Assembly (NCBI RefSeq): GCF_022627955.1
Contig: NZ_JABXGD010000005.1
Span: 248,001 to 312,000, forward strand
DNA length: 64,000 nt
Source: Microbacterium sp. C5A9
Lineage (GTDB): Bacteria; Actinomycetota; Actinomycetes; Actinomycetales; Microbacteriaceae
Direction of reading: 5' to 3'
Shown here: positions 1 to 64,000 of the stretch, one piece after another
Layout: each line of letters begins with the position of its first letter
How positions within the stretch are numbered: position 1 is the stretch's first letter
Position numbers and translations under genes: made by a program
Notes under the pieces: model-generated
Told to the model about the DNA's origin: nothing
Database searches by the model: none
Seen by the model: only the letters and a program-made list of their open reading frames with translations

Positions 1-248
1 GGCAGTACGACTCGCTCGGACGTGATGCGGATGACGAGGTCGCGGCGCTGCTCGACGAGTTCGATCGTGGACTCGACGGCGTCTCGGCACTCGAGGCGTC
101 GCGGCGGGTCACGGCCGTCGAGGCGCAGCTGCGCCGCATCGCGACGGTCGGCAAGCTGTACGGGCGCGACTTCGATGACGTCATTGCGCTGAAGTACCTG
201 CATCAGCGCTACACCGCGTACGTGCGCTGGCAGGAGCTGCGCGGGTGA
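1..248 (+). CDS. 3' end of a probable MoxR-type AAA ATPase (partial)
   Basis: Only the last 81 codons are inside the window (reading frame starts at base 3, TGA at 246-248). The visible tail is helical and charged and carries no diagnostic motif, so the protein cannot be identified from its own sequence. The assignment rests on context: it is translationally coupled (GTGA overlap) to a cluster containing a vWA protein, and MoxR-family ATPases are the usual upstream partners of such vWA proteins. The 5' part with Walker A/B motifs would lie before base 1. It could instead be another helical protein of the same operon. Confidence 0.5.
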   Translation, partial: QYDSLGRDADDEVAALLDEFDRGLDGVSALEASRRVTAVEAQLRRIATVGKLYGRDFDDVIALKYLHQRYTAYVRWQELRG

Positions 249-937
249 ATCGCCTGCCCGTGCAGCTGGCGAACGCGCCGGCCCCGTTCGCCCCCGCGGC
301 GCTCCCGGACTTCTCGTCCGTGGGGCTCGACACAGCCCTCGCGGCGAGGTCGGTGTCGCAGGCGCACGGCGACGCCGAGCTGTTCACCCGGGCGCTCGCC
401 GCAGGGGTCGCGGCGGATGCGGCATCCCGCGACGACCGTGACCGGGCGCTCGACCTCGTCGCGATCGCCGGATGGCGCGCCGGCGCGCTCGGCCTGCGTG
501 CCGATGCACTGACCAGGCTCGCCGCGCTGCCGACCGCCGAGACGCGCGTGGCGGCGGCAGCCGTGCTCGGAATCGGCGTCGACCAGCTCGACGTCTTCAT
601 ACGGCGCCAGGGGACGGACCGTTTCTGGTGGCCGGGCCGTGCCGATCAGCGAGGATACGTGCTGGCCGTCGGCGGGTTCCGCGGCATCGGCGGTGCGTGG
701 ATCCGTCCGCCCGAGCGCGTGGAGCGCCTGGCCGACCCCGGCGCCTTCGCCTTCCTCGTCGGAGGCGTCTGGTGGCGTCTCGACGCCGATGTGTGGGGCT
801 CGCGACTCGCCGTGCTCGCAGAGGAGCCGGCCACGGCACTCGCGAGCGGTGAGCGCGTGACGGTGCAGGATGGCGTGACGGTGGTGATCGGCCCCGACAC
901 GCACCTCGCGTGGGTGCACGTGCGGGAGGCCGCGTGA
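245..937 (+). CDS. Conserved 230-aa protein of the ATPase/vWA cluster, function unknown
   Basis: Starts with GTG inside the GTGA that ends the upstream gene, so the two are translationally coupled; its own stop overlaps the next start in the same way. The N-terminal half (about residues 1-115) is Ala/Leu/Arg-rich and probably helical. The C-terminal half is richer in Trp, Gly and aromatics, with an FWWPGR stretch near residue 127 and a GGVWWRLD segment near 178, suggesting a compact beta-containing domain. There is no signal peptide or membrane segment. I do not recognise the family. Its position between a putative MoxR ATPase and a vWA protein suggests an adaptor or substrate subunit, which is inference only. 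Confidence 0.75.
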   Translation: MNRLPVQLANAPAPFAPAALPDFSSVGLDTALAARSVSQAHGDAELFTRALAAGVAADAASRDDRDRALDLVAIAGWRAGALGLRADALTRLAALPTAETRVAAAAVLGIGVDQLDVFIRRQGTDRFWWPGRADQRGYVLAVGGFRGIGGAWIRPPERVERLADPGAFAFLVGGVWWRLDADVWGSRLAVLAEEPATALASGERVTVQDGVTVVIGPDTHLAWVHVREAA

Positions 938-2829
938 GCGCGGAGCCCGAGCAGCGCGCGCAGCCGGCGCCGGAGACGGTGCCGTTGAGCGATGAGGCGC
1001 GAGCAGCCTGGGAGCGGGCGCTCGCCCTGTGGCGCGTGCGTCTCGACGACCCCCGGATGCACCCGGGTGCCGCCGCCCGGCACGGGGCGCCCGCCTGGTT
1101 CCGCTTCCCGCCCTCGGTCACCGTGGATCCGCACTACCTCGCCGAACGAGGACTCGCCGACGAGCTGTGGAGCATGTTCGCGCACGAGATCGGTCACCAC
1201 GTGCTCGCCCCCAGCACCCGCATCGACGCGCTGAAGATCGACCACCAGATGGCCAGGGCGATCATGACCGTGTCGCCTCATCGCGACGCCGGCGACGGGG
1301 CGCGGCGGCTCGGCAATCTGTGGAGCGATCTGCTCGTGAACACCCGTCTCGCGCAGCTGCAGCGCGCCGAGGCCGGAGGCTCTTCCACCCCGACGCGCGA
1401 TCTGGGCATCGTCCGGCTCGGACGTGCGCTGTATCCCGCGCCCGCCGACAGCGCCGACCGTCTCTGGTGGGTCTACTGCCGTGCGTACGAGCTGCTGTGG
1501 CAGCTGCCGCAGGGCACTCTGTGCGCGCCTGAGCCGCCGGCTCGTCCGGTCGCCAGGCCCGTGGCTCAACGGCCGGTCCCGATGAGTGAGATCCCCGAGG
1601 AACACCGCGAGAAGGAGCGGCTGCTGCGCGAGGCCCGTGCCGAGCGCGAGCGCGTCGCCGCGGAGCTCGCGGGGGCGACCGCCACGAATCCACCGGTCGA
1701 CGCGGCCCTGGTCGCCGACGCCGTGCGCACGTTCGGCACCGACCCGGTGTCGGGAGCCGCGCTGTTCGGAGTGATCGCGGCACCGTATCTCGCCGAGCAG
1801 GACGCCGCCGGTGGCTGGCCCCTCGAGCCTCCCGTCGGGTGCGGCGTCGACGACCGGCCCGCGACCGCCGCGGAACTCGGTCGCCTCCTCGCCGATCAGC
1901 GACTGCGCGGCGATCTGCCGCGGCATCCGGGCACGGTGCGCGACAGCAACGACAGCGTCGATCCCGATGACGGAATCGACGGGGAGAAGAAGAGCGCCGG
2001 GCAACATCTCACCCTCGCACGCACACTGCAGCTGTACCGCGACAGTGGGAAGGATGCCGTCGTCGCCGCGTGGTACCGCACCGAGGCCTCCGCGTGGGTG
2101 CGGCCGTACACCCGGCCCGCGCCGTCGATCCCGACCGGGGGCATCCCCGGGCCGCTCGAGCTGTGGGAGGTCGGCGACGCCCTCGGCGACATCGACTGGC
2201 CCGTCACGATGCGCTCGGGCGCGGTGATCCCCGGGGTGACCACGCGGCGCCGCTCCGAACTCGACGACGAGCCGCTCGTGCGGGAGACGAGTCTCGAGCT
2301 CGATCTCTACATCGACTCCTCTGGTTCGATGACTCATCCGCATCGCGGCTCGCCCGCCGTGCTGGCAGGCACGATCCTCGCGCTGTCGATCCTGCGCGGC
2401 GGCGGACGCGTGCGGGTCACGAGCTTCTCGGGCACCGGCGAGGTCGCGGGGATGCCGCGGTTCGGGCGCGATCCGGAGGAGATCATCGCGGCGATCTCGC
2501 TGTTCTTCGGCCGGTCGACGTCGTTCCCGCTCGACCTGTACGCCGCCCGGTATGCGAACCTCCCGCCGGCGGACGACGACACCCAGCGGCACGTGGTCGT
2601 GCTCTCCGACGACGGTCTCGTCTCGATGTTCGGGGTCGGCAACGAGCCCTACGCGGGCGTCGCCCGCGCGGTTCGCGCGGTGCTCACCACCGGTACGCTC
2701 GTGCTCATGGATCCCCGTCGCCAGGTCGCCCAGCTCGCCGAGCGGGACGGGTACGACGTGGTCTATCTGCAGACGATGGCCGATGCTCCCGCGGCATGCG
2801 CGGCCCTGGCGGCGACGCTGCATGGCTGA
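934..2829 (+). CDS. Zincin-like metallopeptidase / vWA domain protein
   Basis: 631 aa from a GTG that overlaps the preceding stop (GTGA). Residues 84-88 read HEIGH, a HExxH zinc-protease motif, and a later LWSDLLVN segment (about 130-137) could supply the third metal ligand, as in the metallopeptidase-like domain found fused to vWA domains (DUF2201 type). The C-terminal third is a von Willebrand A domain: the MIDAS motif DSSGS lies at residues 461-465 and a second acidic strand (VLSDDG) follows. vWA proteins of this kind usually act with MoxR ATPases as metal-dependent chaperone or assembly factors. Residues 215-240 form a charged probable coiled coil. Cytoplasmic; no signal peptide. Whether the peptidase site is active is unknown. 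Confidence 0.85.
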   Translation: MSAEPEQRAQPAPETVPLSDEARAAWERALALWRVRLDDPRMHPGAAARHGAPAWFRFPPSVTVDPHYLAERGLADELWSMFAHEIGHHVLAPSTRIDALKIDHQMARAIMTVSPHRDAGDGARRLGNLWSDLLVNTRLAQLQRAEAGGSSTPTRDLGIVRLGRALYPAPADSADRLWWVYCRAYELLWQLPQGTLCAPEPPARPVARPVAQRPVPMSEIPEEHREKERLLREARAERERVAAELAGATATNPPVDAALVADAVRTFGTDPVSGAALFGVIAAPYLAEQDAAGGWPLEPPVGCGVDDRPATAAELGRLLADQRLRGDLPRHPGTVRDSNDSVDPDDGIDGEKKSAGQHLTLARTLQLYRDSGKDAVVAAWYRTEASAWVRPYTRPAPSIPTGGIPGPLELWEVGDALGDIDWPVTMRSGAVIPGVTTRRRSELDDEPLVRETSLELDLYIDSSGSMTHPHRGSPAVLAGTILALSILRGGGRVRVTSFSGTGEVAGMPRFGRDPEEIIAAISLFFGRSTSFPLDLYAARYANLPPADDDTQRHVVVLSDDGLVSMFGVGNEPYAGVARAVRAVLTTGTLVLMDPRRQVAQLAERDGYDVVYLQTMADAPAACAALAATLHG

Positions 2830-3430
2830 GACCGAGGCGCTGCTCGCAGCCTGGAGCGAGAGATCGGGTGGAGAGGCCGAGGCCTGGGCGCGTGCGAGGA
2901 CGGGACCGTCGCTGGAATCGGTCGCCGCGCGGATCTCCCGCGTCCCGCAGGAGTTCCTCGACGAGCGGGTTTCGCTCCGGGCGCTCGCCGGAGACATCGT
3001 CGGCGGGCCGATCGCCGCGCAGCGGTTCGACGACGACCCGCGGGTGCGCCGAGGAGCCGGCATCGCGCTCTGGCTCGTCGCCAGCGAGGGAGTCATCGAA
3101 CCCCTCGAACCCGCGCTCGCGCACGGACGGACCGCACTCGCCGTCGATGCGCTGGCGCTCCGGGTGGCACCCGTCGCCGATCCCGCCGCCTGGACCTCCG
3201 ACGACGAGCGCCGCATCGAGGCGGCGCGCACCTTCCTGCTCTGGTGCGGGTACCTTCCCGCGGGGGAGGATGCGGCGACGGCCGCGTCGCTCCTCGCCGC
3301 GTGCGACTCGCTCGCGCGCGACCGTGCGCTCGCCGACGCCTACGAGGGTCACCGCCATCGCGCCGAGATCGCCCGCAAGCTCGACGAGGCGCGCCGCAGA
3401 GAGGCGGCGGCGCGGTACTCCAGTGAGTGA
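2822..3430 (+). CDS. Helical 202-aa protein of the vWA cluster
   Basis: The ATG lies 5 nt inside the end of the vWA gene and the gene ends in GTGAGTGA, which also holds the next start, so it is coupled on both sides. The sequence is almost entirely Ala/Arg/Leu helix, suggestive of HEAT-like repeats, and ends in a charged helix rich in Glu/Lys/Arg (last 35 residues). No catalytic motif, signal peptide or membrane segment is visible. I do not recognise the family. Tight coupling implies it is made in fixed ratio with the vWA protein and may be a structural partner. Confidence 0.75.
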   Translation: MAETEALLAAWSERSGGEAEAWARARTGPSLESVAARISRVPQEFLDERVSLRALAGDIVGGPIAAQRFDDDPRVRRGAGIALWLVASEGVIEPLEPALAHGRTALAVDALALRVAPVADPAAWTSDDERRIEAARTFLLWCGYLPAGEDAATAASLLAACDSLARDRALADAYEGHRHRAEIARKLDEARRREAAARYSSE

Positions 3431-4802
3431 CGCTCGCACGGCGGCCGATCCCGATCTGCTCGGGGGACTCGCGCTCGCCGAGTACGCGCCCGGCGAGGCG
3501 GCGGTGCTGAGCGATGCCGAACGCTGGCCGACCCTCGATCCGGCGGGTGCTGCTCGCCTGGCGCGATGGCGCACCCACCCCGACGCACCGCAGTGGACGC
3601 ATGCGACCGGCGATCGCCTGACCGCTGAGCAGGCCGAGCGGGTGAGGCATCCGCTGCCCCTCGACGGCTGGATCGCCGAGCACCTCGACGCCGCCCGGCG
3701 CACGCTGCGCTATCGCGGCATGCCCGCACACGCCGTGCTCGACGACTTTCCCACGATCGCCCGGCGCGACCTCGTCGACGACCTGGCAGCATTCGTGCCG
3801 CTCGACGCCGACCTCTCCCGCATGCTGCACGGCACCAGCTCCGGCTCGACCGGCGCGGCGCTGCTGATCCCCGACGACGTCGAGGAGGTGGCGCGCGGCT
3901 TCCACCTGCTCGTGGCGCTCGCCGCATCGGCGGGAGTCCCGATCGTCGCGGAGGGCGAGCGCATGGCCGTGGCCAACCTCGTGTTCCAGCGCCAGGCCTT
4001 CACCTACGTCTCGGTCGTCTCGAGCTTCGCCCAGCGCGCGATGTCCCGGCTCAACCTGCATCCGTCGGCGTGGCCCGGACCCGACGCCCGTGAGCGCTTC
4101 CTCGCCGACGCCGACCCGCAGATCCTGAGCGGACACCCCACGAGCCTCGCCGAGCTGCTCGACGCGGGACTCGACGCCGTGCTGCATCCCCGGGTCGTGT
4201 TCTCGGGGGCCATGGCCCTGTCCGGGCCACTGCGGGCGCGGATCGAGGCGGCGTTCGACTGCCCGGTGTTCGACGTGTACGGCCTGCACGAGACGCGGCC
4301 CATCGCGGTGCGCGTCGATGACGGGCCTTTCCGGGTGCTCGACCGCCGCGTGCACGTCGAGGTGCTCGATCCCCACCGCGACGTCGCCGTCCCCGAGGGG
4401 GAGATGGGGGAGATCGTCGTGACCGCGGGGGAGAACCCCCTGCTGCCGCTCGTGCGCTACCGCACCGGCGACCACGGGCGGCTCGTCACCCTCGACGACG
4501 GAGCGATCGGCATCGCCGACCTGGAGGGGCGGGAGAACACGCGCTTCCGTGCCGACGACGGTGCGCTCGTGCCCTGCGTCGAACTCACGCAGCAGCTGCA
4601 GGCGCACGGTGCCGAGGGGTGGTCGGTCCGTCAGGGGCCCGACGGCCGGGTCCTCGCCGTGATCGCGCGAGGCGACGAGGCCGGCGCCCGCGCCGCGCTC
4701 GCCGCCCTGCTCGGCGAGCCGGTCGAGCTGCGGAGGGTCGCCCGGGTGAGCGATCTCGGCGAGGGCAAGCCCCGGCGCTACCGCAGCTGCGTACCCGACT
4801 GA
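3423..4802 (+). CDS. PaaK-like AMP-forming ligase / adenylate-forming enzyme
   Basis: 459 aa from a GTG that overlaps the previous stop codon. It has the landmarks of the acyl-adenylate family in the PaaK/CapK arrangement: a Ser/Thr/Gly phosphate loop TSSGSTG (138-144), an aromatic-acid-type YGLHET (286-291, in place of the usual YG-TE) and RYRTGD (345-350), where the Asp normally contacts the AMP ribose. A C-terminal subdomain follows. Family members activate a carboxylate with ATP and usually pass it to CoA or an amine. The substrate is not predictable. It is the last gene of the coupled cluster; such a ligase beside MoxR/vWA genes suggests covalent modification of a protein or small molecule, which is inference. 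Confidence 0.8.
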   Translation: MSDARTAADPDLLGGLALAEYAPGEAAVLSDAERWPTLDPAGAARLARWRTHPDAPQWTHATGDRLTAEQAERVRHPLPLDGWIAEHLDAARRTLRYRGMPAHAVLDDFPTIARRDLVDDLAAFVPLDADLSRMLHGTSSGSTGAALLIPDDVEEVARGFHLLVALAASAGVPIVAEGERMAVANLVFQRQAFTYVSVVSSFAQRAMSRLNLHPSAWPGPDARERFLADADPQILSGHPTSLAELLDAGLDAVLHPRVVFSGAMALSGPLRARIEAAFDCPVFDVYGLHETRPIAVRVDDGPFRVLDRRVHVEVLDPHRDVAVPEGEMGEIVVTAGENPLLPLVRYRTGDHGRLVTLDDGAIGIADLEGRENTRFRADDGALVPCVELTQQLQAHGAEGWSVRQGPDGRVLAVIARGDEAGARAALAALLGEPVELRRVARVSDLGEGKPRRYRSCVPD

Positions 4803-4822
4803 GTCCGCACTCGGCGCAGACC

Positions 4823-4851
4823 CTGACAGCGGCGCCGGAGCGTCGTACACT
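4823..4851 (+). promoter_or_regulatory. Promoter of the VOC gene, leaderless type
   Basis: CTGACA (4823-4828) and TACACT (4846-4851) are separated by 17 nt and the -10 box ends 6 nt before the ATG at 4858, so transcription should begin at or next to the start codon. No ribosome-binding site is present. Confidence 0.65.
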
Positions 4852-4857
4852 CGCGGC

Positions 4858-5259
4858 ATGAGCGGACTGATCCCCTACCTGCTGTTCCCCGGCAACGCCG
4901 CGGAGGCGCTCGAGCACTACCGGTCGGTCTTCGGCGGTGAGCTGCAGACACTCGACTACGCCACCGCGGGGCGGCACGACGGGCCGGGGGACTCCATCGC
5001 GCACGGGCAGCTGTCCGGCGCCGTCGAGCTGGCCGGAGCGGATGCCGGGGCCGACGACGACGCGGTGCAGATGAGCGGCATGTTCCTGTCGCTGCTCGGC
5101 ACGGCGGACGCCACGACGCTGACGAGCTGGTTCGATCGGCTGTCGTCAGGCGGCCGCGTGATCGATGCTCTGCAGAAGCGGCCGTGGGGCGACTACGACG
5201 GGACGCTCGTCGACCGCTACGGCATCCGCTGGCTCATCGGATTCCACGACGAGGACTGA
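4858..5259 (+). CDS. VOC-superfamily (PhnB/glyoxalase-like) protein
   Basis: 133 aa with the two beta-alpha-beta-beta-beta modules of the vicinal oxygen chelate fold: the N-terminal PYLLFPGNAAEAL segment and the FFGG-like VFGGEL near residue 24 are typical of PhnB-like members, and the C-terminal WGDYDGTLVDRYGIRW segment matches the second module. Length is normal for the family. These proteins bind metal or small ligands, and many have no assigned reaction. The gene is monocistronic, with its own leaderless promoter, and converges on the aminotransferase gene downstream. Confidence 0.9.
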   Translation: MSGLIPYLLFPGNAAEALEHYRSVFGGELQTLDYATAGRHDGPGDSIAHGQLSGAVELAGADAGADDDAVQMSGMFLSLLGTADATTLTSWFDRLSSGGRVIDALQKRPWGDYDGTLVDRYGIRWLIGFHDED

Positions 5260-5286
5260 TCGCGGTCGTCGGCGCCCCGCCGGTCG

Positions 5287-6486
5287 TCAGCGGAACAGGC
5301 GCTGCAGGCGCTGCACCCCTTCGAGGAGCTGGTCGTCGCCGAGCGCGTACGACATCCGGATGTATCCCGAGGGGCCGAAGGCCTCACCCGGCACGACCGC
5401 GACCTCGGCCTGGTCGAGGATCAGATCGGCGAGCTCGAGGGAGGTGGTCGGCGTCACGCCGCCCCAGGTGCGGCCGAGCAGACCCTGCACGTCGGGGTAC
5501 ACGTAGAACGCGCCGAGCGGGTTCGGCACGACGAGGCCGTCGATCTTCGACAGCTCCGACACGATCAGACGACGGCGGCGGTCAAAGGCCTCGCGGAACT
5601 GCTCGGCCTCGGTCTGCGGGCCGTTCAGCGCCGCGATCGCCGCCTTCTGGGCGACGTTGTTCACGTTGCTCGACAGGTGCGACTGCAGGTTGCCGGCGAT
5701 CTTGATGGCATCAGCGGGTCCGACCATCCAGCCCACGCGCCATCCGGTCATCGCATAGGTCTTGGCCACGCCGTTGACGAGGATCGTCTGCCCGGCGAGA
5801 GCGGGAACGGCCTCGACGATGGAGGTCGCCTTCACGCCCTCGTAGGTGAGGTTCTGGTAGATCTCGTCGGAGATCACCCAGATGCCGTGCTCGAGAGCCC
5901 ACTCGCCGATGGCCGCGGTCTCCTCCGCCGTGTACACCGAGCCGGTCGGGTTCGACGGAGAGACGAAGACGAGCACGGTGGTGCGCTCGGTGCGGGCGGC
6001 CTCGAGCTGCTCGACGGTGACCTTGTAGTCCTGGTCGGCTCCCGCGAACACCTCGACGGGGGTGCCGTCGGCGAGACGGATCGCCTCGGGGTAGGTCGTC
6101 CAGTACGGTGCCGGCAGCAGCACCTCGTCGCCCGGGTTCACCACGGCCTGGAAGGCCTGATACACCGACTGCTTGCCGCCGTTGGTCACGATGACCTGGC
6201 TCGGCGAGACCTCGAGGCCGGAGTCGCGGAGCGTCTTCGCGGCGATCGCCTCGCGCAGCGCCGGGAGTCCCGGTGCCGGCGTGTACCGGTAGCTCGCCGG
6301 GTCGGCGAGGGCCTCGGCCGCAGCGTCGACGATGAACTGCGGCGTCGCGAAATCGGGCTCGCCGGCGGCATACGAGATGACGGGCTTGCCTTCGGCCTTG
6401 AGGGCCTTCGCCTTGGCATCGACCTTGAGGGTCGCCGACTCGGCGATGGCGGACAGCTTGCGAGAGAGAGGAGCGCGTTCGGTCAC
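5287..6486 (-). CDS. aspC: Aspartate-type PLP aminotransferase
   Basis: 399 aa class I/II fold-type I aminotransferase. Seen: an N-terminal GEPDFATP substrate segment (42-49), SNPTG (178-182), SDEIY (206-210, PLP ring contact) and [15 protein letters not shown] with the Schiff-base lysine at 242. Family members transfer the amino group of aspartate (sometimes alanine, kynurenine or prephenate) to 2-oxoglutarate. I chose the GTG at 6484-6486, which begins [10 protein letters not shown] as in close family members, rather than the ATG 63 nt upstream, because the extra residues look non-native. It is cytoplasmic and transcribed alone; alanine dehydrogenase lies upstream on the same strand, so both may serve amino-acid nitrogen flow. 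Confidence 0.93.
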
Positions 6487-6579
6487 GACTACGAGCGTAC
6501 TCGGCCGAGCGTGCGCCGTGAGGGGGCGGCGGTCATCAAGAACGGCCATTCTTGCCGTTCTCGCCCTCCTGTGTCGCCG

Positions 6580-7674
6580 TCAGGCGGTGGCGAAGCCGTG
6601 CGCCGCGGCCACGGCGTCGAGCGTGATGCGACCGCCCTGCACGTTCAGGCCCTTCGCCAGCGCGGGATCGGCCGCGGCGGCGGCTTCCCAGCCGGTGCCC
6701 GCGATCGCCGACACGTAGGGCAGTGTCGCGTTCGTGAGCGCCCGCGTCGCCGTCTCGGGTACGGCGCCAGGCATGTTCGCGACGCAGTAGTAGATCGAGT
6801 CGTGCACCGCGAAGGTCGGGTCGTCGTGCGTGGTCGGGCGGGACCCCTCGAAGCATCCCCCCTGGTCGATCGCGATGTCGACGAGCACCGAGCCGGGCTT
6901 CATGGCCGCGACCATGTCATCGGTCACGAGCTTCGGGGCGGCCGCGCCGGGGATCAGCACCGATCCGATCACGAGGTCGGCCGTCAGCAGCTCGTGCGCG
7001 ATGTCGTAGCGGCTCGACGCGCGGGTCTCGAGGGCACCGCCGTAGCGGTGCTCGAGCTCGCGCAGGCGGGGGAGGGAGATGTCGACGACCGTGACCTTCG
7101 CCCCCAGGCCCAGGGCATTGGCCGCCGCATGCTCGCCGGCGACACCGCCGCCGATCACGACCACCTCGGCGCGCGGGGTTCCGGCGATGCCGCCGAGCAG
7201 CATCCCCCGTCCGCCCGCCGAACGCATCAGGGAGTACGAGCCCATGGTGACCGAGAGCCGCCCGGCGATCTCGCTCATGGGGATCAGCAGCGGCAGACTG
7301 CGGTCGGGCAGCTGCACGGTCTCATAGGCGACGGCCGTCGTGCCCGCCTCGACCAGTGCGGTGGTGAGTGCGCGGTCGGCCGCGAGGTGCAGGTACGTGA
7401 AGAGTGTGAGGTCGGAGCGCAGGAACCCGTACTCCTGCGCGATCGGCTCCTTCACCTTGATGAGCAGATCGGCCTCGCCCCAGGCCTCCTCGGCCGTGGC
7501 GACGATCTCGGCACCGGCGGCCCGGTACGCGTCGTCGGAGATGCCCGAGCCGACTCCTGCGCCCGACTGCACCAGGACGCGGTGCCCTTCGTGAACCAGC
7601 CGATCGGCGCCCGCGGGGGTGAGCGCGGTGCGGTTCTCGTTGTTCTTGACTTCGGTCGGCACGCCGATCTTCAT
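6580..7674 (-). CDS. ald: Alanine dehydrogenase
   Basis: 364 aa, the normal length. It catalyses NAD-dependent interconversion of L-alanine and pyruvate plus ammonium. The catalytic residues known from the family are present: K75 in LIKVKEP, H96 in YLHLAAD, and an Asp in DIAIDQGG near residue 270; the NAD-binding glycine motif GGGVAGE is at about 174-180. GGAGG lies just upstream of the ATG. The gene is divergent from an Lrp/AsnC regulator, the usual arrangement in actinobacteria, where Lrp-type AldR activates or represses ald according to alanine supply. Confidence 0.97.
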   Translation of the reverse strand: MKIGVPTEVKNNENRTALTPAGADRLVHEGHRVLVQSGAGVGSGISDDAYRAAGAEIVATAEEAWGEADLLIKVKEPIAQEYGFLRSDLTLFTYLHLAADRALTTALVEAGTTAVAYETVQLPDRSLPLLIPMSEIAGRLSVTMGSYSLMRSAGGRGMLLGGIAGTPRAEVVVIGGGVAGEHAAANALGLGAKVTVVDISLPRLRELEHRYGGALETRASSRYDIAHELLTADLVIGSVLIPGAAAPKLVTDDMVAAMKPGSVLVDIAIDQGGCFEGSRPTTHDDPTFAVHDSIYYCVANMPGAVPETATRALTNATLPYVSAIAGTGWEAAAAADPALAKGLNVQGGRITLDAVAAAHGFATA

Positions 7675-7813
7675 CGATCCTCCAGGTGACAGCTCGCAGG
7701 GGCGCAGCGCGGCGCACTGCAGTTCGTGCGGCGCCGTGCAGTTCTTTCAGTGCAGCTCAGTGCAGTACAGAATCGCAGAAACGTCGATTCAGCACCACAA
7801 TCACTGAAGAAGA

Positions 7814-7841
7814 TTCGATGATCCGCATCATCCTGCATAAT
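7814..7841 (+). promoter_or_regulatory. lrp promoter with embedded palindromic operator
   Basis: TTCGAT (7814-7819) and CATAAT (7836-7841) are 16 nt apart, and the -10 box ends 7 nt before the ATG. The spacer holds the inverted repeat GATGAT-CCGC-ATCATC (7817-7832). An operator in this position would give autorepression. Several CAGTGCAG-like repeats (about 7730-7770) between this promoter and ald may be further Lrp contacts. Confidence 0.55.
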
Positions 7842-7848
7842 CGTTCAC

Positions 7849-8358
7849 ATGGAGACAGCGCCCGAGGCCCCGTCATCGAACACCCTTCGGGCACCGGCCC
7901 TCGACGCGGTCGATGCCAAGATCGTGCAGCTGCTCAGCGCCGACGGGCGGATGACGAACGCCGAGCTCGCGGGTCATCTGGGCGTGGCGCCCTCCACCGC
8001 GCACGCGCGCCTGCGGGCGCTCACCCAGCGTGGCGTCATCACCGGATTCCACGCGAGCGTCGACGAGCGGATGCTGGGTGCCGGACTGCAGGCGATCATC
8101 GGCGTGAGCCTGCGCCCGAGCGCTCGCCGAGAGAGCATCGTCGAGTTCGCCGACCGGGTGCGAGGGCTGCCCCAGGTGATCCAGGTCTTCTTCCTCGGAG
8201 GGGACGACGACTTCCTGCTGCACATCGCGGTGGCCGACTCGTCGGAGATGCGCGAGTTCGTGCTCGAGCACCTTTCGGCACAGAGCAGCGTGGCCTCGAC
8301 GCGCACGAGCATCGTCTTCGACTACCACCGCAATTCGGTGGCCGCGTCCTTCCGCTGA
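7849..8358 (+). CDS. Lrp/AsnC-family regulator (AldR-like)
   Basis: 169 aa with an N-terminal winged helix (about residues 20-70, ELAGHLGVAPSTAHARLRAL as recognition helices) and a C-terminal RAM/AsnC ligand-binding domain (about 80-155). Lrp proteins assemble as octamers, bind amino acids and wrap DNA. Divergent transcription from ald makes alanine the probable effector, as for mycobacterial AldR. Its own promoter contains a perfect 6-bp-arm palindrome and appears leaderless. A G9 tract and a short G5/C5 hairpin follow the stop codon. Confidence 0.93.
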   Translation: METAPEAPSSNTLRAPALDAVDAKIVQLLSADGRMTNAELAGHLGVAPSTAHARLRALTQRGVITGFHASVDERMLGAGLQAIIGVSLRPSARRESIVEFADRVRGLPQVIQVFFLGGDDDFLLHIAVADSSEMREFVLEHLSAQSSVASTRTSIVFDYHRNSVAASFR

Positions 8359-8413
8359 GTCCCGGCAGACGCGCGTGCAGTGGGGGGGGGCCGACCCCCG
8401 CCTGAGCAGGATA

Positions 8414-8443
8414 TTGCACGCGACTCAGTGCGGTGTCTAGGGT
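8414..8443 (+). promoter_or_regulatory. Candidate promoter of the AraC gene
   Basis: TTGCAC (8414-8419), 18-nt spacer, TAGGGT (8438-8443). The leader to the ATG is about 50 nt and contains a GGGGGA ribosome-binding site. Confidence 0.4.
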
Positions 8444-8500
8444 GAGCCCGGGGCTCGGCCGCGATGTCGCGGGAGAGCGCGCGGAGTTCTGGGGGACGCG

Positions 8501-9574
8501 ATGGTGCGCATGCTCGACGAGGGGCAGCTGACTGCCTGGGCGCGACGACTGGCGGGCGGCGATGGCGGCGCGGGTGAGTGCGCGGGAGCACCCGGGGTCC
8601 CGCGCTGGCTGGCCGCGAACGTGATCAGACTCGACGGACACAGGGGCATGATGCAGCTGTCGAACTTCGGGACGATGAGCGCCGACGATCCCGCGGCGTT
8701 CGAAGCGGCGCTGCTGCGCCGATCGATCGGGTCGACGATGCTCTACAGCACCCTCGAGACGCCGCACACGGTGAGCTACGACCGCGGCGCACCGGGTGGT
8801 GAGGACATCGTGATCGTCGGCATGGCGAACCAGGGCGGGCAGCGTCTGCGCACCGCGACCGGAGTCCAGGCTCTGGCGGTCGGGCGCATGGGCTTCATGT
8901 CGAGCCTGGGGACCTCGGCGGTCGAGCATCGGGGGGTCAGCGAGACGACGGGTGTCGTCGTGCCGGTCTCAGCGCTCCCGGGGCACCGGAAGGTGCTGGC
9001 CAGAGGGGCGGACGTGTTCCCCGACACCCCGCTGACCAGGGCTGCCGGAGTGGCGTTCTCGCGGATGCTCTCGGAGTGGATGCGTGACCCCGACCAGGGC
9101 GTCGGAACGGTCGCGGGTACGGAGTCGACCCTCGTCGCGCTGGTACGCGGGCTCTTCCGGCAGCTTCCCGGCGACGGCGAGATGGATCGGGCGAGCGAGC
9201 TCCGGGCCGAGGCGATGAGGGTCATCGACGCCCGCCATCGAGATGCCGGGTTCCGGATCGAGATGCTGGCTGCGGAGTTGCACATGAGTCGTCGCCAGCT
9301 GTTCCGTCTGTTCGCAGGCACCGACGAGACCCTGGCGGCGAGGCTGCTGCGTCGTCGGCTCGAGACCGCGAGGGACGAGCTGGCGGCGACCCCGATGCAG
9401 GACCTCGCGACGGTCGCGTCGAGGTCGGGATTCCTCGATGCCGCCGCCCTGCGTGCGCAGTTCGCGCGCCACGTCGGCGTGAGCCCGAGCGCGTACCGGC
9501 TGGCGGCAGCATCTCCGCCGCGTCTCGCCGAGGCGATGCTGCTCTCCGACGAGCAGGAGCGCAGCCCGTCCTGA
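8501..9574 (+). CDS. AraC-family transcriptional regulator
   Basis: 357 aa. The last 100 residues hold two helix-turn-helices of the AraC type: a first HTH around IEMLAAELHMSRRQLFRLF and a second around DLATVASRSGFLDAAALRAQF, ending in the common GVSPSAYR. The N-terminal 200 residues resemble the AraC-binding-like domain that senses small molecules. A GGGGGA site precedes the ATG. No catabolic genes are adjacent, so the target and inducer are unknown. It converges on the small gene at 9888-10322. Confidence 0.9.
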   Translation: MVRMLDEGQLTAWARRLAGGDGGAGECAGAPGVPRWLAANVIRLDGHRGMMQLSNFGTMSADDPAAFEAALLRRSIGSTMLYSTLETPHTVSYDRGAPGGEDIVIVGMANQGGQRLRTATGVQALAVGRMGFMSSLGTSAVEHRGVSETTGVVVPVSALPGHRKVLARGADVFPDTPLTRAAGVAFSRMLSEWMRDPDQGVGTVAGTESTLVALVRGLFRQLPGDGEMDRASELRAEAMRVIDARHRDAGFRIEMLAAELHMSRRQLFRLFAGTDETLAARLLRRRLETARDELAATPMQDLATVASRSGFLDAAALRAQFARHVGVSPSAYRLAAASPPRLAEAMLLSDEQERSPS

Positions 9575-9887
9575 CCGGAGCGACCGCGCGAGGGCGTGAC
9601 ACGCTGCGCGGATCGCGCGCCCCGGTGCCACGCGGGCGCGGATCCGGTGCCAGACATGCTCTGGAGTGCCTGCGTGCGCGCGTCCGGTGACAGGACCGAT
9701 CCCGTCCGTTCCGGGCGTCTCGCCCGCTGCATAACCTGGACCTGCCCGTGCCCCCAGACGGGCCATGGCGGGGGAGGAGAGAGGCGCCGCGGCACTCTCG
9801 ATGTTCCCGGTCACGGCTTCCGGACGTGGCGGAGACGCCCGTCCGGAAGCTCGGGGCGGGACCCGTGCCCGTGGCCGGTCGCGGGCG
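9575..9887. other. Gene-free convergent intergenic region
   Basis: 313 nt between two converging genes. I see no supportable coding sequence. It contains one strong compound hairpin (9816-9850) and a CATAAC-like motif near 9730 with no obvious gene behind it. Confidence 0.7.
9816..9850. terminator. Compound hairpin, likely bidirectional terminator
   Basis: An 11-bp perfect inverted repeat (GCTTCCGGACG at 9816-9826, complement at 9840-9850) encloses a second 4-bp stem GGCG/CGCC with a GAGA loop. It lies between converging genes and has no T-run, which is common for actinobacterial terminators. Confidence 0.6.
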
Positions 9888-10322
9888 TCAGGCGCCGAAC
9901 GATGCGGGCAGTGCGCAGTAATCGGCGAAGCGACGGCGGGGATTCGCGGGATCCGAGACGTCGACGATCGCGGAGGCGATCGAGTGCGGAGGCTCATCGC
10001 CCGCGAGCTGCCACAGGATGTAGTTCCAGATCCCTCGGGTGGACTCGCTCAGCAGCGGGGCGGGGCCCGACACGATCAGCACCGACCCCGAGTCCTCGCG
10101 CTGACGGAACGGCGAGACGATCTCGTCGCGGAGCTGCTGTTCTGAGCCGTCGGCGCTGTGTGCGCGCTCGACGTGCTGATCGGCCGAGGTCAACGCCGCC
10201 GCGAGGTCGTCCGCGGCGCGGCGGGAGCGCTCGGCATCGGCTCCCGCGACGACGAGCAGCCGTCGTCCGCGCGGGTAGAGGTGCAGGAATTCCGAGGAGA
10301 TGTCGGTCCAGACGTCGCTCAT
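9888..10322 (-). CDS. Small conserved hypothetical protein
   Basis: 144 aa starting MSDVWTDISSEFLHLYPRG. The pattern of a beta strand (RLLVVAGA), a helix, a central strand (VLIVSGPA) and a C-terminal strand (SAIVDVSD) suggests an alpha/beta fold like that of nucleoside kinase or P-loop relatives, but there is no Walker A motif (only VAGADAERSRR). Cytoplasmic. It lies downstream of aceB on the same strand but is separated from it by a strong hairpin, so it probably has its own promoter. No function can be assigned. Confidence 0.75.
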   Translation of the reverse strand: MSDVWTDISSEFLHLYPRGRRLLVVAGADAERSRRAADDLAAALTSADQHVERAHSADGSEQQLRDEIVSPFRQREDSGSVLIVSGPAPLLSESTRGIWNYILWQLAGDEPPHSIASAIVDVSDPANPRRRFADYCALPASFGA

Positions 10323-10351
10323 CGTCCCAGGCTACGCCCGCCTGACGCGAC

Positions 10352-10389
10352 GACGCCCCTCGGTCCGGATCTCGGCACCGAGGGGCGTC
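10352..10389 (-). terminator. Terminator after aceB
   Basis: A 13-bp perfect inverted repeat (GACGCCCCTCGGT at 10352-10364 and its complement at 10377-10389) with a 12-nt loop, 18 nt beyond the aceB stop codon. Confidence 0.75.
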
Positions 10390-10406
10390 ATCGCGTTCTC
10401 GGGGAC

Positions 10407-12077
<1,671 letters not shown>

Positions 12078-12101
12078 GATCGTGTGTCCTTCACAAGAGG
12101 T

Positions 12102-13424
12102 TCAGTGGAACTGCGCGGCTTCGGTGGAGCCGGCGAGGGCGAGGGTCGCGCTGTCGGGGTTGAGCGCGGTGGAGATGACGTCGAAGTAGCCGGTGCCCGC
12201 CTCGCGCTGGTGCTTGGTGGCGGTGTAGCCGTTCGCCTCGGCGGCGAACTCGGCCTCCTGCAGTTCGACGTACGCGCTCATGGCGCGCTCGGCGTACCCG
12301 CGGGCGAGGTCGAACATCGAGTGGTTCAGGGCATGGAAGCCGGCGAGCGTGATGAACTGGAACTTGTAGCCCAGGTCGGCCAGCTCCTGCTGGAACGTCG
12401 CGATCTCGGCGTCCGACAGGTGGCGCTTCCAGTTGAAGCTCGGTGAGCAGTTGTACGCGAGCAGCTTGCCCGGGAACTGCGCGTGGACGGCGGCGGCGAA
12501 CTCGCGGGCCAGCTCGATGTCGGGCTCACCCGTCTCGACCCACAGCAGATCGGCGTACGGCGCGAAGGCGAGCCCGCGACTGATGACCGATTCGATGCCG
12601 GGGCGGATGCGGTAGAAGCCCTCGGTCGTGCGCTCGCCGGTGGTGAACTGCTGATCGCGCTCGTCGACGTCGCTCGTGAGCAGGTCGGCGGCGAGAGCAT
12701 CCGTCCGGGCGATGATGACGGTCGGCACCCCGGCCACGTCGGCCGCCAGGCGGGCCGCGTTGAGCGTGCGGATGTGCTGCTGCGTCGGCACGAGCACCTT
12801 GCCGCCCAGGTGACCGCACTTCTTCTCGCTCGCGAGCTGGTCCTCCCAGTGGATGGCCGCGGCGCCGGCCTGGATCAGCGACTGCGCGAGCTCGTACGCG
12901 TTGAGCGGCCCGCCGAAGCCGGCCTCGGCATCGGCGACGATCGGGGCCAGCCAGTCCTGGGTGACCTCGCCCTCGGCGTGCTCGAGCTGGTCCTGACGGA
13001 TCAGCGCGTTGTTGATGCGCCGCACGACCGCCGGCACCGAGTTCGCCGGGTAGAGCGACTGGTCGGGGTAGGTCTGACCGGCGAGGTTGCCGTCGGCCGC
13101 GACCTGCCAGCCCGAGAGGTAGATCGCCTTGAGACCGGCGCGCACCTGCTGCACGGCCTGGCCGCCGGTGTAGGCGCCGAGCGCCCGCACGTAGTCCTCG
13201 GTGTGCAGGAGGTTCCACAGGTTCTCGGCCCCGCGGTGCGCGAGGGTGGAGTCCTCGCGGACCGATCCGCGGATGCGGATGACGTCTTCGGCCGAGTACG
13301 TGCGCTCGACGCCGTCCCACCGAGGATCCGTCTCCCAGATCTCCCGGAGCTCGGCGGCCGTCTGAACCTGGTCGCCGGCGCGCAGACCGGCGGGGCGGGG
13401 TGTGTGGTTCTGAGCGTTCGTCAT
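12102..13424 (-). CDS. aceA: Isocitrate lyase
   Basis: 440 aa from the ATG at 13422-13424, chosen because GGAGGAG lies 5-6 nt upstream and the protein then begins like other isocitrate lyases. It cleaves isocitrate to glyoxylate and succinate. The catalytic motif KKCGH is at 201-205 (C203 is the base), with the metal-binding DAEAGFGG region at 165-172 and IHWEDQ at 191-196. It is the first gene of the aceAB operon and divergent from ramB, the known regulator of acetate metabolism in corynebacteria and mycobacteria. Confidence 0.97.
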
Positions 13425-13532
13425 GGTGTCTCCTCCGTTGGATGCCCGGACCGTGAAGCCGGGTGGCGTGTTTCCACTGTGGGTGAAGAAGCGGGGCTCG
13501 ACCGACCGATCCGGGTGTGAAGATCGCCGGAA

Positions 13533-13553
13533 ATTCTGTTTCTGTGACAGAAT
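13533..13553 (+). promoter_or_regulatory. Palindromic operator overlapping the ramB -10 box
   Basis: ATTCTG (13533-13538) and CAGAAT (13548-13553) are perfect 6-bp arms around a 9-nt centre. The right arm is also a good -10 hexamer (CAGAAT) ending 7 nt before the ATG, so occupancy would block ramB transcription. The site also lies in the aceA-ramB intergenic region and could serve both directions. Confidence 0.6.
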
Positions 13554-13560
13554 CGGCGGC

Positions 13561-15012
13561 ATGAGCACCTCCGTGGTCGAAGAAGACGCCGACGCCCTCA
13601 CGATCGGACGTCGCATCCGTCAGCTGCGCACGGCGCGCGGGATGACCTTGGACGACCTCGCCGCTGCCGTCGATCGGGCCCCGAGCCAGATGTCGATGAT
13701 CGAGACCGGCAAGCGCGAGCCGAAGCTCACGCAGCTGCAGGCGATCGCCCGGGCGCTCGGCGTCACGATCGATGCGCTGCTCGAGGGAGAGCCGCTCGAT
13801 GAGCGCAGCGCGATCGAGATCGCCCTCGAACGGGCCATGAAGGGGCAGACGTTCCAGGCACTGGGGATCGAGCCCTTCCGCATCGCCAAGAGCGTGCCGA
13901 CGGATGCTCTCAAGGCGCTGCTCGCGCTGCACGGCGAGATCGATCGGCTCAAGGATGAACGGGCGGCCACACCGGAGGAGGCCAGACGAGCGAACGTCGA
14001 GCTGCGCCACCTGATGCGCCGGCAGGACAACCACTTCGCCGACCTCGAGGCGAAGGCCGCCGAGATCCTCGCGGCGGTCGGGCATCCGGGTGGTCCGCTC
14101 ACCCAGCGGACCGCGTCGGAGATCGCCGCCTACCTGGGGTTCACCCTGCACTACGCGCCCGATCTGCCGCAGACCACCCGCAGCGTGGCCGACCTCGCCA
14201 ACGGTCGGCTGTACCTGTCGAGCAGCGTCCCCGCCAAGGGCGATGCGCGGACGGCCGTGCTGCAGGCGCTGTCGAGCCGCATCCTGGGGCATTCCGAGCC
14301 GCGCAGCTATGCCGAGTTCCTGCGCCAGCGCGTCGAGACCAACTACCTCACCGGGGCGCTGCTGATCCCGGAGTCGCACGTGGTTCCGGCGCTGAAGGAT
14401 GCCAAGGCGCGCAGAGCCATCTCGATCGAGGACCTGCGCGACGCCTACTCGGTCTCGTACGAGACGGCCGCGCACCGGTTCACGAATCTCGCCACGCGCC
14501 ATCTCGACATCCCCGTGCACTTCCTCAAGGTGCACGAGTCGGGCACGATCACGAAGGCGTACGAGAACGACGACGTGAACTTCCCGACTGACCGCCTCGG
14601 TGCGATCGAGGGGCAGATGTGCTGCCGCCGGTGGACCTCGCGCGTCGTGTTCGACGAAGACGACCGCTTCAACCCCTACTACCAGTACACCGACACGGGC
14701 AACGGCACGTACTGGTGCACGGCCCGCGTCGAGGCGTCGAGCGAAGGACTGCACTCGGTGAGCGTGGGCGTGCGCTTCGACGACACGAAGTGGTTCGTCG
14801 GGCGCGACACGACGCACCGAGGGGTGTCGAAGCACTCTGTCGAGGTGTGCTGCCGTCGCGCACCCGCCGAGCTCGAGGGGCGGTGGCGCGAGAACTCCTG
14901 GCCGAACGTGAAGACGCCGCGCACCCTGCTGGCCACGCTGCCGACGGGCGCGTTCCCCGGGGTCGACACCACGGACGTGTACGAGTTCCTCGAGGCGCAC
15001 GCGCCTCGCTGA
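13561..15012 (+). CDS. ramB: RamB-type acetate-metabolism regulator (XRE HTH + IrrE-like domain)
   Basis: 483 aa. Residues 14-70 form an XRE helix-turn-helix ([19 protein letters not shown] through QAIARALGV). The centre (about 170-320) resembles the ImmA/IrrE-like domain of this family but lacks a HExxH protease motif. The C-terminal 130 residues contain conserved cysteines in [14 protein letters not shown] and VEVCCRR, which may bind metal or sense redox. In Corynebacterium and Mycobacterium RamB controls aceA and aceB; divergence from aceA here supports the same role. The start ATG directly follows an operator/-10 box, implying a leaderless, autoregulated transcript. Confidence 0.92.
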
Positions 15013-15043
15013 GGCCGGGTGCGCCTGGCTGCGGTCGGGTCGT

Positions 15044-15601
15044 CTAGGCCTCGATGCCGCGCAGGACGATCTCGAGCCCGCGATCGAACGCCTCGTCGAC
15101 GTCGCCGCCCTGACGGAATCCGCCGTTCTGCTCCATCATGCAGAAGCCGTACGCCCATGCCGTCAGGGTGCGAGCGACCGGTAGCGGGTCAGCTGACGTC
15201 AGTGCGCTCACGGCGCCCAGCAGCGTCGTCATCAGCGGCGCGAGCGTCTCCGGCGAGGGCGTCGCCTCGGGGGTCGGCGCGTTGAACAGCAGTGTGGTGA
15301 CGCGGGGCGATCGAGTCGCGAAGTCACGCAGAGCGCGGGCCACGCCGGCGAGCACCTCGCGGGCGTCGGTCGCGTCGTCGACGACCGCGTCGATCCGGGT
15401 CCCCAACTCCGCCGCCGCGTCGTCGGCCGCCAGCCGCAGCAGGTCGTGACGGTTCGCCGCGCGCTTGTAGAGGCTGGGCGCTCGCACGCCGACGGCCGCC
15501 GCCACCGCGCTCATGGTGACGGCATCCACTCCGTCGCGCTCGGCGATCGTGCGGACGGCGGCGACGAGCGCGGGGGTGCTCACTCTCTGCGGTGCAGGCA
15601 T
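15044..15601 (-). CDS. TetR-family repressor (WHG-domain type)
   Basis: 185 aa. The N-terminal HTH (about residues 10-55) includes TMSAVAAAVGVRAPSLYKR as the DNA-recognition region; the C-terminal domain resembles the TetR_C_33/WHG class. Its promoter (TTGATG-17-TATGCT) is face to face with that of the adjacent hydrolase, and two near-identical 17-19-bp palindromes lie exactly across these promoters, so it almost certainly represses both itself and the neighbour. The ATG is 6 nt from the -10 box, implying a leaderless mRNA. The inducer is unknown, presumably a substrate or analogue of the hydrolase. Confidence 0.92.
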   Translation of the reverse strand: MPAPQRVSTPALVAAVRTIAERDGVDAVTMSAVAAAVGVRAPSLYKRAANRHDLLRLAADDAAAELGTRIDAVVDDATDAREVLAGVARALRDFATRSPRVTTLLFNAPTPEATPSPETLAPLMTTLLGAVSALTSADPLPVARTLTAWAYGFCMMEQNGGFRQGGDVDEAFDRGLEIVLRGIEA

Positions 15602-15607
15602 GCTCTC

Positions 15608-15636
15608 AGCATATGGCTATTGACTGTAGCCATCAA
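15608..15636 (-). promoter_or_regulatory. tetR promoter
   Basis: On the minus strand, TTGATG (15636-15631), a 17-nt spacer and TATGCT (15613-15608); the -10 box ends 6 nt before the ATG at 15601. Confidence 0.7.
15614..15632. promoter_or_regulatory. TetR operator 1
   Basis: TGGCTA-TTGACTG-TAGCCA, perfect 6-bp arms. It fills the spacer of the tetR promoter and carries the -35 box of the hydrolase promoter in its centre. Confidence 0.75.
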
Positions 15637-15649
15637 GGCTATGTACTGT
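15620..15649 (+). promoter_or_regulatory. Promoter of the MBL hydrolase gene
   Basis: TTGACT (15620-15625), 18-nt spacer, TACTGT (15644-15649), ending 7 nt before the ATG at 15657. The -35 and -10 boxes sit in the centres of operators 1 and 2. Confidence 0.7.
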
Positions 15650-15653
15650 AGCC
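15637..15653. promoter_or_regulatory. TetR operator 2
   Basis: GGCTA-TGTACTG-TAGCC, the same arms as operator 1 and displaced by 22 bp (about two helical turns), so two TetR dimers would bind on the same DNA face. Confidence 0.75.
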
Positions 15654-15656
15654 AAC

Positions 15657-16370
15657 ATGACCGCACACCTCCTCCGCATCGGCGACGACATCATCGCCAT
15701 CCACGCGATCGTGACCGACGAGGGCGTGACGCTCATCGACGCCGGCCTGTCGGGCGACCTCGGCATCCTCACCGCGGCGCTCGCCGGAGTGGGCCGCTCG
15801 CCCGCCGACATCCGCGGAGTCGTGCTGACGCACGGCGACACCGATCACATCGGCATCGCCGAGGCGCTTCGCGCGCGGCACGGCGTGCCGGTGTACATCC
15901 TGCAGGCCGACGCCGATCTCGCGACCGGGGCGATGCCGGCGCGCGGTGTGAAGGCCGATGCCTGGCGGATCGGGCCGACGCTGCGGTTCCTCTGGACCGG
16001 GCTGCGCCGCGGGGCGCTGCGCTCGCCGCGTCCGTCGGCCGTCGTCGCGATGGCCGACGGCGACGTGCTCGATCTGCCCGGCAGGCCGGAGATCATCGCG
16101 ATCCCCGGTCACACGCGCGGCTCGGCCGCCATCCGCGTCAGCGCCGTCGGTGCGCTCTTCCTCGGGGACGCGATCACCACCAGGCACGTGCTCACGGGCG
16201 CGGAGGGTGCACGACTCGCGCCGTTCAGCGATGACGCCCCGCGAACGAGGGTCAGTCTGGAGAAGCTGCGGGGGCTGCCCGAGGCCAGGATCTTCCCCGG
16301 GCACGGACCCGAGTTCGCGGGGACTGCGGCCGATCTGCTGGATGCCCTGGATCTGCGGCGCATCGACTGA
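15657..16370 (+). CDS. MBL-fold metallo-hydrolase
   Basis: 237 aa beta-lactamase-fold hydrolase. The metal motif is present as HGDTDH (about residues 59-64): the second position of the usual HxHxDH is Asp, a variant seen in some subfamilies. Further ligands are likely the His of IPGHTRGS (about 149), the Asp of FLGDAIT (about 168) and the His of PGHGPE near 220. It has no signal peptide and is probably cytoplasmic. Members hydrolyse lactones, thioesters or esters. It is divergently transcribed with, and evidently repressed by, the TetR protein, pointing to a detoxification or catabolic role with an unknown substrate. Confidence 0.92.
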   Translation: MTAHLLRIGDDIIAIHAIVTDEGVTLIDAGLSGDLGILTAALAGVGRSPADIRGVVLTHGDTDHIGIAEALRARHGVPVYILQADADLATGAMPARGVKADAWRIGPTLRFLWTGLRRGALRSPRPSAVVAMADGDVLDLPGRPEIIAIPGHTRGSAAIRVSAVGALFLGDAITTRHVLTGAEGARLAPFSDDAPRTRVSLEKLRGLPEARIFPGHGPEFAGTAADLLDALDLRRID

Positions 16371-16376
16371 GCGCGA

Positions 16377-17045
16377 TCAGGCGGCGTTCCAGCGCAGGCG
16401 AGGGGCGTCCTCGTCCTCGAACTCGCGGAGGACGGATGACGCGTCAGTCACGGGGAAGAGTGTGATCAGCAGGGGCGGCCCGACCGGTGAGGGGGCGACC
16501 TCGTAGGCCAGGGCCGCCGGTCCCTCCTGCGCACTGAGTGCGACGCGGGTGCGCCGGTCGTGCACGATCCCGGTGGCGGAGGTCGCTGGCGCGGCGAGGA
16601 GGCCGGCGGCGGCTGCGGTGGCCCGCGCGAGCAGCGTCGTCGCGCCCGACCAGGGGACGAATGCATCCGACGCGAGTCCGCACGCGTGTGCGAGATCTGT
16701 GCCGATCCATCGTTCGCGCTTCAGCCCGTACGGCGTCTCGGCGAGTGACAGGAGGTAGCCGTAGCAGTGCAGGAGGCCGGCGTTGCCGTGCGGCCATGAC
16801 CCGTCGGCGCCGGCGCGGCGGTGCAGTTCGTCGAAGAGCGCCCGCGAGATCACCGGTGTGCCGATGTTCTCGTCGATCACGGTCGATCGCCCCCAGACGC
16901 CGAAGCGCGCGTGCGCACGGTCGTCGTCGATCGCCGTGGTCAGCCAGGGGAGGCTCTCGACGGCGGCGCGGGCCGCCTCGGCCGAGTCGGCCTCGGCTCG
17001 AGTCGCGGAGGTCGTGAGGTCGTCGAGTTCGGACACGGCGCTCAC
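16377..17045 (-). CDS. Conserved hypothetical protein, 222 aa
   Basis: Starts with GTG. The N-terminal 30 residues are Ala/Glu-rich and probably helical; a central block (about 60-125) contains GTPVISRALFDELHRR, HGNAGLLHCYGYLLSL and LAHACGLASDAFVPW, which look like conserved folded segments with aromatic and Cys/His residues. There is no signal peptide or membrane segment and I do not recognise the family. It is divergent from the HAD/phn operon, with a PHO-box-like repeat in the shared upstream region, so it might be phosphate-responsive; its stop lies 7 nt from that of the MBL gene (convergent). Confidence 0.75.
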   Translation of the reverse strand: MSAVSELDDLTTSATRAEADSAEAARAAVESLPWLTTAIDDDRAHARFGVWGRSTVIDENIGTPVISRALFDELHRRAGADGSWPHGNAGLLHCYGYLLSLAETPYGLKRERWIGTDLAHACGLASDAFVPWSGATTLLARATAAAAGLLAAPATSATGIVHDRRTRVALSAQEGPAALAYEVAPSPVGPPLLITLFPVTDASSVLREFEDEDAPRLRWNAA

Positions 17046-17070
17046 GATACAAGACGCGCGTGGACGGATT

Positions 17071-17092
17071 GTTCACACGGCGTTCACACGAT
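17071..17092 (+). promoter_or_regulatory. PHO-box-like tandem repeat (PhoP site)
   Basis: Two directly adjacent 11-nt units, GTTCACACGGC (17071-17081) and GTTCACACGAT (17082-17092). This matches the architecture of actinobacterial PhoP sites (11-nt direct repeats beginning GTTCA). It overlaps the -35 region of a promoter reading into the HAD-phn operon. Confidence 0.7.
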
Positions 17093-17112
17093 CGGGACTT
17101 TCTGTCCACAAT
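17083..17112 (+). promoter_or_regulatory. Promoter of the HAD-phn operon
   Basis: TTCACA (17083-17088), 18-nt spacer, CACAAT (17107-17112). The -35 lies within the second PHO-box unit, the usual position for activation by PhoP. Confidence 0.5.
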
Positions 17113-17171
17113 CGAACAGCATGCTGGACGAAGCGTCCGCATGCACAGAGAGCGGACGCGGAAAGAACACC

Positions 17172-17816
17172 GTGAACTCCCTTCTCCTCTTCGACTTCGA
17201 CGGCACGATCGCGCTCGGCGACGGTCCGGTCCTCGCGTACGCCTCGCAGGTGGGCGCCGCCCTCGGTGACCGAGACGGCTTCGTCGACGCCCTCCGCGAG
17301 GTGCTGTCCTCCGCCGACGGCGAAGTGCTCGACGGCTACGACGCCGTGCGACGCGCGGCGGTCGCGAGGGGAGCGGACTCCCGGCTCCTCAGCCGCGCGT
17401 ACCTCGCCAGCCGCACGCAGCTCGCGACGGCGGACGCCCCCGTCGACGCTCCGGACGGTCTCGCGGACTTCCTCCGCGCGGCCGCACCGCTCGCCGAGCT
17501 CGTGCTCGTCACCAATGCCCCGGCGATCCGCATCGACGAGGCGCTCGACGCGCTCGGTCTGGCGGGACTCTTCACTCGCATCGTCACGAGTGCGGGCAAG
17601 CCCGCCGGTCTCGATGCCTTCCTCGCCGCTCTGCCTGCCGACACCCGCGTGCTGAGCATCGGCGACATCTGGCACAACGACCTCGCTCCCGCCCACGCCC
17701 GGGGGCACGCGACGGCGCTGATCGGAGGATTCCCCGACCCTGCCGCGACCCCCACCTACCGCGCTGCCGACTTCGCGACGCTGATCCCTCAGCTCGACGC
17801 GTGGCTGCGCCCCTGA
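17172..17816 (+). CDS. HAD-superfamily hydrolase, first gene of the phn operon
   Basis: 214 aa from the GTG at 17172, which has GGAAAG 7 nt upstream and places the motif-I aspartates near the N-terminus as usual; an in-frame ATG at 17121 would add 17 residues and would be leaderless. Motif I is FDFDGT (residues 7-12), motif II is LVTNA, the motif III lysine lies in SAGKPAG and motif IV is GDIWHNDLAPA. Such enzymes hydrolyse phosphate esters or, in PhnX, C-P bonds. It is followed 41 nt later by phnD, so it may release phosphate from the imported compound. Likely activated by PhoP under phosphate limitation. Confidence 0.88.
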   Translation: MNSLLLFDFDGTIALGDGPVLAYASQVGAALGDRDGFVDALREVLSSADGEVLDGYDAVRRAAVARGADSRLLSRAYLASRTQLATADAPVDAPDGLADFLRAAAPLAELVLVTNAPAIRIDEALDALGLAGLFTRIVTSAGKPAGLDAFLAALPADTRVLSIGDIWHNDLAPAHARGHATALIGGFPDPAATPTYRAADFATLIPQLDAWLRP

Positions 17817-17857
17817 ACCCACCTCCCGCCCCTCCTCACCTCCCCACCCATCGAAGG

Positions 17858-18853
17858 ATGAAAATGCTTACCTCCCCCTTCCGCCGGACCGCCGCGGGCC
17901 TCGTCGCCGCCGGCGCGCTGCTGACCGTCGTCCTCACGGGCTGCTCCGCCAGCACGGCCGCCCCCGAGGACTCGGCGGCCCCCGCCGCCGACCCCGACTC
18001 CCTCGTGCTCGCCCTGGTGCCTTCGCAGGACCAGGACGGCCTCGTCGAGACCGCCGCGCCCCTCACCGACTACCTCACCGAGGAGCTCGGCATCGAGGTC
18101 ACCGGTGTCGTGTCGAAGGACTACCAGGCCGCGGTCGAGGCCATGGGCGCGGGGCAGGCGCAGATCGGCTTCCTGCCGTCGCTGCAGCTGTGGCAGGCCA
18201 ACGACATGTACGACGCGTCCGTCGTGCTGCAGACCGAGCGCAACGGCAACATCACCTACCCGGCGCAGTTCATGACGAACAACCCCGACAAGTACTGCGA
18301 CGACGAGCCGGTCGAGCGCGACGGGATGCTGTTCTGCAACGGCGCCGACGCGATGACCGGCCCCGCGGGCCTCGACAGCATCGACAAGGTCGAGGGCGCC
18401 AAGGTCGCCGTGCTCGGCCCCGGCTCGCCCGCCGGCTACATCTACCCGATCCTCGCTCTGCAGGAGGCCGGCCTCGACACCGACACCGACATCCAGCAGA
18501 TCCCCGTGACGGCGAACGACGCCTCGGTGCTCGCGGTCTACAACGGCGACGCCGAGGTCGGCTTCAGCTTCTGGGATGCTCGCACGATCGTGCAGAAGGA
18601 CACCCCCGATGTCGGGCAGAAGGTCGTCGTCTTCGCGATGACCGAGGAGATCCCGAACGACGGCGTCGCGGTGTCCGCCGACCTGTCGCCCGAGCTGCAG
18701 GACCGCATCACGGCGGCGCTCGAGGACTTCTCGAACACCGAGGAGGGCTCCGAGATCCTCACCAGCATCTACTCGATCACCAAGCTCGCGCCGGCCGACC
18801 CCGAGTCGCTCGACGTCGTCGCGCGTGCCGCTCAGGCCCTGGGGCTCCAGTAA
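17858..18853 (+). CDS. phnD: Phosphonate/phosphite-type ABC transporter substrate-binding lipoprotein
   Basis: 331 aa from the ATG at 17858 (GAAGG upstream). A lipoprotein signal peptide ends in LTGC with the lipidated Cys at residue 29. The mature part has the PhnD-like periplasmic-binding fold: an [11 protein letters not shown] strand at the start, the [11 protein letters not shown] segment, [13 protein letters not shown], and [12 protein letters not shown] as ligand loop. Relatives bind phosphonates, phosphite or organophosphates; the ligand here is not evident. It works with PhnC and the two PhnE permeases that follow, in one coupled operon. Confidence 0.93.
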
Positions 18854-18854
18854 G

Positions 18855-19679
18855 TTGTCCGATCTCATCCGGAACGTGGACGTCGCAGCTCCGGCTGCGG
18901 CGTCCACGCCGTGGTCCATCCGCCTCGACGAGGTCACGGTGCGCTATCCCAACGGCACGGTCGGCCTGAACCGCGTGTCGCTCGACATCGCCGCGGGCGA
19001 GATGGTCGTGGTCGTCGGTCTCTCAGGGTCGGGCAAGTCCACGCTCATCCGCACGATCAACGGCCTGGTGCCCGTCACGAGCGGCACGCTCGACGTCGGC
19101 GAGCACCGGGTCAGCGGCGCCTCGCCCCGCACCCTGCGGCGGCTGCGTGGTGACATCGGCATGGTGTTCCAGGGTTTCAACCTGGCCGGGCGCGCCAGCG
19201 TGCTGCAGAACGTGCTCGTCGGACGCCTCGCGCACACCTCGCTGTGGCGCACTCTGCTCGGGGCCTACCCCGACGCCGACCGCCAGCTCGCCTATCACGC
19301 ACTCGATCGCGTCGGCATCCTGCAGAAGCTGCACTCACGGGCATCCGATCTCTCGGGCGGCCAGCAGCAGCGCGTCGCGATCGCCCGGGCGCTGGCCCAG
19401 GAACCGCGCATCGTGCTCGCCGACGAGCCGGTCGCGAGCCTCGACCCGCCGACCGCACACGGCGTCATGAACGACCTGCGACGCATCAACCGCGACCTCG
19501 GCATCACGGTGCTCGTCAACCTGCACCTGCTCGACCTCGCCCGCGAGTATGGCGCGCGCATGATCGGCATGCGCGCCGGGGAGGTCGTCTACGACGGTCC
19601 GGCGACCGGCGCGACGGATGCGGACTTCGAGAGCATCTACGGTCGCTCGCTCACCCCGGAAGACCGGTTGGACGCGTGA
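18855..19679 (+). CDS. phnC: Phosphonate-type ABC transporter ATP-binding protein
   Basis: 274 aa beginning with TTG one nucleotide after the phnD stop codon; an upstream in-frame ATG (18825) inside phnD is less likely. Walker [10 protein letters not shown] is at 55-63, the signature LSGGQQQ at 166-172 and Walker B VLADEP at 187-192, followed by the D-loop SLDP and the H-loop region near NLHLLD. It energises uptake through the two PhnE subunits. Its stop codon overlaps the phnE1 start (GTGA). Confidence 0.94.
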
Positions 19680-20503
19680 CCGACAGCACTCCTCCCGTCT
19701 CGCGCGGTGTGCGAGCCCTCGACGTCCCCGCTCGACCCCGCGGCGCGTGGAAGGGCCCCGTCATCGTCGTGGCCGTGATCGCGGTGACCGTCGTCATGTG
19801 CCTGCCCGGCATCGGGATCGGCGTCGACCTCGGAGCGATCGCGCGCAACTGGCAGAACGGCGCCGACAAGATCGTCCAGCTGCTGATGCCGGACTGGAGC
19901 TTCTTCCCGCGCACCCTCCCTCCGCTCATCGAGACGCTGCAGATGGCGGTCATCGCGACGGCGATCGGCGCGGCGGTGTCTCTGCCGCTCAGCTTCTGGG
20001 CCGCGCGCGCGACCAATCCGAACGCGCCGGCGCGGATCGCGGTCCGCGGCCTGCTCAACGTCATCCGCAGCGTCCCCGATCTGCTGTACGCCGCGATCCT
20101 CGTCGCGATGGTCGGCGTCGGCGCGCTGCCCGGCATCCTGGCGCTGCTGCTGTTCAACGTCGGCATCATCGTCAAGCTCGTGTCCGAGGCCATCGACACG
20201 AACGACCGCGGTCCGCTCGAGGCCGGCCGCGCGGTCGGCGCGACCCAGGCCAAGATCAACCGCACACTGGCCCTTCCCGACGCGTGGCCCGCGTTCGCCA
20301 ATCAGACGCTGTACGTGTTCGAGCTGAACGTGCGCGCCTCGACCGTTCTGGGGCTCGTCGGCGCGGGCGGCATGGGTCTGCTCATCGACGCCGTGCGCAC
20401 CTTCTACCGCTACGACCAGCTCTCGCTCATCATCCTGGAGATCCTCATCGTCGTCATCGTGATCGATCTCGTCTCCGACGCGATCCGCCGGAGGCTCGTA
20501 TGA
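19676..20503 (+). CDS. phnE: Phosphonate-type ABC transporter permease (first)
   Basis: 275 aa from the GTG in the GTGA overlap with phnC. About six membrane segments follow a 25-residue cytoplasmic N-terminus. The EAA loop for ATPase contact is [22 protein letters not shown]. Paired with a second PhnE 3' of it, as in two-permease PhnCDE systems. The ATGA overlap with the next gene shows coupling. Confidence 0.93.
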
Positions 20504-21333
20504 CCACCCTGCTCACCCCGTCCGCGGCGATCACGGTCGTCCCCGACAGGCCGCGGCGCCCGTGGCTCCTCGCCGGTTGGGTCATCGTCACCGGCATCGT
20601 GGTGCTGGCGTTCTGGTCGATCGACATCAACTGGGGTCGCCTGGCCGACCTCCCGGCCGAGATCGTGCGATACGCGGTGCTGATGTTCGGCGCCCCGAAC
20701 TGGGAGAAGCTGCCCGAGGCGCTGTGGCAGACCTGGCGGAGCATCGAGATGGCCTGGGTCGGCACGATCCTCGGCATCCTGCTCGCCACCCCGCTGAGCC
20801 TGCTCGCCGCGCGGGGCTTCGGTCCGGCGTGGCTGCGTGCGCTGCTGCGCGGCCTGTTCTCGCTGATCCGCGCCGTGCCCGAGATCATCATCGCGATCGT
20901 CATCCTGTCTGTCACCGGCCTCACCCCGTTCACGGGTGCGCTCGCGCTGGCGATCAACGGCGTCGGCACGCTCGGCAAGTGGGGCTACGAGGCGGTCGAG
21001 GCCGTGCCGCGCGGCCCGATCGAGGCCGCCCGTGCCGCAGGCGGCGGCACGCTGCAGGTGCTCCGCTGGGGCGTCTGGCCGCAGGCCGAACCGGCCTTCT
21101 GGTCGTTCTGGCTGTATCGCTTCGAGATCAACGTGCGCTCCTCGGCCGTGCTCGGCCTGATCGGGGTCGGCGGAATCGGTGACATGCTGACCTCGTACAC
21201 CCAGTACCGTGAGTGGTCGACGGTGGGTGTCCTGCTCATCGTGGTCGTCGTCGTGACGATGCTGATCGACGGGGCGTCGGGTGCCATCCGTCGACGCATC
21301 ATGGAGGGAGCCCGCGCCCGTGTTCTCGCCTAG
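20500..21333 (+). CDS. phnE2: Phosphonate-type ABC transporter permease (second)
   Basis: 277 aa starting in an ATGA overlap with the first permease. It has about six membrane segments and an EAA loop PIEAARAAGGGTLQVLRWGVWP. It is homologous to its neighbour and presumably forms a heterodimeric channel with it. Its end overlaps the start of the RpiR regulator by 14 nt. Confidence 0.93.
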   Translation: MTTLLTPSAAITVVPDRPRRPWLLAGWVIVTGIVVLAFWSIDINWGRLADLPAEIVRYAVLMFGAPNWEKLPEALWQTWRSIEMAWVGTILGILLATPLSLLAARGFGPAWLRALLRGLFSLIRAVPEIIIAIVILSVTGLTPFTGALALAINGVGTLGKWGYEAVEAVPRGPIEAARAAGGGTLQVLRWGVWPQAEPAFWSFWLYRFEINVRSSAVLGLIGVGGIGDMLTSYTQYREWSTVGVLLIVVVVVTMLIDGASGAIRRRIMEGARARVLA

Positions 21334-22180
21334 CGCGCCGCCCACCGCCCGCATCGCCGCGGTGCTCAACACCCTGCAGCCCGCCGAGCGCCGCGTCGCC
21401 GAGCTGATCGTCGAGTCGGCCGACGCCGTCGTCGAGTGGACCGCGCAGGAGCTCGCGGAGCGGGCGGGGGTCGGACGGGCGACGGTCGTGCGCACCTGTC
21501 AGACGGTCGGCTACCGCGGGTATCCGCAGCTGCGCGTCGCGCTCGCCGCCGAACTGGGCGGCGGCGGGGGAGACGCCGCGATCGATCACGGGCCCGGGGT
21601 GCTCGGGCGGATGCGGGGCGAGATCGATCGCCTTGCGGCATCCCTCCCGGCGCTGGCGAGCCTGCTCGATGCGGACGCGGTGGACGAGGCGGTGCGTCTC
21701 GCCGCATCCGCCCGCCGTCTGCTCGTGCTCGCGAACGGACTGTCGTCGCCCATCGCGAACGATCTGGCCATGCGGCTCACGGCCTCGGGCCGGTCGGCCG
21801 AGTTCATCGCGGATGCGATCGCGCAGCAGATCGCCGCTCGGCACCTCACGGCGGAGGACGTGTGCCTGGTCGTGAGCGGATCGGGGGCGAACGAGGCGAG
21901 CCTGCGCGTCGCGACCGCGGCCGCGCGCGGCGGGGCGACGGTCATCGCGCTGACGTCGTTCGCCTCGTCGGCGCTGACCGAGGCGGCGACGCTGTCGCTC
22001 GTGATCGCGCCGACCGGGGTGAGCTTCCGCGACGAGCTCGAGCACACCTCGCGCGTGGCGTACCTGGTCTTCGCCGAGGTGTTCGCCGCGGCCGTCACCG
22101 CCGAACGCGGCGCCGATGCCGTCACGGCGCGGGCCCACGCGCTCGAGGTCGTCTCCGACAACCTCGGCGAGGGCGCGTAG
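21320..22180 (+). CDS. MurR/RpiR-family regulator with SIS domain
   Basis: 286 aa from a GTG with GGAGGG 11 nt upstream, overlapping the end of the second permease. The N-terminal HTH (about 10-75) includes WTAQELAERAGVGRATVVRTCQTVG; the C-terminal SIS domain (about 115-250, with VLANGLSSPIA and VVSGSGANEAS) binds phosphosugars in the family. Coupling to a phosphonate-type transporter suggests that the operon handles a sugar phosphate or an aminoalkyl- or sugar-phosphonate and that this protein senses the imported product. This is inference; the gene may control other loci. Confidence 0.9.
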   Translation: MFSPSAPPTARIAAVLNTLQPAERRVAELIVESADAVVEWTAQELAERAGVGRATVVRTCQTVGYRGYPQLRVALAAELGGGGGDAAIDHGPGVLGRMRGEIDRLAASLPALASLLDADAVDEAVRLAASARRLLVLANGLSSPIANDLAMRLTASGRSAEFIADAIAQQIAARHLTAEDVCLVVSGSGANEASLRVATAAARGGATVIALTSFASSALTEAATLSLVIAPTGVSFRDELEHTSRVAYLVFAEVFAAAVTAERGADAVTARAHALEVVSDNLGEGA

Positions 22181-22200
22181 CCCCGGGCGGCCCACCCCGC

Positions 22201-23709
22201 TCAGTCGCGCGCGGTCTGCAGCAGAGTCCACAGCTCGGCGCGAGCGGGGAAGGTCGACAGATCGGCGCCGAGGATCGTGCCCGCCTGTGCGATGCGCGAT
22301 CGCAGCGTGTGGCGGTGCACCCCGAGCGCGGCGGCGGCCGGCTCCGCCTTGGCGTCGTGTTCGAGCCAGACGCGCAGCGAGCCCTCGAGGTCGGCGCCCG
22401 ATCGCGCATCGTGATCGCGCAGCGGAGCGAGGCGCGACTCGGCGACGAGGCGAGCCTCGTCGGTGGCCAGGGCGCTGAGGATGCTGGACCCCACCGTGTC
22501 GGTGTAATGCGCGACGCCGGTGTCCGTCTGCTGCCGCAGCGCCGCGACGGCCTGCGCGTGCGCACGCGAGAACGCGTCGTACGACTCCGATCCCGACGCT
22601 CCGATGCGGATGCCGAAGCGCACGGCGACCTCGTCGAGCAGCGCCTCGTCGGCCATCGCCACGCAGAGGACGACGCCGTCGGGCGACTCCGCGAGGAAGC
22701 TGGCGGTGCCGTGCTCGGACCGCCGCCGTTCCCACCAGTCGATCAGCGGTCCGGCCGGGGCATCCGCCGCGACCGCGACCACGACCGGCGCCGGGGGCAT
22801 GCTGCCGAGGACCCGTCGTGCCAACGACGGATCGTCGTCGAGCAGAGAGCCGAGCAGCTGCGAGTGCAGTCGCCTGCGGCTACGGGCGAGCTGGTCGCTC
22901 TGCTCGAGGGCCAGACCGGCCATCGCGATGACCGAGGTCACGACGGTGCGCGCCTCGGGGTCGAGCGCGTCGACGGCGAGCGCGATCACGCCGCGGAGCT
23001 TGCCACCGCGTCCGACCGTGAACAGCATGAAGGTCTGGTCGTCGATCGTGAGCGACTGGCCGGCCTCGAGGCCGCGGGCGAGCACCTCGGTGGCGCGCTC
23101 GCCCAGCGATGACAGGCTGCTGGCCGGCAGCTCCGAGCGGGGATGCGACATCTGCAGGATGCCGGCGGTGTCGTACATGCCGACCCACGCGCCGAGGCGG
23201 CGCCCGAGCTCGGCGAGCGTCGCATCGAGGCCGCGGGGGCGGAGTGCGGCCAGCGCGAGGGCGCGCTGGGTGTCGAGCGCCCATGACCTGCGTGCGTAGG
23301 CCTGCGCTGCGATCGCCTCGGAGTGCGCGCGCGCCACGGCGATGAACGGCGTGCGGTAGGGCACCTCGAAGAGCGGCATCCCACGGCGCGCGCACTCGGT
23401 GATCAGGTCGTCGGGGATGCCGGCGCGGTGCACGTCGGTGCCGAAGCCGAGGCCGAGCACCCCGCGGTCCGACAGACGCCCGACGTAGACGTCGAGATCC
23501 GCGTCCGCATCGAACTGCGTGCCCGTGGTCAGCAGGGCGAGGTCTTCGGCGAGGAACGGCGTCGGGTCGCCCAGGTCGGAGCTGTGCACCCAGCGCAGCG
23601 GACGATCGAGGGCACCCGGGGGGAGGTCGGAGTCATCGGAGACGAGGCGCAGGCCCAGATCGCGGCGGCCGAGCAGGGCGCGCAGCGTGGGCTGCTCTGT
23701 GGCATCCAT
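22201..23709 (-). CDS. PucR-family transcriptional regulator
   Basis: 502 aa. The N-terminal PucR domain (about 10-125), a GGDEF-like middle region (about 290-400) and a C-terminal HTH_30 domain (about 445-495, with AAAALGVHRHTLRSRIAQ) give the standard layout. It is divergent from gabT and shares with it a region bearing TGTACAA/TTGTACA arms. PucR-type proteins in actinobacteria (GabR-like) activate GABA or polyamine use, so this is the likely regulator of the adjacent catabolic genes. Converges with the RpiR gene. Confidence 0.92.
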   Translation of the reverse strand: MDATEQPTLRALLGRRDLGLRLVSDDSDLPPGALDRPLRWVHSSDLGDPTPFLAEDLALLTTGTQFDADADLDVYVGRLSDRGVLGLGFGTDVHRAGIPDDLITECARRGMPLFEVPYRTPFIAVARAHSEAIAAQAYARRSWALDTQRALALAALRPRGLDATLAELGRRLGAWVGMYDTAGILQMSHPRSELPASSLSSLGERATEVLARGLEAGQSLTIDDQTFMLFTVGRGGKLRGVIALAVDALDPEARTVVTSVIAMAGLALEQSDQLARSRRRLHSQLLGSLLDDDPSLARRVLGSMPPAPVVVAVAADAPAGPLIDWWERRRSEHGTASFLAESPDGVVLCVAMADEALLDEVAVRFGIRIGASGSESYDAFSRAHAQAVAALRQQTDTGVAHYTDTVGSSILSALATDEARLVAESRLAPLRDHDARSGADLEGSLRVWLEHDAKAEPAAAALGVHRHTLRSRIAQAGTILGADLSTFPARAELWTLLQTARD

Positions 23710-23756
23710 CGCGTCTCCTCACGGGTCGTGGCGGGGCGCCGTCGCCGGAGGGAGCG

Positions 23757-23792
23757 TGTACAACCCGGCGATGATCTCGATCAGATTGTACA
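23757..23792. promoter_or_regulatory. Inverted repeat, probable PucR operator
   Basis: TGTACAA at 23757-23763 and TTGTACA at 23786-23792 form a 7-bp-arm inverted repeat with centres 29 nt apart; each arm is also a TGTACA palindrome. The site lies just upstream of the gabT promoter, a position suited to activation. Confidence 0.55.
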
Positions 23793-23802
23793 GAACGGCG
23801 AG

Positions 23803-23831
23803 TGCGAGCGGTCGTTCGGCGGCCGTACGCT
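23803..23831 (+). promoter_or_regulatory. gabT promoter, leaderless type
   Basis: A weak -35 TGCGAG (23803-23808), a 17-nt spacer and -10 TACGCT (23826-23831), ending 7 nt before the ATG. Confidence 0.5.
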
Positions 23832-23838
23832 CGCGGAC

Positions 23839-25206
23839 ATGGCACTCCTCGACACCGCAGCTGTTGCAGTTCCCCTCGGCGGACCGGAGCTCCCCCAGGA
23901 GCGACGCCTGGTCACCGAGCTCCCCGGCCCCCGGTCGGCGGAGATCCTGGCGCGGAAGGCCGCCGCGGTGCCTGCGGGCGTCGGGCACACCGTCCCGGTC
24001 GCCACCGTCGCCGCCGGTGGTGGCGTGGTCGTCGACGCCGACGGCAACTCGCTCATCGACCTCGGCTCGGGCATCGCCGTGACCACGGTGGGCAACGCCC
24101 ACCCGAAGGTCGCCGCCGCCGTCGCCGCGCAGGCCGCGCAGTTCACGCACACCTGCTTCATGATCTCGCCGTACGAGTCGTACATCGAGGTCGCCGAAGC
24201 CCTCAACCGCATCACTCCCGGCGACTTCGCCAAGAAGAGCGCGCTGTTCAACTCGGGTGCCGAGGCGGTCGAGAACGCGATCAAGATCGCCCGCAAGCAC
24301 ACCGGCCGCCAGGCCGTCGTCGCCTTCGACCACGGATACCACGGCCGCACCAACCTGACCATGGCGCTGACCGCCAAGTCGATGCCGTACAAGAGCGGCT
24401 TCGGCCCGTTCGCCCCCGAGGTGTACCGCGCGCCGATGTCGTACCCGTTCCGCGACGGACTCGACGGCGCCGAGGCCGCTGCCCGCACGATCCTGCAGCT
24501 CGAGAAGCAGATCGGCGCCGACAACCTCGCCGCCGTGATCATCGAGCCCATCCAGGGCGAGGGCGGATTCATCGTCCCGGCCGAGGGCTTCCTGCCGGCG
24601 ATCCTCGACTGGTGCCGCGCGAACGGCGTCGTGTTCATCGCCGATGAGGTGCAGACCGGCTTCGCCCGCACCGGACACATGTTCGCGAGCGAGATCTTCG
24701 GCATCGAGCCCGACCTGATCACGACGGCCAAGGGCATCGCCGGAGGTCTGCCCCTCGCCGCGGTCACGGGCCGTGCCGAGATCATGGACGCGTCGCACGC
24801 CGGCGGACTGGGCGGAACGTACGGCGGCAACCCGATCGCCTGCGCCGCGGCCCTCGCCGCGATCGACGTGTTCGAGAACGACGGCGTGATCGAGCGCGCC
24901 CGCGAGATCGGCGAGATCCTCACGCGGCGCCTCACCGCGATGCAGGAGGGCGACGCCCGCATCGGCGACATCCGCGGCCACGGTGCCATGATCGCCGCCG
25001 AGTTCGTCGACCCCGAGACCCAGGCGCCGGACGCCGCGCTCACGGCGGCCGTCGCCAAGGCGGCGATCGCGCAGGGAGTGATCGTGCTCACCTGCGGCAC
25101 GTACGGCAACGTCATCCGGTTCCTGCCTCCGCTGGCGATCGGCGACGACCTGCTCAACGAGGGCCTCGACGTCGTCGCCGAGGCGCTCGCAGCGTCCACG
25201 CGCTGA
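23839..25206 (+). CDS. gabT: 4-aminobutyrate aminotransferase
   Basis: 455 aa class III PLP aminotransferase. It moves the amino group of GABA to 2-oxoglutarate, giving succinate semialdehyde. Motifs: phosphate-binding NSGAEAVENAIK (138-149), DEVQTGFARTG (269-279) with the ring-stacking Asp, and the Schiff-base lysine K298 in TTAKGIAGG. The start follows a -10 box by 7 nt, so the transcript is probably leaderless. It is the first enzyme gene of the putrescine/GABA island, divergent from the PucR regulator; a strong inverted repeat separates it from the amine oxidase gene. Confidence 0.95.
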   Translation: MALLDTAAVAVPLGGPELPQERRLVTELPGPRSAEILARKAAAVPAGVGHTVPVATVAAGGGVVVDADGNSLIDLGSGIAVTTVGNAHPKVAAAVAAQAAQFTHTCFMISPYESYIEVAEALNRITPGDFAKKSALFNSGAEAVENAIKIARKHTGRQAVVAFDHGYHGRTNLTMALTAKSMPYKSGFGPFAPEVYRAPMSYPFRDGLDGAEAAARTILQLEKQIGADNLAAVIIEPIQGEGGFIVPAEGFLPAILDWCRANGVVFIADEVQTGFARTGHMFASEIFGIEPDLITTAKGIAGGLPLAAVTGRAEIMDASHAGGLGGTYGGNPIACAAALAAIDVFENDGVIERAREIGEILTRRLTAMQEGDARIGDIRGHGAMIAAEFVDPETQAPDAALTAAVAKAAIAQGVIVLTCGTYGNVIRFLPPLAIGDDLLNEGLDVVAEALAASTR

Positions 25207-25242
25207 CCACCGGCCGCTGACCGAGGCGGCCACCACAGACGT

Positions 25243-25283
25243 CCGGTCGCGACTCGTATCGGGGGATTTCGAGTCGCGACCGG
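25243..25283. terminator. 14-bp perfect inverted repeat between gabT and the amine oxidase gene
   Basis: CCGGTCGCGACTCG (25243-25256) pairs perfectly with 25270-25283 around a 13-nt loop containing G5. It is probably a transcription terminator after gabT; it could also be a dispersed extragenic palindrome. Confidence 0.6.
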
Positions 25284-25310
25284 CACACTTTTCCAACGAA
25301 GGGGATGCAG

Positions 25311-26714
25311 ATGGCTGAGATCACTCGCGACGTGCTGATCATCGGAGCGGGAGCCGCAGGGCTCACGGCTGCGAACGACCTGCGCAAGGCCGGCCTGTCG
25401 GTCGCCGTGCTCGAGGCGCGCGACCGCGTCGGCGGCCGGCTGTGGACCGACGTCATCGAGGGCGCGATGCTCGAGATCGGCGGACAGTGGGTCTCGCCCG
25501 ATCAGGATGCTCTCATCGACACGGTCGCCGAGCTCGGGCTCGAGACGTACAGCCGCTACCGCGAGGGCGACAGCGTCTACGTCGGCCCCGACGGCACCGT
25601 GCATCGCTTCACCGGGGAGATGTTCCCCGTGTCCGCCGAGACCGAGGCGATCATCGCCGAGGTCACCGAGCGTCTCGACGCCATGGTCGCCGAGATCGAC
25701 CCCGACCGCCCGTGGGAGCACCCGCGCGCCGAGGAGTGGGATCACGTCACGTGGGATGCCTGGCTGCGTCAGCAGACCGACGACGACGAGGCCGTGCGCA
25801 ACCTCGCGTTCGCCACCGGCTCGGCGATGCTCACCAAGCCGACCCACACCTTCTCGCTCCTGCAGTCTCTGCTCATGGCGGCGTCCGCCGGCTCGTACTC
25901 GAACCTCGTCGACGCCGACTTCATCCTCGACAAGCGCGTCGTCGGCGGCCTGCAGCAGGTACCGATCCTCCTCGCCGAGCGTCTGGGCGACGACGTGTTC
26001 CTGAACCAGCCCGTGCGCACCCTCGAATGGGGAGACCCCTCGACCGGTGCGGCGACCGACTCGGTGGTCGCGACCACCGACGACCTCACGGTGCGCGCCC
26101 GCTTCGCGATCCTCGCCCACGCACCGGTCCTGTACGACCGCATCTCGTTCGTGCCGCCGCTGCCGCGCCGCCAGCACCAGCTGCACCAGCACCTCTCGAT
26201 GGGCTTCGTCATCAAGGTGCACGCCGTCTACGACCGTCCCTTCTGGCGCGAGCAGGGACTCAGCGGCACCGCGTTCAGCCCCTACGAGCTGTCGCACGAG
26301 GCCTACGACAACACCAACCACGGCGACGAGCGCGGCACCCTGGTCGGATTCGTGAGCGACCAGAACGCCGACGACGTGTTCGCCCTCTCGGCGGAGGAGC
26401 GCAAGGAGCGCATCCTCGAGTCGCTGTCGCACTACTACGGACCCGAGGCCAAGAACCCGGTCGTCTACTACGAGAGCGACTGGGGCACCGAGGAGTGGAC
26501 CCGCGGCGCGTACGCCGCGAGCTTCGACATGGGTGGACTGCACCGATACGGCGCCGATCTGCGTACCGCGGTCGGTCCGATCCACTTCGCGTGCAGCGAC
26601 ATGGCCGGCGCCGGCTACCAGCACGTCGACGGGGCGATCCGCATGGGTCATCTCGCCGCCGAGAACATCGTCGAGTCGGCCCGCGCCGCGGGCACTGCGG
26701 TCGAGGCCGGCTGA
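25311..26714 (+). CDS. puo: Flavin amine oxidase, probable putrescine oxidase
   Basis: 467 aa from the ATG at 25311, which has GAAGGGG 6 nt upstream; the ATG two codons earlier abuts that site. An N-terminal FAD-binding Rossmann motif IIGAGAAGLTAANDL is followed by EARDRVGGR, typical of the monoamine-oxidase family. The C-terminal GAGYQHVDGAI closes the FAD site. It should oxidise putrescine to 4-aminobutanal, H2O2 and ammonia. The putrescine assignment rests on context: permease, two aldehyde dehydrogenases and GABA aminotransferase are adjacent. The stop overlaps the next start (TGATG). Confidence 0.88.
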   Translation: MAEITRDVLIIGAGAAGLTAANDLRKAGLSVAVLEARDRVGGRLWTDVIEGAMLEIGGQWVSPDQDALIDTVAELGLETYSRYREGDSVYVGPDGTVHRFTGEMFPVSAETEAIIAEVTERLDAMVAEIDPDRPWEHPRAEEWDHVTWDAWLRQQTDDDEAVRNLAFATGSAMLTKPTHTFSLLQSLLMAASAGSYSNLVDADFILDKRVVGGLQQVPILLAERLGDDVFLNQPVRTLEWGDPSTGAATDSVVATTDDLTVRARFAILAHAPVLYDRISFVPPLPRRQHQLHQHLSMGFVIKVHAVYDRPFWREQGLSGTAFSPYELSHEAYDNTNHGDERGTLVGFVSDQNADDVFALSAEERKERILESLSHYYGPEAKNPVVYYESDWGTEEWTRGAYAASFDMGGLHRYGADLRTAVGPIHFACSDMAGAGYQHVDGAIRMGHLAAENIVESARAAGTAVEAG

Positions 26715-27598
26715 TGACCGAGTCGATCGTCGTCGGCTACACGGCGACGGACTCGGGGGCGGATGCCGCGGCGCTCGGCGCCCGGCTCGCTCGCAGCCTG
26801 CATGCGGTGCTGCATCTCGTGATCGTGCTCCCGTTCGAGGGCACCCGCAGCGCGGCCGTGCCGCCCGAGCGCGCCTACGAGGATCACCTCCGCCGTCAGG
26901 CCAAGCAGTGGCTCGAAGAGGCCGTCGTCGGTCTGCCGCAGGAGCTGGTGCGCAGCGGCCACGTGCGCTTCGCGGAGTCGTTCGCCGAGGGGCTCATCGC
27001 CGCGGGTGAGGAGTTCGGCGCCCGGCTGATCGTCGTCGGCGCCGCGGGCGGCAGCCTGTTCGGACGTCACCGTCTCGGCAGCGTCGCCTCCGAACTGCTG
27101 CACTCCTCGACGATCCCGGTGGCCCTGGCGCCCGCGGGCACGGCGGAGCAGGACGATCACGTGCTGCCCCGGGTGACCGCCGCGATCGGCACGCGTCCCG
27201 GTGCCGACAACCTGCTCGACGAGGCCGCAGCGCTCGCGGGCGATGCCGGCGTGGGTCTGCGCCTCGTGTCGCTCGTCCCGTTCGACGTCCCGCCGGGGCT
27301 CGACACGGGAGCCATCCGCGTCGTGGGCGAGACCCACGCGCACGAGGTGCTCGCTGTCGCCCAGGAGATCCTCCCGGACGAGCTCGGTGCAGAGATCGAG
27401 GAGGCTCCCGGCGACACCGTCGAGGACGCGGTCTCGAACCTCTCGTGGCAGCCCGGCGAGATCGTCCTCGTCGGATCCAGCCGCCTGGCGCAGCCGCGCC
27501 GGCTGTTCCTCGGCTCCACCGCGGCGAAGATGCTGCACGAGCTGCCCGTCCCCATGATCGTCGTCCCGCGCACCCGCGCCGAAGCAGGAGACCGCTGA
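26714..27598 (+). CDS. Tandem universal stress protein
   Basis: 294 aa with two UspA domains (about 1-140 and 155-285). Each has a C-terminal nucleotide-loop-like segment: VVGAAGGSLFGRHRLGSVA in the first, LVGSSRLAQPRRLFLGSTA in the second, close to the GxxGxGxxxGSxS consensus. It is coupled to the amine oxidase (TGATG) and to the permease downstream (TGATG). Usp proteins are often co-encoded with permeases and may bind ATP to tune transport or stress response, here perhaps to the H2O2 produced by the oxidase (inference). Confidence 0.9.
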   Translation: MTESIVVGYTATDSGADAAALGARLARSLHAVLHLVIVLPFEGTRSAAVPPERAYEDHLRRQAKQWLEEAVVGLPQELVRSGHVRFAESFAEGLIAAGEEFGARLIVVGAAGGSLFGRHRLGSVASELLHSSTIPVALAPAGTAEQDDHVLPRVTAAIGTRPGADNLLDEAAALAGDAGVGLRLVSLVPFDVPPGLDTGAIRVVGETHAHEVLAVAQEILPDELGAEIEEAPGDTVEDAVSNLSWQPGEIVLVGSSRLAQPRRLFLGSTAAKMLHELPVPMIVVPRTRAEAGDR

Positions 27599-29142
27599 TG
27601 AGCAGCTCGAATCGGGCGACGGAGCCCGTGTCCGGTGTCACGACCGGCATCTCCCAGAAGGGACTGAGCGCAGGGGCCGTCGGCGTTCTCGGGGCCGTCG
27701 TCATCGGGGTCTCGACCATCGCCCCGGCGTACACGCTCACCGCGTCGCTCGGACCGACCGTGGCCGAGGTCGGCACGCAGGTCCCCGCGATCATGCTCGT
27801 CGGCTTCATCCCGATGCTGCTGACCGCGTTCGGCTATCGCGAGCTCAACCGCATGATGCCCGACTCCGGCACCTCGTTCACCTGGGGAGTGCGGGCCTTC
27901 GGCCCGTGGATCGGCTGGATGACGGGATGGGGCCTCATCGCGGCCACCGTCATCGTCCTGTCGAACCTCGCGGGCATCGCCGTCGAGTTCCTGTTCCTCC
28001 TGATCGCGCAGCTGACCGGCAATGCCGCCATCGCGGATCTGGCATTCAACCCGATCATCAACGTGGTCGTCTGTCTGCTCTTCATGCTGGGGGCGACGCT
28101 GGTGTCGTACCGCGACATGCAGACCACGCAGAAGTTCCAGTACATCCTCGTCGGCTTCCAGGTGCTCGTGCTCGTCGTGTTCGCGACGGTCGCGATCGTC
28201 AAGGCCGTCTCGGGTGACGCGCCCGAGCCCACGGCGTTCTCCTGGTCGTGGTTCAACCCGTTCGAGGTGCCCACCTTCAGCGCCTTCGCCGCCGGGCTCT
28301 CGCTCTCGATCTTCATCTTCTGGGGCTGGGACGTCGTCCTGACCATGAACGAGGAGACGAAGGATCCGGCGAAGACCCCGGGGCGAGCCGCGATGGTCAC
28401 CGTCGTGGTCGTCGTCGCCCTGTACCTGCTGCTCGCGATCGGACTCATCATGTTCGCCGGCGTCGGCTCGGGAGAGTACGGCCTCGCGAACGAGGACATC
28501 TCGGCCAACGTGTTCTTCGCCCTGTCCGACCCGGTTCTTGGCCCCCTCGCCTTCCTCGTCTCGCTGGCCGTGCTGTCGAGCTCCGCGGCATCGCTGCAGT
28601 CGACGGCCGTCGGTCCCGCCCGCACCCTGCTGGCCATGGGCCACTACGGCGCGCTGCCCAAGAAGTTCGCCCGGGTCAGCCCGCGCTTCTTCACCCCCGG
28701 CTACGCGACGATCGTGTCGGCCGTGGTCGCATCCGTGTTCTACGCCGTGATGCGACTGGTGAGCGAGAACGTCCTGACCGACACGATCCTGTCGCTCGGC
28801 ATGATGATCTGCTTCTATTACGGACTCACCGCGTTCGCGTGCGTGTGGTACTTCCGCAAGCAGTGGTTCGACTCGGCGCGGAGCTTCTTCTTCACGTTCC
28901 TGTTCCCCCTGGTCGGCGGTGCCATCCTCGCGGTCCTGTTCGTCACGACCCTGATCGACTCGATGGACCCCGCCTACGGCAGCGGATCGAGCATCGGCGG
29001 CGTCGGACTCGTCTTCGTGCTCGGCGTCGGCATCATCGGCGTCGGCATCGTCGTGATGATCTGGCAGGCGGTCAAGCGCCCCGCGTTCTTCCGCGGCGAG
29101 ACGCTCGGCGTCGACGCCCCGCCGAGCGCCCGCCGTCGCTGA
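27598..29142 (+). CDS. APC-family amino acid/polyamine permease
   Basis: 514 aa integral membrane protein with about 12 transmembrane helices. The first helix carries GVLGAVVIGVSTIAPAYTL, with the unwound glycine-rich region typical of APC transporters, and a WGWDVVLTMNEETKDP segment marks helix 6 and the following loop. It is likely a proton-coupled importer for putrescine or GABA, given the catabolic neighbours. Starts by TGATG coupling with the Usp gene; 51 nt before gabD. Confidence 0.9.
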   Translation: MSSSNRATEPVSGVTTGISQKGLSAGAVGVLGAVVIGVSTIAPAYTLTASLGPTVAEVGTQVPAIMLVGFIPMLLTAFGYRELNRMMPDSGTSFTWGVRAFGPWIGWMTGWGLIAATVIVLSNLAGIAVEFLFLLIAQLTGNAAIADLAFNPIINVVVCLLFMLGATLVSYRDMQTTQKFQYILVGFQVLVLVVFATVAIVKAVSGDAPEPTAFSWSWFNPFEVPTFSAFAAGLSLSIFIFWGWDVVLTMNEETKDPAKTPGRAAMVTVVVVVALYLLLAIGLIMFAGVGSGEYGLANEDISANVFFALSDPVLGPLAFLVSLAVLSSSAASLQSTAVGPARTLLAMGHYGALPKKFARVSPRFFTPGYATIVSAVVASVFYAVMRLVSENVLTDTILSLGMMICFYYGLTAFACVWYFRKQWFDSARSFFFTFLFPLVGGAILAVLFVTTLIDSMDPAYGSGSSIGGVGLVFVLGVGIIGVGIVVMIWQAVKRPAFFRGETLGVDAPPSARRR

Positions 29143-29193
29143 CGGACCGAAGCCTCCCGAACCCGGCCGTACATCCTCACAGAAAGAGAACCC

Positions 29194-30660
29194 ATGAGCA
29201 CTCAGACAGAGCAGGCGCTGCTCGACAGCATCCCCACCGGACTCTTCATCGGCGGCGAGTGGATCGACGGTGAGACCGGCGGCACCTTCGACGTGCAGGA
29301 CCCGGCCACCGGTGCGGTCATCCGCACGATCGCCGACGCGACCCCGGCCGACGGCATCCGCGCTCTGGATGCGGCCGTGGCGGCGCAGGATGCGTGGGCG
29401 GCCACCGCCCCGCGCACCCGCAGCGAGATCCTGCGCCGCGCGTTCGACCTCGTGCAGGAGCACAAGGAGGACCTCGCGCTGCTGATGACGCTCGAGATGG
29501 GCAAGCCCCTGGCCGAGGCGCGCGGCGAGGTCGCCTACGGAGGCGAGTTCCTGCGCTGGTTCAGCGAGGAGGCGGTGCGCATCAGCGGCCGCTACGGCAT
29601 CAACCCCGAGGGCACCGGCCACATGGTGGTCTCGCAGCGCCCCGTCGGCCCGTCGTTCTTCGTGACGCCGTGGAACTTCCCGTTCGCGATGGCGACCCGC
29701 AAGATCGCTCCCGCGCTCGCCGCCGGATGCACCGTGGTCATCAAGCCCCCGGCGCTCACGCCGCTGACGACGATCTTCTTCACGTCGCTGCTCGAGAAGG
29801 CCGGCCTTCCCGCCGGCGTCGTCAACGTCGTGCAGACCTCGAAGTCGTCGGCACTGTCCGCTCCGATCATCGCCGACCCGCGCCTGCGCAAGCTGTCGTT
29901 CACGGGGTCGACCGAGGTCGGCCGCAAGCTCATCGCCCAGGCGGCCGAGGGCGTGCTGCGCGTCTCGATGGAACTCGGCGGCAACGCCCCGTTCGTCGTG
30001 TTCGACGATGCCGACCTCGACAAGGCCGTGGACGGCGCGCTCGCGGCGAAGTTCCGCAACATCGGACAGGCCTGCACGGCGGCGAACCGCTTCATCGTGC
30101 ACAAGGACGTCGCCGGCGAGTTCGCCAAGCGCGTCACCGAGAGGGTGAACGCCATGAAGATCGGCCGCGGCACGGAAGAGGGCGTGGCCATCGGTCCGCT
30201 CATCGACGAGGATGCCGTCGCCAAGGCGGGCGAGCTGGTCGATGACGCCGTCGAGCGCGGCGCGACGCTGCTCGCGGGCGGCAAGGCGCTCGAGGGCACC
30301 GGCACGTTCTACGAGCCCACCGTGCTCACCGACGTCGTCGCCGGATCGGCGATCCTCCGCGAGGAGATCTTCGGACCGGTGCTGGCCATCGCGACGTTCG
30401 AGACCGAGGACGACGCCGTGCGCCTCGCGAACGACACCGAGTACGGGCTCGTCTCGTACGTGTTCACCGAGAACCTGCAGCGCGGACAGCGGATGATCGA
30501 CAAGCTCGAGACCGGCATGATGGGCCTCAACGTGGGCGTGGTGTCGAACGCCGCAGCACCGTTCGGCGGCGTCAAGCAGTCGGGCGTCGGACGCGAGGGC
30601 GGTGCCGAGGGCATCCACGAGTACCTGTCCACCAAGTACACGCTGATCCCGGTCTCCTGA
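29194..30660 (+). CDS. gabD: Succinate-semialdehyde dehydrogenase (GabD type)
   Basis: 488 aa aldehyde dehydrogenase, close to GabD length. Catalytic Glu260 (MELGGNAP) and Cys294 (GQACTAANRF) are present, plus the NAD(P) motif FTGSTEVG (236-243). It oxidises succinate semialdehyde to succinate, the last step of GABA catabolism. An AGAAAGAGA ribosome-binding site precedes the ATG. One of this and the next enzyme may instead oxidise 4-aminobutanal to GABA. Confidence 0.92.
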   Translation: MSTQTEQALLDSIPTGLFIGGEWIDGETGGTFDVQDPATGAVIRTIADATPADGIRALDAAVAAQDAWAATAPRTRSEILRRAFDLVQEHKEDLALLMTLEMGKPLAEARGEVAYGGEFLRWFSEEAVRISGRYGINPEGTGHMVVSQRPVGPSFFVTPWNFPFAMATRKIAPALAAGCTVVIKPPALTPLTTIFFTSLLEKAGLPAGVVNVVQTSKSSALSAPIIADPRLRKLSFTGSTEVGRKLIAQAAEGVLRVSMELGGNAPFVVFDDADLDKAVDGALAAKFRNIGQACTAANRFIVHKDVAGEFAKRVTERVNAMKIGRGTEEGVAIGPLIDEDAVAKAGELVDDAVERGATLLAGGKALEGTGTFYEPTVLTDVVAGSAILREEIFGPVLAIATFETEDDAVRLANDTEYGLVSYVFTENLQRGQRMIDKLETGMMGLNVGVVSNAAAPFGGVKQSGVGREGGAEGIHEYLSTKYTLIPVS

Positions 30661-30686
30661 CCGGTCGGCCCAGAGGAGGAGAGAAC

Positions 30687-32051
30687 ATGACCGATTACGC
30701 CGTCATCAACCCCGCCACCGGAGAGACCCTGGCGTCCTTCGACACCTTCACGGATGCGCAGATCGAGGAGGCGGTCGCGGCCGCCGACGAGGCGCACCGC
30801 GAGTGGTCCCGCTCGTCGACCGTCGCCGAGCGCGCCACGCTGCTGCGCCGCGCGGCCGAGCTGCACCGCGAGCGTCGCGAAGAGCTCGCCGACGTGTTCG
30901 TGCGCGAGATGGGCAAGCCCCGCGAGGCCGCCCTCGGGGAGGTCGACTTCGCGGCCGACATCGCCGAGTACTACGCCGACCAGGCCGAGGCGATCATGGC
31001 CGACCAGCCGATCGCGATCCTGGGCGACGGCTCGGCGATCATCCGCCGTTCCTCGCTCGGACCGCTCGTCGGCATCATGCCGTGGAACTTCCCGGCCTAC
31101 CAGATCGTCCGCTTCGCGGCGCCGAACCTGATCGTCGGCAACACGATCCTGCTCAAGCCGGCTCCGCAGTGCCCCGAGTCGTCGACCGCCATCGAGGCGA
31201 TCTACCACGACGCCGGCTTCCCGAAGGGCGCGTACCAGAACGTGCTCGCGACGAACGAGCAGATCGCCGACATGATCGCCGACCCGCGCGTGCAGGGCGT
31301 CTCGCTCACCGGATCCGAGCGTGCCGGTGCCGCCGTCGCCGAGATCGCCGGCCGCAACCTCAAGAAGGTCGCGCTCGAGCTCGGCGGATCCGACCCGTTC
31401 ATCGTGCTGTCGACCGACGACCTCGACGCGACCGTGCAGGCCGGCGTCGACGCGCGTCTCGACAACAACGGCCAGGCGTGCAACGGCGCCAAGCGGTTCA
31501 TCATCGTCGACGGTCTCTACGATGCGTTCGTCGAGAAGTTCACCGCGGCGATGGCCGCGGTGACGGCGACCGATCCGATGCTCGACGACACCGTGCTCGG
31601 CCCGGTCTCGTCCGAGACGGCGGCGGAGAACCTGCAGAAGCAGATCGACCAGGCCGTCGAGCAGGGCGCGACGCTGCTGACCGGAGGCACCCGCGACGGG
31701 GCGTTCTTCGCTCCGACCGTTCTCGCCGACGTGACGCCCGAGATGAACGTCTACCGCGAGGAGCTCTTCGGCCCCGCGGCGGTCGTCTACCGCGTCGCCG
31801 ACGAGGACGCCGCGGTCGCTCTCGCGAACGACACCACCTTCGGCCTCGGCTCGTACGTCTTCACGACGGATGCGGAGCAGGCCGAGCGCGTGGCCGACAA
31901 CATCGAGGCGGGCATGGTCTACGTCAACCTCGTGCTGGCCGACAGCCCGGAGCTCCCCTTCGGCGGCATCAAGCGCAGCGGCACCTCGCGCGAGCTGGGT
32001 CACCTCGCGGCCGACGAGTTCGTCAACAAGAAGCTCATCCGCATCGGCTGA
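30687..32051 (+). CDS. Second aldehyde dehydrogenase (Sad type)
   Basis: 454 aa, shorter than the previous enzyme and closer to E. coli Sad (NAD-dependent succinate-semialdehyde dehydrogenase). Catalytic Glu231 (ALELGGSDP) and Cys265 (GQACNGAKRF) are present. GAGGAGAG precedes the ATG and only 26 nt separate it from gabD, so they are cotranscribed. Its natural substrate could be succinate semialdehyde or 4-aminobutanal; the pathway needs one enzyme for each. Followed by a strong terminator. Confidence 0.9.
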   Translation: MTDYAVINPATGETLASFDTFTDAQIEEAVAAADEAHREWSRSSTVAERATLLRRAAELHRERREELADVFVREMGKPREAALGEVDFAADIAEYYADQAEAIMADQPIAILGDGSAIIRRSSLGPLVGIMPWNFPAYQIVRFAAPNLIVGNTILLKPAPQCPESSTAIEAIYHDAGFPKGAYQNVLATNEQIADMIADPRVQGVSLTGSERAGAAVAEIAGRNLKKVALELGGSDPFIVLSTDDLDATVQAGVDARLDNNGQACNGAKRFIIVDGLYDAFVEKFTAAMAAVTATDPMLDDTVLGPVSSETAAENLQKQIDQAVEQGATLLTGGTRDGAFFAPTVLADVTPEMNVYREELFGPAAVVYRVADEDAAVALANDTTFGLGSYVFTTDAEQAERVADNIEAGMVYVNLVLADSPELPFGGIKRSGTSRELGHLAADEFVNKKLIRIG

Positions 32052-32065
32052 GCGGCAGGCACGAC

Positions 32066-32097
32066 GAGGGGGCGGATGCATCGGCATCCGCCCCCTT
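32066..32097 (+). terminator. Rho-independent-like terminator of the putrescine/GABA operon
   Basis: AGGGGGCGGATGC (32067-32079) pairs perfectly with 32084-32096 around an ATCG loop, 15 nt beyond the stop codon. Confidence 0.8.
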
Positions 32098-32151
32098 CGT
32101 TCGTCGGCCGTGCGCCCGCGGTGAGTCGCGGCGCCTGCGGTCAGCCCGCGG

Positions 32152-32805
32152 TCAGCCCGCGGTCTGGTCGAGGTAGGCGAGCACGGCGAGCACCCGGCGG
32201 TTGACGCCCGACCCCGAGGCGACGCCGAGCTTCGTGAAGATCGTGTTGATGTGCTTCTCGACGCCGCTCTGGCTCACGAAGAGACGCTCGGCGATCGCCG
32301 CGTTGCTGTGGCCCTCGGCGATCAGCTCGAGCACGGCGCCTTCGCGCTCGCTCAGTTCGGCCATGCGCGGGTCGGGTCCCGACCGGTCGGCGATGAGACG
32401 GCGGATCACCTCGGGGTCGAACGCGACCCCGCCCTCGGCCACGCGCACGATCGCGTCGAGGAAGCCGGCGATGTCCGAGATGCGGTCCTTGAGCAGGTAG
32501 CCGACACCGCCGCGCCCGTCGAGCAGCTCACTCGCGTACCGGCGCTCGACGTGCTGCGAGAGCACCAGCACCGCGACATCGGGATGCAGATGTCTGATGC
32601 GCAGCGCCGCGCGGATGCCCTCGTCGACGAAGTCGGGCGGCATCCGCACGTCGACGATCACGAGGTCGGGTTCCTCGGCGGCCAGGGCCGTCAGGAGCGC
32701 GTCCGCGTCGGACACCGAGGCGCTCACCTCGTGCCCCTCGGCGACGAGCAGCTGCACGATGCCCTCTCGCAGCAGGGTGGAGTCCTCGGCGATCGCTATC
32801 CGCAC
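32152..32805 (-). CDS. NarL/LuxR-type response regulator
   Basis: 217 aa from the GTG at 32803-32805, overlapping the kinase stop by 10 nt. Receiver domain: acidic pocket near E7/D8, phospho-acceptor D52 in VIVDVRMP, Lys106 in YLLKD. The C-terminal LuxR HTH (about 150-210) starts LSEREGAVLELI and includes VSQSGVEKHINTIFTKLG. It is partnered by the adjacent kinase. The stop codon lies in an imperfect tandem of an 11-nt unit (about 32139-32162). Target genes are not evident, though the upstream operon member is a DedA protein. Confidence 0.93.
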   Translation of the reverse strand: MRIAIAEDSTLLREGIVQLLVAEGHEVSASVSDADALLTALAAEEPDLVIVDVRMPPDFVDEGIRAALRIRHLHPDVAVLVLSQHVERRYASELLDGRGGVGYLLKDRISDIAGFLDAIVRVAEGGVAFDPEVIRRLIADRSGPDPRMAELSEREGAVLELIAEGHSNAAIAERLFVSQSGVEKHINTIFTKLGVASGSGVNRRVLAVLAYLDQTAG

Positions 32806-33929
32806 GGGATCACCGCCTCGATCACGGTCGGGCCCCCCGCAGGACTGTGCACGTGCAGTCGTCCGTCGCGCGCGGCGACGCGAGACGCGATGCCCGAGAG
32901 TCCGGTGCCCGCGGCATCCGCGCCGCCGACTCCGTCGTCTTCGACCGTCATCGTGAGGCTGTCGGGCCCGGTGCGGACGCGGATGCTGATCGCACTGGCC
33001 CGCGCGTGCTTGATCGCGTTCGTGACGGCCTCGCTCGCCACGAAGTAGGCGGCCGTCTCCGCGGCGCGATCGGCCACCACCGGGCCCTCGACCTCGAGGG
33101 TCACCGGCATCGCCACGCGGTCGCGGAGGGCTTCGAGCGCGACGGCGAGACCGTCGCGCTGCAGCATCTCGGGGTACGTCCGCCAGGCGACGTCGCGCAG
33201 GTCGTCGAGGACGTGCTGCGTCTCGTCGCGCGCGCCGCTCAGCAGACGACGCGCCTCGTCGGGGGCGGCACGCTCGACACGGGCCAGCAGGATCGACAGC
33301 GCGACCACCCGCTGCTGCACGCCGTCGTGGATGTCGCGCTCGATGCGGCGCCGCTCGGCATCCACCGCGTCGACGACCTCGTCGAGGGTGGTGTGCAGCC
33401 GCACGACCTCCTGGGAGAGCTCGCCGGCGCCCGGCCGCTGGAACGACTGCCAGACCCGCCGCTCGAGCCAGGCGATGCCGCCGATGCCGGACAGCGCGAG
33501 GAACAGGAGCACGAGACCCGGGATCACGAAGAGCCCCACGGTGGTCCACGTGACGCGGCCGGGGCGTGCGCTGAAGAGGGCGACGGGGCCGCCGGTCGCC
33601 GCCGCGACGAGCATCTGGACGCCGACCACGATGCCGGCGCCGATCAGGATGAGGATGCACAGCACGACGAGCTGCAGCAGCGCCGACAGGGCGAGCAGCC
33701 CGCGGAGCCGCGGGGCGCGAGGGGGCGTGCGGCGGGGGATGCCGTCGATCCAGGTCAGGCGTGCGGCGACGGACCGCACCACCGCCGGCGCCGGCCGCCG
33801 CGGCGCGGTGACCACGGCGATCAGCGTGGGCACGAGCATCGCGATCCCTGCGGCCGTGCCACCCAGCATCCGCACCGCATCGCGCGTGATCGAGCGCGGA
33901 GCTGCCGCGGCGTCGGTGGGGGACCTCAT
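32796..33929 (-). CDS. Sensor histidine kinase (HisKA_3 type)
   Basis: 377 aa. Membrane segments at about 22-42, 77-108 and 130-155 are followed by the HisKA_3 phosphorylation helix RRRIERDIHDGVQQR with H201, then an HATPase domain with the N-box SEAVTNAIKHA and the G-box DDGVGGADAAGTGLSG. The extracytoplasmic loops are short, so it probably senses the membrane or an intramembrane signal. It begins in an ATGA overlap with the dedA stop and overlaps the regulator gene by 10 nt, so all three are coupled. Confidence 0.93.
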   Translation of the reverse strand: MRSPTDAAAAPRSITRDAVRMLGGTAAGIAMLVPTLIAVVTAPRRPAPAVVRSVAARLTWIDGIPRRTPPRAPRLRGLLALSALLQLVVLCILILIGAGIVVGVQMLVAAATGGPVALFSARPGRVTWTTVGLFVIPGLVLLFLALSGIGGIAWLERRVWQSFQRPGAGELSQEVVRLHTTLDEVVDAVDAERRRIERDIHDGVQQRVVALSILLARVERAAPDEARRLLSGARDETQHVLDDLRDVAWRTYPEMLQRDGLAVALEALRDRVAMPVTLEVEGPVVADRAAETAAYFVASEAVTNAIKHARASAISIRVRTGPDSLTMTVEDDGVGGADAAGTGLSGIASRVAARDGRLHVHSPAGGPTVIEAVIPCG

Positions 33930-34651
33930 CTCTCCATTGTGCCGCGCGGTGCCGCGATCTCCGCGCCGTGCGCCTCGCCCGATCCGGAGTCCTGCTCCGT
34001 AGGGGCATCGACGGCGTGGGCATCCGTTCCCTGCACCCGCTGCCGCACCCGCGCCACCACGAACAGCGACACGGCCACGATCACGGCGCCGATCACGAGC
34101 ACCTGCAGTCCGTCGGCGTACTGCTCGATCCGGTGCCACTGCTCGCCGAGCAGGAAGCCCGCCATGACGAACACCGTGTTCCAGATCGCACTGCCCGCGG
34201 CGGTGAGCAGGGTGAACTTCGCCAGCGGCATCCGCTGGACCCCGGCGGGGATCGAGATCAGACTCCGGAAGATCGGGATCATGCGGCCGAAGAACACGGC
34301 CTTCATGCCGTGCCGCGCGAACCACTCCTCGGTGCGGTCGACGTCGCTGACCTTCATCAGCGGCATCCGGTCGACGATGCGGCGCAGGCGCAGGGGGCCG
34401 AGCCACGCGCCGAGACCGTAGAGCGCGAGGGCACCGACGACCGAGCCGACGGTCGTCCACACGAGCACCTCCCACAGCACGATCGTGCCCTGGCTCGCCG
34501 TGAAGCCCGCGAGGGGGAGCACGACCTCGCTCGGGATCGGCGGGAACAGGTTCTCGATCGCGACGGCGACGCCCGCGCCGACGCTGCCGAGCGCCTCCAT
34601 CAGGCCGATGGCCCAGTCCGCGAACACGTTCAGGTTGTCAGAGGCCGCCAT
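33926..34651 (-). CDS. DedA-family membrane protein
   Basis: 241 aa from the ATG at 34649-34651, which lies 7 nt after a TAGCGT -10-like box. The N-terminal half has the DedA signature: ENLFPPIPSEVVLPLAGF, a later FGRMIPIFRSLISIPAG block with the conserved arginines, and four or more membrane segments. DedA proteins are membrane proteins implicated in phospholipid (undecaprenyl- or aminophospholipid) translocation and envelope homeostasis. The C-terminal 35 residues are acidic and cytoplasmic. Coupling to a kinase/regulator pair suggests envelope-stress control. Confidence 0.92.
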   Translation of the reverse strand: MAASDNLNVFADWAIGLMEALGSVGAGVAVAIENLFPPIPSEVVLPLAGFTASQGTIVLWEVLVWTTVGSVVGALALYGLGAWLGPLRLRRIVDRMPLMKVSDVDRTEEWFARHGMKAVFFGRMIPIFRSLISIPAGVQRMPLAKFTLLTAAGSAIWNTVFVMAGFLLGEQWHRIEQYADGLQVLVIGAVIVAVSLFVVARVRQRVQGTDAHAVDAPTEQDSGSGEAHGAEIAAPRGTMER

Positions 34652-34778
34652 GCTCCCGACGCTACGCAGACGCACGGATGCCGTCACTGCGGGTGCCCGT
34701 CGTCCCTGGTGCGGAAAACCGTAATACTGCCCTCGCGGTGTCGATCCCGACCCGGGAACCCGGGCGTAGGTTGGAGGC

Positions 34779-36503
34779 ATGGCAACCGTCGCAGCGAACA
34801 TCGTCAAGACCCTCCGCGCCAACGGGATCGACCGTGTCTACGGTCTTCCGGGTGATTCCCTCAACGGGTTCACCGACGCGCTCCGCAAGGACGGGAGCAT
34901 CCGCTGGGTGCATGTGCGGCATGAGGAATCCGCGGCCTTCGCGGCGGCAGCCGATGCGGCGCTGACCGGCGATCTCGCTGTCGTCGCCGGCTCCTGCGGC
35001 CCCGGCAACCTGCACCTCATCAACGGTCTGTACGACGCCAACCGCTCGCGCGTGCCCGTGCTCGCGATCGCCGCGCACATCCCGACGACCGAGATCGGCA
35101 CCGGGTACTTCCAGGAGACGCATCCGCAGGAGCTGTTCCGCGAGTGCAGCGTGTACGTCGAGTACGTCGCCGATCCGAAGCAGATGCCGCGTCTGCTCGA
35201 GATCGCGATGCGTGCGGCGATCGAGCAGCGCGGCGTCGCGGTGCTCGTGATCCCGGGCGATGTGGCCCTCGCGGAGATCGCCGACGACCGTGCCGTGGTC
35301 ATCGAGCGCGCCCGTCCGGTGGTGGTGCCGCGCGGCGACGAGCTCGAGCGCGCCGCGACCCTGCTGAACGCCTCGAAGAAGACCACGATCCTCGCGGGGG
35401 CGGGTGTCGAGGGCTCGCACGATGAGGTCCTCGCCCTGGCCGATCGGCTCGGAGCGCCGATCGTGCATGCGCTGCGCGGCAAGGAGTTCATCGAGTACGA
35501 CAACCCCTTCGACGTGGGGATGACGGGCCTCCTGGGCTTCGCCTCGGGCTACCGCGCGATGGAGGCCGCCGACACGCTGCTCGTGCTCGGCAGCGACTTC
35601 CCCTATGAGCAGTTCTATCCCGAGCACGCCACGACCATCCAGGTCGACATCCGCGGTTCGCAGCTGGGCAAGCGGCATCCGCTCGACCTCGGCCTCGTCG
35701 GCGATGTCGGCGCGACCGCCGCGGCTCTGCTGCCGCGCCTCGCCGAGAAGAGCGACCGCGACCACCTCGACGACTCGACCGCGCACTACCGCAAGACGCG
35801 CGCGAAGCTCGACGACCTCGCGACGCCGACCAAGGCGGGCCGCCCCATCCACCCGCAGTACCTCGCCCGGCTGCTGAACGAGCAGGCGGCGGATGACGCG
35901 ATCTTCACCGCCGATGTCGGCTCACCCACGGTGTGGGCCGCGCGCTACCTGTCGATGACCGAGAAGCGGCGTCTGATCGGGTCGTTCACGCACGGGTCGA
36001 TGGCAAACGCGCTGCTGCACGGCATCGGCGCGCAGGTCTCTCACCCCGATCGCCAGGTGGTGGCGCTCGCGGGCGACGGCGGGCTGGCGATGATGCTGGG
36101 CGAGCTGCTCACCCTCACGCAGAACAGGCTGCCCGTGAAGACGATCGTGGTGAACAACTCGTCGCTGAACTTCGTCGAGCTCGAGATGAAGGCCGCCGGC
36201 TTCGTGAACTACGGCACCGACCTGACGAACCCGAGCTTCGCCGCGATCGCCGAGGCCATGGGCATCTTCGCGCGGCGAGTCGAGAACAGCGAGGATCTGC
36301 CGGATGCCGTGCGCGAGGTGCTCGAGCACGACGGCCCCGCGCTGCTCGACGTCGTGACCGAGCGCCAGGAGCTGTCGATGCCGCCCGCGATCGAGGCCGC
36401 GCAGGTCAAGGGGTTCGCGCTCTACGCGATCCGCACGGTCATGTCGGGCAAGGGCGATGAGCTGCTCGACCTCGCACGCGCCAACTGGCGTCAGTTCCTC
36501 TGA
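34779..36503 (+). CDS. poxB: Pyruvate dehydrogenase (quinone), PoxB
   Basis: 574 aa thiamine-diphosphate enzyme, the size of E. coli PoxB. It decarboxylates pyruvate to acetate and CO2 with electrons passed to menaquinone via FAD at the membrane. The ThDP-activating glutamate is E50 (HEESAAFAA); the C-terminal ThDP/Mg2+ motif is GDGGLAMML with the distal NNSSLNF. A middle FAD-binding domain lies between (about 190-330). A TAGGTT -10-like box lies 6 nt before the ATG. It is alone on the strand, divergent from dedA. Confidence 0.95.
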   Translation: MATVAANIVKTLRANGIDRVYGLPGDSLNGFTDALRKDGSIRWVHVRHEESAAFAAAADAALTGDLAVVAGSCGPGNLHLINGLYDANRSRVPVLAIAAHIPTTEIGTGYFQETHPQELFRECSVYVEYVADPKQMPRLLEIAMRAAIEQRGVAVLVIPGDVALAEIADDRAVVIERARPVVVPRGDELERAATLLNASKKTTILAGAGVEGSHDEVLALADRLGAPIVHALRGKEFIEYDNPFDVGMTGLLGFASGYRAMEAADTLLVLGSDFPYEQFYPEHATTIQVDIRGSQLGKRHPLDLGLVGDVGATAAALLPRLAEKSDRDHLDDSTAHYRKTRAKLDDLATPTKAGRPIHPQYLARLLNEQAADDAIFTADVGSPTVWAARYLSMTEKRRLIGSFTHGSMANALLHGIGAQVSHPDRQVVALAGDGGLAMMLGELLTLTQNRLPVKTIVVNNSSLNFVELEMKAAGFVNYGTDLTNPSFAAIAEAMGIFARRVENSEDLPDAVREVLEHDGPALLDVVTERQELSMPPAIEAAQVKGFALYAIRTVMSGKGDELLDLARANWRQFL

Positions 36504-36657
36504 GGCGCTCGCCGCGGCACCCGCCCGGGAGGAGAACACCCGCTCGGGAGGAGGAATCCGTCCGATCTCTCCGCCCGACGCGGTGTTCTCCGCCCGACGC
36601 GGTGCGGCCCTTCCGATGCGGAGCGGCTGCGGCGGCGAACCGAGCGGCCCGAGTACG
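36504..36657. repeat. Intergenic inverted/direct repeat cluster between poxB and the TPR gene
   Basis: GGAGAACACC (36531-36540) is inverted as GGTGTTCTCC (36582-36591) and the unit CCGCCCGACGCGGTG occurs twice (from 36571 and 36590). An inner stem CGGGAGGA/TCTCCGCCCG is possible. It lies between converging genes, so it is probably a bidirectional terminator. Confidence 0.5.
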
Positions 36658-39456
36658 TCAGCTCTCGAGGAGCGCCCGCACCTCGGCGGCCTCGACATGG
36701 CGGCCGAGCGCCTCGAGCACGTCGCCCAGCTCGAGCGCCGACACCTGTCGCAGCGGCGGGTGCGCCTCGGCGTGCTCGATCGCCGAGCGGTAGATCGGCA
36801 CCGCGTCGGCGGCACGGTCGCCGCCTGCGAGCAGACGCGCCGCGAAGAGCTCGGACCCGCCCGCCGAACCTGCATCGCCGAGGGCGGCGAAGCCGTCGGC
36901 CGCCGTCAGCGCCGCGGCGACGGCCTCGTCCGTGCGTCCGAACTCGGCGAACGCGCGCGCACGGGAGTCGGTGACGTCGGCGAGCAGCCATCCGGCCTCG
37001 TGCTCCCGAGCGAGAGCGGACACCTCGTCGAAGAGGGCGAAGGCCCGCTCGTCCTGGCGTGCGCCGTATGCCTGACCGAGGTTGTGCAGCACGTCGACGA
37101 GCGCGCCCACGGCGTCGGGAGCCTTGCGGGCGATCTCGGTCGCCGCCTCGAGCGACTCGATCGCGTCGTCGTGCTCGTCGAACCGCGCGAGGATCTTGGC
37201 GCGCTCGGTCAGTGCGACCGCGTGGTCGGCGTGCTCCTCGGCCTCGCCGAACAGCTCTGCGGCGTAGCCGAAGGCGCCCACGGCCTGGCCGAACTCTCCG
37301 GACGAGGCGAGCGCGCGGGCCAGCAGCGACACGGTCATGCCGCGGGATGCGGCGGAGACCTCGGACTGCTCCTCGCGCTCGAGCACGCGACCGAACAGCT
37401 CGGCCGCCTCCTCGGCGTCGCCGGCCGCGAGCATGGCGCGCGCGAGGCGGAAGTCCGCGCCGGTCGCATCTCCGCCCTCCTGGGCGACGAGTCGAGAGGT
37501 GACGCGATAGCGCGTGACGGCCTTCTCGGGGTCTCCGGCGTCCTCCCACAGGGCTCCGGCGAGCAGGTGCGCTGAGGCGAGGGCCTTCGTCGCGCCGAGT
37601 CCGGCGAGCAGGCGGCAGGCCTCGTCGGCATCCGCGGCGCCCTCGGTGAAGGCCTCGCCGCCTCCGCGTACCCGCGCACGGGTCTGCAGCGCCTGCGCGC
37701 GGTGCCCGACGCTGAGGTCGTCCTGCGCGAGCAGACGGTCGAGCAGGGCGGATGCCGCCTCGGTGTCGCCCTTCTGCAGCACGGCCGCGATCGCGACGAG
37801 CGTCGTGGTGTTCACGAGGCGGGAGTCCTCGGCCTCGGCGAACGCGCGCGCAGCCCGTTCGGCCAGGTCGAGGGCGGCATCGGGTTCGTCGGCGTGCATG
37901 TGCAGCGACGCACGGCTGATCGCGAGGTCGCCCCGTGACCAGGCAGGCAGCGCGTCCGATGACCGCAGCTCGTGCTCGAGGGCGGCCGCGGCCTCGGGGG
38001 TGTTCAGCCCGAAGGTCGCGAGCCCCAGGCGCTGCTCGAGATCGGCCTGCTCGTGCTTCCCTGCGGCCCTCAGCGCGTCGATACGGGCCGGGAGCAGCTC
38101 GGCAGCCTCCTCGGCGCGGTCGAGCGCGATCAGGATCCCGAGTCGCATCGACATCAGCTGCGCGCGCTTGGCGGGGTCCTCGACGGCGAGGGCGTGAGGG
38201 AGGGCCTGCAGGGTCTCATGCTCGGCGCCGAACTGGGCGAGGTCCATCGCGCGGTCGAACCACGCGTCGGCGTCGGCCGGCGTCGCGGCGTCGGCGGTGG
38301 TGAGGAAGGCGTCGGATCGGATCGGCACCTCATAGCGCTCGCCCGCGAGCGCGCGGATGCGGGCGAGGCTGCGGGCGTGACCCTCGGTGCCGTCGCGGTC
38401 GTCGAAGTCGGCGCCGATGCGCTCGGCGGTCGCCCACGCCGCGGCAGCGAGATCGGATGCGGTCCACGATCCGTCGTGCGCGCCGAAGAACGGGGCGAGG
38501 GCGGGAGACTCCGCGCCGCGCACGGGAGTGTCGCCGTGACCGGCGTCCGCGACCCTGTCGAGCGCGAAGGCGAACGCGGCGAGGGCGGCGAAGTGCGCGT
38601 CGACGTTGAGCCCGTCGTGTGCGAGCCAGGCCAGGTGGCGCTCGACCAGGGCGAGCGCTCTGGCCTCGTTGCCGGTGACGGCCGCGAACACGATGTTGTT
38701 CGCGACGATGCGCAGATTGTCCGGATTGTCCTTCGCCAGACGGTAACTGCGCAGGTGAGCGCTCTTCGCCTCGTCGAAGCGGCCGGCGCGCAGGTAGGGG
38801 AGCAGCACGCGCGAGAGGGCGTGCTCGGGCTCCTCGCCGCACGAGAAGCCGCCCTCGAGCATCTCCTCGACGAGCCGGATCGCGTCGGCGTCGCGGTCGG
38901 TCTCCGCGAAGAAGCCGGCGAACTGGCTGCGTCCGCACGCATCGCAGTGGCTGTGCTCATCGCGCGGTGTGGCCTCCAGGCGCACACGCAGCGACTCGGC
39001 GTCCTCGAAACGACCGGCATCCCAGGCATCCTCGAACCGCGCGGTGAGCACTCCGCTGAGGCCGAGTCCCGCCGTGCGGTAGTGGGTCTCCATGTCGTCG
39101 AGCACCGCCGCGATCTGCTCGACCGAGAAGGCCGGCGACGAGCGCAGGGCGGAGGCCATCCACTTGAACTGCCACATGAGGTCGGCCCCGCCGTAGTCGA
39201 GGTCGGCCGGGAACCGCTGCGGGTCGGCATCGTGGCGAGCCAGGCACCACGCGAACGAGTTCAGCATCACATCGGTCGCGCCGTTCATGTTGGCGGACGC
39301 CGTCTGCCGCATCCTCGCCTCGTACTCGAGCTGCTCGTCGCCGATCTCGACGGCCAGGGCGACGGCCTCAGACACGAGCGCCTGCTCGGCCGGACCCCAC
39401 GGGGTGCGGTCGATCTCTTCGATGAGCTGCTGGAAGCGCTTCTTCGGACGGGCCAT
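36658..39456 (-). CDS. Large TPR-like repeat protein paired with an Hsp90 homologue
   Basis: 932 aa, predicted to be almost all helical. Repeated A-x3-A/L helix pairs (for example around residues 140-180, 210-250, 480-560 and 600-900) are tetratricopeptide-like. An HCDACG motif (about 169-174) could bind metal. There is no signal peptide, membrane segment or enzymatic motif. It is encoded 45 nt downstream of an Hsp90-family gene on the same strand, so the two are probably cotranscribed. By analogy with eukaryotic TPR co-chaperones it may present clients to the Hsp90 paralogue (inference). Confidence 0.88.
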   Translation of the reverse strand: MARPKKRFQQLIEEIDRTPWGPAEQALVSEAVALAVEIGDEQLEYEARMRQTASANMNGATDVMLNSFAWCLARHDADPQRFPADLDYGGADLMWQFKWMASALRSSPAFSVEQIAAVLDDMETHYRTAGLGLSGVLTARFEDAWDAGRFEDAESLRVRLEATPRDEHSHCDACGRSQFAGFFAETDRDADAIRLVEEMLEGGFSCGEEPEHALSRVLLPYLRAGRFDEAKSAHLRSYRLAKDNPDNLRIVANNIVFAAVTGNEARALALVERHLAWLAHDGLNVDAHFAALAAFAFALDRVADAGHGDTPVRGAESPALAPFFGAHDGSWTASDLAAAAWATAERIGADFDDRDGTEGHARSLARIRALAGERYEVPIRSDAFLTTADAATPADADAWFDRAMDLAQFGAEHETLQALPHALAVEDPAKRAQLMSMRLGILIALDRAEEAAELLPARIDALRAAGKHEQADLEQRLGLATFGLNTPEAAAALEHELRSSDALPAWSRGDLAISRASLHMHADEPDAALDLAERAARAFAEAEDSRLVNTTTLVAIAAVLQKGDTEAASALLDRLLAQDDLSVGHRAQALQTRARVRGGGEAFTEGAADADEACRLLAGLGATKALASAHLLAGALWEDAGDPEKAVTRYRVTSRLVAQEGGDATGADFRLARAMLAAGDAEEAAELFGRVLEREEQSEVSAASRGMTVSLLARALASSGEFGQAVGAFGYAAELFGEAEEHADHAVALTERAKILARFDEHDDAIESLEAATEIARKAPDAVGALVDVLHNLGQAYGARQDERAFALFDEVSALAREHEAGWLLADVTDSRARAFAEFGRTDEAVAAALTAADGFAALGDAGSAGGSELFAARLLAGGDRAADAVPIYRSAIEHAEAHPPLRQVSALELGDVLEALGRHVEAAEVRALLES

Positions 39457-39501
39457 CGTCGGTTCCCTTTCGGAGGGTCAGAGCATCAGAAGGTCAGAGC
39501 G

Positions 39502-41325
39502 TCAGAGCACGTCGCCGAAGGGGATCGCGTCCCCTTCGATGCCGGCCGAGAGCGAGACGAGGTCGGTGAGCGCCGTGGTCATCAGAGCGCGGTCGGCGTC
39601 GGAGAGCGGGTGGTGCCCCGCGAGGAGAGCCTGGATGTAGAGCAGCTGCACCGTCCGTGCGAACACCGCGTCGTCCTGCACGCGCACGAGGGAGCGGACG
39701 ACCCGGTTCGACCAGTTCAGACACAGACGCGCGGTCGGATCGTCGTCGCGCGAGGCCGAGAGGGTGCTGTCGATGCGGTCGAGCACCCCGCCCCAGAGCG
39801 ATCCGGTGATGCCCTTGGTGCGCCCCCGATCGATGCGGCGGAGCACCTCGGGGTCGGCCACGTACAGTGCGGAGAGGTCGGGCCGATCGATCGAGCGCAC
39901 GGTCACCGAGCAGCCGGATGCGGTGAGCGCATCGCCCGCCCGCGTCTCGAGCGCCACCGCGAGGTCGCGGTCGTCGAGAGGGGGAGGGTCGAGACGATCG
40001 AGCTCGCCGGTCACGTCGACCGCCTCGACGGTGACCTGGGGGTACAGGTCGGGCAGCATGCGCACGAGATCGGCGTCGTAGAGGTAGCCGCCGTTCACGA
40101 GCACCTCGGAACCCGGCGAGATCCCGGCCACCTGCCGGAACTCGTCGACCGTCGCGGCGTACCTCACGTGCGGGAACCGCTCGACGAGGTCGCCGATGCG
40201 CATCGTGCCGTGCGTGGTCTCGAGGGTCAGCCACCGCGTGATGAACCGGGCGAGCTCCTCGTCGTGCCGCACGAGCGACTTGAGGCCGACCTCGTGGATC
40301 GCCACGAACTGCGCGAGGCGGTGCGGCTCGCGCAGCCCCAGCTCGAGCACCCATCGGCGGATGCCGGCGCCCAGCTGCTCGCGCACGCGCTCGAGCGCCG
40401 CGTCGTCGACGAGCGACTCCCGGCTGGCGGTCGGTGCGAGGCCGGTCGAGTCGACCACGGCCCGCACGAAGAACGCCCAGTCGGGCAGCACGTCGTCGAC
40501 ACGCTCGGCGAGCAGCATCCGTCCCAGGTACATGCGCGTCGCCTGCCGCGCTCCGGGCGGCGGGGCATAGGGGAGCACGTACGCCAGGCCGCGCGTGCCG
40601 GTGGCCGGCTCGCTCAGCTCGATCACATCGAGAGGTGACGCGCCGAGAAGGTCGCGGCCGTACTCCACCGCCTCGTCGGGCTGCGCGGCGGCATCGAGGA
40701 AGGGCGCGCGACGCGTGACGTCGAGCTCGCCGTTCGGAGTGTCTATCGTCACCCGCACGGGGAGGAACTCGGCGAAGCTCGTGGCGAGCTCGCGCACCGC
40801 GGCCGGCCGGAGCAGCTCGTCGGCGTCGAAGCGCGGCACGAGGTGCACGCTCGTGCCGACGGGCAGGTCGTCGTCGATCTCGACCACGCGGAACGTGCCG
40901 TCGGCGCTGCCCGTCCATTCGACGGCGGAGCCGCCTCGGGCGCTGCGGGAGCGGATCACGATCGTGTCGGCCACCATGAAGCAGCTGAGCAGTCCGATGC
41001 CGAACTGGCCGAGGTAGTCGCTGCGGGGGAGGTCGAAGATGTCGCGCTTCGAGCTGCGTCCCACGGTGGCGAGCAGATCCGCCACCTCGCCGGCCGTGAG
41101 GCCCACGCCGTCGTCGCGCAGCACGAACTCGGGGGAGGAGTCGCTGAGGGGCGTGATCCGGATGCGGCCGCCCGCGCCGTCGACCTCGCGGCGTGCCGTG
41201 ACCGCGTCGCGGGCGTTCTGCAGCAGCTCTCGCAGGTACACCCGGGGACTCGAATAGATGTGGCGACTCAGCAGGTCGACGACCCCGCGCAGATCCACCT
41301 GGAACTGCTGCACGTCAGCACTCAC
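39502..41325 (-). CDS. Hsp90-family (HtpG-like) ATPase
   Basis: 607 aa from the GTG at 41323-41325, chosen because GGGAGG lies 8 nt upstream; the ATG two codons earlier is only 2 nt from that site. The N-terminal GHKL ATP site is intact: E33-LLQ-N37-A-R-D40, D72-GVG, and GQFGIGL at 106-112. It is somewhat shorter than housekeeping HtpG (about 620-630 aa) and diverges in the middle and C-terminal domains; there is no MEEVD-like tail (it ends GDVL). Such paralogues occur in actinobacteria beside TPR proteins. It is likely a specialised chaperone for the downstream TPR gene product. Confidence 0.92.
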   Translation of the reverse strand: MSADVQQFQVDLRGVVDLLSRHIYSSPRVYLRELLQNARDAVTARREVDGAGGRIRITPLSDSSPEFVLRDDGVGLTAGEVADLLATVGRSSKRDIFDLPRSDYLGQFGIGLLSCFMVADTIVIRSRSARGGSAVEWTGSADGTFRVVEIDDDLPVGTSVHLVPRFDADELLRPAAVRELATSFAEFLPVRVTIDTPNGELDVTRRAPFLDAAAQPDEAVEYGRDLLGASPLDVIELSEPATGTRGLAYVLPYAPPPGARQATRMYLGRMLLAERVDDVLPDWAFFVRAVVDSTGLAPTASRESLVDDAALERVREQLGAGIRRWVLELGLREPHRLAQFVAIHEVGLKSLVRHDEELARFITRWLTLETTHGTMRIGDLVERFPHVRYAATVDEFRQVAGISPGSEVLVNGGYLYDADLVRMLPDLYPQVTVEAVDVTGELDRLDPPPLDDRDLAVALETRAGDALTASGCSVTVRSIDRPDLSALYVADPEVLRRIDRGRTKGITGSLWGGVLDRIDSTLSASRDDDPTARLCLNWSNRVVRSLVRVQDDAVFARTVQLLYIQALLAGHHPLSDADRALMTTALTDLVSLSAGIEGDAIPFGDVL

Positions 41326-41384
41326 CCGCATCCCCTCCCGTCGGACCCGCTCGAGCCTAACAACAACACGGATGCCGCCGCCGG

Positions 41385-41414
41385 TTCGGAACCGGCCGGG
41401 GGATGCCGTATGCT
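41385..41414 (+). promoter_or_regulatory. Candidate promoter for trnW-secE-nusG
   Basis: TTCGGA (41385-41390), 18-nt spacer, TATGCT (41409-41414), about 100 nt before the tRNA. Confidence 0.4.
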
Positions 41415-41514
41415 TGACGAGCAGTTGTTGTCTGCATTCTTTCGCCGTGCCCCGGTCCTTCCGGTCCGGTATCGGTGGCAGGATGAAGGCGACACCCCGA
41501 GACCACCGGTCTCT

Positions 41515-41587
<73 letters not shown>

Positions 41588-41626
41588 CGCGTCAGCGCAC
41601 GCTGACACACGAAAGGTACATTCAGG

Positions 41627-41899
41627 ATGGATCAGGACGAACCGCGCGGCGATGTCGTCGCGGCCGGCGCCACCCGCGAGAAGAAGCGCGGGCCCCTCGG
41701 CTTCTTCGGGAGCATCGCCCTGTTCTTCCGTCAGGTCATCGCAGAGCTTCGCAAGGTCGTCACCCCGACCCGCAAGGAGCTGGTCAAGTTCACCGCGGTC
41801 GTGCTGGTCTTCGTTCTGATCGTCATGGGCATCGTCTACGGACTGGACACCTTGTTCGCGTGGGTGACGCACATTGTTTTCGGAGTTCCCGGCGCCTGA
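41627..41899 (+). CDS. secE: Preprotein translocase subunit SecE
   Basis: 90 aa. The N-terminal 40 residues are charged and cytoplasmic; ELRKVVTPTRKEL is the conserved amphipathic helix before a single membrane segment (about 53-80). SecE clamps SecY in the translocon. It lies between tRNA-Trp and nusG, the standard order. Confidence 0.96.
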   Translation: MDQDEPRGDVVAAGATREKKRGPLGFFGSIALFFRQVIAELRKVVTPTRKELVKFTAVVLVFVLIVMGIVYGLDTLFAWVTHIVFGVPGA

Positions 41900-41940
41900 T
41901 GCCCTTGCGGCTCGTGCCGCAGTGATTGGAAAGAAACAAC

Positions 41941-42984
41941 GTGTCTGAACGATATTCCGACGACGCCGACTGGGCGACTGCCGCTGAGCAGTCCAGCGAA
42001 GAGGACGAGGCCCAGGAGGGCAACGTCCTCGCCGCCGAAGAGCGCTCCGTCACGTCGGCCGAGCACGTCGCCCTCCACATCGAGGACGTCGACGGCGAGG
42101 AAGACGACAGCACCGACGATGACACCGACATCGAAATCGACGACCCGGAGGCGGACGCGATCGTGAACGACGCTCTCAACCTGGACGAAGCGGCTGAGTC
42201 TGAAGCTGCCGCTGAGGTCCTCAATGATTCTGTGGCGGAAGAGACCGCCGAGCTCGAGGCCGCCGAGGCCGACGAGGTCACCCCGTACGACGGCCCCGAC
42301 CTCGGTGCCGATGACGAGCAGGGCGACGACTCCGAGTCCGACGACGAGGACGACGCCGAGGAAGACCCGTACGAGGCCTTCCGCCTCGACCTGCGCATGC
42401 TCCCCGGCAAGTGGTACGTCATCCACTCGTACGCCGGCTTCGAGCGCAAGGTCAAGGCGAACATCGAGCAGCGCAAGTCGACGCTCGAGGTCGAGGACGA
42501 GATCTACCAGATCGAGGTCCCGATGGAGGACGTCGTCGAGATCAAGAACGGCCAGCGCAAGATGGTCACCCGCGTGCGCATCCCGGGCTACGTGCTCGTG
42601 CGCATGGAGCTCACGGAAGACACCTGGTCGGTCGTGCGCCACACCCCGGGTGTCACCGGCTTCGTGGGCAACGCCCACAACCCGACGCCGCTGCGCTTCG
42701 AAGAGGCCTTCAACATGCTGAAGTCGCTCGTCGAGGTCAAGGACGCTCCGACCGCCAAGAACATCGCGGCCAAGGGCGGCGTCGCCGTCGCCCGTCCGCT
42801 GCCCGCCGAGGTCGACTTCGAGATCGGCGAGACGATCACCATCAAGGAGGGCTCGTTCGCGGGTCTTCCCGGTTCGATCAGCGAGATCAAGCCGGAGAGC
42901 GGCAAGCTCACCGTGCTCGTCTCCCTCTTCGAGCGCGAGACCCCGGTCGAGCTGTCGTTCGACCAGGTCACCAAGATGGTCTGA
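41941..42984 (+). CDS. nusG: Transcription termination/antitermination protein NusG with long acidic N-terminus
   Basis: 347 aa from the GTG at 41941 (GGAAAG 7 nt upstream). The NusG core begins near residue 155 ([16 protein letters not shown]) and ends with a KOW domain (about 290-345, [13 protein letters not shown]). The first 150 residues are extremely acidic (many EDD, DDD and SEDD runs) and probably disordered; such extensions are known in actinobacteria. NusG binds RNA polymerase and couples it with ribosomes or Rho. A strong terminator follows. Confidence 0.96.
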
Positions 42985-42995
42985 CACACGCCTCT

Positions 42996-43031
42996 CGAGA
43001 ACGGCCGTCCCTTTCGGGGCGGCCGTTCTCG
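42996..43031 (+). terminator. Terminator after nusG
   Basis: A 16-bp stem (one G-U pair; arms 42996-43011 and 43016-43031) with a TTTC loop, 12 nt beyond the nusG stop codon. Confidence 0.85.
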
Positions 43032-43107
43032 CGTTCCCGGCGGATCCCGTCGAGCGCTGCCGTCCGATGCGCGGTGGGCGCAGTACTCCACCACGCACCG
43101 GATCAGG

Positions 43108-43113
43108 TAGACT
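43108..43113 (+). promoter_or_regulatory. Candidate -10 box of the rplKA promoter
   Basis: TAGACT about 110 nt upstream of rplK, with no good -35. The leader (43120-43224) is long enough for autogenous control by L1/L11, but I cannot identify the L1 site. Confidence 0.4.
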
Positions 43114-43224
43114 TGTGTGGTTTGCGTGCCGCTTCGGCGTGCGTGCAGACGACCGCAGCCCGGAGATGCCGGGTTCGCGGGAGAGCGGATGCAACCGGCA
43201 TCCGTTCGATGAAAGGAAGAGGAT

Positions 43225-43656
43225 ATGGCACCGAAGAAGAAGGTGACCGGCCTGATCAAGCTTCAGATCAACGCCGGTGCAGCCAACCCGGCGCCGCCGA
43301 TCGGCCCCGCGCTCGGTCAGCATGGCGTCAACATCATGGAGTTCTGCAAGGCGTACAACGCCGCGACCGAGTCGCAGCGCGGCAACGTCATCCCCGTCGA
43401 GATCACCGTCTACGAGGACCGCAGCTTCACCTTCGTCCTGAAGACCCCGCCTGCTGCGGAGCTCATCAAGAAGGCCGCCGGCGTGCCCAAGGGCTCGTCG
43501 ACGCCTCACACGGTCAAGGTCGCGAAGATCACCAAGGACCAGGTCCGTCAGATCGCCGAGACCAAGCAGGCCGACCTGAACGCGAACGACATCGAGGCTG
43601 CCTCGAAGATCATCGCCGGAACCGCCCGTTCCATGGGCATCACGGTCGAGGGCTGA
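43225..43656 (+). CDS. rplK: 50S ribosomal protein L11
   Basis: 143 aa, standard length. The N-terminal [33 protein letters not shown] block binds thiostrepton and the GTPase centre; the C-terminal domain binds 23S rRNA. Eleven nt before rplA. Confidence 0.98.
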
Positions 43657-43667
43657 GGAGAATAATC

Positions 43668-44357
43668 ATGGCTACGAAGTCCAAGGCTTACAAGGCTGCC
43701 GCCGAGAAGATCGAGGCAGACCGTTTCTACACTCCCACCGAGGCAGTCGCCCTCGCCAAGGAGACCGGCTCGTCGAAGTTCGACTCGACCGTCGAGGTCG
43801 CGCTGAAGCTCTCGGTCGACCCCCGCAAGGCAGACCAGATGGTGCGCGGCACCGTCATCCTGCCCCACGGAACCGGTAAGACCGCCCGCGTCATCGTCTT
43901 CGCCACCGGCCCCGCGGCCGAGGCTGCGATCGCCGCCGGTGCCGATGAGGTCGGCGGCGCCGAGCTCATCGAGAAGGTCGCCGCAGGCTGGACCGCGTTC
44001 GACGCGGCCGTCTCGACCCCGGAGCTCATGGGCCAGGTCGGCCGTCTCGGAAAGGTCCTGGGTCCGCGTGGACTCATGCCGAACCCGAAGACCGGCACCG
44101 TGACCCCCAACACGGCCAAGGCCGTCGAGGAGATCAAGGGCGGAAAGATCGAGTTCCGCGTCGACAAGCACGCCAACGTGCACTTCGTCGTCGGCAAGTC
44201 GTCGTTCTCCGCTGAGCAGCTCGACGAGAACATCGGCGCAGCGCTCGAGGAGATCGTCCGCCTCAAGCCGTCGAGCTCGAAGGGCCGTTACATCCAGAAG
44301 GGCGCCGTGTCGACCACGTTCGGCCCCGGCATCCCGCTGGACGTCAACTCCATCTGA
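43668..44357 (+). CDS. rplA: 50S ribosomal protein L1
   Basis: 229 aa. Typical two-domain L1 with the [21 protein letters not shown] signature split across residues 124-144. GAGGAG precedes the ATG. L1 is a primary rRNA-binding protein and autogenous regulator of the L11-L1 operon in many bacteria. Followed by a perfect 28-nt palindromic terminator. Confidence 0.98.
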
Positions 44358-44369
44358 GTGTGATTCCGG

Positions 44370-44397
44370 AAAGGCCCCCGCAGCTGCGGGGGCCTTT
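44370..44397 (+). terminator. Terminator after rplA
   Basis: A perfect 28-nt palindrome (arms AAAGGCCCCCGCAG and its complement) followed by TCTG, 12 nt beyond the rplA stop codon. Confidence 0.85.
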
Positions 44398-44515
44398 CTG
44401 CATCCCGGATCGACATCCGACGTCACGCGATGTGGGATGCTGGCGACAGTCCGCGTACTGTGGGTGAGTTCCGCGCCACAGCACTCGCGTCTCACCGCAC
44501 CCCAGGAGGGTTTCC

Positions 44516-45334
44516 ATGTCCCGTCGCCTCATCGCCGTCACCGCGCTCGTCGTCGCCGCCGCAGCGCTCACCGGATGCAGCGGAAGCACCGCGCCCGCAG
44601 AGAGCAGCTCGAGCGGAGAGGGCTCGGGCAGCGACCTCGGTCTGCTCAAGGACGGCGTCCTCACGGTCGCGACCGAGGGCACCTACCGTCCCTTCAGCTT
44701 CCACGACGAAGACGGGGCGGGAGAGCTGACCGGCTTCGACGTCGAGATCATCGAGGCGGTCGCCGACAAGCTCGACCTCGAGATCGAGTTCCAGGAGACC
44801 CAGTGGGACGCGATCTTCGCGGGCCTGGACGCCGGGCGCTTCGACCTGATCGCGAACCAGGTGAGCATCAACGACGAGCGTGAGGCCAAGTACCTCTTCA
44901 GCGCTCCGTACACGGTGTCTCCCGGTGTGATCGTGGTGGCCGAGGACGACGACTCGATCTCGTCGTTCGACGATCTCGCCGGCAAGACCACGGCGCAGTC
45001 CCTCACCAGCAACTGGTACGAGCTGGCCACCGAGTCGGGCGCCACGGTCGAGGGCGTCGAGGGATGGGCGCAGGCGGTCGAGCTGCTGCGTCAGGGTCGC
45101 GTCGACGCGACCGTCAACGACAAGCTGACGTTCCTCGACTACGAGACCACCAACAGCCCGTCCGGCCTGAAGATCGCGGCCGAGACCGACGAGGCGGGCG
45201 AGCAGGCGTTCGTCTTCACGAAGGACAAGACCGACCTGGTCGAGGCGATCGACGGCGCTCTCGACGAGCTGCGTGCCGACGGCACGCTCGCCGAGATCAG
45301 CGACAAGTACTTCGGCGAAGACGTCACGCAGTAG
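44516..45334 (+). CDS. Polar amino-acid/cystine ABC transporter substrate-binding lipoprotein
   Basis: 272 aa. A lipoprotein signal ends LTGC with Cys21. The mature part is a family-3 solute-binding protein: TVATEGTYRPFSF, FDVEIIEAVADKL, and IFAGLDAGRFDLIANQVSI, close to the cystine-binding FliY/TcyA group. It feeds the permease and ATPase that follow. GGAGGG precedes the ATG. The ligand may be cystine or another polar amino acid. Confidence 0.92.
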   Translation: MSRRLIAVTALVVAAAALTGCSGSTAPAESSSSGEGSGSDLGLLKDGVLTVATEGTYRPFSFHDEDGAGELTGFDVEIIEAVADKLDLEIEFQETQWDAIFAGLDAGRFDLIANQVSINDEREAKYLFSAPYTVSPGVIVVAEDDDSISSFDDLAGKTTAQSLTSNWYELATESGATVEGVEGWAQAVELLRQGRVDATVNDKLTFLDYETTNSPSGLKIAAETDEAGEQAFVFTKDKTDLVEAIDGALDELRADGTLAEISDKYFGEDVTQ

Positions 45335-45337
45335 TCC

Positions 45338-46003
45338 ATGGAGAACCCCTGGCAGCTGTTCCTCGACTCGCTCGGGCCCATCGCCCTGGCGGGGGTGACG
45401 GTGACGGTGCCGCTGGCGCTGCTGTCGTTCGCCCTCGGCCTCGTGATCGCGATCCTCGTCGCGCTGATGAGGATCTCGGTCAACCCGATCGTGTCGGGCA
45501 TCGCCCGGTTCTACATCTCGGTGATCCGCGGCACCCCGATGCTGGTGCAGCTGTTCGTGATCTTCTACGGCCTGCCGTCGATCGGGGTCACGCTCGACCC
45601 CTGGCCGAGTGCGGTCATCGCGCTCTCGCTCAACGTCGGCGGGTACGCGGCCGAGGTCGTCCGCGCGGCGATCCTCTCGGTGCCGAAGGGGCAGTGGGAG
45701 GCCGCCTACACGGTGGGCATGAACCGCACGCGCACCCTCACGCGGGTCATCCTCCCGCAGGCCGCGCGGGTGTCGGTGCCGCCGCTGTCGAACACGTTCA
45801 TCTCGCTGGTGAAGGACACGTCGCTCGCGTCGCTCATCCTCGTCACCGAGCTCTTCAAGGTGGCTCAGCAGATCGCCGCAGCGACCCTGGAGTTCATGGT
45901 CGTCTATCTGGCGGCCGCGCTGGTCTACTGGGTGATCTGCCTCGTTCTGTCGTTCGGGCAGAGCGCGCTCGAGAGGAGGCTCGACCGTCATGTCGCTCGC
46001 TGA
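45338..46003 (+). CDS. Amino-acid ABC transporter permease
   Basis: 221 aa, about five membrane helices. The HisM/GlnP-type permease domain has the [11 protein letters not shown] start and the ATPase-contact EAA loop [26 protein letters not shown] (positions about 120-145). The ATG lies 3 nt after the upstream stop, and the end overlaps the ATPase start by 14 nt. Confidence 0.93.
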
Positions 46004-46802
46004 TGATCGCACGTCGACGGCCGACCGGCTGCTGACCGCTCGGGGGCTGCGCAAGAGCTTCGGCGAGAACGAGGTGCTCCGGGGCATCGATCTGACCCTG
46101 CACCGGGGAGAGGTCGTCGTGCTGATCGGCCCGAGCGGTTCGGGCAAGACGACGGTGCTGCGTGCGCTCAACGGCCTGGAGACGCCGGATGCCGGTGAGA
46201 TCGTCGTGGCCGGCGGCCCCGACATCGACTTCGCGCCGACCGAGAGAGTGCCCGCGCGAGTGCAGAAGCAGAAGCGGCTGGCTCTGCGTGACCGCTCGGC
46301 CATGGTGTTCCAGCACCACAATCTGTTCCCCCACCTCACGGTGCTGCAGAACGTGATCGAAGGTCCCTGGCGCGTGCAGGGCCGCCCGAAGGCCGAAGTC
46401 GTGGCCGAGGCGCAGGCGCTTCTCGCCCGGGTCGGGCTTGCCGACAAGGCCGATGCGCGGCCGCATGAGCTGTCGGGCGGACAGCAGCAGCGCGTGGGCA
46501 TCGTGCGCGCGCTGGCCCTGCGGCCCGACCTGCTGCTCTTCGACGAGCCGACCAGCGCGCTCGATCCGGAACTGGTCGGCGAGGTGCTCCTGGTGATCAA
46601 GGAGCTCGCCGACGACGGGTGGAGCATGGTGGTCGTCACGCACGAGTTGAGCTTCGCCCGCGAGGCGGCCGACCATGTACTGTTCATGGACGGCGGGGTC
46701 GTGATCGAACAGGGCTCTCCGGGGCAGCTCTTCGGAGCGCCGCAGCACGAGCGCACGAAGCGCTTCCTCACCCGCATCCTGCGACCGCTCGACGGAGACT
46801 GA
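45990..46802 (+). CDS. Amino-acid ABC transporter ATP-binding protein
   Basis: 270 aa, GlnQ/TcyN type. Walker A GPSGSGKT (47-54), the Q-loop [13 protein letters not shown], signature [10 protein letters not shown], and Walker [16 protein letters not shown]. It completes a three-gene importer. Its ATG lies inside the permease gene. Confidence 0.95.
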
Positions 46803-46841
46803 GCCCGCACGACGGGTGAGCCCGCACAGAGGGGTCGGTGG

Positions 46842-47501
46842 TCAGCCGCCGAGCACCGGCAGCACGAGGCTGATCGCGATCGCGACCATCACGACTGCGA
46901 TGATCCCGTCGAGGATCCGCCACGACCGTGTGGTGCGCAGCCACCGGCCGAGGTGGCGGGCGCCGAACCCGAGAGCGGTGAACCACAGGATGCTGGCGGC
47001 GATCGCCCCCGCCGCGAACAGCCAGCGGTCGTCGCCGTGCGTCGCCGCGATCGATCCGAGCATGAGCACGGTGTCGAGGTACACATGCGGGTTCAGCCAG
47101 GTGAGGGCGAGGACCGTGAGCAGCACCGGCGCGAGTGCGGTGCGGGTCGACGTCGTGGTCGTCGCGAGTCCCGGCGACGCGGGTGCCACGGAGGTCGCGT
47201 CGTCCACGTGCAGCTCCTCACCGCCGCGGAGAGCGCGTCGCGCGGCGAGGATCCCGTACACGAGCAGGAAGACCGCCCCCGCCCAGCGGGCGATCACGAC
47301 GAGCCAGGGAGCCGCCGAGATCACGACGCCCAGCCCTGCCACCCCCGCCGCGATCAGCAGCGCATCGGAGAGCGCGCACACGAGGACGACGGGCAGGACA
47401 TGCTCTCGGCGGATGCCCTGGCGCAGCACGAAGACGTTCTGCGCGCCGATCGCGACGATGAGAGAGAGACCGAGTCCGAGGCCCGAGAAGACGGAGAGCA
47501 T
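46842..47501 (-). CDS. lysE: LysE-family basic amino-acid exporter
   Basis: 219 aa with about six membrane segments and the LysE signature VAIGAQNVFVLRQG near the N-terminus. It exports lysine/arginine when they accumulate in peptide-rich media (family knowledge). It is divergent from a LysG/ArgP-type regulator, the classic Corynebacterium arrangement. Confidence 0.94.
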   Translation of the reverse strand: MLSVFSGLGLGLSLIVAIGAQNVFVLRQGIRREHVLPVVLVCALSDALLIAAGVAGLGVVISAAPWLVVIARWAGAVFLLVYGILAARRALRGGEELHVDDATSVAPASPGLATTTTSTRTALAPVLLTVLALTWLNPHVYLDTVLMLGSIAATHGDDRWLFAAGAIAASILWFTALGFGARHLGRWLRTTRSWRILDGIIAVVMVAIAISLVLPVLGG

Positions 47502-47555
47502 GGATCAACCGTAGGTACGGGAGTGTCAACAGCTCCAGCGAGGATTCCTTGTGAA

Positions 47556-47574
47556 ACATTAGTCTGACTAATGT
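47556..47574. promoter_or_regulatory. LysG operator spanning the lysG start codon
   Basis: ACATTAG-TCTGA-CTAATGT, perfect 7-bp arms, in the LysR T-N11-A style. The right arm runs into the GTG start at 47573. Confidence 0.6.
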
Positions 47575-48445
47575 GAAGATCGATCCGGAGCTCGCGTCCA
47601 CCGTGGCGGCCGTCGCCGACGAGGGGACGCTCGATGCGGCGTCCCGTGTCCTGCAGATCACCCCGTCGGCGGTCAGTCAGCGCCTGAAGACGCTCGAGCA
47701 GCAGCTCGGCCGGGTTCTGGTCGTGCGTTCGAAGCCCGCCCGACTCACCGAAGCGGGGGAAGCTGTGGTGCGGCTGGCACGCCAGATCGAGCTGCTCGAG
47801 CATGACGCACTCGGCGGCCTCGGCCTCGACGGCGACGCGCCGCGCATCCGCATCCCGCTCGCGGTCAACGCCGACTCGATGGCCACCTGGTTCCTGCGAC
47901 CGATCGCCCGGCTGTCCGCCGCGCACGACATCGACGTCGACCTGCACAGGGACGATCAGAACTTCACGGCCCGGCTGCTCGAGTCGGGCACGGTCATGGC
48001 GGCGGTCACGAGTGAGCAGACACCCGTGGCCGGATGCTCGGTCACACCGCTCGGCGTGCTGGAGTATCGGGCGATGGCGGAAGCGGGCTTCGCCGAGCGC
48101 TGGTTCCCCGACGGGGCGACGCCCGAGGCTCTCGCGGTCGCGCCGTTCGTCGACTTCGACCGGCGCGACACCCTGCAGCACGAATGGCTCCGGACCAGGG
48201 GAGTGGCGGCCCACGGAGTCCCGCGCCACTACGTTCCGGCATCCCACGACTTCGCCCTTGCCGTGCGTCTGGGGCTCGGGTGGGGAATGGTGCCGATCCT
48301 GCAGCACGACGACGCGCTCGTGCCGCTGGGCGGCGATCCGGTGCGGGTCGCACTCTATTGGCAGCAGTGGAACCTGCGCTCCGACCTGCTCGACACGATC
48401 GCGGCCGAGGTCGCCGCCGAGGCTCGACGGGTGCTCGTGCGGTGA
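47573..48445 (+). CDS. lysG: LysG/ArgP-type LysR regulator
   Basis: 290 aa from a GTG. The N-terminal HTH (about 1-60) includes EGTLDAASRVLQITPSAVSQRL; the remainder is a LysR substrate-binding domain. In corynebacteria LysG activates lysE with lysine or arginine as co-inducer. A TAGTCT box ends 7 nt before the start, so it is probably leaderless; the operator covers it, implying autoregulation. Confidence 0.94.
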   Translation: MKIDPELASTVAAVADEGTLDAASRVLQITPSAVSQRLKTLEQQLGRVLVVRSKPARLTEAGEAVVRLARQIELLEHDALGGLGLDGDAPRIRIPLAVNADSMATWFLRPIARLSAAHDIDVDLHRDDQNFTARLLESGTVMAAVTSEQTPVAGCSVTPLGVLEYRAMAEAGFAERWFPDGATPEALAVAPFVDFDRRDTLQHEWLRTRGVAAHGVPRHYVPASHDFALAVRLGLGWGMVPILQHDDALVPLGGDPVRVALYWQQWNLRSDLLDTIAAEVAAEARRVLVR

Positions 48446-48654
48446 TGCGGCGGCGATCTCCGGCGATCTCCGGGTATCGCCTGATGGGAGCGCATTTTCA
48501 CTGAATGAATGTTCAATCGATATCCCGATAACCCTTGTGATCGGCCATTATCTCGATCAAGATGGCTCGAAACATCTGAACACGTGGATGCAGGTCACCG
48601 AGGGGGTGGCCATTCCCAGGCGTCCGCGAGAGCCGATTCCTGAGGGGGAAGAAC
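48446..48654 (+). promoter_or_regulatory. Upstream region of the SipW operon
   Basis: 209 nt, no gene. It holds a tandem 10-bp repeat (CGGCGATCTC at 48451 and 48461) and then an A+T-richer stretch (about 48490-48580) unlike the rest of the window, with TATCCCGATA-like and TTGTGA motifs. It probably holds the operon promoter and a long leader. No exact boxes are convincing. Confidence 0.5.
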
Positions 48655-49278
48655 ATGGCTACGAAGGACACGCAACGCAAGGTTCTGGCGGTTCTGGCAG
48701 GAGGTGTCGTGCTCGGTGTGGGCGTCGGCGTCACACTCGCCGCGTGGAACGACTCGGAGTTCGCGACCGGGACGTTCACGGCCGGTTCGTTCAACCTCGA
48801 GGGCTCGACGACGAGCGCCACAGCCGGGTACGCCGAGCACAACGTCGATGACGGCGACACGGCGGCCTCGCTCGTGTTTCAGCTGCCCGAGGTCGCGTCG
48901 TCGATGGCGCCCGGCGATGTGGTCTACGCCCCGTTCTGGGTGCGTCTCGACAGCACCACCACCAACGACGCCACGCTTCTTCCCGCCGGTATCACCGCGG
49001 GGACCGGCGGCAACGAGGCGAACCTGTCGTACACCGTGACCGCGATCGACGCCGCAGAGACCTGCGACGCGACGGCCACCGGAGACGTGGTCGCCACGGG
49101 CGCGACGCTGAGCGCGCAGACGGGCGCCACCTCGGTGCCTCTGACGCAGGGCGCGACGGCCGGAACGCCCGGCACGCCGGTGCAGCTGTGCTTCGCCGTC
49201 ACCGCCGGCGCAGGACTCGATCAGGGTGACACCGCCGTCGCGACGTGGGAGTTCACGGCCACCTCCATCGACAACTGA
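48655..49278 (+). CDS. SipW-dependent (TasA/camelysin-like) exported protein 1
   Basis: 207 aa. The N-terminus has positive charges, a Gly/Val-rich hydrophobic core (about 10-30) and the AAWNDSEFATGTFTAG junction typical of SipW-type signal peptides, where cleavage follows the hydrophobic segment. The rest is Thr/Ala-rich with two widely spaced cysteines (TCDAT, LCFAV) that could form a disulfide. In Bacillus the relatives TasA and camelysin form biofilm fibres. First gene of the export operon, just before a paralogue. Confidence 0.88.
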   Translation: MATKDTQRKVLAVLAGGVVLGVGVGVTLAAWNDSEFATGTFTAGSFNLEGSTTSATAGYAEHNVDDGDTAASLVFQLPEVASSMAPGDVVYAPFWVRLDSTTTNDATLLPAGITAGTGGNEANLSYTVTAIDAAETCDATATGDVVATGATLSAQTGATSVPLTQGATAGTPGTPVQLCFAVTAGAGLDQGDTAVATWEFTATSIDN

Positions 49279-49280
49279 TC

Positions 49281-49898
49281 ATGGCTGACACCCGCAGCGG
49301 CATGCGGGAGGCGAAGCGGCTGCGCTCCCGCCGGATACGTGCTCTACTCGCGTCCGGGCTGGTGTTCGGAGTGGGCGCGACCATGACCCTCGCCGCCTGG
49401 AACGACTCCGAGTACGGCAGCACGACCTTCACGGCGGGGCGCTTCGACATCGTGGGCTCCACCGACGGCAGCACCTTCTCGAGCCATCCGGTCGGCACAC
49501 CTGCTGCGCTCTCATTCACCGCGCCGTTCAATGCGATGGTGCCCGGCAGCACCGTCTACTCGCTCTTCAGCGTGCGGACGGCCAACCCGTCGGTCGCGGG
49601 CTCGCTGCAGCTGAGCGTCGCGTCGACCACCGGTACGGGCCTCGCGACGTTCCTGCGCTACGGCGTGCGCACGATCGCCGGCACCGCCTGCAACGCCACC
49701 ACGTTCGCGGCCGGGACGTCGGTGGTCCCCGACAACTCGGCGATGAACACCGCGGGCACGGCGACGCAGGCGGTCACGGCGAACTCCGGGTCGACCGTGA
49801 ACTACTGCTTCGCGGTCTCGCTTCCGGCGGCCACCGACAACACGGCGCAGGGGCTCACTGCCGTGCAGACATGGCAGGTCCTCGGAACGGCGTCCTGA
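49281..49898 (+). CDS. SipW-dependent exported protein 2
   Basis: 205 aa, paralogue of the previous gene, starting 3 nt after its stop codon. It shares the LAAWNDSEY-x-TTFTAG junction, a beta-rich Ser/Thr/Ala mature region and two cysteines (ACNAT, YCFAV). It is likely the second subunit of the same surface assembly. Arg-rich N-terminus (KRLRSRRIR). Confidence 0.88.
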   Translation: MADTRSGMREAKRLRSRRIRALLASGLVFGVGATMTLAAWNDSEYGSTTFTAGRFDIVGSTDGSTFSSHPVGTPAALSFTAPFNAMVPGSTVYSLFSVRTANPSVAGSLQLSVASTTGTGLATFLRYGVRTIAGTACNATTFAAGTSVVPDNSAMNTAGTATQAVTANSGSTVNYCFAVSLPAATDNTAQGLTAVQTWQVLGTAS

Positions 49899-49946
49899 GA
49901 GCGACGGAGGAGACGTGCGGAGAATGACGAGGGCGCGGAGACGGCG

Positions 49947-50558
49947 ATGACGACACCGATCACGAGGAGGGCCCTTCGCGAGCAGGCAGCGGAGTCCCGG
50001 GCTCTCTCCGCGCCCGCATCCGCGCAGGCGCCCGCGCCCGCACCGCGGCGTAGACGACGGGGCGTCGGGCGGGCACTGGCGGACGTCGCTCTCTGGATCG
50101 CAGCCGTCGCGGGTGTCGCCTGCATGGTGCTCGTGATCCTCGCCCTCACGGCGAACATCACCCTCATCATGTTCCGCACCGGCTCGATGTCGCCGACCAT
50201 CCCCGCGGGCTCCGTCGCCGTCGTGCAGCGGGTTCCGGCATCCGACATCCGGGTCGGCGACGTCGTGACCGTCGATCGTGCGGGCGATCTGCCGGTGACG
50301 CACCGGGTCACCTCGGTCGCCGCGGGCGCGGACGAGGCGGAGCGGATCATCACGATGCGCGGCGACGCGAACGCCGACGACGATCCGTTCCCGTACCCGG
50401 TGAGCTCGGTGCGCGTCGTGCTCTTCTCCGTCCCCGGGATCGCGACCGTGATCGCGGGACTCGGGGATCCGCTCGTGCTCGGCGGCCTCACCGTCGGCGC
50501 GACCGTGCTCGTGGTGTGGGCGTTCTGGCCCCGTGCGCCGCGCGAGGGCCGCGGATGA
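49947..50558 (+). CDS. sipW: Signal peptidase I, SipW (ER-type)
   Basis: 203 aa. A membrane helix at about 45-70 is followed by RTGSMSPTIPAG, with the catalytic Ser at residue 80, and LPVTHRV, with His119 in place of the usual Lys: the Ser-His dyad of ER-type/SipW peptidases. A second membrane helix lies at about 170-195. It should process the adjacent TasA-like proteins. It ends in an overlap with the next gene (GATGAG). Confidence 0.92.
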   Translation: MTTPITRRALREQAAESRALSAPASAQAPAPAPRRRRRGVGRALADVALWIAAVAGVACMVLVILALTANITLIMFRTGSMSPTIPAGSVAVVQRVPASDIRVGDVVTVDRAGDLPVTHRVTSVAAGADEAERIITMRGDANADDDPFPYPVSSVRVVLFSVPGIATVIAGLGDPLVLGGLTVGATVLVVWAFWPRAPREGRG

Positions 50559-51232
50559 GCCGACGGGGGATGCTGCTGCCGAAGGCGATCGTCGTGTCGA
50601 CGGTCGTCGTGGTCGCCGCGCTGGGGGGTGGCGTCGCGGCGGGCCCGGCGCTGGCGGCGCAGACGACCGATGTGGTGCAGGGCACCGTGCTGCGGCTGGA
50701 GTCGGTCGCCGACTGGGCGGCCGCGTCGAGTCTGCGTCCGGGACAGCCGATCGAGTGGACCGTGACGGTCAGCGCCGATGCTCCGGACCCCGGGACCGTG
50801 CGGATCGGCGTCAGCGCGCGGGGCGACGCGCCCCTGCTCGTCGACGCCCGCGTCTGCATGCAACCCTGGCAGGGGGACGAGTGTCCGCAGGGGGCGCGCC
50901 CCCTCCGATCCGGGTGGTCGGTGCCCCGCGACGGCAGCGAGGTGCCTCTCGTCGAGATGGGCGACGCCGAGGTGGCGCATCTGCGGCTCACGATCGCGCT
51001 CGAGGGACCCGCTGAGGGCAGCACGGAGATGCGCGTGCATGCGGAGGGAGCCGGAGAGTCGGCCGTCATCGGCCCCGGCGGCGGCACCGACGGCGGTCTC
51101 GCGGCCACGGGCCTGTCACCGCACACCCGGTGGGCGTTCGCCGCGGGCGGGGTGCTGCTCGTCGCCGGCACGGCCTTCGCCTTCCTCCGCCGGCCCCAGG
51201 ATCCGCCGGATGCGCCGGAGGAGGACTCATGA
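50555..51232 (+). CDS. Exported protein with LAATG class E-like sorting signal
   Basis: 225 aa, coupled to the signal peptidase (ATGA). A signal peptide (about 1-34, ends AALAAQ) precedes a beta-rich domain with two cysteines (VCMQPW, ECPQG). The C-terminus has a Gly-rich linker, LAATG at about 183-187, a membrane helix (about 192-210) and RR-containing tail: the cell-wall sorting layout, with LAxTG as recognised by class E sortases in actinobacteria. No sortase is in the window. It may anchor the fibre proteins to the wall (inference). Confidence 0.8.
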   Translation: MSRRGMLLPKAIVVSTVVVVAALGGGVAAGPALAAQTTDVVQGTVLRLESVADWAAASSLRPGQPIEWTVTVSADAPDPGTVRIGVSARGDAPLLVDARVCMQPWQGDECPQGARPLRSGWSVPRDGSEVPLVEMGDAEVAHLRLTIALEGPAEGSTEMRVHAEGAGESAVIGPGGGTDGGLAATGLSPHTRWAFAAGGVLLVAGTAFAFLRRPQDPPDAPEEDS

Positions 51233-51771
51233 CCGCGCCGCGTCGGCACCGGGTGCTCGCGGCCGTGGCCGGAGCCGCGCTGGTGGTGGCCGTGGGGCTC
51301 ACGCCGGCGGCCCAGGTGACCGATGCCGCCTTCACGGATCGCGAGACTGCGACCGCGACGTTCACGGCGATCGACGTGCCGGAGCCGGTGAGCTCTCAGA
51401 CGCCGGGGTGCACCGCGCAGAGCGGGCTGGCCGGTGTCAACCCGACGGTCACGATCTACTGGCGGGTTCCGGTCGGCGTCACCGGCTACTCGCTCACCAA
51501 CGCCGAATTCGGACTGGCCAACAACCAGGGACTGCTCGAGCCGATCCTCAGCAACCTGCTGCAGAACGTGAGCACGACGGGCACCTCCTCGGCGTATGTG
51601 ACGACGATCAGCGGAGCCCTGCTCGCCAACATCCTCGGAGGTTCGAAGACGCTCGCGATCCGCTTCAGCGGACCCGGTGGATGGAAGTCGCACTGGCTGG
51701 TCGCCACCGCTTCGTTCGGGCTGCTCGGAGCGAACCCGGCGTGCGTGATGAGCACCGCCCTCAGCTACTGA
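51229..51771 (+). CDS. SipW-dependent-type exported protein 3
   Basis: 180 aa, ATGA-coupled to the LAATG protein. An N-terminal hydrophobic segment (about 8-25) precedes DAAFTDRETATATFTAID, a divergent form of the same junction. Two cysteines (GCTAQ, ACVMS) bracket a Ser/Thr-rich beta domain. Probably a further component or tip subunit of the same assembly. Confidence 0.82.
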   Translation: MTAPRRHRVLAAVAGAALVVAVGLTPAAQVTDAAFTDRETATATFTAIDVPEPVSSQTPGCTAQSGLAGVNPTVTIYWRVPVGVTGYSLTNAEFGLANNQGLLEPILSNLLQNVSTTGTSSAYVTTISGALLANILGGSKTLAIRFSGPGGWKSHWLVATASFGLLGANPACVMSTALSY

Positions 51772-51835
51772 GCCGCCGTCGACGGCGAACGGGAGGTCAC
51801 TCGGCGCAGTCAGGCGGCGCGGTCGGTCGGCGAGG

Positions 51836-52528
51836 TCAGTCCGCCAGGGCGAGAGCCCGGAAGGCGTCGCGCTCGCGCAGGTGCTCGCGGCGGCTCGCCG
51901 CGGCGGCAGCGGTGGCCTCGGCGATCCGGGTCGGCACCTGCATGCCCGTCGTACGACGGTAGAGCTCGTCGATCAGATCGGTCGCGAGCCCGACGAGCTT
52001 CGCGATCTCGCGGTCGTCCCTGTCGATCCAGACGCACCGGGGCTCGTCGTGCACCGGCGCGAAGTCGACGTGCTCCTCCCAGACGAAGAGGGTGCGCTCG
52101 GCGCCGAGCACGTGCTGCTGCCACCACACCTGGCGCAGGTATGTGCGGGGGATGCCACGGAAGGCCTTGTTCGTCGTCTTGATCTCGGCGAGCTTCACGC
52201 GGCCGTCCGCATCGACGGCGATGCCGTCGGGGGTGGCGAGATGGCGGTGCTCGACCTCGGCGCGGAACAGGGCGGAGGAGGGGAGGATGCCGTGCGTCGC
52301 CGCCACCCAGGCGGCGATCTCGGGCTCGCGGCGACGCCCGTGGTCGGTGTACGCATTGCCGCCGAAACGGGGTCCGCCGCCGAGTTTGGAGTCCGCCGCA
52401 CGGGCGATCGACCGCTCACTGGTCAGCCCCGCCACGTCGGTCGCGGTGATCCCGCGCGAACGGGCCCGCATCCAGGCCACGCGGTCACGGGAGTCCGCGA
52501 CGATGCGAGCTTGGAGTTCCGGAGTCAC
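51836..52528 (-). CDS. YqaJ-type viral recombinase / lambda-exonuclease-like nuclease
   Basis: 230 aa from the GTG at 52526-52528. The PD-(D/E)XK core is seen in GIAVDADGRVKLAEIKTT (the Asp and E-x-K metal ligands, near residue 115), with GGGPRFGGNAYTDHGRRREPEIA upstream as in YqaJ exonucleases. The C-terminal region is helical. Phage relatives process DNA ends for recombination. No other phage gene is nearby, so it is a domesticated or stand-alone nuclease. No Shine-Dalgarno sequence is obvious. Confidence 0.85.
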   Translation of the reverse strand: MTPELQARIVADSRDRVAWMRARSRGITATDVAGLTSERSIARAADSKLGGGPRFGGNAYTDHGRRREPEIAAWVAATHGILPSSALFRAEVEHRHLATPDGIAVDADGRVKLAEIKTTNKAFRGIPRTYLRQVWWQQHVLGAERTLFVWEEHVDFAPVHDEPRCVWIDRDDREIAKLVGLATDLIDELYRRTTGMQVPTRIAEATAAAAASRREHLRERDAFRALALAD

Positions 52529-52610
52529 CCATCGAGCGTAACCCCGGTCGCCGACGCTCCGGTCCCGTACACGCCGCACCCGGCATCCCTCGTCCGCGGC
52601 AGGCGAGCGA

Positions 52611-53975
52611 TCAGCCGAGCGTTGACCAGCCCTCGGGCCCGGCGGAGCCCGCGGTGTACTCCTCGAGGGGGACCTCGTCGCGATGCCATGCCTCGAGGAC
52701 GGGTGCCACGATGCGCCAGCACTGCTCGGCGGCATCGCCGCGCACGGACAGGAGCGGGTCGCCGTCGAGCACGCCCGACAGCACTTCGGCGTAGGCCTTG
52801 AGCGCTCCCTCGCCGAGTTCGGCCGACAGGGTCGCGCGTTCCAGCTCGAAGGGGTCCTCGGCCGCGTTGAGGTTGAGCTCGAGGGAGATGCGGTCGGGGC
52901 CCAGGGAGAATCGGAGCACGGCACCGTCGGACGATCCGGTGAGACCCGTCGGCACGTGCCTGACGGGACGGAAGCGCACGACGATCTCGGTCGCCGGCGT
53001 GCCGAGGGCCTTGCCGGAGCGGAGCCGGAAGGGCGTTCCCGCCCAGCGGCTGTTGCGCACCTCGAACGTGGCCTCGGCGAGGGTCTCGGTCCGGCGCTCG
53101 GGATCGACTCCCGGCTCGTCGACGTACGACGGCTTCTCGGCGCCGCCGACGGTGCCGGCCGTGTACCGCGCCCGACGGGACGACGCCACCGGATCGTCGC
53201 CCCACACCGTGGTCGCACGCAGCACCGCGCTGGTCGCCGCACGGAAGTCGAGCTCGTCGAGAGTGGTCGGCTCCTCCATCGCGAGCACGGCGAGCACCTG
53301 CAGGAGGTGACTCTGGATCATGTCGACCAGGGCCCCGGCGGAGTCGTAGTAGCCGGCGCGTCCCTCCAGTGCCAGCGACTCGTCGTAGACGATGTCGACC
53401 GATTCGATGCTCTCGGCCGACCACAGCGGTTCGAGGATGCGGTTCGCGAACCGTGCGCCGAGCAGGTTGAGGGTCGTCGACCGGCCGAGGAAGTGATCCA
53501 CCCGGAAGACCTGGCTCTCGGGGACGAGGGCGGTGAGCGTGCGGTTCAGCTCGCGCGCGCTCGCCTCGTCGGTGCCGAAGGGCTTCTCCATGACGAGCAC
53601 GGCGCCGTCGGGCAGCATGTCGGGCGTCAGCGCCGCGATCGACGCCGCAGCGACCGAGGGAGGCACGGCGAAATAGAGCGCGACCTGCCCCGTGCAGTCC
53701 GGCAGCAGTGCGCGCAGGTCGTCCGGTCGGGTGATGTCGGTGCGCACGTACGACACCTCCACGCGCGCGGCGGCGTCGTCGGCATCCATCGTCGCGAACG
53801 CGGTGCGGACGACGGCGTCGAGATCCGCATCCGTCCAGTCCTCGCGATCGGCGCCGACGATGCGCACCGCGCGGGAGGGCTCCCGCGTGAGCAGCTGTCC
53901 CAGCGCGGGCAGGAGGAGACGGGAGGCGAGATCGCCGCCGGCTCCGAAGATCACGAGCGTCGTCGCATCGGCCAT
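52611..53975 (-). CDS. zwf: Glucose-6-phosphate dehydrogenase, divergent paralogue
   Basis: 454 aa. NADP-binding GAGGDLASR (11-19), EKPFG (130-134) and the active-site block RVDHFLGR (158-165) are present. H161 fits the conserved His, but the usual Lys of DHYLGK is Arg165. It should oxidise glucose-6-phosphate (or a related hexose phosphate) to the lactone. It is divergent from a GH15 enzyme and not in an opcA/tal/tkt operon, so it is probably a second, specialised isozyme. Confidence 0.88.
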   Translation of the reverse strand: MADATTLVIFGAGGDLASRLLLPALGQLLTREPSRAVRIVGADREDWTDADLDAVVRTAFATMDADDAAARVEVSYVRTDITRPDDLRALLPDCTGQVALYFAVPPSVAAASIAALTPDMLPDGAVLVMEKPFGTDEASARELNRTLTALVPESQVFRVDHFLGRSTTLNLLGARFANRILEPLWSAESIESVDIVYDESLALEGRAGYYDSAGALVDMIQSHLLQVLAVLAMEEPTTLDELDFRAATSAVLRATTVWGDDPVASSRRARYTAGTVGGAEKPSYVDEPGVDPERRTETLAEATFEVRNSRWAGTPFRLRSGKALGTPATEIVVRFRPVRHVPTGLTGSSDGAVLRFSLGPDRISLELNLNAAEDPFELERATLSAELGEGALKAYAEVLSGVLDGDPLLSVRGDAAEQCWRIVAPVLEAWHRDEVPLEEYTAGSAGPEGWSTLG

Positions 53976-54014
53976 GAACCCACCGTAACCCGTCCACCCG
54001 ACCGGCAGTCGTGT

Positions 54015-54020
54015 CAGAAT
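54015..54020 (+). promoter_or_regulatory. Leaderless -10 box of the GH15 gene
   Basis: CAGAAT ends 6 nt before the ATG at 54027; no ribosome-binding site. No good -35 is seen. Confidence 0.5.
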
Positions 54021-54026
54021 CGGGCG

Positions 54027-55820
54027 ATGCCCGCTCCGATCGAGGACTACGCCCTGCTCAGCGACTGCCGCACCGGCGCGCTCGTCTCGAAGGAGGGCAG
54101 CATCGACTGGCTGTGCCTTCCTCGCTTCGATGCGCCGTCGCTGTTCGGAGCGCTGCTCGGAGAGGCGAGCAACGGATGCTGGAGTCTGCGGCCCGTCGAC
54201 GAGACGGCGACCTCCGCGCGGCACTACGTGTCCGACACGTTCATCCTCGTCACCCGGTGGGAGACGGCCGAGGGCATCGCCGAGGTGCACGAGTTCATGC
54301 CGCTGCACCCCTCGCGCAGCGATGTCGTCCGCCGGATCGTCGGCGTCTCCGGTCACGTCGACTTCGTCACGGAGCTGCGGCTGCATTTCGACTACTCCCG
54401 CAGACTTCCCTGGGTGCGGCAGGTCGGCACGGCCGAGGAGCCTGCTCTGCGCGCGACGGCGGGGCCGGAGGCGGTGGTCGTGCGCGGGGTGCGGCTCGTC
54501 GCCGAGGACCACCGGCACCGGGCGACGCTGACGGTCTCGGCCGGGGAGGTCCGCGATCTGACGCTCAGCTGGTTCCCCTCGCACGAGCATCCGCCGAAGC
54601 CGCTCGACGTCGACGACGCGATCGCCGCCACCCGAGCGTGGTGGCAGGGCTGGGCGAGCGGCATCGAGCACGAGGGCCCGTATCGCGCCGAGGTCGTGCG
54701 ATCGCTGCTCGTGCTGCGGGCGCTCACCAACAGGGACACCGGCGGCATCGTGGCCGCGGCCACGACATCGCTTCCCGAGGAGTTCGGCGGCTCGCGCAAC
54801 TGGGACTACCGCTTCGTCTGGCTGCGGGATGCCGCGCTGACGCTCGAGGCCCTGATCGCACACGGCTTCCTCACCGAGGCGCACCACTGGCGGCGATGGC
54901 TGCTCAGGGCGGTGGCCGGCGAGCCGAACGAGGTGCAGATCATGTACGGGATCGCCGGTGAGCGCGACCTCATCGAGCGCGAGCTCACGAGCCTGCCCGG
55001 CTACGGAGGTGCCGCGCCCGTGCGGATCGGCAACGGCGCGGTCGACCAGTACCAGGGCGATGTGATCGGAGAGGTGCTCGTCGCGCTGGAAGCGGCCCGG
55101 ATCGCCGGTCTCGAGGAAGGGGACTTCTCGTGGCCGCTGCAGCGCGCGCTCATCGAGCAGGTGATCGCGTCCGTCGACCGCCCCGACAACGGCATCTGGG
55201 AGATCCGCGGCGAGCCGCAGTGGTTCACCCACTCCCGGGTCATGATGTGGGCGGCCCTCGATCGGGGTGTGCGCGCCGTGCGGGAGCACGCTCTGCCGGG
55301 TGACGCGGATCGGTGGGCGGCGGTGCGCGACGCGCTGCGGAGCGAGATCGACGAGCGCGGGGTGGATGCCGACCACGGGTACTTCGTCCAGCACTACGGC
55401 TCGACCGAGGTCGACGCCTCGCTGCTCGTGCTGCCGCAGGTCGGGTACTGCGCGCCCGACGACCCGCGCATGCTCCGCACCGTGGCGCAGATCGAGCGCA
55501 CCCTGCTCACGGACGGATTCCTGCGGCGGTATCGGACGGAGTCCGGCGTCGACGGGCTCGACGGTGGCGAGCATCCCTTCATCGCGTGCAGCTTCTGGCT
55601 GGTCGAGCAGTATGCGACGAGCGGGCGCGTCGACGAGGCCCGTGACCTGATGGCGCGGCTGATCGGCCTGGCGAACGACCTCGGCATACTCTCCGAGGAG
55701 TACGACGTCGGCGGGGCCCGGCAGGCGGGCAACACCCCGCAGGCGCTCTCGCATCTGAGCCTGATCCGCGCCGCCGATGCACTCGCCGGCCACGGAGGCC
55801 GTGCGGCCCACCGACGGTGA
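54027..55820 (+). CDS. Glycoside hydrolase family 15 enzyme (trehalase/glucoamylase-like)
   Basis: 597 aa. N-terminal beta-sandwich (about 1-220, starting IEDYALLSDCRTGALVSKEGSIDWLCLPRFD) and an (alpha/alpha)6 barrel (about 240-590). GGSRNWDYRFVWLRDAALTLEAL is the substrate-binding block; GIWEIRGEPQWFTHS holds a probable catalytic Glu; the second is in the GNTPQALSHLSLI region. Actinobacterial relatives are trehalases or glucan glucosidases. No signal peptide, so cytoplasmic. Divergent from the G6PDH, suggesting glucose release feeding oxidation. Confidence 0.9.
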   Translation: MPAPIEDYALLSDCRTGALVSKEGSIDWLCLPRFDAPSLFGALLGEASNGCWSLRPVDETATSARHYVSDTFILVTRWETAEGIAEVHEFMPLHPSRSDVVRRIVGVSGHVDFVTELRLHFDYSRRLPWVRQVGTAEEPALRATAGPEAVVVRGVRLVAEDHRHRATLTVSAGEVRDLTLSWFPSHEHPPKPLDVDDAIAATRAWWQGWASGIEHEGPYRAEVVRSLLVLRALTNRDTGGIVAAATTSLPEEFGGSRNWDYRFVWLRDAALTLEALIAHGFLTEAHHWRRWLLRAVAGEPNEVQIMYGIAGERDLIERELTSLPGYGGAAPVRIGNGAVDQYQGDVIGEVLVALEAARIAGLEEGDFSWPLQRALIEQVIASVDRPDNGIWEIRGEPQWFTHSRVMMWAALDRGVRAVREHALPGDADRWAAVRDALRSEIDERGVDADHGYFVQHYGSTEVDASLLVLPQVGYCAPDDPRMLRTVAQIERTLLTDGFLRRYRTESGVDGLDGGEHPFIACSFWLVEQYATSGRVDEARDLMARLIGLANDLGILSEEYDVGGARQAGNTPQALSHLSLIRAADALAGHGGRAAHRR

Positions 55821-55831
55821 TCCTGCCCGAT

Positions 55832-55860
55832 TTGGGGCCGGGGGAGCCGTGGGGTACAGT
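55832..55860 (+). promoter_or_regulatory. rplJL promoter
   Basis: TTGGGG (55832-55837), 17-nt spacer, TACAGT (55855-55860). Confidence 0.6.
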
Positions 55861-55865
55861 TGTCG

Positions 55866-56045
55866 TAACCGAAGACCGCTGGTCATCGTCGTGCGCGTGA
55901 GTGCATGAGGATCGAAGCTCTGCTCAGCAGGGGCCCGCGCAGGACACGAACTTTCCAAAGCTCCGTGCGCTTGCGCCGGAGCTTTTCTGTTGCCAGGGGT
56001 CGGAACCGGTGCCTCACCGCCGTGAGGCACCTCGTACACACCAAG
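55866..56045 (+). ncRNA. Ribosomal protein L10 leader (putative)
   Basis: A 180-nt 5' leader between promoter and rplJ, with the features expected of an L10 leader: an upstream structured segment and a terminator-like hairpin AAAGCTCCG/CGGAGCTTT (55957-55965 with 55977-55985) followed by T residues. L10(L12)4 binding to such leaders represses the operon in other bacteria. The Rfam-type fold is not verified here. Confidence 0.6.
55957..55990 (+). terminator. Attenuator hairpin in the rplJ leader
   Basis: A 9-bp perfect stem with an 11-nt GC-rich loop, followed by T/CTGT, 64 nt before the rplJ start. It could terminate early transcripts when L10 is in excess. Confidence 0.6.
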
Positions 56046-56053
56046 GAGTGACC

Positions 56054-56542
56054 ATGGCGCAGAAGGATGCATCGGTCGCCGAGCTCACGAAGTCATTCGA
56101 GAACTCGACTGCCGTTCTGCTGACCGAGTACCGCGGTCTGACGGTTGCCCAGCTCAAGGAGCTGCGCAACAGCATCCGTCAGGACGCTGAGTACGCCGTG
56201 GTGAAGAACACGCTGACCAAGATCGCCGCCAACAAGGCTGGCATCACCGCGCTGGACGACGACCTCAAGGGTCCGTCGGCCGTCGCGTTCGTGCACGGTG
56301 ACTTCGTCGCCACTGCCAAGGCTCTTCGTGACTTCGCCAAGGCCAACCCGCTTCTCGTGATCAAGTCCGGCATCTTCGAGGGCAACGCCCTCTCTGCCGA
56401 CGAGGTCAACAAGTACGCCGCGCTCGAGAGCCGTGAGGTTCTGCTGGCGAAGGCTGCGGGCATGATGAAGGCCACGATGGGCAAGGCTGCCGCCACCATC
56501 GATGCTCTTCGCGAAAAGCTGGAGACCGCCGAGGCCGCGTAA
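56054..56542 (+). CDS. rplJ: 50S ribosomal protein L10
   Basis: 162 aa. The N-terminal rRNA-binding domain ([24 protein letters not shown]) and the C-terminal helix that docks L7/L12 dimers are present. AAGGAG precedes the ATG. It forms the ribosomal stalk base with L11. Cotranscribed with rplL. Confidence 0.98.
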
Positions 56543-56592
56543 GCGACCTGACGTTCTCGTTCAACAAAACCCATCTATCTAGGAGATACATC

Positions 56593-56970
56593 ATGGCTAA
56601 GCTCACCACTGAGGAGCTGCTCGAGCAGTTCGCCGGCCTGACCCTCGTCGAGCTCAACGACTTCGTCAAGGCGTTCGAGGAGAAGTTCGAGGTCACCGCT
56701 GCTGCCCCCGTCGCCGTTGCCGGCGCAGGTGGCGGAGCTGCTGAAGAGGTTGAGGAGAAGGACTCCTTCGACGTCATCCTCGAGGCTGCTGGCGACAAGA
56801 AGATCCAGGTCATCAAGACCGTCCGCGAGCTCACCTCGCTGGGTCTCGGCGAGGCCAAGGCTGTCGTCGACGGTGCTCCCAAGGCCGTGCTCGAGGGCGC
56901 GAACAAGGAAGCAGCCGAGAAGGCCAAGGCTGCCCTCGAAGAGGCAGGCGCCACGGTTACCCTCAAGTAA
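56593..56970 (+). CDS. rplL: 50S ribosomal protein L7/L12
   Basis: 125 aa. N-terminal dimerisation domain, an Ala/Gly/Val-rich hinge (about 35-52), and the C-terminal factor-binding domain with [20 protein letters not shown] and [20 protein letters not shown] precedes the ATG. Followed by a perfect terminator. Confidence 0.98.
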
Positions 56971-57021
56971 TCCGTTCCAGGTCGTGGCCTCGCGCCTCGC
57001 CCTGGAAGCGTCTGAACGCTT

Positions 57022-57055
57022 CACGAAAGCCCCGGGTCCGCCCGGGGCTTTCGTG
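57022..57055 (+). terminator. Terminator after rplL
   Basis: A 15-bp perfect stem (arms CACGAAAGCCCCGGG and complement) with a TCCG loop. Confidence 0.85.
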
Positions 57056-57099
57056 CGTCCGGGCGGGGTCGTGGGCGATCCGGGGGAGGAGGACGGGCG

Positions 57100-58104
57100 T
57101 CAGCGCCGGCCGGCCGTCGAACTGCGCACGACCAGGACGGATGCCGAGACGATGCGCTCGAGCTCCGAGTCCGGGTGCTCGATCTGCTGGTCCAGCAGCC
57201 GCACGGCCTCGTGCCCCTGCTCGCGGGGCGCCTGACGGATCGTCGTCAGCGCGAACATGTCGGCGTGCTCGTGGTCGTCGACGCCGACGATGCTCAACTC
57301 CGTCGGCACGGCGATCCCCAGGCGTCGAGCCGCGACCATGGCACCGATCGCCGCCTCGTCGCACACTCCCACCACCGCGGTCGGCCGCAGGCGGCGGTCG
57401 CCCAGCAGCTCGACGGCCGCGGCATAGCCGCCGGGCATGGTCGGAGGCGCGTGCGCGATGCGCACGCGGTCGGCGAGGTCGGCCGCGGCCAGCGCCTCGC
57501 GATACCCCACGATGCGCCGCGCGTCGCCGAAGCTCTGGGCTTCCGCGTCGGCCGAGCCGCCGACGAAGGCGATCTCGGTGTGGCCGAGCTCGATGAGATG
57601 CTCGGTGGCGATCCGTCCGGCGGCGACGTCGTCGATCGACACCGCGCTGGATCCCTCGCTGTAGGGCCCGACGCTCACGAGCGGTCGCTCCGAGCGTTGC
57701 AGTCGTTCGAGCTCCTGCGCGCTGGGCTGGATGCCGACTGCGATGATCCCGTCGAAGCGGCGCCCCGGCAGCACGGTGTCGAAGAGCCGCTCGCGCGTCT
57801 CGCTGCCCTCGCGGATGCCGTACAGGGCGAGCTCGTAGTCCCGTTCGAACAGGGCTTCCTGGATGCCGGCGAGCAGCTCGGCGAAGAACCACCGGTCGAC
57901 CGGGGGCATGATCACTCCCACCGTCCGGGTACGCCCGGTGGCGAGGCTGGTGGCGGAGGAGTGGGCGACGTACGACAGCTCGCCCGCCGCATCCTCGACT
58001 CGCTGACGAGTCGTGTCGGAGACGTATCCGCGTCCGCTCAGCGCGCGGCTGGCGGTGGCCTTCGACACGCCCGCACGCGCTGCGACATCAGCGATCGTGC
58101 TCAT
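57100..58104 (-). CDS. LacI-family regulator of the carbohydrate transporter
   Basis: 334 aa from the ATG at 58102-58104. The N-terminal LacI HTH is MSTIADVAARAGVSKATASRALSG (listed in part), with the hinge helix following, then a periplasmic-binding-like effector domain (about 60-330). It is divergent from an ABC transporter for carbohydrate, and two LacI-type palindromes lie in the shared region. The effector is probably the sugar transported. Confidence 0.94.
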   Translation of the reverse strand: MSTIADVAARAGVSKATASRALSGRGYVSDTTRQRVEDAAGELSYVAHSSATSLATGRTRTVGVIMPPVDRWFFAELLAGIQEALFERDYELALYGIREGSETRERLFDTVLPGRRFDGIIAVGIQPSAQELERLQRSERPLVSVGPYSEGSSAVSIDDVAAGRIATEHLIELGHTEIAFVGGSADAEAQSFGDARRIVGYREALAAADLADRVRIAHAPPTMPGGYAAAVELLGDRRLRPTAVVGVCDEAAIGAMVAARRLGIAVPTELSIVGVDDHEHADMFALTTIRQAPREQGHEAVRLLDQQIEHPDSELERIVSASVLVVRSSTAGRR

Positions 58105-58184
58105 CGGTCCTCCTCGACCAGTTCTTCGCGCGGCGGCCCCACCCGGTCGCGCCGATGTCAGCGTAGCCGCTCGGCCGTGAGAAA

Positions 58185-58196
58185 GGAACCGGTTCC
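58185..58196. promoter_or_regulatory. LacI-type operator 1
   Basis: GGAACCGGTTCC, a perfect 12-bp palindrome with central CG, 81 nt upstream of the regulator start. Confidence 0.75.
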
Positions 58197-58249
58197 ATGC
58201 CGATCGCGAGGGAGCGCTCCCATCGGACCGGAGTCGACGCCCCGAAAGG

Positions 58250-58277
58250 TTGCGAGCTTGTGACCAACGCTTATTGT
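58250..58277 (+). promoter_or_regulatory. Candidate promoter of the sugar ABC operon
   Basis: TTGCGA (58250-58255), 16-nt spacer, TATTGT (58272-58277); operator 2 lies just downstream. Confidence 0.45.
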
Positions 58278-58308
58278 GCCTGGCGTGCGGACCCCGATAG
58301 GTTGTCCT

Positions 58309-58320
58309 GGAATCGGTTCC
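58309..58320. promoter_or_regulatory. LacI-type operator 2
   Basis: GGAATCGGTTCC, the same palindrome with one mismatch, 66 nt before the transporter start and downstream of the promoter, a roadblock position. Confidence 0.7.
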
Positions 58321-58386
58321 CGATTCTGTGCCGAGGGGCGGCGCAGAATGAGCGGGGGACCGTGAAACTCGAAGAGGAGAATTCAC

Positions 58387-59706
58387 ATGGGTCTGTCACA
58401 GCGTTCCCGGCGTTACGCGCCGATCGCTCTGCTGGGAGTCGCGGGTATCGCGCTCGCCGGCTGTGGTGCTCCCGGTGGCGCGGCCGGCGGCGGCAGCGGT
58501 TCCGGCGGCGACAGCAACACCGTCACCATCTACGGCACGATCGTCGACTCCGAGGCGGAACTGCTCCAGGAATCCTGGGCCGACTGGGCCGAGGAGAACG
58601 ACATCGAGATCAAGTACGAGGGCAGCCAGGACTTCGAGACGCAGCTCGGGACGCGCGCACAGGGCGGCAACCCGCCGGACATCGCGATCTTCCCGCAGCC
58701 CGGTCTGTTCGCCGACTTCGCCAAGCGCGACTTCCTGAAGCCCGCGCCCGAAGAGGTCGAGAAGAACGCCAACGAGTACTGGACCGAGGACTGGGTGAAG
58801 TACGGCACCGTCGACGACACCTTCTACGGTGCGCCGCTGATGGCCAACGTCAAGGGCTGGATCTGGTACTCCCCGGCGAAGTTCGCCGAGTGGGGTGTCG
58901 AGGTGCCGACCACGCTCGACGAGATGACCGCGCTCACCGACACGATCCAGGCCGCGACCGGTACGCCCGCGTGGTGTGCAGGATTCGAGTCCGGCACGGC
59001 CACCGGCTGGCCCGGAACCGACTGGGTCGAGGACTACGTGCTGCGCCAGGCCGGTCCTGACGTCTACGACCAGTGGGTGACCAACGAGATCCCGTTCACC
59101 GACCCGCAGATCAAGACGGCGTTCGACTCGGTCGGCTCGGTGCTCCTGAACCCGGCCAACGTCAACGCGGGCTTCGGCGACGTGCGCTCGATCAACTCGA
59201 CCGCGTTCGGCGACGTCGCCCCGGCACTCGCCGAGGGCAGCTGCGCGCTGACGCACCAGGCCTCGTTCCTGTCGGGCTTCTTCCCCGAGGGCACCGAGAT
59301 CGCCGAAGACGGCGACATCTGGGCCTTCATGCTCCCGGGTGAGAGCGCAGACGACAAGGCCGTCACCGGTGCCGGTGAGATCGTCGGAGCGTTCAGCGAC
59401 TCCGAGGCCACCCAGAAGGTGCTCGCGTACCTGTCGAGCCCTGAGTGGGCGAACAGCCGCGTCAGCCTCGGTGGCGTGACCTCGGCCAACAACGGCCTCG
59501 ACCCGGCCAACGCCAAGGACCCGATCCTGCAGGAGACCATCAAGATCCTCCAGGACCCGGACACCACGTTCCGCTTCGACGCCTCCGACCTGATGCCCGG
59601 TGCCGTCGGTGCCGGAACCTTCTGGAAGGGCATCGTCGCCTGGGTGAACGGCACCTCCACCGATGAGGTCCTGACGCAGATCGAGACCGGCTGGCCGTCC
59701 AGCTGA
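58387..59706 (+). CDS. Carbohydrate ABC transporter substrate-binding lipoprotein
   Basis: 439 aa. A lipoprotein signal ends LAGC with Cys26, followed by a Gly/Ser-rich linker. The mature part is a family-1 solute-binding protein related to alpha-glucoside-binding AglE (VTIYGTIVDSEAELLQESWADW start, a GWPGTDWVEDYVLR segment and ligand-binding tryptophans). It passes sugar to the two permeases downstream. A stem-loop separates it from them, which probably gives higher expression. Confidence 0.93.
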   Translation: MGLSQRSRRYAPIALLGVAGIALAGCGAPGGAAGGGSGSGGDSNTVTIYGTIVDSEAELLQESWADWAEENDIEIKYEGSQDFETQLGTRAQGGNPPDIAIFPQPGLFADFAKRDFLKPAPEEVEKNANEYWTEDWVKYGTVDDTFYGAPLMANVKGWIWYSPAKFAEWGVEVPTTLDEMTALTDTIQAATGTPAWCAGFESGTATGWPGTDWVEDYVLRQAGPDVYDQWVTNEIPFTDPQIKTAFDSVGSVLLNPANVNAGFGDVRSINSTAFGDVAPALAEGSCALTHQASFLSGFFPEGTEIAEDGDIWAFMLPGESADDKAVTGAGEIVGAFSDSEATQKVLAYLSSPEWANSRVSLGGVTSANNGLDPANAKDPILQETIKILQDPDTTFRFDASDLMPGAVGAGTFWKGIVAWVNGTSTDEVLTQIETGWPSS

Positions 59707-59713
59707 TCGAATC

Positions 59714-59745
59714 GAGGAGGGTCGCCCCTGCGGGCGGCCCTCCTC
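59714..59745 (+). terminator. Intra-operon stem-loop between substrate-binding and permease genes
   Basis: A 14-bp stem with one G-U pair (arms 59714-59727 and 59732-59745) and a CTGC loop, 8 nt after the stop codon. Either a partial terminator or an mRNA stabiliser. Confidence 0.7.
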
Positions 59746-59812
59746 ACTCCTCACCCGGTCCGCGCACGGCCGCGCCGACCGCAACTCCCTCACGCGTCAT
59801 GAAGGGGATTCC

Positions 59813-60952
59813 GTGAACGCGACTCAATTCTTCCAATGGATCGGCATGCTCCCGCCGTTCCTGCAGGCCGTCGCCGTCGTCATCGCCTTCGCGGTGGTCG
59901 TCGCCGTCATCCTGCTGCTCGTGGACATCGCTCCGCGCAAGGGAGCGATCTACACCTGGGTGCGACTGGCGATGTGCCTGCTCATCCCACTCGCGGTGAT
60001 GTTCTTCTTCAGCTCCTATTACTGGGCCATGGGAGTGGCGGTCGCCGTGGGGGCGCTGTTCTTCTTCCTCGACTACCGCTCGCGAGACGGCGCCGGCTAC
60101 CTCATCCAGCTCGTCGCCTTCATGGCCCCGGCCATGCTGCTCCTGCTCGTCGGGCTCATCCTCCCGTCGATCCAGACGATGTACACCTCGTTCTTCAACT
60201 CCTCCGGCAACGACTTCGTCGGCTTCGCCAACTACCTCTGGATCTTCACCCAGTCCGACGGCATCACGTCGGTGATCAACTCGATCATCTGGGTGCTCCT
60301 GGTGCCGACGGTGTCGACCCTGGTCGGTCTCGCGTACGCGGTCTTCATCGACCGCACCCGCGGCGAGAAGATCTACAAGGTGCTCGTCTTCATGCCGATG
60401 GCGATCTCGTTCGTCGGCGCCAGCATCATCTGGCGCTTCATGTACGAGTACCGGGGTCCCGAGTTCAAGCAGATCGGTCTGCTGAATCAGATCCTGGTGT
60501 GGTTCGGCGGCGAGCCGCAGCAGTGGCTCCTGAACGAACCGTGGAACAACCTCTTCCTCATCGTCGTGCTCATCTGGGTGCAGACCGGATTCGCGATGGT
60601 CGTGCTGTCGGCATCGATCAAGGGCGTGCCGGCCGAGCTGCTCGAGGCGGCAGAGCTCGACGGCGCGAACGCGTGGGAGCGGTTCTGGGCGGTCACGGTG
60701 CCCTCGATCCGCCCGGCGCTGATCGTCGTGCTCACGACGATCTCGATCGCGTCGCTGAAGGTGTTCGACATCGTGCGCACGATGACCGCCGGTAACTACG
60801 GCACCTCGGTGCTCGCGAACGAGATGTACACGCAGTTCTCCAAGTTCGAGGCCGGCCGCAGCGCCGCGCTCTCGGTCATCCTGTTCATCCTGGTGCTGCC
60901 GATCGTCATCTACAACGCGCGCCAGATCAAGAAGCAGCGGGAGGTCCGATGA
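59813..60952 (+). CDS. Carbohydrate ABC transporter permease (MalF-like) with extra N-terminal helices
   Basis: 379 aa from a GTG with GAAGGGG 8 nt upstream. Three extra membrane segments (about 17-40, 51-67 and 70-87) precede the normal MalF-type permease of six helices. The EAA loop is near LEAAELDGANAWERFWAVTVP. The length exceeds the usual 290-310 aa because of the extension. The next gene overlaps by ATGA. Confidence 0.92.
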   Translation: MNATQFFQWIGMLPPFLQAVAVVIAFAVVVAVILLLVDIAPRKGAIYTWVRLAMCLLIPLAVMFFFSSYYWAMGVAVAVGALFFFLDYRSRDGAGYLIQLVAFMAPAMLLLLVGLILPSIQTMYTSFFNSSGNDFVGFANYLWIFTQSDGITSVINSIIWVLLVPTVSTLVGLAYAVFIDRTRGEKIYKVLVFMPMAISFVGASIIWRFMYEYRGPEFKQIGLLNQILVWFGGEPQQWLLNEPWNNLFLIVVLIWVQTGFAMVVLSASIKGVPAELLEAAELDGANAWERFWAVTVPSIRPALIVVLTTISIASLKVFDIVRTMTAGNYGTSVLANEMYTQFSKFEAGRSAALSVILFILVLPIVIYNARQIKKQREVR

Positions 60953-61914
60953 GCGACACGCTGAAGACCCAGACCGACTCGACCAGCACTCGAGCCATCA
61001 CGACCGGGGGCGGCCTCGACGGCGCAGCCGGCCGCGCACGCAAGAAGCTGTCCCGCCCCTGGGCGTCGGTGGCGTCCATCCTGATCGCGGTCCTGTGGAC
61101 GATACCGACCCTCGGACTGTTCATCTCGTCGTTCCGACCGCGTGATCAGATCCAGTCGAGCGGGTGGTGGGAGTTCTTCGCGAACCCGCAGGTCACGATC
61201 GACAACTACGTGCAGGTGCTGCAGTCCGGCACCACGCAGCTGACGATCCTCGAGTCGTTCGTCAACTCGATCGCGATCACGATCCCGGCCACGCTGATCC
61301 CGCTGATGATCGCGTCGATGGCGGCCTACGCCTTCGCGTGGATCGACTTCAAGGGACGCAACGCGCTGTTCATCTTCGTGTTCGCGCTGCAGATCGTGCC
61401 GATCCAGATGGCGCTCGTGCCCCTGCTCAGCTCGTTCTCCCGAGGCATCAACCTCTTCGGGGTGCAGGTGACGCTGCCGCTGGACGCGTCGCAGGGGTAC
61501 GCACAGGTGTGGATCGCGCACTCGATGTTCGCACTGCCGCTGGCGATCTACCTGCTGCACAACTTCATGTCGGAGATCCCGGGCGAGATCATCGAGGCGG
61601 CCCGCGTCGACGGCGCATCCCGCGGACAGATCTTCTTCCGCGTCGTGCTCCCGCTGACGATGCCGGCGATCGCCTCGGTCGCGATCTTCCAGTTCCTGTG
61701 GGTCTGGAACGATCTGCTGGTCGCTCTCGTGTTCGCCGACGGCGCTGCCGCTCCGATCACGAAGCTGCTCGCGGAGATCACCGGAACCCGAGGCAACGAC
61801 TGGTACCTGCTCACCGCGGGTGCGTTCGTGTCGATCATCATCCCGCTGATCGTCTTCTTCTCGCTGCAGCGCTACTTCGTGCGAGGGCTGCTCGCGGGGT
61901 CGACGAAGGGCTAG
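60949..61914 (+). CDS. Carbohydrate ABC transporter permease (MalG-like)
   Basis: 321 aa. Cytoplasmic N-terminus of about 40 residues, then six membrane helices; EAA loop IIEAARVDGASRGQIFFRVVLP. It forms the channel with the preceding permease. No ATPase gene follows, so a shared MsiK-type ATPase encoded elsewhere is likely (family knowledge). Confidence 0.93.
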   Translation: MSDTLKTQTDSTSTRAITTGGGLDGAAGRARKKLSRPWASVASILIAVLWTIPTLGLFISSFRPRDQIQSSGWWEFFANPQVTIDNYVQVLQSGTTQLTILESFVNSIAITIPATLIPLMIASMAAYAFAWIDFKGRNALFIFVFALQIVPIQMALVPLLSSFSRGINLFGVQVTLPLDASQGYAQVWIAHSMFALPLAIYLLHNFMSEIPGEIIEAARVDGASRGQIFFRVVLPLTMPAIASVAIFQFLWVWNDLLVALVFADGAAAPITKLLAEITGTRGNDWYLLTAGAFVSIIIPLIVFFSLQRYFVRGLLAGSTKG

Positions 61915-62007
61915 ACCGCCACGGCGGCATCGGCGACACCGCAGGACACGCAGCACCGGATGCCGCGGTCGGGCGCAACACAGCCCCGACCGCGGCATTC
62001 CTGCACG

Positions 62008-62013
62008 TACGCT
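62008..62013 (+). promoter_or_regulatory. Leaderless -10 box of cbs
   Basis: TACGCT ends 6 nt before the ATG at 62020. Confidence 0.5.
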
Positions 62014-62019
62014 GTGACC

Positions 62020-63414
62020 ATGAAGTACGCAGAATCGATCGTCGACCTCGTCGGCGACACGCCCCTCGTGAAGCTGCAGCACGTCACCGAGGGCGTCGCG
62101 TGCACGGTGCTCGTCAAGCTCGAGTACCTCAACCCGGGCGGCTCGTCGAAGGACCGCATCGCCTCGCGCATCATCGACGCGGCCGAAGCCGCCGGTGACC
62201 TGAAGCCGGGCGGGACCATCGTCGAGCCGACGAGCGGCAACACCGGGGTCGGCCTCGCCCTCGTCGCCCAGCAGCGCGGCTACGACTGCGTCTTCGTCGT
62301 GCCCGACAAGGTCGGCGAGGACAAGATCGACGTGCTGCGGGCCTACGGCGCCGAGGTCGTCGTCACGCCGACGTCGGTCGCCGCCGACAGCCCCGAGTCG
62401 TACTACAGCGTCAGCGACCGCCTCGCACGTGAGATCCCCGGGGCGTTCAAGCCGAACCAGTACGAGAACCCCAACGGACCGCGCAGTCACTACGAGACGA
62501 CAGGACCCGAGATCTGGCGTGACACCGACGGCCGGGTGACGCATTTCGTCGCCGGGGTGGGCACGGGCGGCACGATCACCGGCACCGGCCGCTACCTGCG
62601 CGAGGTGTCGGAGGAGCGGGTCCGTATCATCGGCATCGATCCTGAGGGCAGCGTCTACAGCGGCGGAACCGGCCGCCCGTACCTCGTCGAAGGCGTCGGG
62701 GAGGACATCTGGCCGGGTTCCTACGACCCGACGGTTCCTCACGAGATCGTGGCGGTCAGCGACGCCGAGGCGTTCGCGATGACACGGCGACTGGCTCGCG
62801 AAGAGGGCATCCTCGTCGGCGGGTCGAGCGGGATGGCCGTGGTGGGAGCGCTGCGCGCCGCCCGAGACCTCCCGGCGGATGCTGTGATGGTGGTGCTGCT
62901 TCCCGACGGGGGCCGCGGGTATCTGAGCAAGATCTTCAACGACGGGTGGATGCGCTCGTACGGCTTCAGCGACATCGAGGAGGGCGAGACCGTCGCCGAC
63001 GTGCTGGAGTTGCGGTCGCAGCGACAGGACCAGGGTCCGAAGGGCGGGGTGCGCTTCCCCGACTTGGTGCACGCGCATCCGACCGACACGGTGCTCGAGG
63101 CCATCGGGATGATGACCGAGTACGAGGTGTCGCAGCTCGTCGTGCTGAGCGCCGAACCGCCGGTCATGATGGGCGAGGTCGTCGGGACGGTCGACGAGAA
63201 GGGGCTGCTCGACCTCCTCTTCCGCGGCGACGCCAAGCCGACCGACGCCGTGGGAGCGCACGTGGGGGAGCGGCTGCCGCTCATCGGCATCCACGCGCCC
63301 GTCGCACAGGCCCGCGCCGCGCTCGCCGACGTCGACGCGCTGCTGGTCACCGAGGGCGGCAAGCCCCACACCGTGCTCACGCGCCAGGATCTGCTGTCGT
63401 ACATCTCGCGCTGA
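62020..63414 (+). CDS. cbs: Cystathionine beta-synthase
   Basis: 464 aa from the ATG at 62020. A fold-type II PLP domain (1-320) with the Schiff-base lysine K44 in GGSSKDR and the phosphate-binding GTGGTITGTG; SGNTG near residue 70 binds the substrate. Two CBS domains (about 345-400 and 405-464) follow. It condenses homocysteine with serine to cystathionine. Adjacent to metB, it completes a transsulfuration route. Confidence 0.95.
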   Translation: MKYAESIVDLVGDTPLVKLQHVTEGVACTVLVKLEYLNPGGSSKDRIASRIIDAAEAAGDLKPGGTIVEPTSGNTGVGLALVAQQRGYDCVFVVPDKVGEDKIDVLRAYGAEVVVTPTSVAADSPESYYSVSDRLAREIPGAFKPNQYENPNGPRSHYETTGPEIWRDTDGRVTHFVAGVGTGGTITGTGRYLREVSEERVRIIGIDPEGSVYSGGTGRPYLVEGVGEDIWPGSYDPTVPHEIVAVSDAEAFAMTRRLAREEGILVGGSSGMAVVGALRAARDLPADAVMVVLLPDGGRGYLSKIFNDGWMRSYGFSDIEEGETVADVLELRSQRQDQGPKGGVRFPDLVHAHPTDTVLEAIGMMTEYEVSQLVVLSAEPPVMMGEVVGTVDEKGLLDLLFRGDAKPTDAVGAHVGERLPLIGIHAPVAQARAALADVDALLVTEGGKPHTVLTRQDLLSYISR

Positions 63415-63461
63415 GATGACGCCCGGCGTAACAGGACGGGCTGCCGGGGTGGCGGCGGACG

Positions 63462-63467
63462 TAGGCT
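63462..63467 (+). promoter_or_regulatory. Leaderless -10 box of metB
   Basis: TAGGCT ends 7 nt before the ATG at 63475, so metB has its own promoter 3' of cbs. Confidence 0.45.
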
Positions 63468-63474
63468 GAGACGC

Positions 63475-64000
63475 ATGTCCGAGCATGCCTTCGCCACCCG
63501 AGCCATCCACGCAGGTCAGGAGCCCGACCCGACCACGGGGTCGATCATCCCGCCGATCTATCAGGCGTCCACGCACGTGCAGGACGGCATCGGCGGCTTC
63601 CGCGACGGCTACGAATACAACCGCGCAGGCAACCCCACCCGTTCCTCGCTCGAGACGCAGCTGGCCGCGCTCGAGGGCGGCGCGAACGCGCTGTCGTTCG
63701 CGTCGGGCCTCGCCGCGGAGGACGCTCTTCTGCGCGGCATCCTGAAGCCGGGCGACCACGTCGTGCTGGGCAACGACGTCTACGGCGGCACGTACCGGCT
63801 CTTTGCGCGCGTGCTCGCGCCGTGGGGGATCGAGTTCTCGACGGTCGAGCTGTCCGACGTCGACGCCGTGCGTGCGGCGATCCGCCCCGAGACGAAGATC
63901 GTCTGGATCGAGACGCCGAGCAACCCGCTCCTGAAGATCGTCGACATCGCCCTCGTGGCCGAGATCGCGCACGCGGCCGGTGCGATCGCAGTCGTCGACA
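63475..64000 (+). CDS. metB: Cystathionine gamma-synthase/lyase (partial, runs off the window)
   Basis: The first 175 codons of a fold-type I Cys/Met-metabolism PLP enzyme. Seen: FATRAIHAGQEPDP, PPIYQASTHV, YNRAGNPTR, SFASGLAAE (phosphate binding) and WIETPSNPLL. The Schiff-base lysine lies beyond base 64000. It makes cystathionine from O-acyl-homoserine and cysteine or splits it in the reverse route; with cbs beside it, gamma-lyase activity is also plausible. Confidence 0.93.
   Translation, partial: MSEHAFATRAIHAGQEPDPTTGSIIPPIYQASTHVQDGIGGFRDGYEYNRAGNPTRSSLETQLAALEGGANALSFASGLAAEDALLRGILKPGDHVVLGNDVYGGTYRLFARVLAPWGIEFSTVELSDVDAVRAAIRPETKIVWIETPSNPLLKIVDIALVAEIAHAAGAIAVVD

Follow-up and report, generated by a model that had tools for sequence, protein, structure and literature searches.

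A MoxR-vWA cassette with a PaaK-like ligase and its association with pnuC-nadR in Microbacteriaceae

What might a MoxR-type ATPase, a vWA protein with a zinc motif and a PaaK-like ligase do together in one run of overlapping genes? The question is raised by the beginning of the window, which is the whole stretch of 64,000 nucleotides from Microbacterium sp. C5A9 that was analysed. MoxR-vWA machines are widespread, and to our knowledge the clients of most of them are not known. The genome pattern observed here names a metabolic branch, the route to NAD that starts from nicotinamide riboside, as well as a ligase whose partners are fixed, and the carriers are culturable bacteria, so the function is directly testable.

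Composition of the cassette

The features are listed in Table 1. The initial annotation stated that the five genes A to E overlap at every junction and are therefore made in fixed ratio. The overlaps were confirmed from the open reading frames and the sequence, with a GTGA overlap at both A/B and B/C, the ATG of D placed within C (8-bp overlap) and GTGAGTGA at D/E (8-bp overlap), while the fixed ratio goes beyond them, as overlap suggests only coupled translation. The five-gene list was also incomplete, for pnuC and nadR lie upstream of A with ATGA overlaps at pnuC/nadR and nadR/A, giving seven overlapping genes, pnuC-nadR-A-B-C-D-E, in the genome of the window. Across the loci, with start sites set heuristically, the overlap was -4 in 18/20 at A/B and 17/21 at B/C, -8 in 16/26 at C/D, and -8 in 10/24 or -4 in 5/24 at D/E.

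Table 1. Positions of the cassette genes and of two motifs in C (window positions unless a contig or locus is named).
Feature	Position	Strand	Description
A	1..248	+	C-terminal 81 codons of MoxR AAA+ ATPase gene
A, whole gene	G000:C41:246653-248248 = L006:14653-16248		531 aa; 1348 bases precede the window
B	245..937	+	230 aa, no known family
C	934..2829	+	631 aa, zincin-like HExxH domain and vWA domain
HEIGHH zinc motif in C, H84-H89	1183..1200	+	
DSSGS MIDAS motif in C, D461-S465	2314..2328	+	
D	2822..3430	+	202 aa, no known family
E	3423..4802	+	459-aa PaaK-like adenylate-forming ligase

Extension in the 5′ direction revealed that the first gene does encode the presumed MoxR AAA+ ATPase, with Walker A (GGPGRGKT), Walker B (IIDEYNR) and sensor 1 (TAND) upstream of the window, a Pfam match to AAA_lid_2 at 2.6e-8, above the cut-off, and one to AAA_3 at 9.5e-6 (26 bits vs a cut-off of 27). 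Together with the adjacent vWA protein, which carries a DxSxS...T...(S/T)D MIDAS, A makes up a MoxR-vWA couple by these motifs. The two motifs first noticed in C, HEIGHH and DSSGS, are present and invariant in the alignment: H84, E85, G87, H88 and H89 in 24/24 members, as well as D461, S463, S465, S558, D559 and T529, the last being the probable MIDAS threonine from its position. N128, D132 and N136, all invariant, are candidates for the third zinc ligand, and Peptidase_M48 was matched weakly by 10 of the 24 C members (best 0.004). With C as the query, Foldseek ranked NorD first (E 3.1e-4), and the best fold matches of the vWA domain by Z were MDN1/Rea1-MIDAS in UBL complexes (15.5 and 14.7), NorD reaching 13.8; these searches were filled by the vWA domain and barely probed the zincin part.

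The two small proteins, B and D, had been described as lacking a recognised family, and neither matched one in Pfam or NCBIfam, with nothing better than E 0.1 for B. B has a helical N-terminal part and a beta C-terminal part, with G143, G144, F145, G147, G150, W177, D182 and G185 invariant in 23 aligned rows. No Foldseek match to B was found at E up to 0.001, and the best Z, to propellers, was 6.2 over ~75 residues, below the informative level of the tool, so the fold was left unnamed. The B of G798, which is outside the B profile, matched it at 5e-33, while the match of the L064 protein is circular, L064 itself being in the profile.

The motifs of E and a profile match to PDB 2y4o (6.6e-17) bear out, at the level of sequence, its reading as a PaaK-like ligase. 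The E of the window carries SSGSTG, YGLHET, YRTGD and a C-terminal EGKPRRY, and (S/T)SG and YRTxD were found in 24/24 rows and GKPRR(Y/F) in 23/24. In the E of L064, KVVPY replaces the last of these, its Lys not being aligned, TSGTAS stands for SSGSTG and LSLTET for YGLHET, and no AMP-binding match was obtained in Pfam, yet this protein matched the E of the window at 7e-44. The core ANL motifs and the C-terminal Lys are shared with PaaK-like phenylacetate-CoA ligases (PDB 2y4o, 2y27) and DVU_1553-family AMP ligases. However, E differs from both in its longer N-terminus, in a C-terminal part with no significant match, in its fixed place in a MoxR-vWA operon, and in scores far below the NCBIfam cut-offs: 44.6 bits vs 646.3 for TIGR02155, the PaaK equivalog, and 1.7e-21, also below cut-off, for the nearest model, DVU1553_fam_AMP.

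Conservation and the link with pnuC-nadR

The initial annotation tied the ligase to the vWA gene, and the two do lie side by side in the relatives that were read. All 26 closely read loci maintain the order A-B-C-D-E, which is far beyond chance; 25 of them come from Microbacteriaceae and the other (G559) from a distant actinobacterial class. G798, a second genome of the G559 genus, also carries the cassette, while G643 and G653 of the same genus have no C, and the distribution is patchy across the genomes surveyed. In L006 and L031 the stretch ends within E, A of L027 and E of L056 have apparently broken frames, and the start of B in L056 is misplaced, so these rows were left out of the counts; B of L058, L059 and L064 was identified through position and shared motifs, with no direct search match.

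Immediately upstream of A, pnuC and nadR were observed in 17/26 loci, with a nadR-A gap of -4 to 23 bases. PnuC scored 90.2 bits against TIGR01528, above the cut-off of 42.45. NadR matched Pfam AAA_28 at 8e-28 and TIGR01526 at 1.8e-47 over residues 4-308, though with 162 bits vs an equivalog cut-off of 341, and by profile it is predicted to contain both the NMN adenylyltransferase and the riboside kinase domain. The kinase Walker A reads GAESTG(S/T)TT in 19/19 Microbacteriaceae rows, Lys being present only in G559 and G798.

In the genus of the window (n=295 genomes, from which the D and nadR counts are both assumed to be drawn, D alone standing in for the cassette), nadR was detected in 30/31 D carriers (E <= 1e-30) vs 1/264 others, with a Fisher value of 9e-39 that ignores shared ancestry. 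The carrier with no nadR match, G1117, has an assembly of 580 contigs that is 87% complete. Outside the genus, all 17 cassette genomes checked contain nadR (all E <= 1e-46), unlinked in ten of them. A family sample of 229 genomes, assumed to lie within the 398-genome set, contained nadR in 16, ten of these being cassette carriers, and four of the six matches among the 219 non-carriers were partial.

The nadR gene lies outside the operon in g78, g49 and f31. In the nadR tree, which took in six of the ten unlinked genes, linked and unlinked Microbacteriaceae genes fall into separate groups, with the two f31 genes apart, and because of this separate grouping the pairing is not merely one co-inherited block. 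NadR and the cassette might still be together through shared ancestry or habitat with no functional link: they form one block in the genus of the window, so the counts there are not independent, independent lineages are few, and each of the two may be a trait of the whole genus in g78 and g49, which would reduce the independent events to a small number. We regard this as quite unlikely, given that the cassette is accompanied by three separate nadR groups and that nadR is so rare in family non-carriers (6/219).

A pnuC-nadR pair with no cassette match was found in G019, G194 and G1247; NadR therefore does not need the machine. NadA was detected in 4/5 cassette genomes tested (G167 lacking it) and in 2/2 non-carriers, so the idea that nadR makes up for a lost de novo NAD pathway was rejected, and NAD supply alone is not the reason. 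The pnuC-nadR link is the sole functional clue found here.

Proposed function and related MoxR-vWA systems

The cassette is fixed and almost confined to genomes with nadR, which points to an undescribed machine for that branch. We propose, at a probability of about 0.4, that the cassette encodes a remodelling machine of the MoxR-vWA kind, equipped with its own carboxylate-activating ligase, and that this machine serves the nicotinamide-riboside/NAD branch. PnuC would import the riboside and the NadR-like protein would make NMN/NAD, while hexameric A would drive movement of the vWA domain of C at the expense of ATP. Less surely, the client may be NadR/PnuC or an enzyme using their product, since MoxR-vWA pairs usually sit next to the gene of their client, and E may activate a carboxylate from the NAD branch or from the complex itself. 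By analogy with NorQD and Rea1/MDN1, the MIDAS metal of C would grip an acidic residue of a partner, perhaps, with less certainty, the free C-terminal Glu of D. Rea1-MIDAS binds a ligand Glu (PMC6624252) and NorQD remodelling works by twisting (PMC13036017).

NorQ/NorD, CbbQ/CbbO and CoxD/CoxE likewise join a MoxR AAA+ protein to a vWA partner, as in A and C. However, the N-terminal HExxH on the vWA protein, B, D and the ligase E are present only in the cassette described here, which is also preceded by pnuC-nadR. A possible though less probable reading is a NorQD/CoxDE-like chaperone that inserts a cofactor or metal into an enzyme encoded elsewhere (locus neighbours were compared against the window's own neighbours only), with E supplying an activated group for the cofactor and NadR linked incidentally: the vWA domain of C resembles NorD in the fold search and E is nearest to DVU1553_fam_AMP, whose genes we take to adjoin molybdenum-enzyme genes, but NadR co-occurs even where it is unlinked. 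NorQD itself inserts iron (PMC13036017).

The MoxR-vWA ternary conflict systems (VMAP, iSTAND, FtsH, beta-propeller; Kaur et al. 2020, PMC7159879) also combine a MoxR-vWA core with conserved partners. Pfam revealed no third component of these systems here (B and D gave no family and C none strongly) and no variable effectors were seen, while the main text of PMC7159879, as far as available, contains no word beginning 'adenylat' or 'AMP-ligase'. A defence role in which NadR refills NAD would suit the patchy distribution and the several proposed conflict systems formed by MoxR-vWA couples (PMC7159879), but all five proteins are conserved in the aligned loci with no variable effector, and the searches gave this early suggestion little support, making it improbable. 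PADLOC yielded a single weak match, of A to GajB (0.003) over 20 residues at the P-loop, with no match for B, C, D, E or NadR. Neither C nor D was found in the plasmids searched, and C and A had no significant match in the phages searched, three phage rows at E 4 to 10 being treated as chance. Group 2.2 jumbo phages (PMC7824862) encode an N-terminal metallopeptidase-vWA co-chaperone beside a MoxR gene, like C and A; unlike here, that pair is proposed for virion assembly and, in the part of the paper available, no ligase or NadR is mentioned. Within the literature portions available, no description of this MoxR-vWA-ligase system was found, nor did the search find a paper functionally linking NadR and MoxR; the cassette is a variant of the MoxR-vWA machine for which this literature gave no description.

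The terminal glutamate of D

In the 26 loci read in detail the last residue of D is always Glu, while those of A, B, C and E varied. The same was observed in 55/55 D loci, a count in which a few strains are probably duplicated, as the junction looks the same within each of the pairs L032/L097, L033/L094 and L034/L091; the C-terminus as a whole is conserved, and the D of the window ends in EAAARYSSE. Three weak D matches, G1163, G1084 and G164 (E 1.8e-4 to 2.7e-4), were dropped, the G1084 sequence looking like a nucleotidyltransferase, which reduced the carriers in the genus from 34 to 31.

A terminal Glu with no extension, beside a putative carboxylate-activating enzyme with its motifs retained and a C with a protease-like motif, would fit protein tagging. 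In this scheme E adenylates D at its C-terminal carboxylate, which allows D to be attached to a target or small molecule, and the product is processed by the zincin of C. We consider this doubtful, since PaaK-like enzymes are not known to act on substrates other than small acids, D has no ubiquitin-like or Pup likeness by Pfam, and a role of its tail as MIDAS ligand or in contact with A is just as likely. The C-terminus of NorD contacts NorQ (PMC13036017).

It is likewise a long shot that a group derived from a pyridine nucleotide is built and installed, or else recycled, by the products of all seven genes. PnuC/NadR would supply the nucleotide, E would activate a carboxylate, either the acid form of the nucleotide or the C-terminal Glu of D, and the MoxR/zincin-vWA pair would load or strip the group at a client enzyme; if D were activated at that Glu, it would become a carrier or tag. 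The never-changing last residue of D, next to the gene of a putative carboxylate-activating enzyme, offers a sharp and cheap test.

Gene layout and distribution of the cassette

The five overlapping genes proposed in the initial annotation were confirmed by ORF calling and by the sequence, and extension into the upstream flank completed the first of them (A, 531 aa) as a MoxR AAA+ ATPase, an assignment that rests on its Walker A, Walker B and sensor 1 motifs and is supported by Pfam. B (230 aa), C (631 aa, HExxH and vWA), D (202 aa) and the PaaK-like ligase E (459 aa) follow. In the same genome, ATGA overlaps were observed at pnuC/nadR and at nadR/A, and all six junctions among the seven genes pnuC-nadR-A-B-C-D-E overlap, so a single transcript with coupled translation is likely. 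A small gene of the VOC family (glyoxalase/YjdN-like) stands just after the cassette in the window and in five of nine loci from named genomes (L026-L030), while the contig of L031 stops before that point; it is absent after the cassette in the remaining loci compared and is probably a plain neighbour.

Features with coordinates
Feature	Position	Remark
pnuC (riboside transporter)	L006:12978-13589	upstream of nadR and A, own locus
nadR (NMN adenylyltransferase/kinase-like)	L006:13586-14656	between pnuC and A, own locus
VOC-family gene	window 4858-5259	just after the cassette
MoxR-vWA pair of family f22	L066:5813-9739	example of the distinct pair

At E ≤ 0.001, C was matched in 16 of 398 family genomes, in 1/296 class genomes (its own) and in 14/396 phylum genomes, comprising its own, G559 (another actinobacterial class, with the cassette) and twelve f22 genomes in which the match is confined to the vWA part; in the class of G559, two of 66 genomes were matched (G559 and G798). 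A strong match to D occurs in 31 of the 295 Microbacterium genomes. The named-genome scan, which was pattern-based and reaches only close relatives, gave nine loci, all from Microbacteriaceae, and the closest relative found, Microbacterium sp. UFMG61, shares 90% identity with C over the best segment. The order A-B-C-D-E, D included, holds in all 26 loci of the detailed set (own, nine named, fifteen from the family, and G559), and the ligase thus stays with the vWA gene in these relatives. A direct search for B gave no match in L058, L059 and L064, where B was placed by position and shares the invariant residues. Two loci seem to have a broken reading frame, L027 in gene A and L056 in gene E, through either sequencing error or real decay.

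Cassette proteins and the terminal residue of D

Residues H84, E85 and H88 of C and its MIDAS residues are invariant (24/24). Pfam matches were weak: Peptidase_M48 (best 0.004) and VWA_2 (best 0.032), each in 10 of 24 members. The predicted structure of C (mean pLDDT 77) matched MDN1-MIDAS/NLE1-UBL (Z 15.5, rmsd 4.0, 199 aligned), Rea1-MIDAS/UBL (Z 14.7 and 14.4) and NorD (Z 13.8, rmsd 5.4, 207 aligned), but the rank of these matches is by itself little informative because ordinary vWA domains score within a Z of 1 to 2 of them. The E profile matched PaaK structures at 6.6e-17. In the divergent locus L064, TSGTAS replaces SSGSTG, LSLTET replaces YGLHET and Pfam AMP-binding gave no match, so ligase activity is less sure there. 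B was predicted confidently (pLDDT 91), with no clear fold relative in structure searches with the model, and D had no family match.

The terminal residue of D is Glu, with the stop codon directly after it, in all 55 loci, and G798 has the same ending. In the 26-row comparison, D alone among the five proteins has its last strongly conserved column at its very end (0 residues beyond, 26/26 rows), while B, C and E extend 3 to 65 residues past theirs; the end of A is nearly fixed, 5 to 6 residues past its last conserved column, with variable last residues. As the Glu is kept both with a 4-base overlap (L049-L051) and without overlap (L061, L062, L064), it is not imposed by gene overlap. Such an unmoving free carboxylate suits a MIDAS ligand, an ATPase contact or a ligase substrate, and we infer that order of preference. 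PMC6624252 describes the Rea1-MIDAS as completed by a Glu of its ligand, and PMC13036017 a contact of the NorD C-terminus to its ATPase.

Association with nadR and pnuC

Directly 5′ of the cassette, pnuC and nadR were found in 17 of 26 loci, with nadR-A spacing of -4 to 23 bases. In Microbacterium, nadR was detected (E ≤ 1e-30) in 31/295 genomes, 30 of which belong to the 31 carriers of D. The exceptions are G1117, with D and no nadR match (580 contigs, 87% complete), and G1247, with a nadR of the other tree group and D not found. All 17 remaining cassette genomes carry nadR, seven adjacent and ten elsewhere; in nine of these ten (G313 left out), pnuC adjoins nadR in six, lies one gene away in G559 and G798, and was not called in G222. 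The family sample gave 16/229 nadR matches (E ≤ 1e-20), namely ten cassette carriers, G019, G194 and four partial matches (G023, G037, G097, G168). Fisher values (9e-39 and 9e-14) are descriptive, with ancestry ignored. The dependence is one-directional: presence of the cassette entails that of nadR, but not the reverse, as expected for a machine with NadR/PnuC or their product as client or substrate.

Pairs of pnuC and nadR without the cassette were observed at L175 (G194), L174 (G019) and L176 (G1247). In the nadR tree (21 rows), G194 clusters with twelve linked genes (support 90/93), G019 and G1247 form a separate cluster with four unlinked ones (97/96), and the two genes of family f31 (G559, G798) stand apart from both. 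Since its nadR falls in the linked group, G194 looks like a possible relic of cassette loss. The Walker A Lys of the NadR-like kinase domain is replaced by Ser or Thr, GAESTG(S/T)TT, in 19/19 Microbacteriaceae rows, from genomes with and without the cassette, so kinase activity is in doubt on sequence grounds; both f31 proteins retain the Lys.

Proposed mechanism and related systems

Most likely, A would form the usual MoxR ring with C as its vWA adaptor, D would use its C-terminal Glu to dock onto C, a client would be shaped or recognised by B together with the zincin part of C, and E would activate a carboxylate for that same client; candidate clients are NadR/PnuC and whatever uses their product. 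Ternary MoxR-vWA systems with other partners are described in PMC7159879, and PMC7824862 reports jumbo-phage MoxR-vWA pairs in which the vWA protein carries a metallopeptidase domain, an arrangement that C resembles. No PaaK-like ligase or NadR within a MoxR-vWA system was found in the open-licence literature searched, so the ligase and the NadR link appear new here, while the MoxR-vWA core and such a fusion are already known.

A distinct MoxR-vWA pair was observed in f22 genomes (L065-L070 and L072-L074), with MoxR of 459 to 494 aa and a vWA protein of 505 to 529 aa; no match to E, PnuC or NadR was found in the stretches around it. A 281-aa gene, whose product in L066 has no Pfam match, comes next in 7/9 loci with genes called (none called in L071). 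The zincin part of the L066 vWA protein looks dead, because YQLLH stands at the HExxH position.
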